Shown: positions 1 to 64,000 of the stretch, piece after piece
Position numbering within the stretch: position 1 is the stretch's first letter
How the letters are laid out: the number at the start of each line of letters is the position of its first letter
Assembly: GCA_030280995.1 (NCBI GenBank)
Contig: JASXTE010000008.1
Location: forward strand, 7,726,212 to 7,790,211
Direction: 5' to 3'
Source of the DNA: Hemileia vastatrix
Lineage: Eukaryota; Basidiomycota; Pucciniomycetes; Pucciniales; Zaghouaniaceae
DNA: 64,000 bases
Position numbers and translations under genes: made by a program
The notes under the pieces: generated by a model
What the model saw: only the letters and a program-made list of their open reading frames with translations
Told to the model about the DNA's origin: nothing
Databases searched by the model: none

Positions 1-471
1 CTTATACTGTAAGTAAGGATGATTTATACAGTGGATCTTAAGATAATAAAATAAAGATGTAACGGGATTGCTAGTTTAATGCCAATAGTATAGTAAAATA
101 ATAATATTTTTATTTCTTCTCTTCACACTGAACAGTTATCTGTCAAATAAATGATTTAAGTAAATAAATAAATTATTTGTATATGATTGCTTTTATTGTA
201 TGTTATATATATGACATGAATGTATAATAAAAAGATGATCTAACACAACAAAAAAGGAACACCTTTTATAGAAAAAATGAAATACAATGTGAATTTTGTT
301 GAAGTCAACAAAATCAATAATAAATAAGTTAAAATTTTACTATAAAATCAATTTAAAATGAATGGAGAAGAAAAATTGAAGGATTAAGTTAAGTTTTAAT
401 AAAGTGAAATAATTTAATCTTAAGTTTAATAAATTACAAAGTTAAAGTATCTTATCCCTTAACTTCCCAAG
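1..471. other. AT-rich flank, nothing recognised
   Basis: No coding frame, repeat or RNA gene could be supported. The sequence is strongly AT-rich and ends at the 5-bp duplication flanking the first solo LTR. Confidence 0.6.
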
Positions 472-476
472 GAAAC

Positions 477-1269
477 TGTCAAGGGGACCTTTGGTCTAGA
501 AGATTGGTTCAAGGTTTTTACAAGGAAATTTAGGGCTTTATTGAACTCTCAAAGAATAGTACATATTTCTTAATCAAAATGATTGATTTACTCAAATAAA
601 AGAGGTAGTTTTAAAATATTAATATAGATTATAGATTAGAATTACGCTGTTGTAAATACTAAGGTTATAAAATATAGAAATAAGTGTTGTATTGTAATTG
701 TAATAATAAAGTAAGTGATGAAGGAATGTCTTGAAAAGCACAAAGTAAGAGGCCTTTTATAGGCAAAACATGAGGGAATAAAATATACGTAATTTACACC
801 ATCTACTGTAAGAGTGTGAGAAAAAGGATAACAAAGAAAAGGAGTACATATATGACATAAGAAATAAATAAACTGGTACGTCAACAAGGGCATCAAATTT
901 ATTAGCAATAAAGTTTGAGTTCCTTGGACTGTCACAATTGATTACAAAATAATTAATTAATTATATTACTTTCATGGGATTCCAGATCTCTCACTGAGGT
1001 AATATAATTGTTTTAAAGTTTTTTTTATTATAATTTTAATATTAAATTTTATTCCCATTGACTTATACTATTGAGCACAGTGTCAAGGAGTAAAATTGTA
1101 GGGGAAATTTTATTTACACTAATTATTTATACTACTTATTGTACTTAACTAGTTAATTGTAATTAATAATTAAGTAGATAATTAATTATTAGTAAGAAGA
1201 AGGGGCATGGCTTCAACTCAGTAAAATAATCAATTATTTTACTGGTTAAGTCTAGTAGCCTGGCTGACA
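477..1269 (-). repeat. Solo LTR, gypsy family A (E1/E3 type)
   Basis: Read on the minus strand it starts TGTCAGCC at 1269 and ends TTGACA at 477, with high similarity to the E1 LTRs. The 5-bp direct repeat GAAAC is present at 472-476 and 1270-1274, which is the target-site duplication of a complete insertion that later collapsed to one LTR. It faces the E1 element head to head. A hydrophobic 97-codon minus frame inside it is LTR sequence, not a gene. Confidence 0.92.
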
Positions 1270-1298
1270 GAAACACTAAAGGCTCTATCCTTGCTCTC

Positions 1299-2080
1299 TG
1301 TCAGCCAGGCTACTAGACTTACCTGGTAAAATAATTAATTATTTTACTGAGTTGAAGCCAAACCCCTTTTTCTTACTAATAATAAATTATTTACTATTGT
1401 ATTACTTACAACTAACTAGTTAAGTATATTAAGTAGTATAAATAATTAATAAATGTCCCATATATTTTTACTCCCTAACACCGTGCTCAAATAGTATAAG
1501 TTTATTGGGAATAAATATTAATAATAAAATTATAATAAAAAAACTTTAAAATTATTATATTACTTCATTGAGAGATCTGGAATTCTGTGAAAGTAATATA
1601 ATTAATTGATTGTGATGTAACAAATTGTGACAGTCCAAGGAACTCATGCTTTATTACTAATAAAATTGATGCCCTTGTTGATGTACCAATTCATTTATTC
1701 ATATGTCATATATATACTCCTTTTAGTAATATTCTTTCTCACATTCTTACAGTAGATGGTGTAAATTCCTTGTTTTTTATCCCCTCATGTTTTGCCTATA
1801 AAAGGCCCCTTACTTTTGTGCTTTTCAGAACATTCCTTCTATTACTTACTTTTTTATTTACATTTACAATACAACAATTATTTCTATACTTTATAAAATT
1901 AGTATTTACAACATTGTAATTCTAATCTATAATTTATATTAATATTTAAAAAATACCTCTTATTATTTGAGTAAAACAATCAGTTTGATTAAGAAATACG
2001 TACTATACTTTTGAGAGTCCATTGAATCCCTTAAAAACCTCGTAAAACCCTCGAATAAAGATTCTAGACCAAAAGGACAC
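1299..2080 (+). repeat. E1 5' LTR
   Basis: Starts TGTCAGCCAGGC and matches the 3' LTR at 8973-9761. The terminal TTGACA and the first bases of the downstream leader are missing: the LTR runs from GGACAC straight into sequence that in E3 lies about 15 bp inside the leader, so the LTR/primer-site junction carries a small deletion. Confidence 0.88.
1797..1803 (+). promoter_or_regulatory. TATA box of E1 5' LTR
   Basis: TATAAAA followed by GGCCCC, at the same place as TATAAAA in the 3' LTR (9471-9477) and in the E3, E4 and E5 LTRs. It marks the U3 promoter; transcription probably starts 25-35 bp downstream. Confidence 0.7.
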
Positions 2081-2442
2081 CTTCCAGAATTATCAATGGC
2101 ACATCGTGATTTGAGGCCGTAAATCGAAGGGACCATCGGCATTCGAGTACCGATAAGGACGAGAGAGCAACAAAACGACAAACGTCATACGTCATGTGAC
2201 AAATTATTTTGCTGCAAACAGGAATCCAACCATGCTCCAAAAATTAGGTTCATATATTGACAAAACATCGTATATATCCTGGTAATTATTGATATTACTA
2301 TTTGTGGGTCACTTTGCACTCTTCTTCTGCTACGTATTTCCTTTTACTCAGCACTCTGTAAGTGGCATTAATTTGCTCATTTTACAGGGGGAGGTTTCTG
2401 GTAATTTGGAATTAATTTTATTATTATTATTTTTTATTTTTC

Positions 2443-2803
2443 CTAGTTGACAATAATAGAGCAATTGTGTTCTTAGTCCTAGAAGTAATAAAAAACTATA
2501 TTTTAATATTAATTATTATAATTTTCAGTTGACTTTTGTCCTGATAACTTAAATTTTATTTGTTCCAGTTGAAAAATTGTCCTGACAATAATTTTTTCTA
2601 ATTAATAAAATTCATATTTAATTACTTCAGTTGACATTAAGTCCTGGTAGTTAATTAATCAGTTGATGTAAATCCTGATAATAATTATCTTAAAATTATT
2701 AATAAAAATTTTTAATTTATTTCTTCAGTTGATTATTTTATAATCCTGGTTTGAAATTGTTTTGAATTAATAAATTAATTATTATTTAGTTGATTTTTAT
2801 CCT
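2443..2803 (+). other. Array of about seven small leader hairpins (E1)
   Basis: The untranslated leader repeats a unit CAG-TT-GA...TC-CTG, at 2526-2543, 2566-2584, 2628-2646, 2660-2677 and 2726-2748, with a weaker copy at 2787. Each can fold with CAG/CTG and GA/TC paired and TT bulged; the next pair varies in a compensated way (GAC/GTC, GAT/ATC). The first and largest hairpin (2443-2482) has CTAG/CTAG, the TT bulge, GAC/GTC and an inner stem AGAGCA/TGTTCT. Function is unknown; see findings. Confidence 0.65.
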
Positions 2804-2922
2804 AAAAAAGATTTTATTATTAATATTATTATTTTATTTCTTCTAAATAAAAATTAAAAATGAAAACTAATTCATCTTATTGTCTCCTTTCTTCATTTCA
2901 GTTGAATCTTAAAAAAATTACT

Positions 2923-3530
2923 GACCAAAGTGGTTCTGCTGCACATGAAGAGGAACTAGACTTAATTGATTATGATGAGCCTACTTCTGTAAGTTCTCCT
3001 TTAACAAGAAGAATTTCTCAAATTAATAAATACTTTCCCCAAACAGGATGTGGAGATGGAAGAAGTGTAAATCCTAGTAGACACAACTCAGGATCAGGAA
3101 CCTGTAATAAACCCACCAGAAGAACTTCCAAAAGGATTCAGGATAAAAAAGATGCCATTGCCTCAACAGGTAAAGAATCTGTCAACTCACAAAAATGAGC
3201 TAAGGACAGAAAACTTGAGAGTAAGGGCAAGGGTAGATTCTCTGGAAGAAAAGGTGAGAAAGATAGATGCCTTTCTTCAAGAGAAGAGGAAACCTCTTCC
3301 CCCCAGGGATCATCAACAATTGGCTCCTCAGCAGCCAGAGAAAGTGGAAGTGTCCAAGTGGCAGTGGGATTGGTTAAACACTCAGTGGGACTACCTGTCT
3401 CAAAATCAGCATCAGTTGCCACAGGCAGGTCCGTCAAGACCCAACCAAGTCAACTCCACACCTCCTCACCCCTATCAAGGAGGCAGAAGAAGAAGAAAAT
3501 CCAATATGGTCTTGCCCAGAAAACCCTGGT
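2923..3530 (+). pseudogene. E1 N-terminal spliced ORF (accessory/gag leader protein), broken
   Basis: This corresponds to the E5 spliced product at 55543-56224. The E3 start ATG aligns with ATT here (2923), so the start is lost; an upstream in-frame ATG at 2860 exists. The first exon encodes an acidic stretch ending DYDEPTS, followed by a GTAAGT...CAG intron at 2989-3046 (58 nt). Exon 2 opens with DVEM but meets a TAA at 3068-3070. The downstream part (from 3152) is well kept: IKKMPLPQQ, a predicted coiled coil, KWQWDW, HPYQGGRRRRK and a terminal PW at 3532. The overlapping polyprotein frame has a stop at 3196 in this copy. Confidence 0.65.
2989..3046 (+). other. Candidate intron 1 of E1
   Basis: GTAAGT donor and CCAAACAG acceptor, 58 nt apart, at the exact position of the introns in E3, E4 and E5. 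Length is 1 mod 3, so removal moves translation into the overlapping frame. Confidence 0.65.
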
Positions 3531-6500
3531 AAGCCCCTCTATTGATTCTCAAGTGCCATTTCTTGTAGCTGATTCTGCTCCTTCAGGTAAATCTGAGAGG
3601 GAAGAAGAAACCTTGAGACCAGTAGAGGCTGGGAGCAGCAGACAAATAACTCATGTATCTAATCCTTTACTTTTAATTGATACTTCAATGATTAACCCTG
3701 ATATGGCTGTAATTGATGAAACTCTTGACCCTGAGTTTTATGAGAGTCTGGAAATTTACTCTGTTTCCTTATTGAGAAACACTCCAGATGTAGCAAAGAT
3801 TAATGATGAGTACTTGAGAGATATTATCACAAAACAGAATCATATTATGAACAATATGCTATTAACTCAGAATTTTAATGGTTTATTAACTGAGAAAGGG
3901 TATCAATCCTTAAGGAGTGAATTGCAGAAAGTCTCTGATGAATTGTTAAATTATAAGGCAACTCATGAAATGAAGGTTGCTTTGTGGCAAAATATCAAAA
4001 ATGATTTGTCCAAATTAAAAGACACTGTATCTATCTGTTGTGAAGAGCTGGAGATAGACAAGATGAATCTGAAGAGATTGAATGACTATTATTCATCTTT
4101 TCAAAATAATAATCAGTTATCTTTTGCAACTATCAATGAGAGTTTATCTAGTCTTCCAAGAATGAAAGCAAGACTAACAACCATTGAAGAGAAATTGAAC
4201 TCATTGTTGAATGACCAGAAATATTCTGACATTTCTTTAAAGGAACATATAGTGCAGGATGCTCAAATATTAACTGTGGCTAGTTCATCTAAAGTAAAAA
4301 TAGTTCCAGAAATACCTGTTTATACCACTGAGTTTCCATCAAAAATTGATGATGAACCAGGATCTTCAACAGAAGGATTGCACAATGAGATTACAGCCCA
4401 ATTAGAGAAGTTACAGCTGATTCTTACTCAGAAACAAGCTAGTACTAAGGAGACTCCTTCAAATCAAAAGAATTGGCCAAAACTTGACCAATATCCAACA
4501 TTTGATGGTGATTCTTCTTCTGATTGGCAACAATTTATTTGAAGAATTGATAAATTGAAAAACTCTTACAAACTCCCAGATGAGGAATTTGTGTCTAAGT
4601 TAATTTCTTTATTTACCAATGTAGCCCTTATGTGGTATGAATCTGTCCTATTAGATGGGAATGATTACTCATGGGAAGATTGGAAGAAATTAATTAAAGC
4701 ACAATTTGGGGGCTCCAAGTTTAGGATGGCTCAACAAAGGCAGTATCAGGAAACTAAATATAGTTCTTCTACTGATAAACCTATTGAGTTCTTAATGAAA
4801 CCTGTTAAAATCTTAAGAGCTATGGACCCAAAAATGGAGTTTGAGTTATGGAAGGACAGGATCCTTTATAAATTACCAATGTCTTTGAGAGACTTGATAG
4901 TGGCTAGGACTGAGATCACCAGAGAACCTTCTTCTTTCATCAATACTTGTAATGAGATTCTTTTAAACAACAAGTATGATGCCAGAAGATTCATTCCTAG
5001 AACCACTTGGGAAAAACCCTCAACTTTTCAACAGAAACCTCTGGAAAAGGTTGGGAAGCCTTCTGCCCCTGTTGCACCTAAAAAGTAAGCAACAAACACT
5101 TGTTTCAAGTGCAACAAACCTTGGCAGAAGGGCCATGTTTGTGAAAAGAAGATAAATCTTGTAGAACAAACAGAGGAGCATACTGATGAAACAGTAGCAC
5201 TGGATGATACTTCAAGTGATTGTTCCAGCAATATTTCATATGAATCTCTACAAGAAATCTTGATGCTGGAAGAGGATATCCATTATTTAAATACTATTGA
5301 TATTGATAATAATGATTTATCTACAGTTGAAGATGCTGAGATCATAAAGAACATTGAGGATAGCACAATTTTTATTGCCCCTCTCAAGGCACCAGTCTTG
5401 ATCAATGGAACCAGCATTGAATTTGTTTTGGATTCGGGAGCTGGAGGAAGTGTAGTATCTGAAAGAGCACTTGCTTCAGTAGATCAAGACTATAAATCAA
5501 AACTAATGCCTATCATTTCTGAAAATTGGAGAGGATATGGCTCTGTTTTGTCCCCCATTGGTAAATACAAAGCCACAGTGTTTTTTAAATATAACCATGG
5601 TTTTGCAAAAGCTATTTGTGATTTTGTTGTCATGAAAAATGATAAATTAAGCAATTGGTTTATTGTAGGGAATGATATTTTAACCAAGTATGTCATAAAG
5701 CTGGATCCTTCCAACCAATGTTTCACAATGGGGATGAATGGGAAGAGAAAATTTAAGATTTCCTCCCCTAAAAAATTATTAAAACCAGAATTGAAAACAT
5801 GTAATTCTGTAATTCAATATAAAGGAAGATCTACAAAAGAAATGCATGCCCTTATTTCTGAAATTGACAATGCTTCTTTAAGAGAACAACTTTCTGGTGA
5901 GGATAAAGATTCCATCATTAACTTGATAAAGTCTTTTCCTATGGCCTTTGCTCATGGGTCACATGAACTGGGATTAGTTAAAGAGGAAATGAAACTTTCA
6001 TTGTCTGGTCCATTAACTGATATACCACCTAGTTTAAAGAAGAAGCCTTATCCTGCTTCTCCCACAAAGAGAAAAGATATTGAAGACAATATCTCTACCC
6101 TTTTAAAAATGAATATTATTGAAAAGGTAGTTGAAACACCAAAATATTGTGTTATCTCACCTGTCCTAATTTCTTATGAGAAAGATAAATCCAGGTTATG
6201 TGGTGATTATAGAGCACTAAATACTTATACTGTTGATGATATCTACCCTTTACCAAGAATTAGCTCTATACATGCTACTTTACAGGGTGCTAAATATACC
6301 AGCTGTCTGGATGGTAACAAGGGATATCACCAGGTACCTGTTGAGAAAAATTCTTAGAATTTTCTGATGATTTCTACTCATATGGGTATTTATAAGTATA
6401 TTAGGATGCCTTTTGGCCCTAAAAATTCCCCTTCAGTTTTCCAAAAAGTCATGGATAACACATTCCAGCAAGAGATAATTGAAGGATGGCTGATGGTTTA

Positions 6501-8938
6501 TATTGATGATATCATTATATTCTCAAAAACATTTGAGGACCATCTTAACCACCTGTGTAAAGTGTTCCAGAAAATGGATGAAATAAATATGACACTTGCT
6601 TTGAAGAAATGTAAATTTGGTTTCCATTCTTTTAAAGTTCTTGGTCATGTTGTTTCAGGCTTACAGATATGTGTTGACCAAAACAAAGTGGCAGCCATAC
6701 AACAGGTTAAGGCTCCTACTACAGTTAAGGAGCTCCAGAGTTTTTTGAGAATTTGTGGATACTATAGACAGTACATTAAAAATTAACAAGTCATAGCTTT
6801 ACCCCTTACCCAATTAACTAGAAAGGATGTTGCTTTTGTCCGGAATAGTGAAAGACAAAGAGCCTTTGACACTATGAAACACTGTTTGATGTCAGCACCA
6901 ATTCTTGCTTTACCTGACATTAATCAACCATTTGTTTTGTACACTTATGCCAGTTTAATTGGTCTTGGTGCTGCCCTCCATCACAAATAAGTGATAAATG
7001 ATAAATTTTCAGAAGTAGTAATTTGTTATATTTCAAGAACCTTGAGAAATAGTGAATTGAAATATGGTGCTACTCAATTGGAATGTTTAGCTGTAGTGTG
7101 GGCTCTAGAGAAGCTACATTATTACCTAGATGACCAGAAATTTGAACTTGTCACTGACTGCAGTGCAGTTAAATCCCTTTTAAACTTGAAAACACCTAAC
7201 AGACATATGTTCAGATGGCAGTTGGCTGTTCAAGAATACAGAGGAAGAATGACAATAATTCATAGGGCTGGTATTGTTCACTCAAATGTGGATATGTTAT
7301 CAAGGTTACCTTTACCAAATGATGACTCTAATCCTGTTTATGATCCTGAATATGAAATTATTCATATTTATGGGATATATGTGGTTGATATGGAGGAAGA
7401 GCTATTACAGCTTATTCTGGATTCATATGATAAGGACTCTGACTTAAAAAAGTTATGCACCATATTAAATGGTCCAAAGAATGCTTCAATACAAGAATTA
7501 ATTAAAACCCTTCCACCAAAGTACCAGAAGGATTTGGAAAAAGATAAATTTTCTATAGATGAAGGATATCTATTATAGAAGGAAGTTGAGTAATGTTATT
7601 TTTATTCCTCCTTCTATGAGAGAAATCATCTTGAAAATTTGTCATGATGACATATTAGCTGGACATTTTTATCTTGAAAAAACAATGATCAGAATTAAGA
7701 ACACTGCTTTTTGGGTTAATATGTCTGAAGACACAAAATTATATGTTGAATCTTGTGATTCTTGCCAAAAATCAAAAAGATTGACTGGTAAAAGAGCAGG
7801 ATTAATGCAACATATTAAACCTCCTGATGCACCATGGCAGATAATAAAAATGGATTTTGTAACAGGATTAACTATTGCTGGAAAAGACAGTTATAACTCT
7901 TGTTGGGTTATTGTGGACAGATTCACTAAAATGTGTAAATTTATCCCTACCCACAAGGATGTTTCCACTAAAGAATTAGCTTTCTTATGGTGGTCTCATA
8001 TGCTTAATACTGCTGGTTTTCCTAAAGCCATAATCTCTGACAGAGACCCTAAATTTACTTCTGAATTTTGGATGTCTCTGATGGATGTTTGTGGTTGTGA
8101 TCTGAAACTTTCTACTGCCCATCATCCATAGACTGACGGCTTAGCTGAAAGAATGATTCAGACTTTAGAGGACATGATAAGAAGGTATTGTGCCTTTGGC
8201 CTTGAGTATAAAGATAATGACAGATTCACTCATGATTGGGTTACTTTACTTCCTGGGTTGGAATTTGCTTATAATAGCACTGTTCATTCTGCTACTCAAA
8301 GAAAGCCTTTTGAGCTCTGGCTTGGATATGTTCCAAATACTCCTGCCCAAATTCTCAATAACAAAATACCTAAATTGGATATACATCCTGGTGTAAAGTC
8401 TTTTCTTCAAATGCAACAACTGTGCAGAAATCATGCTCAACAATGTATTGAAAAATCATTTGAATATGAGAAGAAGAGATGGGACAAATCCCATAAAGAA
8501 TACACTTTTAAAAAGGGTGATGAAGTGTTGATTTCTACATTCCAATTCAATTTACAAGGTAATAACAAATTGAAAGATCCATTTGTTGGTACATTTGTTG
8601 TCAGAAGAATGATTGGAGATAATGCAGTTGAGGTTATTTTGTATTCTCCATATGACAGAAATCATCCTGTTTTTCTAATATCTCTTCTGAAACCTTACAC
8701 ATCCAATAGTGATTTATTTCCAAAGAGGAGGGGAAGACCAAAGAAAACCCCAAATGAGATCACTGAAACAGCAGAAATTGAAAAAATTCTAAATGACAGA
8801 ATATTCACTGCTGAAAAAGGTACAGAATACTTATTGAGATTCAAGAATAAATCATCTGAATATGATTCTTGGATACCTGGGAAGGAGATATCTTATCTTC
8901 CTACTCTACTAAAAAAGTATACAAATAAAAATTCATAG
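3358..8938 (+). pseudogene. E1 gag-pol polyprotein, degenerate
   Basis: Capsid-like gag lies at about 4468-5000 (NWPKLDQYPTFDGD), a zinc knuckle around 5100-5145, protease LDSGAGG near 5432, RT with YIDD at 6499-6510, RNase H at about 6900-7300, HHCC integrase from 7640, a KRRGRPKK AT-hook near 8725 and a chromodomain at about 8780-8930. In-frame stops occur at 4540, 5086, 6355, 6784, 6988 and 8129, and a 2-nt deletion near 7575 shifts the frame. Three of the stops are CAG or CAA changed to TAG or TAA by C-to-T; this may reflect deamination, but the number is small. The RNase H segment has also lost its first catalytic Asp (TAT for GAT near 6947). No product is expected. Confidence 0.93.
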
Positions 8939-8960
8939 CATTTTTTTTATTGTTTTTTTT

Positions 8961-8972
8961 AGAGTGAGGAAG
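8961..8972 (+). promoter_or_regulatory. E1 polypurine tract
   Basis: AGAGTGAGGAAG lies directly before the 3' LTR and follows a T-rich box, as in E5 (61732-61743). It is the expected plus-strand DNA primer. Confidence 0.75.
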
Positions 8973-9761
8973 TGTCAGAAGGGCTACTAGACTTACCCGG
9001 TAAAATAATTAATTATTTTACTGAGTTGAAGCCACACCCCTTTTTCTTACTAATAATAAATTATTTACTATTGTATTACTTACAACTAACTAGTTAAGTA
9101 TATTAAGTAGTATAAATAATTAATAAATGTCCCATACATTTTTACTCCCTAACACCGTGCTCAAATAGTATAAGTTTATTGGGAATAAAAATTAATAATA
9201 AAATTATAATAAAAAAACTTTAAAATTATTATATTACTTCATTGAGAGATCTGGAATTCTGTGAAAGTAATATAATTAATTGATTGTGATGTAACAAATT
9301 GTGACAGTCCAAGGAACTCATGCTTTATTACTAATAAAATTGATGCCCTTGTTGACGTACCAATTCATTTATTCATATGTCATATATATACTATTTTTAC
9401 TCATCTTCTTTCTCACATTCTTACAGTAGATGGTTTAAATTCCGTTTTTTTTATCTCCTCAAGTTTTGCCTATAAAAGGCCCCTTACTTTGGTGCTTTTC
9501 AGGACATTCCTTTGATTACTTACTTTTTTATTTACATTTACAATACAACAATTATTTCTATACTTTATAACATTAGTATTTACAACATTGTAATTCTAAT
9601 CTATAAGTTATATTAATATTTAAAAACTACCTCTTATTATTTGAGTAAAACAATCAGTTTGATTAAGAAATATGTATTATACTTTTGAGAGTCCATTGAA
9701 TCCCTTAAAAGCCTCGTAAAACCCTTGAATAAAGCTTCTAGACCAAAAGGACCCCTTGACA
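8973..9761 (+). repeat. E1 3' LTR
   Basis: 789 bp, TGTCAG...TTGACA, with TATAAAA at 9471-9477. It is followed by CTCTC, the same five bases that precede the 5' LTR. Confidence 0.93.
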
Positions 9762-9766
9762 CTCTC

Positions 9767-10057
9767 CCTCACCCCCCCATAGCCAGCTTCAAGCAAGGTC
9801 TGAGTCCCAGTAATTACATGGACTTAGATCTACAACTTTCCATAGGTTTTATTTTTTTAATTCAATTAATTTTATAAAAATGAAATAAAATTTTAATTAA
9901 ATAAAAATGTTTTCTTAAATTAAAATAAACAACTTAAAGCTACAAAATAAATTGCAATATAGTTATTGAATATAGCTACACAGTATAATACTTAAAGATT
10001 TTGAAATATTAGTTTTAAAATATTTAAATATTTAAGTAATTTAGTAATACATTTAAT
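9767..10057. other. AT-rich spacer, nothing recognised
   Basis: About 290 bp between the E1 duplication and the first MITE. No coding frame or recognisable repeat was seen. Confidence 0.5.
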
Positions 10058-11762
10058 GGGGGGTATCAAAGTTAGAAATGTGTAATTATTTAAAAGGTAT
10101 TTCACAACACAAAAAGAGAGCCACAAAATTGACATTAATTATTAGTAAAAATGTCAGGCTAAGATCAACTAAAAGGACATGAACTAGCTTAAAAAGTCTG
10201 TGTCTAGAAGATTTATATGGTTCTATATGAATACTGTAATATAAATCCAACAAATAGTAAAATATAATCCAAAATAAAGGTCTCAGTAATACAATTCTCA
10301 CTAATTTTATATATGGCTTACAATCTTTTTAGTTGGTAGAAAAATAGATTTTTATTATTCAAATACTATTCAAAAGACTCTATAAGGGCTAATTGATATG
10401 TATTGTAATTTATTTGGCTATATGGTTTAAATTGTAATGATAAAGAACATAGAAACAAGACCCAAAAAACCTCCTCCCTTTATACACAATGAGTTCTCCA
10501 ATGAATCCCTTGATTTACCAGTCCAATACACAGTTAATAACGCCTCCATCCAACTAATAGACATATCCATCAACCTCCCCAGTGATCCATACCATAATTA
10601 GAAGAATAACAACCGCCAAAATGCTGTAACAATAGGGAAAATCCATCAAAATTAAAGAATAAGTTAAAAAGAGAGTATATGCGTATTATACATCAATATA
10701 AAATACTAAAGGGGGAATTTTAAGGTTAAAAATAGCTTAATATTAAGGGGGATTCACTGTAGAAATGATGGGGCTAATCCTGACATTATACTACGTGAAA
10801 TCCCCATTCAAAAATGACCAAAATTGACTGAGAAACCACCTAGAAACCCAAAAAAGAGTGTGAGATGTGGGGTAACTACATGCAGTCCTTGGAAGGCGCT
10901 TGCATGGGTAAATCCTTGACTAATTTTAGGCGAATTTAAGCGTGGTGATGAAATAAGACACCAAGAATGAGGTTATTAATAAAATTAGTGCATATAAAGA
11001 GGGTCAATGCATTATTAATTAAGCTAGGACACTAAATAAGCACCTCTCGCCTATTTTAGCGTGTTTCCCCACAGTGAACATAGAATGTGGGGTAATTATA
11101 GTGTGAAAAAGATAACTTTGCTAAAAATGAAGCTATTCACATGGGAAAAATGCAGGCAGTATGTGGCCAGTACACAGAAGCCATTTATGGCATAAAAAAC
11201 ACCAAATTTGAAAAGTGTTATTTTTATGCATTTAAGTAGCCAAATCAATAGTCCTAAATGAGACAAATTGAACTGTCAAAGCACAATTTTAATATTCTCA
11301 AATTTATAGCGCATATAATCAACTTTTAAGTGAAATAAAGCGCATTTCTTGTTTTTTGCATAAAACAATGAAAATAACAGTTTTAAGTGTACTTAAAAAT
11401 TATATAGCCTTATAATTAAGGCTCCTAAGATTACCCTAAAATATCCCAACTTAATATCAAGTACATAAGACTTATAAAAGGTGGATATATGCGTGTATAT
11501 AAGGTGTTATAATGGCATTTTTTGTGTATTATCATAATTTTACTTATGTATACTGTTTGTGTACTCTCATTTATTGTTCCCATGTATAGTTCATGTGTTT
11601 AACATAACTTATAAGTACTTTTTACTCAGTCCTGGGGATATACAGGCTGACAAAAAAGGTGTTTTTGGGGCACAATATGGCATATTTTAAATAATACTCA
11701 TGGTTGATTTGGTTGAAAAAAGAGGTATTGTAATATGGAAGATTTCTAACTTTGATAACCCC
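10058..11762. mobile_element. MITE copy 1, split by a solo LTR
   Basis: The ends (GGGGGTATCAAAGTTAGAAAT at the left, its degenerate inverse at the right) and the interior match the intact 199-bp MITE at 16204-16402. A 1501-bp solo LTR (10152-11652) interrupts it. It has no coding capacity. Confidence 0.85.
10152..11652 (-). repeat. Solo LTR, gypsy family B (E4 type)
   Basis: On the minus strand it begins TGTCAGCCTG with CAGGACTGAG just inside and ends AGCCTGACA, like the 1492-bp E4 LTRs. Flanking AAAAA at 10147-10151 and 11653-11657 is the likely target-site duplication, though a homopolymer is weak evidence alone. It is much more diverged than the E4 LTRs. Confidence 0.88.
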
Positions 11763-12390
11763 TAATAAGGCCAGTTTTACTATGTTAAATAAGTTACTGG
11801 CTGGAAGATAGCCTCAATTCTTTTTGTGGGTATAGAAGCTAATAATGCTTTTTAAAAAATCTTTTTGAATATCAGTTCAAGTATTAGTTTTGTTTTACCT
11901 CATACTTTCTCAATTGTATTAATGTCATGGAATTACATTAAAGAAAATTAAATAGGGGGTGTCAAACATCAGCATATACACTATTCAAGCATGCCACAAA
12001 AAAGGTACCAAGTAAGTTATTTTAATTTAAAGTACACCTTCCAAGGACAGGTGGACTTCAACAGTGTGTTTATCCCTTAAAATGCCATACATTGGGTACA
12101 TCCAAGCCTTTCAAGCACTCCATACCCTTATCTTGATTAGTCAGCACCAGGTACACACTCACCCATAACCTTAAATTTTTCTTCACCTAATCCTTAGGGG
12201 CTAATTTACACATGCACAGTACACTGTGTATCAAGTCTCAAGGCCCCCATAACATCAAAATCCAACCCTTAATTACTCCCATCCTTAATAACTCCCATAC
12301 TTGATTACTACCACCCTTTATTAATCCCACCCTTGATTACTCCCACCCTTGATTACTCCCACCATTATTTTTCTCCCCAAAAAACTAACA
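11763..12390. other. Spacer with short tandem repeats
   Basis: No gene. At 12261-12363 a unit of about 16-17 bp resembling CCCACCCTTGATTACT is repeated roughly six times with divergence. At about 11956 AGGGGGTGTCA resembles the ends of the Harbinger element and MITEs, but no partner end was found. Confidence 0.5.
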
Positions 12391-12726
12391 TGCTGTGGCA
12401 TATAAGCTTGGATAAAGCCTTTGCTCACAATATTTGGTGTTGTTTTGGTATTTAGGTCAACTTTGGGGATGACAGGTGTCTTAAAAATTGGTCTATCATT
12501 GTTTTTTGAATTTTCTGATTATCTGGGCTTAATATTAGGATCATAGAAATGTGGCTATTACCATTGGATATTCCTGGTTTTTTTCTATACTTGATGCTTT
12601 GATGATATTTTTGTGGTTCTGGGTTTCATGCCCTCATTAGTTCATCTTTCATTTTTTGTATAATTGTTTATTTTTGGTTTTTTGCATTTTACAGGCTAGG
12701 TTTAGCACTTAGGCTTAAGTTTTTAG

Positions 12727-14464
12727 TGTAGATGTGCATCAGTGGAAAACTCGGAGAAGAATAAATATTTTATAATTTTACCTGTAGATGAGCATAAGTG
12801 GAAAACTCCAAGAAGAATCAGAATTTTTCAGATGCTGTGGTACACATCTCACAGCAGTGAAGCACTTGGATAGCTCACAGAAAGGGCAAAAAAAGGGTCT
12901 TCAAAATGCGAAGAAAAATTAGACTCTCCATGCTCAGTTTTTTTTAGTGAAATACAAGCCTGCTACCTGTCTGCTACACAGATGGTAAGCAGGCACACAC
13001 ACACATCCAGAACTTTGGCCCAGATGTGTGTGCCTGTGTACACACCTCACATGATAGTTTTATATAGATAGATATATCTTACAATTTCATGTTTTTAGTA
13101 GAATGAGTGGTTGTGAAATGAGAATTGCTGGTGGGGCTTCTGCATCTAGTAAAGCACAGCCCAAAGTATTCAATGTGGAATCAGTTGGGGTTAGTTAGGT
13201 TAGCAGCCAAATTTTCTATTTTTTTAGGAAGTTAGGGCATTAATTCTTTTATATATATAGATGGGTATATGCTTCAGCAATTTGAAGATGGAGGGAGGTG
13301 CATACAAGACTATACATTTAAAGGCCAGTATGTATTTTTGAATATCACAACTAGCACTAAGATCATAGTATAGGTTTAGGATGCAGCATCAAGTGGTGTT
13401 ACAGGTTTCACCTTAATATAAGTGTGACAGCACATAAGGTTGGTCCACCATAAACTGTTTCTGCTAACTAAGAGTATCACAAAGGCTAGTTAAAGCACAG
13501 TGTTAAAATAGAAAGATAAAAAATTGAGTGTACATGCAGCACTCAAGGTAAAGGGAGAAAAGAATGAAATACTAAAAAAACAAGGAGCTCTTACTAAGTG
13601 CTGAGGGATCCATAAAAGATGGATGATTTTGCAGCAAGCACACATTTTAAAGTAAGTACTGATGGTTTTACATTATTTACTATATAATTAAGGATCTCAG
13701 GAAACAAAGGGTATGTAAGGTTTGGTATTTTATAGGGCACTAATAGTAGTATTTTAATAAAAAATTAGGCACTGTTATATGATACATACTGATACAATAC
13801 AGTGTAAATAAAATACTTAGATATTTTGTTTTCAATTTTTTATACTCAGAAAAGAGCTGAAATTTTGCAAGAGAGCCAGTAGGGGTAGGAAGCATTGTGT
13901 GAAGGGTGCTGATCAAATGGGAGATATAAAGAGAACATACTCTTTAAACAGAGAGTAGTTAGTTAAGTAGAGATTAGTGATTAAAGATTAGTAAAAAGTA
14001 TAGAGAAATATAAAATTAGAATAAGATATCTTTATTATTGTGTTAATACAGGTATACATAGTAAAGTAATAGAGATGCTGAGTTATTTTATTGCTATGGT
14101 AATGATAGTATTAGAGAGAACACTTCAGGAGGGAGTGGCCAAGAATACTAGCACTTACTGAGAGTAGATTTAGCCTAAAAATGGTATCATCTTATTTCAT
14201 GATATTTTCATTTCTAAATACTCTATTTAATATCTTTATTGTTTATGAAATCTCTTCTCTTACTCACAACACTATACAAATTATTACACTGTCTTCAAAT
14301 ATTAGAGTGGCAGGCACTTCTTTTCATTAAAGGAGAACCAACCCATCTTGCACTGTGTCTATAGCTTAGAATTATAGAAATGTTTTTATTCTAAAACACA
14401 TCATATACAGCTTATATACCAAGATCAAATGGTAGAAAAACACTTAATATGTCTATGTACATAG
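12727..14464 (-). repeat. Copia 3' LTR with insertion
   Basis: Positions 12727-12836 and about 14386-14464 align to the 175-bp LTR at 24495-24669, including a twice-occurring AGTGGAAAACTC-like motif and TACAGCTTATATAC. A purine tract (GGGGGGCTT on the minus strand, plus 14465-14473) directly abuts it, as expected for a 3' LTR. Confidence 0.75.
12837..14385. other. Unidentified 1.55-kb insertion in the copia LTR
   Basis: It interrupts the LTR between the two halves described above. No coding frame, terminal repeat or target duplication was recognised. A long inverted repeat (CAGGCACACAC...GTGTGTGCCTG) sits at about 12990-13036. Confidence 0.5.
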
Positions 14465-14597
14465 AAGCCCCCCAAATTTCTAAAATGATAGACATATACA
14501 AGCAGAATGAAGAAAAATATTGAGAGATAATAAAAAATTATAAATGGAAATCATGATAGACCCAGATAATTTTTTTTTTCTACAGTGAGGATTGTTC

Positions 14598-15540
14598 CTA
14601 CAGTTTTTTCAACATATGAGCATATTTATCTGTTCCTGCTACCCAGTCCAAAACAATATTTTTTCTATACAATTGCTCATTGACTAAAAAGAGATATCTA
14701 TCAGAGTGTCTGGTTCTTTTTTTAAAAAGATTATATTTAGTGGATAAAACTGCACTTTTTTTGTCACATTTTAAAATAAAACTTTCAATTGGTCCACAAA
14801 TTTCACTAAGAAAGTTTTTTATCCAGATACTGTCTTTAGTATCCAAACACATCTCTATATTTTCAGAAAATTAATTAGAATAAATCACTGAAGATTTAAT
14901 TGTGGATGACCATAAGATAGGGAGCCCATTCAGGTATAAAATATGAGCACTTGTTGATATGGAATATTCAGCTCTGCAGGAAGTGTCAGAATATGCTTTC
15001 AGTGTTGGGTTTGAAAAAGAATTAGGATATAATCTAAGCTTTAGATCCTTGGTTTCTTGTAGATAATTGAGCAAGTGATGTAAATATTTCCAGTGACTTT
15101 CCAATAGCTTAGAGGAGAAGAGAGAAAGGAAATAAACTGAAAAAGATTTATCAGGACAAGTTCAAATTGAAATATAGTTAAGACTGCCACTAATTGATAA
15201 ATATTGATTAGTTCTTATACCAATATCCTTGGGTTTAGAAGATTCCAGATTAACATCAGTCAGAGTAGGAGTTTTGGTTTTTAACTTTCCAGGATTGTAT
15301 TCAGATAAGAGTTTATTAATCAGTCAATGGAAATACAGCTCAAAAACCCTAACTAATCTTTTTAATTTCATACCCACAGTACCATCCAAGCCTTCGAAAC
15401 ATTTCAATTCCAGCCCCCCATTCAGCCCATTTTCCAGCTTTGTAATGATTCATCACTACTCCCCATTACCATATCATCATCAAAATGCAACCATATAACA
15501 CCTTTTAATTCATGATGATGCAGCATATAAAGACTAGTAT
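14598..15540 (-). pseudogene. Copia RT C-terminus and RNase H
   Basis: The minus-strand frames at 15422-15640 give LYMLHHHELKG...WLHFDDDMV, matching the copia RT region around the YVDD motif with catalytic aspartates apparently kept. Frames at 14871-15104 and 14598-14852 give YLQETKDLKLRLY, LKAYSDTSCRAEYS and LNGLPILWSS, typical of copia RNase H. Stops and frame changes separate the pieces, so no intact product remains. The other half of the RT lies at 20947-21400, beyond the inserted LTR. Confidence 0.8.
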
Positions 15541-16203
15541 CAGATGTTTCTCTAGAAGAAGAAGATGAAGAAGAGGGAGGAGGAGGAGGAGAAGAGGGAA
15601 AAGGAGGAAAGAGAGTAGAGGGAAGGACAAGTGAAAACAAATATGAAGACTAGGTAGACTTGTGGTGATTTAAAGGGAGTTTTATTAACATGTAATTACT
15701 TTTTATTCTCTCTGCTTAAACAAAACAATTACTAATATTAAAAGACTCTTAAAGCAACCATGATAGATTACATAACTTTTAATTTTTAAAGAGAACAGTA
15801 CCACAGTAAAATTTAAAGTGTAAATATAACTATTGTATTTATTTCATGTAAAATAAAGATAAGTTAGTAAAAATGATAAAAGTGATGGGGATACAGGAAA
15901 TTACACAAAGCCTTTATTTAGGTAAAGTTCCCTCTGAAGCACCACAAAAATGTATATACAATTGTAGTAGTAAGGTAAAACAAGATAAAAATAAGTGTAA
16001 CAAAAATGTTAGGGTAAATTTGACACAAGTGACTAAGAAACATGAGTAAGAGCCCATTTATACACCAATTTAAACCCAAACATTATATTAAAATAAAGTA
16101 ACATATCAAATTAGTTTGAAACATAAGACATTAATTATTTTAATTTAAAAAAGATTTTATAATTATATAATTAGTAACCAATTTAAGTGAAACATCAAAA
16201 ATA

Positions 16204-16402
16204 GGGGGTATCAAAGTTAGAAATTTGTAATTATTTTAAAGGTATTTTGCAACACAAAAATAAAGCCACAAAATTGACATCAATTCTCAGTAAGAAGCTC
16301 TTTTGGGTGCACAAAATGGCATATTTTAGAAAAAAATCATGGTTGATTTGGGGGAAAAAAGAGGTATTTTGAAATGGAAGATTTCTAACTTTGATACCCC
16401 CT
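16204..16402. mobile_element. MITE copy 2, intact
   Basis: 199 bp with terminal inverted repeats GGGGGTATCAAAGTTAGAAAT and its exact inverse, flanked by TA on both sides. It has no coding capacity. It lies 8 bp from the left end of the Harbinger-like element. Confidence 0.9.
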
Positions 16403-16410
16403 AATATATT

Positions 16411-16442
16411 AGGGGGTGTCAGTTCTGGCAAATCCGCACTTA
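16411..16442 (+). repeat. Left terminal inverted repeat
   Basis: Identical, inverted, to 20134-20165 over 32 bp. Further AAATCCGCACTT motifs follow on the inside up to about 16565. Confidence 0.93.
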
Positions 16443-16696
16443 CAAATCCGCACTTAAATAAGTGCGGATTTCCAAAACACACTAGCCCCAATACTGGTGG
16501 ATTTCAAAATGAAATAAGTCACTTATTTCACTCAAATCCGCACTTTCTCAACCAAAAGTGCTGATTTCACCATCAAGTCCCATTTCACTGATTTGTCAGC
16601 ATCATCCCATTCATACGCAGCACTCCGCAGCATAACACTTCATAACTCAAAACATTGTACATCACTTACATCTTCATATCATATCATATAAGAGTT

Positions 16697-17330
16697 ATGC
16701 CTTCCTCACTTTCAAATCGTGATAAATTACATAAAGCAATGACTTTCATGGCTCTTGAACTGCTCTTGGACTCTGATTGCAATTCTGATTCTGATCTAGA
16801 AGAAGATTTTGTCTTTTTATCAAAAATGGCCACGAAAAGTTACCTTCTTCCCAGAAAGCCTCAAGTACTTCATACCCCCAAGTACACCATCCAAACACTT
16901 CTTAAACTATCTACACCCAGTTTTAGACAGCTGTTCAGGACTTCTCAGGAATGTTTCCTTAAATTTCTTGAGCTTATTCAGGATCATTCCATATTTCACA
17001 ATAATTCTCAAAAAGAACAACAACATCCTTCAATTCAATTGGCCATCACACTATGTCGTTTGGGTTCAAATGGTAATGGAGCCGCTTTGAAACGTTTAGA
17101 AAATGTCTTTTATTTAAGGTATTGTTCAGTTAACACTTATACCAAACAATGTATCACTGCCATCAACTCCTTGTAATCTCAACTTCTCACCTGGCCAACA
17201 AAAGAAGAGCGACTTGAATCATCTCAGGTTATGCAAGCAGAGGGCTTCCCAGGATGTATTGGTTTTGTTGATGGTACTGCTATTCCTTTGAGCCAGAAAC
17301 CTGCTCAAGGTTGAAACAATTACTTTCACA
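16697..17330 (+). pseudogene. Harbinger-like (DDE_Tnp_4 type) transposase, truncated
   Basis: The ATG at 16697 (MPSSLSNRDKLHKAM) is preferred over the upstream in-frame ATG because the relic at 25396 aligns from here. The frame carries FRQLFRTSQECF, LITLCRLG-like QLAITLCRLGSNGNGA and a stop at 17174. In the same frame EGFPGCIGFVDGTAIPL follows at about 17240-17290, containing the first catalytic Asp in the family's GFVDGT motif, then a second stop near 17315. The remaining D and E region is not present, so this cannot be an active transposase. The family assignment is from remembered HARBI1/PIF motifs. Confidence 0.8.
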
Positions 17331-17390
17331 TTCTCGTCAAAAATTTTCACCAAAATATTTACAAGTCAAAAAAATTCCATATCTGTTTTA

Positions 17391-17540
17391 AAAAATTTGC
17401 AATACTCTCCCCTGCATTTTATTGAAGCAAGGGGTGGATATCACCAAAATTTTTCTAAGTCATCAATTTCACATGTCAGATTTGAAAATTTGGCAATACC
17501 CCCCCCTGCATTTTATTGAAGTAAGTGGTGGAAGTCATCT
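17391..17540 (+). repeat. Imperfect tandem duplication inside the Harbinger element
   Basis: CCCCTGCATTTTATTGAAG occurs twice about 93 bp apart (near 17412 and 17505), each within a longer similar block. It lies where the transposase catalytic core is lost. Confidence 0.6.
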
Positions 17541-17871
17541 AAATTTAATATAATTACATAAATTATTAAATAAATATCTAATATATATCAATTTCCCTAG
17601 TTTAAAGTAATGACAATCCCTCAGCCAAAATGCAGATCAAATCTAGAAACAAAAGTTTGGGACTTTCCACAGGTATAGGCTAGAGGAACCCCATGAAACA
17701 AATAAATGTTATCATGATTACCATTTATACAACACAAGGTCGTGGGCCCATTACTATAGTTAAGGAAATTGATACATAAAAAATATTTATTAAAAATTTA
17801 CGAAAAATATAAAATTTTTGATGACAACTCTAATCCCCATACTTTTTGGATCTAAATAAAGTTTTTTTAAA

Positions 17872-18456
17872 TCAATTAACTTTACCTTCTTTCATTACCT
17901 TATTGATTCTTTGAATCAACTTATGACTGATTTGAAATGAGCAACCAAAATGTGTTAAATCTTGACAGGATTTGAAACCAGGAGGAGCTTTGGTCGTTTG
18001 ATGATTATCCTTAGAAGAATTCCAAATAGTTTCGATGATACCATTTCCCAAACCAAAATCAATGATGCACCGGTGGTCTGGAAAATATAAACCATGTCAT
18101 TTGACTTTAGCTGGAGATGGTATTGGTTGGCCAGTAATCGGTTTGATATATGAGAATATACCAAAACTAAGAAAATTGGTGTCCTTGGTATCGGTGTGAA
18201 TTTTATTGTGAAATCCAGAATGAGTGATAATAACATTAGAAAATAAAAGATATTCATGGCTGATATCTTCCCATTCGGAGTCACACCAATTCGGTATTCC
18301 TACTTTGGTTGCAGGTTCATGATTTTTTTCAAATGCTTTATTACAGTGCTTTTTGAGTCGAAGAGCAAGAAAAGAGTTAAAGGAAGGTAGAGTGTCCCAT
18401 AAGCAAAAATCTTCATCTTTTTGAGCTTTAGTGATATTCTTGAGCAAGAAATACAT
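17872..18456 (-). pseudogene. Tet-like 2OG-Fe(II) oxygenase domain relic
   Basis: From the minus-strand ATG at 18456, 119 codons lead to a TGA at 18097-18099, after which the same frame stays open to 17872. The sequence FSNVIITHSGFHNKIHTDTKD carries an HxD pair (His87-x-Asp89), followed by LSFGIF, ITGQPI and, after the stop, HGLYFPDHRCIIDFG, IIETIWNSS, NHQTTKAPP (candidate distal His) and THFGCSFQIS. This order matches the fungal Tet-like oxygenases that are abundant in rust genomes and related to TET/JBP enzymes acting on modified bases. An upstream exon may exist (an acceptor-like TATCTAG precedes the frame). One nonsense codon suggests decay. Confidence 0.68.
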
Positions 18457-20133
18457 GCCTATATAATTGAAATGCCTAGATAATAATCATATAAGAGTTT
18501 CAGAATCCTTATCCTCTAAATATGCAATATAAAAATGTGAAATAAGACAAGTGAAATTTGGAAAAAAGGCTCAACTTCAAAGGTCAAAATCTCAGCAACC
18601 ACTGAACCTAATTCAAACCTGTTTGTGGGAAATAAAAGATATTCTTTAGTAGAATCTTCAGTTAAAGGACATGTGATTTAAATAAACCTAACCCTAATTT
18701 GTTACATAAAAAAATGAAATAAAAATTTAAATTGGGAAAAAAAAAGGCTCAACTTTAACAGTCAATATCTCAGCAACCACTGAATCAAATTCAAATCTGT
18801 TTGTGGGAAATGAAAGTTAGCCTTCAGGAGAATCTATAGTAAAAAGAACATTAGATTTGAATAAACCTAACCCTAATTCCGAGTCTGATTTTCAAAATTT
18901 TACAAAAACTTGAAAAGTGGTAATGAAGATGAGATCAAAAGGAGTTTTATAAGTTCACTGTTATCCAGATAAGAGTCATACATATATTTAAGTATGAACT
19001 TTTCATAAATGGAATGAGGTATCATATAGGCATGAAAAAAAGGAGATGAAACTTACCTTGATTGAAAAGTAGGAAAAATAGAGTGAGAAAGATTGATGTT
19101 GGAATTGTGGGGAAATTGAATATGGAGTAAGTGAAATGCATAAAGAATGTGCAATGTATGTGTTTCAATGAAATGGAGCCAAAAAAAAGTGAAATAAGGG
19201 AAAGGGGGGATAATGACCATGCCAAGGAGGGATGAAGAGTAGGGTGATGGAGCTAAAAAAGAAAGTAAAGAGGGAGAGAAAAAAAAGGTTAATTATACCA
19301 TTGAAATCCAAAATAACCACTTACAAAAAAAATTTAGATAAAAAAAATAAAATAAACAGAAAAAAACAAAAAAAATTATAATTAGTAATCAAAAAATCAA
19401 AAAAAAAAGAATAAAGTGACTTACCTGGAGAGATGAGATGACAAAATGAATGAAACCAAATTGTTTGAGGGATGTTGGAGGAGAATAGGAAAAGGATATG
19501 AGGGATGAATGAAAAAAAAATCACTGACAAAATATGCGATTTCAGAAAATATGCAATTTCATGTTGAGCTGGTGAAAGAAAACCAATGAGCCATCCAAAA
19601 AAAAAAAATTCACCGTAAATTCCAAAAAAAATGAATATGCAACAAACCAAAATACCAACCCAAGTGAATGAAGTACACAAAGAGGAAATTTGGAGAGTAC
19701 AAAATGGTATAGGAAAGAAAGGGATGATGTGGCCAACATGTGGTTTTGAAAAAAAAAATCACAAAAAAAGTGTTGATTTGAGGTCAGAACTGACACCCAT
19801 AGAAAAAAGATTAAGAAGTAGAAGAAATAAGTAAAAAAGAATGTAAACATGCCTGGTCAAAATATTGAAAATGTCAGGAAGGGGTGTGTGCCGAGGATTG
19901 ATGGGTAGGTAGCGAGGAAGGTCAGTGTGTCACATGTGACAGGGATGGGGTAAGAAAGGAAGGGATGTTTTGTGGCCAAAATGTGGTTGTGAAAAAAAAC
20001 GGGAAAAAAGTGCTGATTTAAGGTCATAACTGACACCCTTTTTTGAAATAAGTGACTTTTTTGCAAAATTTAAGTGCTGATTTGTAAGTGCTGATTTGTA
20101 AGTGCTGATTTGGTTTGAAATCCGCACTTAAGT

Positions 20134-20165
20134 TAAGTGCGGATTTGCCAGAACTGACACCCCCT
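20134..20165 (-). repeat. Right terminal inverted repeat
   Basis: Exact inverse of 16411-16442. Inside it, AAGTGCTGATTT occurs three times (about 20070-20112) beside AAGTGCGGATTT, probable transposase-binding subterminal repeats. Confidence 0.93.
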
Positions 20166-20492
20166 ATTATTTTAATAGTGTAATTAATTAATTTAATATA
20201 AAAAATGAGTAAATAATTATTTTAAGTTAAAAAAGTATTTATTTTAATGAAATTACTAATCTTTAGAGTAAAACATTACTAATTTATTAAATAATGTGTT
20301 TAAATTGTTTAATAAATTTTCTGACACAATTAAGGGTCAAAAAAGAGCCCAATATCTATAGTTTATAAGATATGAGACTTATTATTTAATATATATAAAT
20401 AATTAATCAATAAATTACATTATACATTAATTTTATTACTTATAATTATAATAAATATATATAATTGATTAATTATAAGTGTATAATTATTA

Positions 20493-20689
20493 GGGGTTAT
20501 CAATGTTAGAAATATGCCATTTCAAAATACCTCTTTTTTCTACCAAATCAGTAATTACTATTTCCTCATATATGTCATATCTATCCCTCAAAACACCTTT
20601 TTATGTATTATTAAACTCAAGTTTGTTACTTTATTTTTGTGCTTCAAAATAAATTTTAAATATTTTTAGTTTTTTAACATTGATACCCC
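20493..20689. mobile_element. MITE copy 3
   Basis: 197 bp with GGGGTTATCAATGTTAGAAAT at one end and the degenerate inverse at the other; interior resembles MITE copy 2 in the opposite orientation. It lies inside the family C LTR. Confidence 0.82.
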
Positions 20690-20946
20690 TTATTAAATAC
20701 ATAAAAAAGCGCCCATTTTTATAGAATATGATATATTATATGCTTATTTAATTGTATATACAATTTATATAGTAATATAATTTATATAACCCTCATTTTA
20801 ATTATATTATCATAAATTTATTATATGGTTTTATTACTCAATGTAATATTAATTTATATACATAATATGAATAATTATTTGCCCTATTTCAGGTCTAAAA
20901 AAATTAACGTAACCTTTACTTGACTCCTGGTACAGCCTGGCTGACA

Positions 20947-23900
20947 AGTAGAGTAATATTGGCTAGCATTGAAACCTAAGTTTTTGAAGTTTATCAGCAC
21001 TATGAAGCCACTAAATTCTGGATGTTTTCTTAGTGCCATTAAGAGCTTTATGTAGTTTAAGAAAATTTCAAGGATTTTGGAGCTTCATATCAGGAGGATT
21101 TTTGATTCATAGTTCTTTAACATTGCTATGTAATTAAGCAGCTATTATATCCAAACACCTTACTTTCAAACCAAAAATTACTGCAAGAGTTAGTAAAATT
21201 TTTTGAGGAAAAAATGTTGCTATTGGCATAAATTTATTATTTTATTCTGTCCTTTCATTTTGTTTAAAGCCTTTGTCCTCAAATCTAGCTTTAAAATGTA
21301 GCAGTAATTCATCTGGAGAGTGTTTAACAGCAAAACCCCATTTTGCTTTTAGAGGAGTAACACCAGGGGGAAGGGGAACTTCAGACCATAATTTAAATCA
21401 GGAAGTATATTCAATTTCAGCATTACATGCATATTTTCACACTTGAGATTCATATGATTTCATAGCTTGTAAATAAGTATTGGGAATGGGGATAGGTAAT
21501 CATGCAGTAGTGATTTGCATAGATTAAATGTCTGCATATTGGTAATTGATGTTCTTTTGAGCTTTGAAGTCCCCAAAAGATAGATAATTTATAATATAAT
21601 CAATAGATACTTTAGTTAGAGTAGTTGTAAAAGCTTTTTTGTGTAGCAGTACTAGCTTTAGGATCAGTTGTGGTAGACATTTCCATTTCTGATTCAAACA
21701 TCCAGCCTGATTCTGTATTGCAGAGTAACCAGCCATAGTTTTTTTAGAATAACCAAAAAACTTACACTTAAAATCCCATTTATATAGTTTAGTGTGGACT
21801 TCTTTAGTACATTAACAAAATATTTCTCAACAAATGTTCTCATATTATTGAAATTTTTTCAGGTACCAAAAACAATTTCAAGAGGAGTAGATTTGGTTAT
21901 TTTTCTATTAATAATTCTGTTATGTGCAAAAGAAGCCCACTTGTAAGCTAATATCCAAATACTTTTTGGTAAGCCACTCACAAGAAGAGACGTTCTTAAA
22001 ATGTCACAAACTTTTCAATTAAAGAATTCTGAAGTTCTGTTTTTTCCAGAATGATAAGACATTGTAACTTCATGAACTGCTTGAATTGAGGCAAGGTAAG
22101 ACTTCATTGAATTACTGTGAAGCTCTCCGCTGGCTGTTTAGAGTACCAATAACTTCTTACTGGTAACATTTGTGCGTTTTTTGTAAAATTATTTAAACAA
22201 ATTCATAGAATCACTCTTAGATTTGAGGAGAAATACCTTTCTATATGTGGAAAAGGAATCCCTAAACAGATAATCCCACTTATAGCTTTCATTGATAGTG
22301 GTGTCTTTGATTGGCCAAGTAAATCACCAATCGCCAGTGAAGGCAAAAAATCAGGAGCTATTTCACATTGTTCTGTTGTCTCTCTTAGATTTTTGTCAGT
22401 AGCATGATCAGCACAATAAGTTTTATCTTTAAGAAACTCAGTTTGAAGTCCTGGAAAAAGATTAAGCTTGATCAATTTTTTCAGGATCCAGTTGCTGGTG
22501 TACCCTAGGAATCAGTTCCAATCCAATAATGAGATTAAAGAAGCATATTTTTGGTAGATGGATGCTGATTTTACATAATCAACAAACATATTGGACATTG
22601 AATAAGATTAACTAGGTTGAAAATTAGTGGTAACAGGGGAATAGTGAGAAATAGGATTGATATTGATGAAAGACACAGAAGTATCATGTTTTATGGTATT
22701 TAATACCCATTTGTTCCCTTTAACATCAATATTTACAAGAAGAGCTTTAGTACTATTGTGTGTAAGTACAAATTCTCTATCAGTGGACATAGAAAAAATT
22801 AATCTGGCATTAGCTATATTTGAAAGAGATATTAAATTAGTCCTTGCTTGGGGACAGAAGAAAAGATTTTGTAATAGAACTGAGAAACCTAATTCTATAA
22901 GTGTAACATACCCCATTCCAGTGATAAATGAAGGAGTACCATTAGTTTCTAACTTATTAGGAATTTCTGGTGAGATAGGTTTTAAGTTTGAAAATATACT
23001 CACATCTCCTGTTACATGATGTGTGGCCCCAGAGTCAAGAATTGCTTCAGTGCCAGTGACAGAGGTTTGTGCTTTCCATTCAATGGTTTTAAAATAAATT
23101 TCAGAAATGGAAGTGGATAGAACTTCTAAAGAGTTTGTATCAAATTCTATAATTTTGTCATCTACATCTGCCATACATATCTTAACTCTGCCTTTTCCAT
23201 CACCAAAAATTTTGGTCAATTTACTTAGCCTGGAATTTTGTTTGAAGGTCCTAAAAATATTCAAAGTAGGGTTAAAATTAAATATTTTCAATTATATGGA
23301 TAATCAGGATGTAATTTTTTTAGTCAAGTTGCAGTCAAGGAAATGTTTCTGTGTGCTGGGAGTGAAATAGGAGTCTACTTGACATGGAAATTTGGGACAA
23401 TTTCGAAATTCATTAATGGAGAAATTGGAAACTAAAGGGGAAAAATTGGCTTTATTTATGAGTGTTATTTTTGAATTTGCATTTATCATCTCAGTCATAA
23501 AGTCATCTGCAGTCATATTTAAGGAGGTGCCTTTTAATTCAATATCTCTACTGGTATTGGCAGATATATTTCCCATCAAGAATGGAAAAATTTCCTGATT
23601 TCAAATGGCCTTGATGCTATTGTTGGTTAAAGCAAAACCAGTCTATATAGTGGCATCTATGACCTCAGAAACATGCTTTCAATTCTTGGAAACTGATACA
23701 AAAGAAAGAGTAGGAATTTCTAGAAGGGATTTGAAGAGAGAGATCCTCTAGGTATGTGTTTATTGGTTGAACCTTTTAATGAGAGCCAAGTATGCTTCAC
23801 AAAAAGATATTTGAGACAGGAGGATCCTTTTTAAAGATACATTAATCATATTAAAAAGTATCTTCCATGAAAAAAAATCAATAATATTGTCTAGTGACCT

Positions 23901-24050
23901 GGTTACATCTTGAGTACAATAGGAAGATAATCTTACATATTTCATCATCATTATTTGAATTTTAAAGTCCCAATCATTCCAATTGGAGCCATTGAAAAGA
24001 ATCTTGGAGACACTACAAGTCATCTTGGAAACATAATTTAATTCATGATG
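20947..24050 (-). pseudogene. Copia gag, protease, integrase and RT N-terminus
   Basis: Read leftwards: gag near 23760-24023 (ILFNGSNWNDWDFKIQIMMMK, typical copia gag); a gag C-terminal part near 23304-23579; protease and pre-integrase region at 22608-23291 with AILDSGATHHVTGD, the copia aspartic protease signature; integrase start at 22203-22475 (GDLLGQSKTPLSMKAISGI). Further left, KARFEDKGFKQ-like RT sequence appears near 21240-21330, interrupted by stops. The RT is cut by the family C LTR at 20946 and resumes at 15540. Multiple frameshifts and stops make the whole unit nonfunctional. Confidence 0.83.
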
Positions 24051-24494
24051 ATGATGTTTGATCTCATTGAAAGATAAGAATGGAGGAGGGATGGGGTTTT
24101 AAGGGTTGGGAGGCATTGTTGGGGGAGGAGAGGGGTACTTACAAGAAATAAGGGGAGGTATATCTTGGCTCAGGGAAGGAGGTGAAGCAGTGTCTTGGGG
24201 GGTACGAATATGATAAGATGAGTCATGGGTTTGAGATCTTGTTTTTCATTAGTCAGATATGTCCATAGAGATGTTGGATATAAAAGGAAAGGATAAAATA
24301 AGGTCAAGATGGTGTATTTACAGTAAAAATAAGATGAGGGCTGAATTTGTTTATTGGGAAAAAAAATTCCAATAAAAGAGGACACCTTGGTGTAATTCCC
24401 TCCAAAAAACTTAACATCTCCATAGATGCAATTAAAATCTTACAATTATAGCACTTTAATTATTTAATGATGTGCACAAAAGGCCCCCATACCC
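24051..24494 (-). other. Copia leader and degenerate primer-binding site
   Basis: Between LTR and gag there is no other gene. Directly inside the LTR the minus strand reads GGGTATGGGGGCC, which resembles a decayed initiator-Met primer site; this is a weak match. Confidence 0.4.
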
Positions 24495-24669
24495 TATAGA
24501 TGAGCATCAGTGGAAAACTTTGAGAAGATTCAATATTTCATTACTTTAGCTGTAGATGGGTGTCAGTGAAAAACTTCAAGAAGATTCAGAGTTTTTCAGA
24601 TGTGTCATCTACAGCTTATATACTAAAATCAATATCAAGAAAACCCTTAATATTTTTATGTACATAACA
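24495..24669 (-). repeat. Copia 5' LTR
   Basis: About 175 bp, minus-strand start TGTTATGTACA, end CATCTATA (CATCTACA in the other copy). It aligns to the split LTR at 12727-14464 and adjoins the CTTAG duplication at 24670. Confidence 0.78.
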
Positions 24670-25395
24670 CTTAGTGCCATTTGATAGAGCTAATTTTTTT
24701 CCATATTTTTTTCAGATGAATTTTTATTATAATTTGGTTTTTAAGGTGTTCTCTGGGGTTTTTATGTTTTTTATGGGTTTTTAGGGTGTGGTTTGGCTCA
24801 GAATAGTTGCCTGCTTCAATCATATTAATCTGGGTAGTGCATCTAGAGGGTGTTTATGCAATTTTGGTGGCAGAATAGCCAAGTTTTCAAGTTTATTTCA
24901 GAGCTTAATATATGTCTGTGTGTATATACTTAATAAGATAGTTTGGGAAAACTCTATTTATTTCAAGACCATTTTATATCTAGATCACTGTTTCTTACTC
25001 TTTTTTCACTTTTTTTTGGCCACAATTGGTTGTGCTTATTGCAAGGTTATTTCTTCATCTGATATTAACTTTGGTAACTGTTTTCTCTGGTGTAGCTTTG
25101 AAGCCTGCATCAAGTATTACTGCTATTTTCTGTGCAGCAAGAGCACTGGTCTTTGATTTCTGGGTGTAGATTTTTCTTCATATCAGGTTTTTTTGGTTTG
25201 TAGTCTATCTGGGCTACTTTCTTGAGCTGTTAAGAAGTCAAGAAGATTGTTGAAAGAGGTATTGTAATAGTCTCTAATTTTCTGTAGCAAATTAATATCA
25301 TCTGGTATTTCACAAAGGGATTGGGGGTTTTCTCTCAAGTTTCTATCAAAATACCTTGGTCAAAGCCTATAGCTAGTACTATAGGATTGTCTAAA

Positions 25396-26390
25396 ATGTG
25401 TCCTTCACTTTTCCAAAAGCTTAAAAAAACTCTAATGATGTGGCCCTTGAAATTATGGTTGAGTCAGATACAGATTTTCATGCTGAATCAGATTTGTTTT
25501 ATATGAGTCACCTGTTAAATGACCACTACCTTACTTCCCAAACACCTTCTATTGACCATCAACCACAATATCTAATTTGGAAACTTTTGGAAATTCCTGA
25601 AACTAGCTTATGAAATAATTTCCAAGCTACTTATCATAGCATTAAATGGCTACAAAATTTGATCCATCATCATTCCATATTCCATAACAACTCTTATTGC
25701 TCACAGCAATATCAAGCAATACAAATATCTGTATCAATTTTCAGAATTGGCTCAAATAGGAATTGTGCCCCCATAACTTGTATTGAGAACCTCTTCAGTG
25801 TAAGCCATAGAAAAGTAGATGTATACACCAAGAAAACCATCATAGCTATCTTTTCACTTCAATCATAATTACTGATGTGACCAACTTCAGAGGTTAGACT
25901 AGAAGACTCATTTTTTTATTTTTAAAAATCTTCATCTTTTTATTGATAAATCTATGTGAATCTAAAACTTATTTTCCAACCAATTCATCTTTAATTTTTG
26001 TAAAAAAATATAAAAAAAAGGCAATACCCTACCCTAAAATTTACTATGGGAGGGAGTGAGGATTACCAATTTTTCATTTTTATTTTAAAAATTTATAAGT
26101 AAACCAGTCAAAAAAGTATAATCAACTAAGTAAAAGTAATATCATTCAGAATAATACCTTCCAATGCTTTCAGATGTGACCAAAGTCAAAGAAAACATGT
26201 GATAGGGAATTGTATTGTGAACTCATTAAATAAATTAATTGTTTGAGTTATTACCTTTATACAGAAGCAAGAACCAATGGACCATCACTTCAAAGCTCGT
26301 AATTATTTTTAATGAGTTTAAAAATTATTATTTAAAAATTTTTTTTTTTTTTGAAAATCCTTTGATTACCCTACTTAGCCCCCCTCCCTA
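25396..26390 (+). pseudogene. Second Harbinger-like transposase relic
   Basis: Joined pieces of one frame resemble the N-terminus of the 16697 transposase: KLKKTLMMWPLEI, a D/E-rich stretch, HHSIFHNNS (identical HSIFHNNS core), FRIGSNRNCAP in place of CRLGSNGNGAA, and VDVYTKKTIIAI in place of VNTYTKQCITAI. A stop near 25611 and one frame change break it. It begins abruptly at the right end of the family D LTR. Downstream to 26390 the sequence is A/T-rich and only faintly like the middle of the Harbinger element (GGCAATACCCTACCC). Confidence 0.72.
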
Positions 26391-26747
26391 ATAGGGGGTA
26401 TCAATGTTGACCGATCCACAATTAAATTAATTGCAGATAAAAATCATTACACCCCAATTATCTTCTGAAATTATTTTTGCTAATAATTGGGTTATTAGAC
26501 CTTTTATATGTCAATTTTCACCTATTATCTGACATGTTTATCCTCAATTTTTCATAACCACATATTGGACAACTTTCTGGATGTGACAGCCTCCCTACCT
26601 TGCTGCACACTCCCATCCTGTCTATTTTTTCCATTCATTCAGATCCCTCACCCTCTCATCTGCTCATTTCTGTTCCTTTTTGTCATCATCATCAAATATC
26701 TTAAAATGCCTCATTGTCATAGATCTTCTCAAAGGAAGCCTTCCACA
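26391..26747 (+). mobile_element. Left end of a third Harbinger-like element
   Basis: Starts AGGGGGTATCAATGTTGACC, related to the MITE and Harbinger ends. At 26706 a frame begins MPHCHRSSQRKPST, similar to the transposase N-terminus, and is cut at 26748 by the D retrotransposon. The right half was not found within the window. Confidence 0.55.
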
Positions 26748-27803
26748 TGTTGTGGTATTCCAACATTGGAAGAGCCCTTTGTTGGTTTATTTGGTGTTGT
26801 TTTGATATGCATTAAATGGAATTGTTTAATAATTAGGTGTTTTTCTGGATTTAATCAGTAAATATTGGGACTACGGGGATATGCGTACTACCAATGGTTA
26901 GCCCTGGGTTTTCTCTATATTTTATGACTTGTTGACATTTTTCAGATTTTAAGTATTAAGGGGATAATTTCTCATTTTTCATTTAAAAAGATAGCTGTTT
27001 AATTTTGTTTTTTGTGTTTTACAGGCTCACCTTAAGTCTTAGGGTTAAGTGCTTAGTACTGTTAGAATGAGCTAAATTTTTTCTACATTTTATGTCTCAA
27101 TGTTGTTATAGCCTAATTACGTGTTTTAAAGGTTTTAGTAGTTGTAGTAGATCTTTCTAAGTAGTTTGGGTATTTTTGGTAGTTTTTGCTGGTTTTCTGA
27201 CTTCAGGGTGGTCCAGCCGCCTCAGTGCTAGAAGGCTGGGAAGTGTTTCTTGAGGGGTTTTATGCAATTTGGCAGTGAAGAACGCCAAATGCGTTGATGT
27301 GCATGGGCTCTTAGATAGTGGTCTGTGTGTACATAGTGAAAAAAAGAGTTTGGGGAAACCTTATTTATCATACAATAATCTGGAGGTGATATCTTTTTCC
27401 TCACTCAGTTTTCACTGTTTTTTTGCCACAATTGGCCATGTTTATTGCAAGGTTAGTTCTTCATTTAACTTAACTTTGGAAACTGTTTTCTCTGGTGTAG
27501 CTTTGCAACCTACATCAAGTATTACTGCTGTTTACTGTGCAACAAGTGCACAGTGTTTGTTTTTCTGGTGTAGATTTTTCTGCATTTCAGGTTCTTTGGC
27601 TCTCAGTGGTCTCTTATTGGCTACTGTCTTGACATGTTAAGCAGTCAAGAAGTGTTTTAGAAGGGGTATTGTAACAGTCTCTGATTTTCTGTAGCAAGTA
27701 AATCTCACCTGGTATTTTCTCAAAGGGACAGGGGTTTTTCTCTCCAGTTTTACTCCAACTCCCTTGGTCAAGGCCTATAGCTAGTACTATAGGATTGTCT
27801 ACA
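26748..27803 (+). repeat. D 5' LTR
   Basis: TGTTGTGG...GTCTACA, homologous throughout to the split LTR at 12391-25395. The ORFs seen inside it are not conserved between copies. Confidence 0.85.
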
Positions 27804-27807
27804 TTTC

Positions 27808-27824
27808 TGGCGCCCAACATGGGG
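27808..27824 (+). promoter_or_regulatory. D primer-binding site
   Basis: TGGCGCCCAACATGGGG, four bases after the LTR, complementary to a tRNA 3' end ending CCA. The tRNA identity was not determined. Confidence 0.75.
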
Positions 27825-27910
27825 TGAGGATTTGTTAGATTTTTTGATTTACTGTTACTTTTGGACTCTCTTCTTTGGTTGGAAATTGGTTTTCTGGAAT
27901 TCATTGGACC

Positions 27911-29390
27911 ATGGCTTCTGGACCCTCTTTCTCAAGTGGTGGAAGTGGCACTTCTGGCACTTCTGAGGAGGTTAATCCTCCTGTTTCTGTTAGGCCTTCT
28001 GTCAGGATCAAGTCCTGGAATGGTCCTATGTTTATGGGGGAGGATGTAAAGCTGTTTCTGGAGCTTTTTGAGGCTTCTGGGAATGTAGATGGGGCTTCTC
28101 ACTTGGACATGGTGAAGCAAGTCATCTTTTACATTGGTGACAGGGCACTGGTGAAGGAAGTTGCTGCAATTCAGGGATATAGAAGGAAGGATTGGAAAAT
28201 TTTTTGTCTGCAGATGACAGACAGGTGAGGATCCAGGTACTCTATGGTGGATCTCAATATGATTCCTAGTGAATGGAAATATTATGGAGGTGTGGATAAC
28301 CTCCACACTTATAGGAAGTTTCTGGCTCAGTTGGAGCCAGTGGTGGAATACTTAGTGGACATGCAGGAGTTAGAGAGTACTGACTCTGCTAGTGACATTT
28401 TCTGGTCTGCTTTGGCCAGGAATGTTAGGATTGATGTGTTAAAAGATTTGGCTAGGAAGGACAAGATGAAGGTTCTTCCTAATGGAAATCAGCAATTTCC
28501 TGCTCTTTCAGTGGTGAAAGAGTTTGTTGAAGGACATCTAAAACTGTTGGCAGTGGATTCCTGACAAGAAGCTAGCACTAAATATGTTAGCAAGGTCAGT
28601 GAGGCTTTGGCTGAAGATGTGGAGGAGTCCTGAAAGAAGGAAGTGGTGAACAAGGGGAAGGCCCCTGAGAAGCCTAAGGAGGTGGATCCTGTGGTGGAGC
28701 AGTTGGCTGATTTAACAAAGAAGCTGCATATCTTTGTTCAGGAGGCTCAGAAGGCCAATAAGGGTCCTTCTCAGCCTAGGGATTTTGATAGGAGGGCTGG
28801 TAGGAGTGATACTTGTGTTTGCTCTTATTGTAGCAGAAAAGGGCAAAACTCCAATGATTGTTGGGCACTAAATAGAGATGTGTCTGAGGGGAAGGTGGAA
28901 TTTTATGGAAAGGTGTTGAGGTTTCCTGATGGTTCTTTTGTCAAGACTAATGATGGTCAGGCTCCAGCTGACTTGGTAAGGAGGAGACATAATCTCAATT
29001 CCAGGAGGCCAAGGTTTGAAGAGTTGCCTAATGAGGCTGTTTCTTCTGGAAAAGGTGGAGATGATGGAAAGGGAAAGGGAAAGGAGGCTAATAGGGTCTC
29101 ATTCAAATCTTCCTTTGGTGGTTTAGAATTTTACTCTTGTGGTAGAAAGCCAAGTGGGGAATGCTTGGCTGGTGTGTATGATGTAGAAGCAGGAAAGATG
29201 GGAAGGCCTAAGAGCAGTTCTCAGGCCCAACCAAAGCCTAAGGCTTCAAAGGTGGATCCTAAGCTGAGGGCAGCTAGGAAGAAGTACAGCAATGAGGAGC
29301 TGTACAAGATGCAGAAGGGGATTGCTGATATGGGAACCCCCAAGTTTTGGAGCATTGGACATGAATGGTGTGCCAATGCCTATGGATGTT
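27911..29390 (+). pseudogene. D gag
   Basis: The ATG at 27911 starts MASGPSFSSGG, a Gly/Ser-rich head, followed by a capsid-like region (VKLFLELFEASGNVDG, FIGDRALVKE-like YIGDRALVKE). In-frame stops lie at 28226, 28562 and 28631; between them the frame is kept. The zinc knuckle at about 28815-28865 reads CSYCSRKGQNSNDC, in which Gln replaces the His of CX2CX4HX4C. The frame ends at 29390 and continues in another frame from about 29340 (MDVDSDSEEDVPLASFPK). It is nonfunctional but young enough to follow. Confidence 0.82.
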
Positions 29391-30522
29391 GATTCTGACT
29401 CTGAGGAGGATGTTCCTTTGGCTTCATTTCCAAAGCCTGCTGGAGTTAGAGGTTCTGGTGAGGGATCTGGTTTAACTCCTGTTGATGGAAAATCTGTTGG
29501 TGGTTCTGGTCCTCAGGAAATTTCTAGGACCAAGGTAGTGAAGCAGAAGGCTCACTTTGAGAGGCCAGTAGTTTCTGGTCAAGTTAATGTTATGGACTCT
29601 GTCCTGGAAAGGATGAATCAGGGTCAGGTTTCCCTCACTTATGGGTAATTGTATGCTATCAGTACTGGGTTGGCTAATAGACAGAAAATGTTGTTGACCA
29701 GGAGGAGGGTTTCTTCTGGGGAGGTGGAATACATATGTGATTCTGCTGAAAAGTTTGGTGAGGGGTTGAAAACTCATTTTTCTGCACCTCTGGGTTATGT
29801 CAATGTCACTCTGAGGCAGGGAGGCTAGGGCATTGGTGTATTCAGGTTCTCAGATTAACCTGATTTCTTTTTTTGAGGCTACTCATCTGGGCCTCCCCAT
29901 CAAGACAGGAATTGGTGGAAATTTAAGAGGTATTGGTGGCCATGTCAATGAGTTGATGGGAACCTCTGAATTTGTGAAGCTGGATGTTGGTGGAGCCTCA
30001 GGGAAGGTTCATTTTTACATTGCTAAAGGTAATGTAAAGGCTGTTTTGGGTAGAACATTCTTGATGGATTTCCAGGCAAGAATTGGTTATCAGTTTGGAG
30101 TTAACTGGTGAAGATGAAAGAAGACTTCACATGAGGTTTTCATCTCCTGGAGATGATGGTTGGGAGACCAGGCCTGGATTTTCTTCAATGTGCCAGTGCA
30201 TGGATTGTTGTAGGAGAAGAAGAGAAGTGGGTTCTGCCTCTGGTTTTTTGGAGTGTGGCTCAGGCTCTAGTGAGATTCTGTCTTTTTTAGAGTGATGAGG
30301 GCTGATTTTCCTAGTGCTACAACCTCTCCTCAAGATGAGGAAATCACAGGTTGTAGTAGGTTAGCTCCCTTAGAGATATACCAAGTGGATTTTCAACTTT
30401 CTCTTCTCTGCAAATATTCTTCAAGTTTTTTATCAAGTATCTGTTCTCTCTCAAGATTCTCAATTATTTTTAATTCAAGTTCAAAAAAGAAGATTGGTTA
30501 TATATCTTTATTGAAAGATATG

Positions 30523-31112
30523 CAGAAAAGCTTTGCAGTGGTGAGATTGGGGTCTAAAAGTAAGGCCTCCCAATTGTGCACTTGTAGGGTTTCTTCTACA
30601 CCTTTCAAAAACATTACTTTGGCCACATCTGTGAGCATTGGGGAAACCCCTGGTTATTTTTGTAGGATAGAAGAAAACTCAAGAAAAGAAGATAAAAATT
30701 TCAAGATAACTGATGAAAATAAAAAAAAAAATCTGAAGATAATCAAGAAAGAAGACAAAAATTATTTTTGTGAAGATCATCAAGATCAAGTTTTGGGCCT
30801 CCAAAATGAGGTTAAACTGCACAAAATTTTGAAGAATGAAGATAATCAAGATCAAGTTTCGGGCCTCCAGCATGAAGATAAACTGCACAATTTTAGAAGA
30901 TGCGATTCAGAAGATGAATCAAGATTTGAAGATTTGGAAGATGGATGTGAAGATGAAGATGTGGGATGGCAGAAAAGTTTAGGAGTGGTGAGATTGGGGA
31001 GTAAAAGTAAGTCCTCCCAATTGTGCACCACTAGGGTTTCTTCTACACCTTTCAAAAACATTACTTTTGCCACACATGTGAGCAATGGGGAAACCCTTGG
31101 TTTTTGTTCCAG
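30523..31112 (+). repeat. Internal duplication in D pol
   Basis: A block of about 143 bp (30523-30665 and 30970-31112, 447 bp apart) encodes similar segments, QKSFAVVRLGSKSKASQLC and QKSLGVVRLGSKSKSSQLC, each followed by STPFKNIT and GETxG. Between them is a Lys/Glu/Asp-rich linker with its own 66-bp tandem repeat (QDQVxGLQxExKLHxx). Confidence 0.85.
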
Positions 31113-33905
31113 GTCTGGTGGTGAAGAAGTCCTGAAGATCCCTCAAGTTGACAGTGGAGCCGCAAAGTACAAGAAGGTAGCACAGAAGATTAGGCCTGTA
31201 GGTTTGAATCCTCCTTTGAAGAGACCTCCTTTGTCAAGAGATCCATACTGTACTCCTCTGGTGAAGAATCCTCCTGATTTTGTGGAAACTGCTAGGGTGA
31301 CTGTGGAAAGGTTAAAAGTTGTTAATTTTGGTCCTGATGGTTGGTTTTCTGATGAGGAGAAGAAGTTGTTGTTGCACATTATTGTGCTGAGGGAGAAAGT
31401 GGTATCATTTGTTGAAGAGGAAAGGGGTGTGTGGAAGCACTCTAATGGGGAAACTTACTTGATTCCTGTGGTTTGTCATGAACCTTGGCAAATCAAACCT
31501 ATTACAATTCCAGTTGCTATCAGGGATGATTTTGTGGAGATTGTTATGGAAAGAGTCAGGACAGGATTGTATGAAAAATTAACATCTAGTTACTCAAGTC
31601 CTTTTTTCTGTGTAAAGAAGCAGAATGGGAAGTTTAGGGTGGTGCATGATCTTAGAGCCTTGAATAGAGTCACCATCAAGGATGCGGAGTACTTTGTGGA
31701 AGCTTTTGATGGAAGGGTGTGTTATGGTGTGGGTGATGTTATGAGTGGTTCTGATGAAAGGGAACTTCACAATGTTTGAGACTCCTCTGGGAAGATTTCA
31801 GCTCTCTAGGTTTCCTCAAGGAGAAACTAATTCAGTAGCAGTATATCAAGCACAAATGGCTTGGATTTTAGAGGATGAGATTCCTACTCATGCTGGTATT
31901 TTTATTGATGACGGTAGAATTAAAGGACCCTACACTGTTTATGGAAATGAAGTGCTGAAGGAGAACCCAGGTATAAGGAGATTTGTTTGGGAATATGCAA
32001 TTATTCTAGAGAGAGTATTGTTTAGGATTGAAGAGGCTGGTTTGACCATTTCTGGGTCAAAGTTTTGTTGTTGTGTTCCTGCATTTGAAGTTCTTGGTCA
32101 TGTGGTATGTAAAGAAGGAAGGATCATGGCAAAGAAGAAGGTTAATAAAATTCAGTCATGGCCAAGGCCTAAAAATACTACTGAAGTCAGGGGATTTTTG
32201 GGAGTTTTTGTGTATTTCAGAATTTTTATTAAAGATTTTTCTTTGTTGGCTTACCTTTAAGGAGGCTGACTAGGAAATATTAAGAGTGGGAATGGACTGA
32301 AGAGTGTGAAGAGGCTTTTCAGAAGTTGAAGAAGGTGGTAGGTCAAGATATTATTCTTCACAAGTTGGATTATGGAAGGGAAGCTGGAAAAATTTATCTG
32401 GCAGTGGACTCAAGTTATATTGCTGCTGGTGCTGTTTTTTCTCAGGAAGATAACGCTGGGAAGGTCAGGCCAGTAAGGTATGAGTCTGTGGTATTTAATG
32501 AGGTTGAATCTGGATATTCTCAAACCAAGTTGGAATTGTGTGGTATAGCAAAAAATTTGAAGAAGCTACAAACTTTTTTGTGGGGGCAGCATTTTGAGCT
32601 GCAGGTGGATGCTAAATCTCTGGTTCAAATGATCAACACACCTAGCCTTCCAAATGCTCCAATGACTTGGTGGGTGGAATTTATTCAGCATTTTTCTTTT
32701 GACCTGGTACATAAACCTGGAAAAACTTTTACGATGTCAGTTGGATTATCAAGGAGACCACCCACAGATGAGGATTCTGATTCTGAAGAATTTGATGAAG
32801 ATCTCCCAGTGGTTAGGGCCAGCACAAAGGGTGCTGAAGATTTTTCTCACCTCCCCCATGAGGCTAAACTGGAAGATTGTTCTCTCCTCCCCCAAGAGGT
32901 TAAACTGGCTGGTTCTGATCTTGATTCTGGTGATCAGGAATTTTTTTTTGTTGATGAAGATGGGGCTGTTGTTTGGGATGGCTCAAATTTAGAAAATGGT
33001 GTTTTTTTAGTGAACTGGATTTTCATAAGATTCAGTGGAAGGGAAAGTATGTGCCAAAGTTTAGGGATTGGTTTCCTGGTTGAGCCTATCGTGTTGCTCA
33101 TGTTCACACTGGTGATTTTGATGATAGGGTTGTACCCTTGGATGTTGTGTTGTTGGATTTTGAAGATGAGACCTGGGGTAAGACTGGGTTTTATTTTATT
33201 ATGGTTGAATATCTGTTAATCTTGGAGAGGCCAGATATTTGTGATGATGATACTTGGGTGGCAATCAAGAAGAAGAGTCCTGGCTTCTATGTTTCAGGAA
33301 GAAGGTTGATGAGGAGGAGACATTCAATCCTCAAGTAGTGGTGACTCAGAAGAAGGGTCAAGAGTTGGTGTTGAAGTCTTTGCATGAAGACCTTGGTCAT
33401 AGAGGCTCTGGGGAGACTTATAGAAGAGTAGCAGACAGATTTTGGTGTCCAGGTATGAAGTTGGCTGTGCAGGGTTTGGTTCAATCTTGTGAAAAATGTC
33501 AAAGAAGAAGTCACTTGAAACCTAAAGAGGTTGGCCATGCTACTGGTGAATCAACTGTGTTTGGAAGATTCAGTTTGGATGCTGTCCATATTAAAGAGGT
33601 CAGGTATAAATATTTGATTGTTGCCAGGGATGATTTGTCTGGTTGGGTGGAGGCAGCGCCTCTGGTTAATTTGACTGCCAAAAATGTGGCAGAATTTTTG
33701 AAGAAGGAATTGATGTTTAGATATGGGTTAATGAAGCTGGTGACTGTTGATGGTGGGCCAGATTTTGGAGCTGAATTTAAAGAAGCTGTGGCAAGTATTG
33801 GCTCTAAAGTCAGGGTGGCTACACCTTATTATCCTAGAGCTGAAGGCATGGTTGAAAGAGGCCATCAAGTTATCAAGAATGCTTTGGTGAAGATATGTGG
33901 AGATA

Positions 33906-34712
33906 TGTCACACACCACGTGACACTTGAGGCAAAAGCAGCTCATTAAATCAATAAAACAGAGGTCTAAATCCATACTCGAAGCGCAGAAAGCGATTCTA
34001 CCTAGAAACAGCGACTTCTCTTTGTGTACCCACTATTTGACTGCACTAATCTAAACTTTAAATATAAATTAGTCAATTTCTCAAAAGTGTGTTTAGGATT
34101 TTCTTTGATAAGCGATGCACAGCGCAATAGTCAATGCAATATTCCGCTAAAAGGTTTATTAAGTATCTGTGGGTTATTAAAAGGGGTAGTGAGCATGGAC
34201 GGGTTGGTTAGTGGAGGATTAAAGGGGTAGTGGATGTTAGTGAGGAGGATCCAGGTGTAACGGGTGTAAATTTGGAGGTCTGTGGTGTGCGGAATGATGG
34301 ATGGGTATGAGGTCAATGCAAGGAGGAGTAATAAATATAAAAGGGGTTGGATTTCGGTTTGAGGTTTCTTTAGAATTAAATTATAAAATGTATTTATAGT
34401 TAATAGTGGTAAAACTTCAAGTTAAATCATTGTTATTGTACATTTAGCTTTTCCCTCAATAATCATTTCTAAATTTAAATCTTTGATTGTTGAGTGTTAC
34501 AACCCTTTGTGAGATTCTAAGAATATTAGTATTACCTTAAAATATATTAAGATTCTTCTTGAATATTACTCAAAGCAGTAGCTCTTTCTTCGAGTCATCT
34601 TTGTATCACTTCATCAAAAATTTCCTCTGTGCTTCAAAGAAGTCTCTAAACTTTGTCCCTCATCTCACTTTCAGGAACACCCCCGACCTTGTGCATAGGT
34701 CGTCCGGTGAAA
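33906..34712 (+). repeat. Solo LTR inside D integrase (separate family)
   Basis: 807 bp starting TGTCACACACC, flanked by AGATA at 33901-33905 and 34713-34717. Removing it with one AGATA restores the frame ICGD-SAEKWRHYLPLVLFADR. It contains TATAAAA at 34336-34342. Strand is taken from the TATA orientation. Confidence 0.85.
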
Positions 34713-35256
34713 AGATAGTGCTGAAAAGTGGAGGCATTATTTACCCTTGGTGTTATTTGCTGATAGGGTCACTGTGAAAAGGACAACCAGCTATTCTCCT
34801 TATGAATTAATGTTTGGGAAGAAAGCTGTTCTACCAGTGAATTTGGAAGCTGTCTCCTATCTTGGAATTGATTGGGATGATGTGTGCTCAACAGAAGATT
34901 TGCTATGTTCCAGGATGCAACAGTTGGAATGAAGAGAGGAATGTCAAGAGAAGGCATACTCTAGAATGATGAAGATAATAAATCAATCAGTCAGATACTG
35001 GGACAAGAAGTTAGCTCATAGACTCAGGAATCCCTTGAAACCTGGTTGTTTGGTTTTGGTGTATAATGGAAGTTTGGAGAGTCAGTGGGGAAAAATGTTT
35101 GCTGACAGATGGAATGGGCCTTACAGAGTCAGATCTCAGGTGTCTGGAGGTTCTTATGTTTTGGAAGAGTTAGATGGTGCAGTCTTAAAGAAGAGAGTGG
35201 CTGCTGATCAGGTGAAGAGATTTTACCCAAGAGGCACTAGAAGTGAAGAAGATTGA

Positions 35257-36433
35257 CTCCAAAATGAGGATAAACTATGGATCATTCTTTAATTTTTGAT
35301 TTTGATGATGCTGTGCATCTGTTTTGTTGGAAACTTTTTGTTAGAAGGTACCCATGGGTAGGGCTTCTAGATTTGATCTTGGCAAGTGTGGGGGTGACTG
35401 ATAGGCTGGCTGCTCTATCAACAGTTACCTCAGATTGTCTGTTTCCAACCCCTTCTCTTAATTTGGTTGAACCCTAGTATAGGGTTTTCTTCACAGGTTT
35501 TAGTCCTCTATGACTTTAAACTGGAAATTCTTTTGATCATCAAGTGCCGGACTCTTCATGTTTATTTGTTTGGTTTATTGTGTTGGATGTTGTGTTTTGT
35601 AAGAAGGTACCTAGGGGGGGCTTCTAGATTTTATTTTTGCAAGTGTGTGGGTAACTTATGAGCTGGCTGCTCTGTAGAACAGTTACCCCATAATGTCTGT
35701 TTCAAGTATTTTGTTTGTCCTAGTTGAATCTTAGTTCTGGTTTTTGTTATTCAGGTTTCTAGTCCACCACGACTTTAAACTGGCTTGGGACTTGCTTCTT
35801 TATTTCATTTGGATTAGTGGCAGATCACTGGTGGTCTCCCATCATTTTTACTTATTGGAGGGAGCCCACCCAGTGATCATTTCTTTGGATTGGACTTTCT
35901 ATGAAGCCAGAATTTTTCTTTTTCTAATTTTTGTTTTTATGGTTGTGTTAGATAGTAGTTTTAGATTATTTTATTTTTTCTTTTTTTTTCTTTTAATTTT
36001 TTATGGGGGTTATTAGGATGTAAAGAGGGAAAAATCACAAAATTATGGTGTTACCACATCAGGTTCACCTGGATGTGGGCAAGCATTTCTGGGGAAAGGC
36101 TCATCAATTGGCTGGGCAATGCTATTTTTCTTTTTTTATTTATTTCATTTTTTTCTGTGTCTCATTTTTTTCATTTTTTATTATTTTCTTTAATCTCTAA
36201 TTTTTTATCTCAAATCATTTAAAAATATTTAAAGGTATATCCACATCAAGGTGCACTTGGATGTGGGTAAGGTATCAGGGGATCAGCTCATCAATTAGCT
36301 GGAGGATACCATTTGTAATAATTATTTATTTCATATTATTATTATTCATTCCATTTTAATTTCTCAGCTCTCATAATTTTGTTGGGCAATTTCGTTTAAT
36401 TATTTTCAAGCTTTTTTTGTATGTTAGTAGTTT
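35257..36433 (+). repeat. D 3' noncoding region with tandem duplications
   Basis: No gene. Two units of about 259 bp lie at roughly 35285-35543 and 35544-35800 (shared AGAAGGTACC, GAGCTGGCTGCTCT-like and GACTTTAAACTGG blocks). A second pair of about 70 bp, 187 bp apart, lies at 36052-36125 and 36239-36312 (CCACATCA...GGATGTGGG). The 66-90 aa frames here are AT-rich noise. E3 begins at 36434. Confidence 0.75.
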
Positions 36434-37252
36434 TGTCAGCCAGGCTGCTAGACTTACCCAGTAAAATAATTAATTATTTACTGGATGAAGCCACAACTTT
36501 CTATTTCTTATAATTATTAATGATAATATTTACTTTAAAATTACTTGTAATAAATTAACTAGTTAAAAAAAGTAAAGTTAGTAAATAATTAAATTTAATA
36601 ATAAATGTCCTTTATATTTTTATTTTTATTTGTATTTTTATTTTATTATTTTTATTTCTAACACCGTGCTCAATGACAGGTTAAATAGAAATAAGATACT
36701 TAATATTAAAACAAATATTAAATATTGAAATAAAAATAACTATATACAAAAAATTCAAATTACTTATTTAAAATTGACACTTACTGTAATTTTAAATAAA
36801 AAAAGTTATTTTTGACATATTCTGTAAATACAGATTGTGGACACGTTTTTTATAGAACAATCTTATTATTCTAAATTTTCTTCTTGGAATTTTCTTTCTT
36901 CTTTTCTCATACTCCTGTATTTAGTATTTCAAGTCTGTGCTTTGTCTCTCATTTGCTTATAAAAGGCCTCCCCTTTTTGTTGTTTTGAAACATTCAATCA
37001 TTACTTACTTACTTATTTACATTACTATAACAAACAAATATTTATTACTGTCCTTATTGTTTAAGTCTTTTCTACTACGTAAATCTACTCAATAATAATA
37101 ATAATATTTATTAAACAATTCACTTCTTTTAAATTGAGTAAATTAAATAAAAGAATCAAATATACGTACCTTGACTTTAAAAGCCCAAAAATACATTATT
37201 TTTCTCTGTTGGACCTCTGTAAAAACCTTCTAGACCAAGAGACCCTTTGACA
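36434..37252 (+). repeat. E3 5' LTR
   Basis: 819 bp, TGTCAGCCAGGC...TTTGACA, similar to the E1 LTRs, with TATAAAA at 36958-36964. Confidence 0.9.
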
Positions 37253-37602
37253 CTTGAGAGCCTTTCCAAATAGTTGACGGTGCATCGATATGTTGAGGCC
37301 GGCGACCAAGGGACCATTGAAATTGAGGTACCTATAGGGACAGGTTGACAACAAAAAGCACAAACCTCATCAACCACGTGACTTAATTTTTTGCTTCAAA
37401 CAGGAATCAAACCAAACTCCAAAGTTTAGGTCCATATATTGAAAATAGTCATATATATTTGTGGTAATTATATTGATTACTATTTGTGGGTCACTTTGCA
37501 CTTTTCATATTCTATGTATATCTTTTTACTCAGCATTCTGTAAGTGCCATTAACTTGCTCATTTTACAGGGGAAGGTGCCTGGTAAGTAAATTTTTTTTT
37601 TC

Positions 37603-38105
37603 CTAGTTGACCAAGATAGAACTATATTGTTCTTAGTCCTAGGAGTGATAATTTTTTTTAAAATTAATTATATTATATTTTCTTTTATTTCAGTTGATCT
37701 TCGTCCTGATAAATTAAAATAATATATTATTGTTTCAGTTGAAAAATTGTCCTGGAAACAAATTAGTATTAAAAATTAATTAAAATTGATCATATTAAAA
37801 TTATTTCAGTTGAAAATATATCCTGATAATTAGATTATTTCAGTTTACATTAAGTCTTGGTAATTAAAATTATTTTCAGTTGCCATTAAGTCCTGGTAAC
37901 TAAATTTTTTCAGTTGATTTTAATCCTGATAATTATCAAAATTTACATTACTAATTAAAAATAAATTTTATTATTTCAGTTGATTTATTTTAGTCCTGGT
38001 TATAAAATTATCTTAAATTAATAAAAATTGTGAATATTTTTTCAGTTGATTTTTGTCCTGAAAAACATTATATTTTAAATTATTCCAGTTGATTGAAAAA
38101 TCCTG
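37603..38105 (+). other. Array of about ten leader hairpins (E3)
   Basis: The first large hairpin (37603-37642) has CTAG/CTAG, TT bulge, GAC/GTC and inner stem AGAAC/GTTCT. Small units CAG-TT-GA...TC-CTG follow at 37691, 37736, 37807, 37840 (diverged), 37877 (diverged), 37909, 37977, 38043 and 38086. Copy number and spacing differ from E1, while TTGA and TCCTG stay nearly constant. Confidence 0.65.
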
Positions 38106-38218
38106 ATAATTAATTATATAGTAGAATTTTTTTTCTCTTATTTTTCTTTAAATATAGAAAAAATAATAACTAATAAATTCTTAATATTTCTTTCTCTCAG
38201 TTCAGCTTAATTTAAACT

Positions 38219-38840
38219 ATGACTGATCAAGGGGCTCATGCTGGCCATAATGAGGAACTTGAATTAATTGATTATGATGAAGCTTCTTCTGTAAGTTCTC
38301 CTTTGACTACAAAATTGGCTCAAATTAATCAATTACTGGACCAATCAGGATGTAGAAATGCAGGAGGTGGAAATATTAGTGGAGACAACTTCTCAGGACC
38401 GAAAGCCTTCTATCAACCCCCCAGAACAGCTTCTGAAAGGCTTCAAAATAAAAAAGATGCCCTTAACTCAGCAACTCAAAAATCTCTCCACTCACATCAA
38501 GGAATTGAGGACAGAAAACCTCAAGCTGAGGTCAAAAACAGATTCTATAGAAGAAAAGGTAAGAAAGATAGAGTCCTTCCTTCAAGAGAAGAGGAGACCT
38601 CCTCCCCCCAGGGACCTTCCACAATTGGCTCCCCAGAAACCAGAAAAGGTGGAAGTGTCAAAGTGGCAGTGGGATTGGTTGAACACCCAGTGGTATTATC
38701 TGTCCCAGCAACAGCAACCTCAAATGCCTCAGGAAGGTCTGTCAAGAACCAATAAGTTAAACCCCACACCTCCTCACCCTTATCAAGGAGGAAGAAAGAG
38801 AAAAAACAACCACATTCAATTCTTGACCAAGCCTTGTTAA
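38219..38840 (+). pseudogene. E3 N-terminal spliced ORF (accessory/gag leader protein)
   Basis: Exon 1 (38219-38290) encodes MTDQGAHAGHNEELELIDYD and EASS. The candidate intron 38291-38348 (GTAAGT...CAATCAG, 58 nt) joins it to exon 2 in the next frame, which opens DVEMQEVEILVETT and runs without a stop to 38840. It contains KGFKIKKMPLTQQ, a Glu/Lys-rich predicted coiled coil, KVEVSKWQWDW and HPYQGGRKRK. The conserved terminal Trp is Cys here (LTKPC), and the GT that follows it in other copies is altered. The overlapping frame (38219-38755) is open almost as long but ends earlier. This is the best-preserved E1/E3-type version of the small protein. Confidence 0.6.
38291..38348 (+). other. Candidate intron 1 of E3
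   Basis: GTAAGT to CAG, 58 nt, same position and phase as in E1, E4 and E5. Confidence 0.65.
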
Positions 38841-38894
38841 GCCCCTCTATTGAATCTCAAGTACCATTTCTTGTTGCTGATTGAGTTCCTTCAG

Positions 38895-41800
38895 GTAATT
38901 ATGGAAGAGGAGATGAAACTGTGAGACCAGTAGAGGCTGATAGTAGTAGACAAATTGCTCAATATTCTAATGTATCTAATCCTTTGGTTTTGATTGCTAA
39001 TTCAATGATAAATCCTGATATGGCTGTTATTGATGAGACACTTGATCCTGAGTTTTATGAGAGTCTGGAAAGTTATTCTGTTTCCCTATTGAGAAATACT
39101 CCAGATGTGGCAAAAATAAATGATGAATATTTGAGGGATATTATTGTTAAACAAAATCATATTATGAAAAACATGCAATTGACTCAGAAATTTAATAGTT
39201 TGTTAACTGAACAGGGTTACCAATCATTGAGGAGTGAATTACAGAGAGTTTCTGATGATTTATTTAATTACAAAGTAACTCATGAAAAGAAAGTTGCTTT
39301 ATAGTAAAATATCAAGAATAATTTGTCTAAATTACAAGATACTGTGTCCATCTGTTTCCAGGAGCTAGAGGGACATAAATTGAACATTAAAATATTGAGT
39401 GATCATTATTCATCTTTTCAAAATAAGAACCAGTTATCTTTTGCAACCATCAATGAGAGTTTATCTAATCTTCCAAGAGTGAAAACCAGATTAACAAGCA
39501 TTGAAGAGAAATTGAATTCATTCTTTCATGATCAAACGTTTTCTGAAATTTCTTTGAAAGAACATATGGTGCATGATGCCCCAAGTTTACCTGCTCCTAA
39601 TTCATCCAAAGTGAAATTAGTTCCAGAAATGCCTTTTGATATCACTGAGTTCCCATCAAAAATTGATGATGTACCAGGATCTTCAACAGAAAGATTAAAC
39701 AATTATATTACTACCCAATTATAGAAATTACAGCTCCTTCTTACTCAGAAACAAGCTTGTACTAAGGATACTACTTCAAATCAAAAGAATTGGCCCAAAC
39801 TTGACCAGTATCCAACATTTGATGGTGACTCTTCCTCTGATTAGCAGCAATTCATTTGCAGAATTGATAACTTAAAAAATTCTTACAAACTCCCAGATGA
39901 GGAAATTGTGTCTAAAATAATTTCTTTATTTACCAATGTAGCCCTAATGTGGTATGAATCTTTTCTCTTGGATAAGAATGACTACTCATGGGAAGATTGG
40001 AAAAAATTAATCAGAGCACAATTTGGTGGCTCCAAGTTTAGGATAGCTCAACAAAGGCAGTATGAAGAAACTAGATATAGCTCTTCTACTGATAAACCTA
40101 TTGAGTTTCTAATGAAACTTGTAAAAATCTTGAGGGCAATGGACCCAAATATGGAGTTTGAGTTATAGAAGGACAGGATCCTCCATAAATTACCTGTCAG
40201 TATAGTCTAGTATATAAGTATGATATAATAGTATTTATTTATGGTCCTACTACTTATTGATAAATGATTTAGTGATTAAACCTCAGGGGAAGACTAATAC
40301 AATAGTTATACTCAATCAAAACTCACAATACTTGGATTTAAATGCGTGCTTAGTGGTGGAAAATAGATAAATAGAATATAGTTATAGCTTATATAATGAT
40401 AATATCAACTTATAAAAGGCTTTATAATATATTTCTAAATGTTAATAATTGTATTGAAGTGTTAGATTGATTTTTAGTAAGTAATTGATGATAAATAACC
40501 GTCAAAATCCCTCCTTACTTATACCCAAATCCCCTGGAGTGCACAGACCTTCAATCCAGATGATGTCACTGCTATCCCCGGAAATCACAGCACTGTGAGG
40601 GCACATCACCTCCACATGGCATCCACTTCAAGAATATTCAACACCCAGACCTCCAGTAAGGACCCTCCATCACAATTAATGATAACACAGACCCAAAACA
40701 TAATTAGAAAATCCAGATGAAAGTGGATACCATAAAGAAACAGGTAAAATAAGTAATCCAAAAGAGATTTAATGAAACCCAAAGCATATAAAGGAAAAAA
40801 ATGAAATGTCCAAGCCCCCAATAACATCCCCAAACATCCACATTAACCCAGCAATGACCTCCCAACCCATAAATTTGTGAATATCCATCTAAGGAAGCAG
40901 ATTAAGTTGTCCGAACTGAGTGTATGCGCCTGATGTAGATGTCTATGCTTCATTAGGCATTGAGAATCCACTGATTTCATCCATATGACCTAAAATAAGC
41001 AGAAAAACAAAGTTTATAGGCTATTAAGAGGCTAAAACCCACTTATAGACCTAAATATACATAATATACTGCATATTTCACTGAATATGAGCTTTATGTA
41101 TACATTTAAGCTTATGTATGTCAATAATTACTTAATATCACTTAAGATAAGTATAGTATAACTCCATTAACACATTAATAAGTATTATTAGGCTATGGAT
41201 AAGCTATTTAAACTACTATAAGTTATATAATAGTGTAATAATTATATATATATGTATTATAATCATATATATAATTGTTTTAACCTTATTTTTAAGATAT
41301 AAGCTTAATGTACTTAAGGTTATCTTATTTTAAGCATAAGAAATACTCAGTCCTAGGGATATCTAGGCTGAAATTACCCATGTCTTTGAGAGACTTGATA
41401 GTTTCTAGGACTGAGTTCCCCAGAGAACCTTCTTCTTTCATTAATACTTTAAATGAGATCCTTCTAAACAACAAGTATCATGCCAGAAGATTCATTCCTA
41501 GAAATCCTTTGGAGAAACCCTCCAATTACCAACAGAAACCTCTGGAAAAGGTTGGTAAACCATCTTCCCCTGATGCACCTAAAAAGTATGCAACAAACAC
41601 TTGCTTCAAATGCAGCAAGCCGTGGCAGAAAGTCCATGTTTGTGACAAGAGGATCAATCTTGTTGAACAAAATGAGGAACATGCTGATGAAAAAATAGTA
41701 CTGGATGATACCTCAAGTGATTGTTCCAGCAATATTTCATATGAATCTCAGCAGGAATTTTTGATGCTGGAAGAGGATATTCATTATTTAAATACTATTA

Positions 41801-43814
41801 ATATTGAGAATAATGAATTATCTACAGTATAAGATGCTGAGATCATAAAAAACCTTGAGGATAGCTCAATTGTTATTGCCCCTCTCAAGGCACCAGTCTT
41901 GATCAATGGAACCAACATTTAGGTTGTTTGGATTCTGAAGCTGGAGGAAGTGTAGTATCAGAAAAAGAACTTGCTTCAGTGGACCAAGATTATAAATCAA
42001 AACTTATGCCTATCATTTCTGAAAATTGGAGAGGTTATGGCTCTGTTTTGTCCCCCATTGGTAAATACAAAGCCACAGTGTTTTTAAATATAACCATGGT
42101 TTTGTAAGAGCAATTTGTGATTTTGTTGTCATGAAAAATGATAATTTAAGCAGTTGGTTTATTGTAGGAAATGATATTTTAACCAAGTATGGCATAAAAT
42201 TGGATCCTTCTAACCAATGTTTCACAATGGGGATGAATGGGAAGAGAAAATTCAAGATTTCCTCCCCTAAAAAATTATTAAAACCAGAATTGAAAAAATG
42301 TAATTCTGTGGTTCAATATAAAGGAAGATCTACAAAAGAAATGCATGCCCTTATGTCTGAAATTGACAATTCCTCTTTTTTAGAACAACTTTCTGGTGAG
42401 GATTAAGATGGAATCATTAACTTGATAAAGTCTTTTCCTATTGCCTTTTCTCATGGGTCACATGAACTGGGATTAGTTAAAGAAGAAATGAAATTTTCAT
42501 TGTCTTTTCCATTGACTGATATACTACCTAATTTAAAGAAGAAGCCTTATCTTGCTTCTCCCACAAAAAGAAAAGATATTGAAGACAATATCTCAACCCT
42601 TTTAAAAATGAATATTATTGAAAAGGTAGTTGAAACACCTAAATATTTTGTTATCTCACCTGTCCTAATTTCTTATGAGAAAGATAAATCCAGGTTATGT
42701 GGTGATTATAGAGCACTTAATACTTATAATGTTGATGATATCTATCCTTTACCTAGAATTAGCTCTATACATGCTACCTTACAGGGTGCTAAATATATCA
42801 GCTGTTTGGATGGTAACAAGGGAGATCACCAGGTACCTTTTGAGAAAAATTCTCAGAATTTTCTGATGATTGCTACTCATATGGGTATTTATAAGTATGT
42901 TAGGATTCCATTTGGCCCTAAAAAGGACCCTTCAGTTTTCCAAAAAGTTATGGATAACACATTCCATCAGGAGATAATTGAAGGATGGCTGATTATTTAT
43001 ATTGATGATATCATTATATTCTCAAAAACATTTGAGGACCATCTTAACCACCTGTGTAAAGTGTTCCACAAAATGGATGAAATAAATATGACACTTGCTT
43101 TAAAGAAATGTAAATTTGGTTTTCATTCTTTAAAATTACTTGGTCATTTTGTTTCAGGGTTATAGATATGTGTTGACCAAAACAAAGTGGCAGCCATACA
43201 ACAGGTGAAGGCTCCTACCACAGTTAGAGAGCTTCAGGGTTTTTTGGGAATGTGTGGATACTATTGACAGAATATTAAAAATTACCAACTCATAGCCTTA
43301 CCCCTTACCCAACTGACTAGGAAAGATTTTGCTTTTTTCTGGAATATTGAAAGACAAAGAGCTTTTTAAACTATGAAACATTGTTTAATGTCAGCACCAA
43401 TTCTTGCTTTACCTGACTTTAATAAACCATTTGTTTTATACACTGATGCCAGTTTTATTGGTCTTGGTGCTTCCCTCCATCAGAAACAAGTGATGTATGA
43501 TAAGGAATCAGAAGTAGTAATTTGTTATATTTCAAGTACCTTGAGAAATAGTGAATTGAAATATGGTGCAACTCAACTTGAGTGTTTAGCAGTAGTGTGG
43601 GCTCTAGAGAAGCTACATTATTACCTGGATGACCAGAAATTTGAGCTTGTCACTGACTGCAGTGCAGTTAAATCCCTTTTAGACCCAAAAACACCTAACA
43701 GATATATGTGTAGATGGCAGTTAGCTGTTCAAGAATACAGAGGAAGAATGACAATTATTCATAGGGCTGGTATTGTTCACTCAAATGTGGATATGTTATC
43801 AAGGTTACCTTTAC
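38895..43814 (+). pseudogene. E3 gag, protease, RT and RNase H
   Basis: The gag coiled-coil region runs to about 39720, the capsid-like region is at 39780-40190 and 41374-41560, split by a solo LTR, and the knuckle CFKCSKPWQKVHVC is near 41600. The protease is damaged by a stop and an indel at 41921-41940. RT spans about 42500-43165 with YIDD at 42998-43009, RNase H from 43430 (LYTDASFIGLGA). At least nine stops are present, several at Trp codons changed to TAG (39303, 39843, 40168). E4 interrupts it at 43815 just after the RNase H, in the RNase H-integrase linker. Confidence 0.9.
40195..41373 (-). repeat. Solo LTR related to family B, inside E3 gag
   Basis: On the minus strand the left end reads TTTCAGCCTAGATATCCCTA then GGACTGAGTA, like the E4 LTR start, and the far end is ACTGACA. 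TTACC duplicates at 40190-40194 and 41374-41378. At 1179 bp it is shorter than the 1492-bp E4 LTR and clearly diverged. The 75-aa minus frame inside is not conserved. Confidence 0.88.
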
Positions 43815-45306
43815 TGTCAGCCTGAATATTCTCAGGACTGAGTAAAATTACTAACAAATTATGTTAAACATATGTAACATACATGGGAACAATAAATAAT
43901 TGTATAAAAAATTGATTTAATACAAATATATGCCATTATAAAGCATTATATACACGCATATATCCACCTTATTTAAGTCTTATGTACTTAATATTAAGTT
44001 AGAATAAGTTAGGGTAACCATAAGAACCTTAACCATAAGCCTACATAATTTTTAAGTACACATAAAGCTAATTTTTCTATTATTTTATTGAAATAATTGA
44101 TAAATGCGCTTATTATCACTAAAAGCTGGATATATGCGCTATAAATGTTAAGATAATAAAAATGAGCCTTGACAGATCAGTTTGCCTTATTTGGAACAAT
44201 TGATCTGGCTATTTAAAAGTGTAAAAATAACACTTTTCAAATTTGGTGTTTTTTATGCCAGAAATGGCCTCTGTGCAGTGACTACATACTGCCTGCATTT
44301 TTCCCGTGTGAATAGCTTCATTTTTAGCAAAGTTAGTATTTTTCACGCTAAAATTACCCCACATACATGCACTATATGTGGAAACACACTAAAATAGGCG
44401 AGGGACGCTTATTTAGTGTCTTAATTTAGTTTCAATGTGAATTAACCTCATTAAATGCACTAATTACATTAGTTACATCAGTCTTGGCGCCCAATTATGC
44501 TACCACGCTTAAAAATCGCCTATTTAGTCAAGGATTTACCCGTGGTTACGCCTGCCAAGAGTCTGCATACAGGGATCAGCCCTTACACGCATTAAATTGG
44601 GTTTTTCAGTGGTTTCTCAGTCAATAATGCTTATTTTTGAACAGGGATTTCATGTATATATTTGTAATAATTAACTCTAACATTTCTACTGTTAATCCCC
44701 CTTAATACTGTGTTATATTTAGTACCTTTTCTTTATTTTTAGTCTATTAAAAATAGTTATTACACGCATATACACTCTTTTTTGGGTTATTCTTTATTTG
44801 TGATGGATTATCCCTATTATTTCAGGATTTTGGCGTGTGATATTATTCTTTGGTTGTCATTGGTCATTCCTTATGTTGTTGGACAGGTCTATTAGTTAGT
44901 TTGAGGCGCATTTGGCCGTGTATAGGATTGGAATCATCAAGGGTCATCATTGGTGAATTATTTGGGTATAAAAGGAGGGGGTTTTTGGTCATATTTTCTA
45001 CATTCAATTTATCATCTTTACAATTACAATTACAATATAACCAATACAATTTATCTTACATTTCATTAGTACTTTAAGAGAGTCTTTGAATAGTATTTTA
45101 AATATATTACATCTATTTTTCTGCACAACAATAAGCCTTGTAATATCAATTATAATAAGTGAGAGTAAATTACTGAGCCTTATAATTGATTTTATTCTAC
45201 TACTTGCTTGTTTTACACCATTGTATTCATTTGGGACCTTTTGTAAATCTTCTAGACACTAGACCAGCAAGCTATTCACGTCTCTGGACTTGGACTTAGC
45301 CTGACA
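43815..45306 (+). repeat. E4 5' LTR
   Basis: 1492 bp, TGTCAGCCTG...GCCTGACA, TATAAAA at 44967-44973. Small frames of 71 and 75 codons occur in both LTRs only because the LTRs are near identical. Confidence 0.95.
44967..44973 (+). promoter_or_regulatory. TATA box of E4 LTR
   Basis: GGGTATAAAAGGAGG, repeated at 53115-53121 in the 3' LTR; the likely U3 promoter core. Confidence 0.75.
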
Positions 45307-45510
45307 ACTGGGAGCCTTTCCTCAAGAATTCAAGTGGTTATTCAAGTAAGTAAAAATAAAAATTAATTGAGGCTTGAGTGATTAGAAATCCTTATATATA
45401 ATATCTGGATTATAATTACAAAGGGTTGGGTCACTAAATATTTAGTGATTTCAGTAAAAGAAGCCCAGTTATATATATAATAAAATTTTGATATTAAATC
45501 ATCAATTTTA

Positions 45511-45542
45511 CCACTAATTGAACAAAAAAGTGTTCTTAGTGG
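45511..45542 (+). other. E4 leader hairpin with TT bulge
   Basis: CCACTAA-TT-GAAC pairs with GTTC-TTAGTGG across an 8-nt loop: an 11-bp stem with one two-base bulge. The bulge followed by GA, paired to TC, matches the hairpins of E1, E3 and E5 although the stem sequence differs. Confidence 0.68.
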
Positions 45543-45926
45543 GAGTCTGTCAATAGACCAATTAAAATTGTGTTCTTTGCAGATAATAATAAACCAATTA
45601 ATAAAAACTGATTAATTGATTCTCTGTTTACAGGACTTTTGATCCCTTTTTCTGGTTTGTTCATTAAAATTTTTTTTTGGATTTTGAAAAGACTATTACT
45701 GACAAATTTTCTTTTTAAAATACAAAAACACGGCTACATATTGTAGACCACTCCAATTAAGTGACCACATAAGAGAATATTTGACTTTTGGCACTTATTT
45801 TATCCACTTAAAACCTATTAGTAATAAATTTTAATTGCCTTAAGTAGAGTTATAAAATACTGATAAAACTCTTTTGTAGTTTGAATCACATTTCTCAATC
45901 CTTTGGTCTAACTTTCACTGATAAAA

Positions 45927-46461
45927 ATGAGTGAAAACGTTGACATTGTAAGTAATAAGGCAAAACCTTATGACTTGAGACCAAGAACTAATAAATTTGT
46001 TGCAGGACATCACCATGGAGGAAACCTCCACCAGCAACACTCCTCATATGAGTCTGGAGGAGAAAGAAAGGCTTCTCAACCTTGTAAAGATCAAAAAATC
46101 AAAAAATACCCTTCAAGAACAAATTCACTCCCTATCTCAATTACACAACAGCTTGACAGTAAAGGTCAACAAAATGGAAGAGGAGCTTATGAATTTAGAG
46201 AAAAGGGCAGGCCAAACTTTCATGGAGGTCAACCAACAAATAACAGACCTAAGGACACAGGTGAAACCAGTAACAACTCCCTTAAACAATCAACCAGCTC
46301 CTTCTCAAGCTCCAGGAGAAGAGCAGATGATAACTGTAAGCAAATGGAAATGGGACTGGTATGCCCAGAACTACAACAGCAACCCTCATCAAGAGTCCAG
46401 CCATCACCCTTACAGGGGAAAGGGAAAAAGGGGAAGAGGAAGTGGAATAAGACCTTGGTAA
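45927..46461 (+). CDS. E4 small spliced protein (accessory or gag leader)
   Basis: Exon 1 (45927-45947) encodes MSENVDI. A GTAAGT...TTGCAG intron (45948-46005, 58 nt, CTAAT branch-like site) leads into exon 2 in the next frame, DITMEETSTSNTPHM, open to the TAA at 46459-46461. The predicted product is 158 residues: an acidic head, IKKSKNTLQEQI, a Leu-rich predicted coiled coil to about residue 80, a Pro/Gln linker, VSKWKWDWY, then HHPYRGKGKRGRGSG and a terminal RPW. The basic tail and Trp cluster suggest RNA or DNA binding; no known family was recognised. The overlapping unspliced frame (45927-46931) is also open. Splicing is inferred, not shown. Confidence 0.6.
45948..46005 (+). other. Candidate intron 1 of E4
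   Basis: GTAAGT donor, CTAAT 14-18 nt before the TTTGTTGCAG acceptor, 58 nt, 1 mod 3. Confidence 0.7.
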
Positions 46462-46515
46462 GTCATCCACCTTTTAATGTTCAACAATATAATACTGACA
46501 ATGAATTACTTATAG
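46458..46515 (+). other. Candidate intron 2 of E4
   Basis: GTAAGT donor overlapping the TGG-TAA end of the small protein and TTACTTATAG acceptor, 58 nt, with CTGAC near the acceptor. After removal the small frame still ends, as TGG-TGA. Confidence 0.5.
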
Positions 46516-49500
46516 GTGATAATGAGGTATTAAGATTGATTGATAATGATATTCAGGATTATTCATTTAATAATAGTGATTTGAATTTATCTTTAAAGGA
46601 TGACATTGTACATAGCTTTATTGATAATGGTGATAATAAAAATATAAAAATTGAAACAAATGAATCAAATCTTGACCCATATAATCTTGATAGCACTTCT
46701 GAGTTAGAAATAAATGGTTTTATGAAAGAAAAACCTATGATATCTTCTATAATAAATAAATTGTTATTGAGAATTGAAAAGTTAGAAGAATATTCCAAGG
46801 AGTCTTCAACTGACATGGAGGAGGTAATACTAAACCTCACTAAATCTTTGACTCACACAGCCAATAAAGTTAAGTTCATTGAAAAGTCAAATGATGATTT
46901 GTTAAATGAAAATATCAAAATTAAAATCTGATATTGAGCAGTTACACAGTAAGCTGGATCAATCTCAGAATACTATGGCTATTATTGAGGGACGGGTAAA
47001 ATTGTCTTTTTCCAATTTAAATGATACTCTTTCACATGTAACTGCTTTGCAAAATAGATTGCAGATACTAGAAATAGAAGTAGCTAACATATTGAAAAAT
47101 AATGACAGTAAGCATGTAAACACCTCTTATAAAAACCATACACCAGTAAATAAGAGAGAATCATTTGATAAATCATTAATTGAGAAAGAACATAGTGGTA
47201 TAAGTTCTGAGAGTCACAAATCAGTAAAGGATGAGATAAATGATCATCTGTCAAAAGTAAGTGAATTACTTAATATTCCTCAGGTTAAGGAAGTAAAAAC
47301 TAACCAGAAAAACTGGCCTAAGTTAGATCAGTACCCTACCTTTGATGGGGATTCAAAATCTGATTGGCAACAATTCATACAAAGAATTGATAACTTAAAA
47401 TTTTCATACAAGTTACCTGATGAAGAAATTACATCAAAACTTATATCTTTATTTACAGATGTGGCCTTATTATGGTTTGAGTCTGTATTGAGTGAGGGGA
47501 TTAATTACTCTTGGAATGAATGGAAGGCACAAATTGAAAGACAATGTGGTGGTCCAAAATTCAGAATCACTCAACAAAGATTGTATGAAAAATCAAGATA
47601 TACTCCAAGTAGTGGAGAAAAACCAATAGTCTTTTTAATGAGTTTGATAAAAATCATGAAAGCCATGGATCCAAAAATGGATTTTGATGTGTGGAAAGAA
47701 AAAATAATATATAAATTGCCTATATCAGTCAGAGACATTATTGTAGCTAGAACTGAAACCATTAGAGATACTTCTGGTTTTATCAATATATGCAATGAAA
47801 TATTATTAAACCACAGATATGAGACAAGGTACAACACTTATAAGCAAAATGTTGAGGTAGTAAAACCTACTACAAGTAAGTTACCAATAGAAAGGAAAAG
47901 ACTTATTGCTCCTCTTGTTCCAAAGAAACAAGAAAGTAACACTTGCTATAAATGTAATGAACCTTGGGTTAAAGGTCATTCCTGTAAGAAAAGAATAAAT
48001 GTTATTGAAAACTCACAAGATTCTGAACCCAGTAATCATGAAGATGAAAAGGATGAGTCTAGTGAGGATTGTAAAAGTAACATTTCTTACAGTGATGAAG
48101 AGAATGAAGTATTGGTATTAGAGCAGGATATTATGTTCCTGAATGATACAATATCTTCCAATGATACATCTTTAACTTCCATTGAGGAAGCTGAGATAAT
48201 TAAAGATGTAGATCATGATACTTACAAAATCAAGCCTATTAGAGCACCTGTTATAATATGTGGAAAAGAAATGAATGTCATTCATGACACTGGGGCTGCT
48301 GGTAGTGTAGTTTCTGTTAATACATTAATGAAACTGGATAGTAAGTACAAAGAAAAACTAGAACCTGTACAGACAAAGAACTGGAGAGGTTTTGGTTCAG
48401 TATTAAGTCCAATTGGCAAATACAAAACTGCTGTTTTCTTCAAATATCATAATGGATTTGTAAGAGCAGTATGTGATTTTGTAGTCATGAATAATATTAA
48501 TTGTAGTAATTGGTTTATCATTGGCAATGACTTATTGACCAAATTTGGTATTAACCTAGATCCTGAAAATAGTTGCTTCACCATTGGAGTAAATGGGAAG
48601 AGAAAATTCAAGATTTGCTCTGAAAATTCTGTTTATACCATTGCTCCAAAGGAAGAACAACAAAGTGGAAGACCCACTTCTGAGATGCTTGAGTTGGAAA
48701 ATGAAATCCAAAAAGCCTCATTTAGTCCTCAACTCTCAAATATTGAAGTAGACAATATATTGAGATTGATAAAATCTTATCCTAGGGCATTTGCACACGG
48801 TTCAAATGAGCTAGGATTGGTCAAAGACCATGAAATGAAAATATCTTTAAGTTGTGACCTGGATAATATTCCTGGAAGCTTAAAAAAGAAACCTTACCCA
48901 GCTTCTCCTGCAAAAAGGAAAGACATTGAAGACAACATTAAAATGTTGTTGGAAATGGGTATTGTTGAGAAAGTAGACACAACTCCTAAATATTGTATAA
49001 TATCACCAGTTTTAATCTCTTATGAAAAAGATAAGGCAAGGTTATGTGGTGATTATAGAGCTCTAAATACATTCACAGTGGATGATATTTACCCTCTTCC
49101 CAGGATAGCTTCTATCCATGCTACCTTACAAGGAACTAAATATATTTCATGTCTGGATGGAAACAAAGGTTACCACCAGATTCCAGTAGAAAAGAGTTCT
49201 CAGAATTACTTACTGATCACCACACATATGGGAATATATAAGTATGTGAGAATGCCTTTTGGACCTAAAAATGCCCCTTCAGTCTTCCAAAAATTGATGG
49301 ATAGTGTTTTTCATCAGGAAATGGTTGAAGGATGGCTCTTAGTATATATTGATGACATCATAGTGTTTTCAAAAACATATGATGAGCATTTAAATCACCT
49401 GAAAAGTGTATTTCAAAAAATGGATGAAATTAACATGACAATAGCATTGAAAAAATGTAAGTTTGGATTTCAATCCTTGAAAGTACTTGGACATGTTGTA

Positions 49501-51951
49501 TCTGGCTTACAAATTTGTGTAGATAAGAACAAGGTGGCAGCAATAAAAAATATTGATATACCTAAAAATGTGAAAGATATACAAAGCTTTCTGGGTATGT
49601 GCGGATATTATGGGCAGTATATCAAGAACTACCAAAAAATTGCAGCCCCTTTAACAACATTAATCAGGAAGAATGAAGCTTTCATTTGGAATAATGAAAG
49701 ACAACAGGCCTTTGATAAATTAAAGGAATGTTTAATTTCAGCTCCAATCTTGGGACTGCCAGATTTTAGCCTCCCTTTTATCTTGTATACTGATGCAAGC
49801 TTTACAGGGTTAGGTGCTGCTTTACAGCAGAAGCAGATAATTAGTGGTAAATTATCTGAAGTAGTTATCTGTTATATATCCAGAACCTTAAGGAAAACTG
49901 AATTAAGGTATGGTGCTACACAACTGGAATGTTTAGCCGTTGTGTGGGCCTTGGAAAAACTTCATTACTATCTGGAAGACCAGAAGTTTGAGTTAATAAC
50001 AGATTGCAGTGCAGTGAAATCATTATTAAACATGAAAACACCTAATAGACACATGTTTAGATGGCAACTAGCTGTACAAGAGTACAGAGGAAGAATTACA
50101 ATCACTCATAGAGCAGGTACATTGCATTCTAATGTGGATTTGCTATCTAGAAGCCCTTTGCCAAATGATACTGACAACCCAGCTTATGTGCCTGAGAATG
50201 AGGTAATACATATATATGGGATTTATATAGTGGATTTAGAAGATGAGTTTACGCAAACAATATTAGATAATTATTCATCTGATAAAGACTTGTCTAAACT
50301 TTCAACCATCTTAAATGATCCAACAAATGCCTCAATGAGTGCATTAATAAAAACTTTACCTCCAAAGTATAAGAATGCGTTGGAAAAAGGTAAATTTTCA
50401 ATTGAAGATGGATACATATATTACAGGAAAAAGCTAAGTAATGTAATAGTTATACCTCCATCTATGAAAGAGTTAATGTTAAGTACTTGTCATGATGATA
50501 TCTTAGCTGGTCATTTTGATTACAATAAAACATTAACTAGAGTTAAAAACACAGCCTGGTGGATAAACATGAAGGATGATGTACAAAAATACATTGACAC
50601 ATGTGACTCTTGCCAAAAATCTAAAAGATTGACAGGTAAGAGAGCTGGGTTGTTACAACAAATAGAGCAACCAAAAGCTCCATGGGAAATTATAAACATG
50701 GACTTTGTTACTGGTTTGCCATTAGCAGGAAAATAAAGTTTCAATTCTTGCTGGGTAATAGTGGATAGACTTACAAAAATGTGTAAATTTATTCCAACCC
50801 ATAAAGAGGTATCTGCAAAAGACTTGGACTTAATTTGGTGGACTCAAATGATGAACACTGCTGGGTTCCCCAAAGCCATTATATCTGACAGAGACCCTAA
50901 ATTTACTTCAGAATTCTGGACATCCTTAATGGAGGTTTCAGGGTGTCAGCTGAAATTGTCTACAGCACACCATCCACAAACTGATGGACTGGCTGAGAGA
51001 ATGATACAGACTCTGGAGGACATGATCAGAAGATATTGTGCCTTTGGGTTAGAATACAAAGACAATGAGAGATTCACACATGACTGGGTAACTTTAATTC
51101 CTGGCTTAGAATTTGCTTATAATAGCACAACTCATTCTGTAACAGAGAGAAAACCTTTTGAGCTCTGGCTGGGGTATGTTCCAAATACACCAGTGAATCT
51201 TTTAAATAAATTGCCAAGGTTGGACATACACCCTGGTACCAAATCCTTTATTCATATGCAACAAATGTGTAGAAAGCATGCAGAAGAATGTATACAAAAA
51301 GCATTTGAATATGAAAAGAAAAGGTGGGACAAATCTCATAAAGAATTTGAATTCAAAAAAGGAGATGAGGTCCTCATATCAACACTACATTTTAACTTAC
51401 AAGGTAATGTTAAATTAAAGGATCCCTTTGTAGGACCTTTTTTTGTAAATAAAATAGTTGGTAATAATGCAGTGGAAGTCATATTATATGCTCCATATGA
51501 TAGGAAACATCCAGTTTTCCCTATCTCATTATTGAAACCTTACCATGCAAATGATCCTGACTTATTTCCAAAAAGAAGGGGAAGGCCTAAAAAGCAACCT
51601 GAAGAAATTGTGGAAAAAGCAGAGATTGAAAAAATACTCAAGAAAAGAATCCTTACTAAAGAAAAAGGAACTGAGTATTTACTGAGATTTAAAGGGAAAT
51701 CAAATGAATTTTATAAATGGATACCTGAAAAAGAAATTTATAATTTATCCACCCTTCTTAAAAAATTTAAACAGAAATAAATTTCTGTCCAACCAGCTGA
51801 GGGGTTAAAAAACCAGTATTCATAATATATTATTATGTTTTATTTCTTTAAAGTATAATCTTTAATGCTACAGAATTAATCTGAATACCTGAAAAATTAC
51901 AAATAAATAAATAAAAATGTATAACTTATCATTTTTTTTATTGTTTTTTTT

Positions 51952-51962
51952 GGGTGGGCGAG
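51952..51962 (+). promoter_or_regulatory. E4 polypurine tract
   Basis: GGGTGGGCGAG immediately before the 3' LTR, after a T-rich box as in E1 and E5. Confidence 0.7.
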
Positions 51963-53454
51963 TGTCAGCCTGAATATTCTCAGGACTGAGTAAAATTACT
52001 AACAAATTATGTTAAACATATGTAGCATACATGGGAACAATAAATAATTGTATAAAAAATTGATTTAATACAAATATATGCCATTACAAAGCATTATATA
52101 CACGCATATATCCACCTTATTTAAGTCTTATGTACTTAATATTAAGTTAGAATAAGTTAGGGTAACCATAAGAACCTTAACCATAAGCCTACATAATTTT
52201 TAAGTACACATAAAGCTAATTTTTCTATTATTTTATTGAAATAATTGATAAATGCGCTTATTATCACTAAAAGCTGGATATATGCGCTATAAATGTTAAG
52301 ATAATAAAAATGCGCCTTGACAGATCAATTTGCCTTATTTGGAACAATTGATCTGGCTATTTAAAAGTGTAAAAATAACACTTTTCAAATTTGGTGTTTT
52401 TTATGCCAGAAATGGCCTCTGTGCAGTGGCTACATACTGCCTGCATTTTTCCCGTGTGAATAGCTTCATTTTTAGCAAAGTTAGTATTTTTCACGCTAAA
52501 ATTACCCCACATACATGCACTATATGTGGAAACACACTAAAATAGGCGAGGGACGCTTATTTAGTGTCTTAATTTAGTTTCAATGTGAATTAACCTTATT
52601 AAATGCACTAATTACATTAGTTACATCAGTCTTGGCGCCCAATTATGCTACCACGCTTAAAAATCGCCTATTTAGTCAAGGATTTACCCGTGGTTACGCC
52701 TGCCAAGAGTCTGCATACAGGGATCAGCCCTTACACGCATTAAATTGGGTTTTTCAGTGGTTTCTCAGTCAATAATGCTTATTTTTGAACAGGGATTTCA
52801 TGTATATATTTGTAATAATTAACTCTAACATTTCTACTGTTAATCCCCCTTAATACTGTGTTATATTTAGTACCTTTTCTTTATTTTTAGTCTATTAAAA
52901 ATAGTTATTACACGCATATACACTCTTTTTTGGGTTATTCTTTATTTGTGATGGATTATCCCTATTATTTCAGGATTTTGGCGTGTGATATTATTCTTTG
53001 GTTGTCATTGGTCATTCCTTATGTTGTTGGACAGGTCTATTAGTTAGTTTGAGGCGCATTTGGCCGTGTATAGGATTGGAATCATCAAGGGTCATCATTG
53101 GTGAATTATTTGGGTATAAAAGGAGGGGGTTTTTGGTCATATTTTCTACATTCAATTTATCATCTTTACAATTACAATTACAATATAACCAATACAATTT
53201 ATCTTACATTTCATTAGTACTTTAAGAGAGTCTTTGAATAGTATTTTAAATATATTACATCTATTTTTCTGCACAACAATAAGCCTTGTAATACCAATTA
53301 TAATAAGTGAGAGTAAATTACTGAGCCTTATAATTGATTTTATTCTACTACTTGCTTGTTTTACACCATTGTATTCATTTGGGACCTTTTGTAAATCTTC
53401 TAGACACTAGACCAGTAAGCTATTCACGTCTTTGGACTTGGACTTAGCCTGACA
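51963..53454 (+). repeat. E4 3' LTR
   Basis: 1492 bp, near identical to 43815-45306; TATAAAA at 53115-53121. Confidence 0.95.
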
Positions 53455-53459
53455 TTTAC

Positions 53460-53710
53460 CAAATAATGACTCAAATCCTGCATATGATCCTGAGGATGAA
53501 ATTATTCATATTCATGGGATATATGTGGTTGATATGGACAAAGAGCTATTACAGCTTATTCTGGATTCATATGATAAGGACACTGACTTGAAAAAGTTAT
53601 GCACCATATTAAATGATCCAAAGAATGCTTCAATACAAGCATTAATCAAAACCCTTCCAGCAAAATACCAGAAGGCTTTGGAAAAAGGTAAAATTTCAAT
53701 TGATGAGGGA
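53460..53710 (+). pseudogene. E3 fragment between E4 and E5
   Basis: Continues the E3 linker after RNase H (PNNDSNPAYDPEDEIIHIHG, DSYDKDTDLKKLCTIL) up to GKISIDEG, where E5 enters. It aligns to E1 7315-7565. Confidence 0.9.
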
Positions 53711-54850
53711 TGTCAGCCAGGCTATTCCAGGAGTCCAGTAAATGATATATAAATTATAAAACCTTAAAGAGTGGGTAAGACTTGTATTTAATGAATATAA
53801 CTTAATATTTTATTGCATAATGAAATTATATAAGAATTTTATTATATACAAATGTTACATTAAATTTATTGGTTATATATATTTTTATATACAATTAAAT
53901 TGACCATAATATAATATATTCTACAAATAATGGCGCATTTTTATGTATTTAATAATTATAAATTTATATTTAATTAATTGAAAAACATATATTATAATTA
54001 CAAGTGAAAAATTGATTTATAATATATTTAAATTAATTACTTAAATTTATATATTAAATAATACCTCTCATATGATACTAAACAATAATTAATGACGCTT
54101 CTTTTGGCCCTTAATTGTGTTAGAAAAAACAAATAAATTAATTTGGACTAAATTGAGATTAATTGCTTGTTTTGTTGCGTCAAATTATTTTTTTGTTTCA
54201 CTTAAAATGTCCTTTAATCAGAATGTACCATCTGTTTGGAATTATATTTCTCATAGTTCCTATGTTTCCAATCTTGTTTAGTTATTTACTATTGTCACTT
54301 ACTGATTTGGGAATTAATGGCGGGGAAATTGGATTCTTGATTGGGCTTTTAATTATTTGTTTCATGTTTTTCTCTATATTGTTATGTTTCATTTATTCTT
54401 TTGATATGTTTGTTTTATTCCATTCTAATCATTGTATTTACAAATATAGCAGCGCTTCAGAGGACCCATTGCCTATAAAAGGGCCTTGGATAATCCCCTG
54501 TAGCCTTATCACTTATTATACACTCAACAAATTAAATACTATTTTACTATGTTTATATTTTTTTTTATTAGTAATATAATTCTAATTAAAAGTCTATATA
54601 ACAAATTAAAGGTTGCCTTAAGTCTGATAGTAATTATATTGTTTGCCGCGCAGAACTCTTACTTAAATAATAATAATATTTATAAAACCAATTTGTTGTC
54701 ACTTCTCAGATCACTCATCGTTGCCTTCTCTCAAATAAATTAAATAATTTTAATTGTTTTTATTTCTTTATTTCTAAAACTATTATCTCCTTCTTGTCCT
54801 CCTCTCTTTTCTTCCCTCTTCTCTTATATCTTCTAGACAACTGACCGACA
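53711..54850 (+). repeat. E5 5' LTR
   Basis: TGTCAGCCAGGC...GACCGACA, TATAAAA at 54474-54480. A 138-codon hydrophobic frame (54163-54579) overlies the promoter and is not regarded as a gene. Confidence 0.96.
54474..54480 (+). promoter_or_regulatory. TATA box of E5 LTR
   Basis: CCTATAAAAGGGCC, repeated at 62507-62513 in the 3' LTR. Confidence 0.75.
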
Positions 54851-54866
54851 ACTGAGGGCCTTTCCA
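54851..54866 (+). promoter_or_regulatory. Candidate primer-binding site, E5
   Basis: ACTGAGGGCCTTTCC directly follows the LTR. Near-identical sequence follows the LTRs of E3 (37253, CTTGAGAGCCTTTCC) and E4 (45307, ACTGGGAGCCTTTCC) although the LTRs differ. It does not start with TGG, so an ordinary tRNA 3'-end primer is not evident. Confidence 0.45.
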
Positions 54867-55146
54867 AACGACGACGACGATCGAGCCTGGCGACGAACGA
54901 CAAAACGCACGGACCACCTAGCAAAACAAAACTTTTGCCGCGACTGTGTTTCGAACTTGGGTTCGACATCTTAGGTTTATATATTATTAATTTTTATATT
55001 ATTTTGAAGTGATTTTTCGATCACTATAGTAAGTTCACCTTTGCGCCTCTCACTCATATTACTATATTTTTATTGCAATAACAGTGATTGTGGCTTAATT
55101 GCTGATTCACTGAGTGTAAGTGTTCAATTTTAAAATTTTTTTTTTC

Positions 55147-55359
55147 CTAGTTGACCATTATAGAGTGTTAAATCCTCTTAGTCCTAGAAGAATTGACATT
55201 ATTATTAATACAAATTGAATTATTAATTTAATTTTTTTTTATTATTAATTATTGTTAATTTTGGTTGACTTAAAAGTACATTGTGCTTGTCCCAAATATA
55301 TTGCCATATTTAATATTGGTAATTAATTGGTTGAATTAACTTACTTGTTATTCCCAATT
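55147..55359 (+). other. Three leader hairpins with TT bulge (E5)
   Basis: Hairpin 1 (55147-55187): CTAG-TT-GAC...GTC-CTAG with inner AGAG/CTCT. Hairpin 2 (55260-55296): TTTGG-TT-GAC...GTC-CCAAA with inner AAGTAC/GTGCTT. Hairpin 3 (55325-55359): AATTGG-TT-GAATTAAC...GTTATTC-CCAATT, a 13-bp stem with two bulges. Each has TT bulged beneath G-C and A-T pairs. Confidence 0.72.
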
Positions 55360-55542
55360 TAACCTTGCAATCCATTTTTTTTAAAAAAAATTAATTAATT
55401 TTTTAATTATTACTTTATATTGAAAATTATTTCTATAATTTAATTAATTAAATATTTTTTTTTATTATTTGGAGCAATTATTGACTAACTTTGATTATTT
55501 TTTTTATAAAGTACAAAGTAAAATATAAATCTTCCCACTAGT

Positions 55543-56224
55543 ATGTCCAACAATTTGGCAGAAAAAATGGATAACATGCAAGTGGATGAGATAGAAATTG
55601 ACTATGATGCTGACACTGTAAGTTCTTCTAAAGTTGGTCATAAAAAATCTTATGCTAACACAAAGAATTCACATACTGCAGGATGTGGAAATGACAGGAA
55701 ATGCAAACAAACCAAACCCCCTTCCCCCAGTACCACAGAAGGAAGTAAAGCCTCTAGTGCCTCAAGAAGGTCTTCCAAAAGGCTTCAAAATAAAAAAGCT
55801 TCCTCTGCCACAACAAATCAGCAACCTATCCAGTCATATAAAAGAGTTGAAGACAGAAAATATGACGTACAAAGCAAAGGTAGACACATTGTGGGATCAG
55901 GTCCAAGAACTCAGGAACCAGATTCAGGCCCAGGCCCCTCCTCAATTGCCTCCCAATCAGCTTCAATTTCAGGCTCAAACTTCACAGCCACCCAGCTCAA
56001 CCATCCAAAATCCAAATACTATGGAAGTAGAGCAATGGAAATGGGATTATCTAATGAGTCACTACCAACAGAATGTGCAACACCCTCCTCATCATCAGCC
56101 TGGCCCATCCAGAACACCCAATTTCCATCCACCTCCTCATCCCTACCAACAAGGCAGGAGAAAGAAGGCCCAAGCACAATCCCAAACCCAGTCCCAGGGG
56201 AAGTTTCCTCCTCTGCCATGGTAA
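55543..56224 (+). CDS. E5 small spliced protein (accessory or gag leader)
   Basis: Exon 1 (55543-55617) encodes MSNNLAEKMDNMQVDEIEID and YDADT. The candidate intron 55618-55681 (GTAAGT, CTAAC branch-like site, ACTGCAG; 64 nt) joins exon 2 (55682-56224) in the next frame. The predicted product is 205 residues: acidic head, DVEM, Pro-rich stretch, KGFKIKKLPLPQQ, a predicted coiled coil (LSSHIKELKTENMTYKAKV), a long Pro/Gln-rich linker, EQWKWDYLMSHY, HPYQQGRRKK and a final LPW. It is conserved with E1, E3 and E4 in this frame. The basic tail suggests nucleic-acid binding; the family is not known to me. The polyprotein uses the same DNA in another frame, so the region would be dual coding. Confidence 0.62.
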
Positions 56225-59200
56225 GTAATTTGGTTGATAGTCACTTGGGTATGTTTTCTAATAAATCTTCTTCTGCAGGTAATATTATTGAACATGGTGA
56301 AAGAACAGTTAAACCTGTTAAAAGACAGCTTCCTGTAACTAGTAGCCCTATTGATGTAATTAGCAAATTGTCATTTGATGAACCTTTACATTTAACTTCT
56401 ACATCTTTAATTAATCCTTCTCTTGCAATTAAAAATGATTCTGTTCCCCCTGAAATCTATACCTTAATTGAAAAAACTTCTGAGGAAATATTGAAAGATA
56501 CCCTTGATTTTAATATTGTGAAAGACAAGCATGTGAGAGACGTGTTAATCCATGAAAATGATAGATTAAATAATTTACACTTGCAATGTAAAGTGAGTTC
56601 TTCTGTACAAGATACAGCTTATTTAAAAATCAAAGAAACCTTAAATATTGTTCTTAGTCAACAAAAACAAATAAGAAGTGACCATAGAGCTATCTCAGAT
56701 AGAAATATCAGTCTACATAAGACCTTGAGTGAATTGAAACCCCTTATTGAGGAAAATTATTCATTCAAAAATGAAATAAAATCTCTACAAACTGAGTTTA
56801 AGAAGCTAAAAAATGATTTCCATGCACTAAGTACCAAACACTCAGTTTCTGAGGACAGAAATGTTCTATCTCTTGCAAAAGTAAATGACCAGATGTCTGA
56901 AATTCCAAGAATAAGAAACTATGTGTCTGACCTACAGGAAAAGTTTTCAACCTTAACCATCAATAATGAATTAAATGAGATTTCTGCAAATAAGCTGAAA
57001 AATAATAAAGGGAAAAAACCTGAACAAAGTTCATCCTTTCTTCCTCATATTTCAACTGTTAAACAAACTGACAATGAGTCTGTAAAATCTTTTGCTACTA
57101 GCAAAAAATCTTGTGATGGTCATGCACCAGCTGTTTCTGTAAATAATGAAATTTCTGAACACCTGGCTAAACTTCAGGAATTATTACTAATGAATAATTC
57201 AAACCAAAAAGTGGACCATCCCAGTAGTCAGAAAAATTGGCCTAAGTTAGACCAATATCCTACCTTTGATGGTGATTCTTCCTCTGATTGGCAACACTTT
57301 ATCCAGAGAATTGATAATTTAAAGAGATCTTATACACTACCTGATGAGGAAATTGTTTCTAAGCTAATTTCTTTATTTTCCAATGTAGCCTTGATGTGGT
57401 ATGAATCTGTCCTCTTAGATAACAATCATTATACATGGAATGATTGGAAATCCTTGATTGAGAATCAGTTTGGTGGTTCAAAATTCAGGTTAGCTCAGCA
57501 AAGACTGTATGAGAATACTAGATATGTATCCTCCTCTGTTGAAAAGCCCATTGTTTTTCTGATGAAAATAACTAAAATCCTTAGAGCAATTGATCCAAAG
57601 ATGGATTATGATATTTGGAGAGATAAAATCTTGTATAAATTACCAAATTCTCTTAGGGATTTGATTGTTGCTAGAACTGAGCATGTAAGGGAAAATTCTT
57701 CTTTCATTAATATCTGTAATGAAGTACTACTCAAACATAGATATGAACCAAAGAATTACCTTAGTAAATCTTATAATGATCAGAATAAACCTTCTATAAA
57801 GCTCCCAGAAAAATCTGGTAAACCCTCTGCCCCAATTGCACCTAAAAAATATGCAACAAATACTTGTTATAAATGTAACAAACCGTGGCAGAAGGGTCAT
57901 GTTTGTGACAAGAAAATTCATCTTGTTGAACAAAATGAAGACACTGATGAAGTTGAACTTGATGTCAATAATTCTTCCAGTGAGTGTGAAAGTAATATCT
58001 CCTATGACAATGAATCTGTTAAAGATGTTTTAATGTTGGAACATGATGTCCATTATTTAAATAATATATCTGAAGATTGTGTATTGAATCTATCTTCAGT
58101 AGAAAATGCTGAGATAATTAAAGATATTACTAACAATTCTATTCCCATATCCCCTTTAAAGGCACCTGTTATCATTAATGGTAAAAATGTTGATGTAGTT
58201 CTTGATTCTGGTGCTGGAGGAAGTGTAGTATCTGAAAAAGCTTTGGCTTCAGTGGATAAGGAATATTTAAGTAAATTATTGCCTATAACTTCTGAAAAAT
58301 GGAGAGGGTATGGTTCTACCTTATTTCCTATTGGCAAATACAAAACCTCTGTATTCTTCAAATATAATGGTGGTTTTGTCAGAGCTATTTGTGAGTTTGT
58401 TGTCATGAAAAATGATAATTTGAGCAATTGGTTTATTATGGGAAATGATATTTTAACCATGTTTGGTGTGAAACTAGACCCAGCAAATAATTGCTTTACC
58501 TTAGGAATGAATGGGAAAAGAAAATTCAAAATTTCTTCTCCTAAACCTTCTGGGCATTTGTTGAAATCTTGTAACTCACTGACCCAATGTAAAGGTAGAA
58601 CAACAACTGAAATGGATGATTTATTACATGAAATAAATACCGCTTCTTTTGGTGATCATTTGACTAATGAACAAAAGGATTCTATTGTTGCCTCTATTAC
58701 CTCTTTCCCTATGGCTTTTGCTCATGGTTCTCATGTCTTGGGAATTGTTCAGGAAGAGATGAAAATTACCTTATCCTGTAATTTGAGTGATATTCCTCCT
58801 TCCCTTAAGAAAAAACCATATCCTGCTTCTCCATCAAAAAGAAAAGATATTGAAGATAATATTGAAACATTATTGAAAATGAATATCATTGAGAAAGTGA
58901 ATGTCACCCCCAAATATTGTGTCATCTCCCCAGTCTTGATTTCATATGAAAAAGATAAAGCTAGATTATGTGGAGATTACAGAGCTTTAAATACTTATAC
59001 TGTTGATGATATTTATCCTTTACCCAGAATTAATTCAATACATGCTACCTTGCAAGGTGCAAAATTTATTAGTTGTCTGGATGGTAATAAAGGTTATCAT
59101 CAAGTTCCAGTTGAGAAAAATTCTCAAAATTTTTTGCTTATTGCTACTCATATGGGAATATATAAGTATGTTAGGATGCCATTTGGCCCTAAAAATGCTC

Positions 59201-61710
59201 CTTCAGTTTTCCAGAAAGTCATGGATAACACTTTCCATCAAGAAATTATTGAAGGTTGGCTCATGGTTTATATTGATGATATTATTGTTTTTTCTAAAAC
59301 TTTTGATGAACATATGATTCACTTAAATAGAGTTTTCCAAAAAATGGATGAAATCAATATGACCTTATCTTTAAAAAAGTGTAAATTTGGTTTTCAATCT
59401 TTGAAAGTCCTTGGCCATGTTGTGTCAGGCTTACAAATTTGTGTAGACCATAATAAAGTTGCTGCCATTCAAAATGTGAAAGCACCAACTTCTGTAAGAG
59501 AAATCCAAAGTTTTTTAGGTATGTGTGGCTATTATAGACAATATATTAAAAATTATCAGGTCATAGCCTTGCCTCTTACAAAACTAACCAGAAAAGATGT
59601 TGCTTTTCTCTGGAATGATGACTGTCAGAAAGCTTTTAATACATTGAAAAATTGCTTAATGACAGCCCCTATATTGGCTCTCCCAGATTTTAACAAGCCA
59701 TTTGTACTTTATACAGATGCTAGCTTTATTGGTCTGGGTGCTGCCCTTCACCAAAAGCAAATTATTAATGATAAATACTCAGAGGTTGTAATTTGTTATA
59801 TTTCAAGAACCTTAAGAAATAGTGAATTGAAATATGGTGCCACTCAATTGGAGTGCTTAGCAGTTGTTTGGGCTCTTGAGAAACTTCATTACTACTTGGA
59901 TGACCAAAAATTTGAGTTGGTAACTGACTGTAGTGCTGTGAAATCTCTCTTAAACCTCAAAACACCTAACAGACATATGTTCAGGTGGCAACTTGCTGTT
60001 CAGGAATACAGAGGAAGGATGACTATTATCCACAGAGCTGGAAATGTTCACTCTAATGTTGATATGCTCTCCAGATTGCCTCTGCCAAATAATGACTCCA
60101 ATCCTGCTTATGTACCTGAGGATGACACTGTTCATATACATGGTATATTTATAGTTGATATGGAAGAAGAGTTATTACAGTTAATACTGGATTCATATGA
60201 TAAAGATTCTGACTTAAATAAATTAGTTACTATTTTGAATGATCCTAAGAATGCTTCAATTCAAGCATTAATAAAAACTCTTCCTGCAAAATACCAAAAT
60301 GCTTTAAATAAAGGAAAGTTTTCTATTGAAGATGGTTATATATATTATAGAAGGAAGCTTACCAATGTAATTGTTATTCCTCCTTCAATGAAAGAAACTA
60401 TCCTCAAACTTTGTCATGATGACATATTAGCTGGTCATTTTGATCTTGAAAAAACATTGATTAGAATCAAAAACACTGCATGGTGGGCTAATATGTCTGA
60501 AGACACAAAATTATATGTTGAATCTTGTGATTCCTGCCAAAAATCTAAAAGGTTAACAGGTAAGAGAGCAGGGTTATTACAACATATTGAAGCACCTAGT
60601 GCTCCCTGGCAAATCATTAATATGGATTTTGTCACTGGTCTTCCTGTTGCGGGTAAAGACAGCTTTAACTCTTGTTGGGTAATAGTTGATAGATTCACAA
60701 AAATGTGCAAATTTATTCCAACCCACAAAGATGTATCCACCAAAGAATTAGCTTTCTTATGGTGGTCTTACATGTTTAATATTATTGGTTTTCCAAAAGC
60801 CATTATCTCTGATAGGGATCCAATATTCACTTCTGAGTTTTGGACCTCTTTGATGGATATTTGTGGCTGTGAGTTAAAATTGTCTACAGCTCACCATCCT
60901 CAGACTGATGGTCTAGCTGAAAGAATGATTCAAACTCTGGAAGATATGATTAGAAGGTATTGTGCCTTTGGTTTAGAATATAAAGATAATGACAGATTTA
61001 CTCATGATTGGGTCACTCTTTTGCCTGGTCTTGAATTTGCATATAATAGCATTGTTCATTCTGTCACTGAGAAAAAGCCTTTTGAGCTTTGGTTAGGTTA
61101 TGTCCCAAACACTCCTGCTCAGATTCTCAATAATAAATTACCTAAGTTGGAACTACACCCTGGTGTAAAATCTTTTATGCAAATGCAACAGCTATGCAGA
61201 AAACATGCTCAGAGTTGTATTGATAAAGCATTTGAATATGAAAAGAAAAGATGGGATAAATCCCATAAAGAATACACATTTAACAAGGGTGATGAAGTGT
61301 TGATCTCTACTGTCCATTTCAATTTACAAGGTAACCACAAATTAAAAGATCCTTTTGTAGGACCATTTGTTGTTAAAAGAATGGTTGGTGATAATGCAGT
61401 AGAAGTTGTATTGTATTCTCCATATGATAGGAAACATCCTGTCTTTCCCATTTCTTTGCTTAAACCTTATACTTCCAACAGTGACTTATTTCCAAAAAGA
61501 AGAGGAAGACCTAAGAAGAAACCTCAGGAAGTCACAGAAACAGCAGAAATTGATAAAATTCTCAATGATAGAATTATCACTTCTGAAAGAGGTACTGAAT
61601 ATTTATTGAGATATAAGAACAAATCATCTGAACATGATGCATGGATACCTGGCAAAGAAATTTCAAATCTGCCTGCTCTGTTGAAAAAATACAAAAAGAA
61701 AAAATCTTAG
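55543..61710 (+). CDS. E5 gag-pol polyprotein (unspliced frame)
   Basis: An uninterrupted 2055-residue frame. After a Ser/Thr-rich N-terminus and a coiled-coil region (about 290-500) come the capsid-like gag (NWPKLDQYPTFDGD near 566), zinc knuckle CYKCNKPWQKGHVC from Cys775, protease VVLDSGAGGSVVS with Asp888, RT with YIDD at about 1243, RNase H YTDASFIGLGAA with Asp1392, and integrase: HHCC finger from about 1624, catalytic Asp1695, Asp1757 and Glu1793 (D-D35-E). An AT-hook-like KRRGRPKKK (1985-1993) and a chromodomain (about 2001-2050, WIPGKEIS) follow. The enzymes would process the polyprotein, copy the RNA and integrate the cDNA; the chromodomain probably guides target choice. Gag and pol share one frame, with no frameshift or stop between them. 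How the small spliced frame relates to it is unresolved. Confidence 0.93.
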   Translation: MSNNLAEKMDNMQVDEIEIDYDADTVSSSKVGHKKSYANTKNSHTAGCGNDRKCKQTKPPSPSTTEGSKASSASRRSSKRLQNKKASSATTNQQPIQSYKRVEDRKYDVQSKGRHIVGSGPRTQEPDSGPGPSSIASQSASISGSNFTATQLNHPKSKYYGSRAMEMGLSNESLPTECATPSSSSAWPIQNTQFPSTSSSLPTRQEKEGPSTIPNPVPGEVSSSAMVSNLVDSHLGMFSNKSSSAGNIIEHGERTVKPVKRQLPVTSSPIDVISKLSFDEPLHLTSTSLINPSLAIKNDSVPPEIYTLIEKTSEEILKDTLDFNIVKDKHVRDVLIHENDRLNNLHLQCKVSSSVQDTAYLKIKETLNIVLSQQKQIRSDHRAISDRNISLHKTLSELKPLIEENYSFKNEIKSLQTEFKKLKNDFHALSTKHSVSEDRNVLSLAKVNDQMSEIPRIRNYVSDLQEKFSTLTINNELNEISANKLKNNKGKKPEQSSSFLPHISTVKQTDNESVKSFATSKKSCDGHAPAVSVNNEISEHLAKLQELLLMNNSNQKVDHPSSQKNWPKLDQYPTFDGDSSSDWQHFIQRIDNLKRSYTLPDEEIVSKLISLFSNVALMWYESVLLDNNHYTWNDWKSLIENQFGGSKFRLAQQRLYENTRYVSSSVEKPIVFLMKITKILRAIDPKMDYDIWRDKILYKLPNSLRDLIVARTEHVRENSSFINICNEVLLKHRYEPKNYLSKSYNDQNKPSIKLPEKSGKPSAPIAPKKYATNTCYKCNKPWQKGHVCDKKIHLVEQNEDTDEVELDVNNSSSECESNISYDNESVKDVLMLEHDVHYLNNISEDCVLNLSSVENAEIIKDITNNSIPISPLKAPVIINGKNVDVVLDSGAGGSVVSEKALASVDKEYLSKLLPITSEKWRGYGSTLFPIGKYKTSVFFKYNGGFVRAICEFVVMKNDNLSNWFIMGNDILTMFGVKLDPANNCFTLGMNGKRKFKISSPKPSGHLLKSCNSLTQCKGRTTTEMDDLLHEINTASFGDHLTNEQKDSIVASITSFPMAFAHGSHVLGIVQEEMKITLSCNLSDIPPSLKKKPYPASPSKRKDIEDNIETLLKMNIIEKVNVTPKYCVISPVLISYEKDKARLCGDYRALNTYTVDDIYPLPRINSIHATLQGAKFISCLDGNKGYHQVPVEKNSQNFLLIATHMGIYKYVRMPFGPKNAPSVFQKVMDNTFHQEIIEGWLMVYIDDIIVFSKTFDEHMIHLNRVFQKMDEINMTLSLKKCKFGFQSLKVLGHVVSGLQICVDHNKVAAIQNVKAPTSVREIQSFLGMCGYYRQYIKNYQVIALPLTKLTRKDVAFLWNDDCQKAFNTLKNCLMTAPILALPDFNKPFVLYTDASFIGLGAALHQKQIINDKYSEVVICYISRTLRNSELKYGATQLECLAVVWALEKLHYYLDDQKFELVTDCSAVKSLLNLKTPNRHMFRWQLAVQEYRGRMTIIHRAGNVHSNVDMLSRLPLPNNDSNPAYVPEDDTVHIHGIFIVDMEEELLQLILDSYDKDSDLNKLVTILNDPKNASIQALIKTLPAKYQNALNKGKFSIEDGYIYYRRKLTNVIVIPPSMKETILKLCHDDILAGHFDLEKTLIRIKNTAWWANMSEDTKLYVESCDSCQKSKRLTGKRAGLLQHIEAPSAPWQIINMDFVTGLPVAGKDSFNSCWVIVDRFTKMCKFIPTHKDVSTKELAFLWWSYMFNIIGFPKAIISDRDPIFTSEFWTSLMDICGCELKLSTAHHPQTDGLAERMIQTLEDMIRRYCAFGLEYKDNDRFTHDWVTLLPGLEFAYNSIVHSVTEKKPFELWLGYVPNTPAQILNNKLPKLELHPGVKSFMQMQQLCRKHAQSCIDKAFEYEKKRWDKSHKEYTFNKGDEVLISTVHFNLQGNHKLKDPFVGPFVVKRMVGDNAVEVVLYSPYDRKHPVFPISLLKPYTSNSDLFPKRRGRPKKKPQEVTETAEIDKILNDRIITSERGTEYLLRYKNKSSEHDAWIPGKEISNLPALLKKYKKKKS
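55618..55681 (+). other. Candidate intron 1 of E5
   Basis: GTAAGT donor, CTAAC about 25 nt before the acceptor, ACTGCAG acceptor, 64 nt (1 mod 3). It stays open in the polyprotein frame when retained. Confidence 0.72.
56221..56278 (+). other. Candidate intron 2 of E5
   Basis: GTAAGT donor at the small protein's stop, CTAAT and a T/C-rich tract before TTCTGCAG, 58 nt as in E1 and E4. Removal again gives TGG-TAA, so the small protein would end at the same residue. Confidence 0.5.
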
Positions 61711-61731
61711 CATTTTTTTTATTGTTTTTTT

Positions 61732-61743
61732 AGAGTGAGGGAG
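61732..61743 (+). promoter_or_regulatory. E5 polypurine tract
   Basis: AGAGTGAGGGAG directly before the 3' LTR, preceded by a T-rich box (about 61713-61731) shared with E1 and E4. Confidence 0.8.
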
Positions 61744-62883
61744 TGTCAGCCAGGCTATTCCAGGAGTCCAGTAAATGATATATAAATTATAAAACCTTAA
61801 AGAGTGGGTAAGACTTGTATTTAATGAATATAACTTAATATTTTATTGCATAATGAAATTATATAAGAATTTTATTATATACAAATGTTACATTAAATTT
61901 ATTGGTTATATATATTTTTATATACAATTAAATTGACCATAATATAATATATTCTACAAATAATGGCGCATTTTTATGTATTTAATAATTATAAATTTAT
62001 ATTTAATTAATTGAAAAACATATATTATAATTACAAGTGAAAAATTGATTTATAATATATTTAAATTAATTACTTAAATTTATATATTAAATAATACCTC
62101 TCATATGATACTAAACAATAATTAATGACGCTTCTTTTGGCCCTTAATTGTGTTAGAAAAAACAAATAAATTAATTTGGACTAAATTGAGATTAATTGCT
62201 TGTTTTGTTGCGTCAAATTATTTTTTTGTTTCACTTAAAATGTCCTTTAATCAGAATGTACCATCTGTTTGGAATTATATTTCTCATAGTTCCTATGTTT
62301 CCAATCTTGTTTAGTTATTTACTATTGTCACTTACTGATTTGGGAATTAATGGCGGGGAAATTGGATTCTTGATTGGGCTTTTAATTATTTGTTTCATGT
62401 TTTTCTCTATATTGTTATGTTTCATTTATTCTTTTGATATGTTTGTTTTATTCCATTCTAATCATTGTATTTACAAATATAGTAGCGCTTCAGAGGACCC
62501 ATTGCCTATAAAAGGGCCTTGGATAATCCCCTGTAGCCTTATCACTTATTATACACTCAACAAATTAAAAACTATTTTACTACGTTTATATTTTTTTTTA
62601 TTAGTAATATAATTCTAATTAAAAGTCTATATAACAAATTAAAGGTTGCCTTAAGTCTGATAGTAATTATATTGTTTGCCGCGCAGAACTCTTACTTAAA
62701 TAATAATAATATTTATAAAACCAATTTGTTGTCACTTCTCAGATCACTCATCGTTGCCTTCTCTCAAATAAATTAAATAATTTTAATTGTTTTTATTTCT
62801 TTATTTCTAAAACTATTATCTCCTTCTTGTCCTCCTCTCTTTTCTTCCCTCTTCTCTTATATCTTCTAGACGACTGACCGACA
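61744..62883 (+). repeat. E5 3' LTR
   Basis: 1140 bp, near identical to 53711-54850, followed by AGGGA. Confidence 0.96.
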
Positions 62884-64000
62884 AGGGATATCTATATTAT
62901 AGAAGAAAGTTGAGTAATTTTATTTTTATTCCTCCTTCTATGAAAGAGATCATCTTGAAAATTTGTCATGGTGACATATTGGCTGGACATTTTGATCTTG
63001 AAAAAACAATGATCAGAATTAAAAACACTGCTTGGTGGGTTAATATGTCTGAAGACATTAAATTATATGTTGAATCTTGTGATTCTTGTCAAAAATCAAA
63101 AAGATTGACTGGCAAAAGAGCTGGATTAATGCAACATATTGAACCTCCTGATGCACCATGGCAGATTATAAACATGGATTTTGTAACAGGATTACCTATT
63201 GCTGGAAAAGACAGTTATAACTCTTGTTGGGTTATTGTGGACAGATTCACAAAAATGTGTAAATTTATCCCTACCCACAAGGATGTTTCCACTAAAGAAT
63301 TAGCTTTCTTATGGTGTTCTCATATATTTAATACAGCTGGTTTTCCTAAAGCCATAATCTCTGACAGAGACCCTAAATTTACTTCTGAATTTTGGATGTC
63401 TCTGATGGATGTTTGTGGTTGTGATCCGAAACTTTCTACTGCCCATCATCCCAAGACTGATGGATTAGCTGAAAGAATGATTCAGACTTTAGAGGACATG
63501 ATAAGAAGGTATTGTCCCTTTGGCCTTGAGTATAAAGATAATGACAGATTCACTCATGATGGGGTTACCTTACTTCCTGGGTTGGAATTTGCTTATAATA
63601 GCACTGTTCATTCTGTTACTCAGAGAAAACCTTTTGAGCTCTGGCTTGGATATGCTCCAAATAGTCCTGCCCAAATTCTCAATAATAAAATACCTAAATT
63701 GGATTTACATCCTGGTGTGAAATCTTTTCTTCAAATGCAACAACTTTGCAGAAGTGATGCTCAAAAATGTATTTAAAAATCCTTTGAATATAAAAAGAAG
63801 AGATGGGACAAATCCTATAAAGAATAAACTTTTAAAAAGGGTGATAAAGTATTGATTTCTAAAGTCCACTTCAATTTACAAGGGAATAAAAAATAAAAAG
63901 ACCCATTTGTAGGTCCATATGTTGTCAGAAGAATGGTTGGTGATAATGCAGTTGAAGTTATTTTGTACTCTCCTTATGACAGAAAACATCCTGTTTTCCA
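62884..64000 (+). pseudogene. E3 integrase, cut by the window end
   Basis: Continues E3 after E5: the HHCC finger (CHGDILAGHF...CDSCQKSKRL), MDFVTG, SDRDPKF and LAERM integrase motifs are all present in one frame from 62910. A stop falls at 63774 and more follow (63826, 63892), so this copy is decayed beyond the catalytic core. The AT-hook and chromodomain would lie beyond 64000. Confidence 0.92.

Follow-up and report, generated by a model that had tools for sequence, protein, structure and literature searches.

The analysed stretch of the Hemileia vastatrix genome (64,000 nt, here called the window) holds several related LTR elements, which were recognised by self-alignment and include E1, E3, E4 and E5 (Table 1). 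The two LTRs of E5 are 99.57% identical across 1149 nt of the self-alignment, and AGGGA abuts the element on both sides, before the 5′ LTR and after the 3′ LTR, as a target-site duplication. A single open reading frame, frame A, was found to encode an N-terminal region that overlaps a second frame (frame B, see below), followed by a presumed Gag, protease (PR), reverse transcriptase (RT), RNase H, integrase (IN) and a chromodomain. Pfam searches with pieces of frame A revealed the PR-RT-RNase H-IN order of Ty3/gypsy chromoviruses. RT, RNase H and H2C2 of E5 scored well over the Pfam cut-offs, gag-asp_proteas (PR; 19.4 bits, cut-off 28.2) and rve (integrase core; 28.9 bits, cut-off 32.6) scored below them, and the chromodomain that terminates the integrase (PF00385, cut-off 25.1) reached 32.3 bits in E5 and 28.4 bits in E4. 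The PR-RT piece gave 16 protein matches; the closest of these had 50–51% identity, and proteins of Puccinia coronata (31%) and P. striiformis (30%) were among them. The E1 copy is degenerate, with Ile in place of the start Met and stops in both frames, and frame A of E3 has a stop within the overlap. In the E4 copy of the window a frame change was seen at 46906–46931, between N-terminal frame A and Gag-Pol; other copies of the E4 family (e.g. L035 and L037) have a frame A without interruption through the whole stretch read. Apart from these elements, a GC-rich (about 0.39–0.45) and G-skewed region at 27875–33922 contains ORFs that by eye resemble another Ty3-type element, and an ORF with a DSGATHH motif on the minus strand (22608–23291) has, by eye, the appearance of a fragment of a Ty1/copia gag-protease.

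Table 1 Features of E5 and the related elements, in window coordinates.
Feature	Position	Strand	Basis
E5 5′ LTR (TG...CA)	53711..54850	+	self-alignment; ends by eye
E5 frame A, single ORF, 2055 aa	55543..61710	+	ORF list, Pfam on pieces, alignment
E5 exon 1, 25 codons common to polyprotein and B	55543..55617	+	sequence
E5 intron, 64 nt, retained or removed, GTAAGT...CAG	55618..55681	+	sequence; absent from intronless copies
E5 exon 2, frame B, 180 codons + stop	55682..56224	+	sequence
E5 3′ LTR	61744..62883	+	self-alignment; ends by eye
E1 intron, 58 nt, degenerate copy	2989..3046	+	sequence
E1 frame B, interrupted by a stop at 3068	3047..3532	+	B alignment
E3 intron, 58 nt	38291..38348	+	sequence
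E3 frame B, 163 codons + stop	38349..38840	+	ORF list, B alignment
E4 exon 1, only 7 codons	45927-45947		
E4 intron, 58 nt	45948..46005	+	sequence
E4 frame B, 151 codons + stop	46006..46461	+	ORF list, B alignment

The initial annotation had described a GTAAGT at 55618 of E5 and a CAG ending at 55681, 64 nt apart, which join the start-codon exon to a second frame that is open to 56224, and the same GTAAGT...CAG at the equivalent place in E1, E3 and E4, each 58 nt long. Both the coordinates and the lengths, which are all 1 mod 3, were confirmed; the second frame of E5 is open from 55682 to a stop at 56222–56224. The splice sites are conserved beyond the window: among intron-bearing genomic copies the donor GTAAGT was present in 28 of 28 E5-type, 38 of 39 E4-type and 5 of 7 sister-family copies, and the acceptor CAG in 27 of 28, 39 of 39 and 7 of 7, respectively. 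Nine extra copies that had been chosen for odd frame lengths had GTAAGT in seven and CAG in nine cases. In one pair of an E4-family and a sister-family copy, the intron was 84% identical, compared to 72% for the leader, 70% for exon 2 and 69% for downstream frame A; the 21-nt exon 1 had 81% identity in this pair. A branch-like motif, CTAAC, lies at 55655–55659 of E5, 23 nt upstream of the acceptor, and E4 has CTAAT; by eye, no clear branch motif was found in the introns of E1 and E3. In the families read, the base preceding the donor GT is T, not G; this may make for a weaker donor and thereby permit retention of the intron. A second intron starting at the GTAAGT at 56221 was considered and rejected, since this GTAAGT is found in E5 and E4 but is absent from E1 and E3, and joining it to the next CAG would, by eye, keep the stop.

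Frame B of E1, E3, E4 and E5 could be aligned and has KIKK, a coiled coil, [KQ]WxWD(W/Y), HPYxxG(R/K) and a C-terminal PW or PC in common. The part of the E5 product encoded by exon 2 is predicted to consist of the coiled coil, the W motif and a basic C-terminal region, and frame B of the E4 family is 65% identical to that of the sister family. An AlphaFold model of E5 exon 2, which was built from three window sequences, had a mean pLDDT of 61.5 with one confident helix at about residues 42–84, the remainder being of low confidence. Pfam gave only weak coiled-coil matches to frame B, and a sequence search of the PDB gave three weak matches (E 0.06–0.09), all across the coiled coil. Relatives of frame B were found neither by a word-based search of 5.8 billion proteins nor in the viral contigs searched; since the protein searches returned no relatives, annotation may have missed frame B. 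Stops interrupt frame B in 9 and frame A in 10 of 39 E4-type copies, as is expected of dead copies.

Next to the motifs, dN/dS ratios were determined separately in both frames, which the initial annotation had set as a check, for the pair E1–E3 and for three pairs of E4-family and sister-family copies. Frame B gave 0.14 (bootstrap 0.06–0.23) for E1–E3 and 0.25, 0.22 and 0.26 for the E4-sister pairs. Over the same bases, frame A gave 1.46 for E1–E3 and 1.14, 1.20 and 1.09 for the E4-sister pairs, compared to 1.58 and 1.19, 1.36 and 1.39, respectively, in the third frame; the bootstrap ranges for frame A are wide (0.65–2.70) and overlap those of the third frame. Thus, the exon-2 frame came out as purifying (0.14–0.26, versus 1.09–1.46 for frame A): B is under purifying selection, and the residues of A inside the overlap drift like those of a non-coding frame. 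Downstream of the end of B, frame A had a dN/dS of about 0.14 (E1–E3) and 0.35–0.39 (E4-sister), and of about 0.47 and 0.63 in the distant pairs E3–E5 and E1–E5. The dS of B could not be calculated in three of the four pairs with E5 because these are too diverged.

Most copies nevertheless have no stop in frame A where it overlaps B: 27 of 28 E5-type copies with the intron, 29 of 39 E4-type and 6 of 7 sister-family copies. To ask how often this is expected, five copies (E5, E4, L035, L061 and L066) were used, a set that does not include E1 and E3 with their stops in A. Given the B protein, 14–17 stops in A are expected under pol codon usage, and permutation of the synonymous codons of B yielded 5–7.5 (P ≤ 0.0004); none was observed in any of the five copies. 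The third frame of these copies has 11–16 stops. Since B is constrained and A drifts yet stays stop-free, the overlap is dual coding: the residues of B matter, and A need only stay open. The claim of the initial annotation that B and not A is conserved therefore holds for the motifs and the low dN/dS of B, but it has to be narrowed with respect to A, of which only the residues drift and the openness is kept. The simplest reading is that ribosomes would have to traverse frame A from the start codon in exon 1 to make the polyprotein, and the lack of stops likewise argues for the earlier proposal that intron retention gives the polyprotein. One could turn the argument around and take A as the true N-terminus of Gag and B as a remnant whose motifs are conserved through the constraint on A. 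Frame A is, after all, open in E5 of the window and in nearly all intron-bearing E5-type copies, and the probability that B is open given the A protein of E5 is 0.08, so that an open B says little by itself and the case for B is carried by selection. This explanation is contradicted by the low dN/dS of B and the third-frame-like behaviour of A in the overlap and, in addition, by the finding that 69 of 116 substitutions between E1 and E3 fall on third positions of B; we regard it as extremely improbable.

Splicing across the intron had been proposed from the splice sites and gained support from genomic copies, which here take the place of the RNA-seq reads that the initial annotation had named as a check. 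Among the 30 E5-type copies read first, two (L021 and L022) were exactly minus the 64 nt. Genome-wide counts (747.6 Mb, 791 contigs) with junction patterns, each with its reversed pattern alongside, revealed the E5-type junction without the intron at 17 places (12 perfect; reversed pattern 0) and the intron-bearing form at 2943 places (reversed 0). The E1/E3-type junction without the intron was present at 53 places (31 perfect; reversed 0) and the intron-bearing form at 4355 (reversed 1). The resulting ratios of intronless to intron-bearing places, about 0.6% for the E5 type and 1.2% for the E1/E3 type, are rough because the patterns differ in length and in the mismatches permitted. The junction of E4 and its sister family was found at 0 places genome-wide with one mismatch permitted, and the intron-bearing form at 2742 places with two mismatches permitted (reversed 2). 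Splicing may be less frequent in these families, or their spliced RNA may be kept from the particles; alternatively, the stricter pattern may have overlooked copies. With no junctions, the evidence for splicing in E4 and its sister family consists of the conserved sites and frame B.

Twelve intronless copies out of the 70 places were read. Exon 1 continued in frame into B in all ten that were read in addition to L021 and L022, and B was unbroken in seven of the twelve and broken in five; L093 has an unbroken B without the start Met. In L092 and L095, two intronless copies of the E1/E3 type, the usual stop behind PW is missing and frame B extends to 189 codons. L022 is flanked on both sides by AAGAC and its LTRs are 99.4% alike over 479 nt, which marks it as a separate insertion and an ordinary product of retrotransposition. 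For L021, the 3′ LTR was not found within the stretches fetched. In a tree of 36 E5-type copies, six of them intronless, both kinds interleave with four Fitch changes; L022 groups with the intron-bearing L014 (support 0.905), and the supports in the clade that mixes both kinds are weak (0.62–0.85). Deletion at the DNA level would also give intronless copies, and it would fit with just 70 such places versus about 7300 intron-bearing ones; the junction counts cover exact losses of the intron. Against deletion speak the identical, exact GT-AG ends in two diverged groups with a flanking match of, by eye, 1 nt, the four changes on the E5 tree, and the insertion of L022 as an LTR element with flanking duplications, and we consider it very unlikely. 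Reverse transcription of spliced RNA best explains the intronless copies, which in two family groups lack exactly the intron.

Frame B has its own in-frame ATG at codon 4 of exon 2 in E1, E3, E4, E5 and the sister family, in E4 in the context ACCATGG. Internal or leaky initiation at this ATG could thus be the main source of the B protein, splicing being incidental. Such a start would account neither for the intronless copies in two family groups nor for the conserved intron boundaries, and the codons between the acceptor and this ATG keep D-V/I-x in frame B. Initiation at the ATG of exon 2 may serve as a second route; as the main route it is judged unlikely, compared to initiation in exon 1 followed by splicing into B. 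A further ATG, in frame A of E5, overlaps the stop of B (ATGGTAA, 56218–56224); re-initiation at this site was discarded as a candidate because it is not kept in E1, E3 and E4.

Where Gag lies bears on what the spliced RNA could encode. About 1.6 kb downstream, frame A has a stretch that aligns with the Gag-like region of a Puccinia relative, and downstream of B it also contains the zinc-knuckle-like CYKCNKPWQKGHVC (57865–57906). Its spacing is non-standard compared to the CCHC of the Puccinia relative; the standard zinc-knuckle pattern had no match in frame A, and Pfam names no Gag family at the Gag-like stretch. With both features downstream in frame A, B is not a Gag-only product, and the idea that B is the missing nucleocapsid was dropped since frame A has a zinc-knuckle-like motif of its own. 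Introns of other LTR elements are relevant here. The barley Ty1/copia element BARE1 has a single ORF with a 104-nt intron whose splicing shifts the frame, as stated in the excerpted text of PMC3735527. The excerpts of a review (PMC12786077) list EVADE (shGAG) and Ogre as LTR retrotransposons whose functional introns lead to subgenomic RNA. By analogy, the spliced RNA could tune the Gag:Pol ratio in the manner of BARE1 and EVADE, in which, according to the same excerpts, splicing likewise shifts the frame and ends Pol synthesis, and no separate accessory protein would be needed. Here the spliced RNA would not encode Gag; as the intron precedes Gag, the spliced product holds none of the Gag-like stretch, and we rate such tuning as slightly less probable even than initiation within exon 2. 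The excerpts point to further differences. Splicing ends Gag in BARE1, and here it would open a new, conserved frame; spliced BARE1 copies were reported as not amplifiable from genomic DNA, whereas here intronless genomic copies exist (PMC3735527). In EVADE, splicing removes the protease and ends Gag, and the excerpted text mentions no overlapping conserved frame (PMC12786077).

Taken together, it is highly probable that these Ty3/gypsy chromoviruses have two products from one start codon by retention or removal of a small intron. With the intron kept, frame A would be read through and yield the single Gag-Pol polyprotein; with the 64 or 58 nt (1 mod 3) removed, translation from this start codon would continue in frame B and yield a putative accessory protein of ~160–205 amino acids that combines a coiled coil with a basic tail. 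Partial splicing would set the ratio of the two. The genomic DNA supports that spliced transcripts occur and that reverse transcriptase copies them from time to time.

The usual picture of fungal chromoviruses is that of elements with a single polyprotein that lack regulation. The initial annotation knew of no such switch in Ty3/gypsy chromoviruses, and indeed no report of frame-switch splicing in a chromovirus was found among the best-ranked matches in the open-access literature. In complex retroviruses, Rev and Rex are spliced accessory products beside an unspliced gag-pol RNA, a layout like the one proposed here. Closer is Cer1 of Caenorhabditis elegans, which is not known to be a chromovirus. 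In this Gypsy/Ty3-related element, according to the excerpted text of PMC10309623, the unspliced RNA encodes Gag and Pol, and the first exons of the spliced CERV mRNA are in the gag frame and are followed by a unique frame. CERV has 517 amino acids from five exons, the C-terminal half being encoded in an extra ORF. Parts of it are predicted to form coiled coils, no clear homologues are seen beyond nematodes, and CERV is needed for export of unspliced Cer1 genomic RNA (PMC10309623, same excerpts). As far as these excerpts go, both systems join a gag-frame exon to a new frame and have a predicted coiled-coil product; here, the joining is seen indirectly, in intronless genomic copies. Unlike Cer1, the elements described here have a single intron of 58–64 nt and the whole of B overlaps the start of the polyprotein, and the function of CERV was demonstrated whereas that of B is putative. 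Since Cer1 already splices into a new frame, the E elements represent a variation on an established strategy.

By analogy to CERV, a B oligomer might bind the unspliced RNA and aid its export, protection or packaging. Our best guess is that B forms an RNA-binding oligomer whose target is the unspliced transcript; this is tentative, and the other possibilities together outweigh it. Equally tentatively, we propose a switch in fungal chromoviruses in which intron retention would lead to Gag-Pol and intron removal to a Rev/CERV-like RNA-handling protein, in which ~180 residues of the polyprotein would serve only as an open spacer, and in which families would differ in how well they exclude spliced RNA from particles; as a whole, this model is possible rather than probable. 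A very abundant family, with thousands of pattern matches in this genome, seems to gain a second protein, one under selection, by splicing into an overlapping frame. The split constraint, on the sequence of B and on the openness of A, is unusual and provides a clean natural setting in which to study overlapping genes. The intronless copies may serve as a genomic readout of how frequently spliced RNA is packaged.

Some genomic matches to frame B are clustered. At C103:4381345-4405935, C19:407791-424391 and C194:5157530-5174384, three to four matches each follow one another at a spacing of about 8.0–8.2 kb, which is close to the length of one LTR plus the internal region (8033 in E5); these runs look like head-to-tail arrays of elements with common LTRs.
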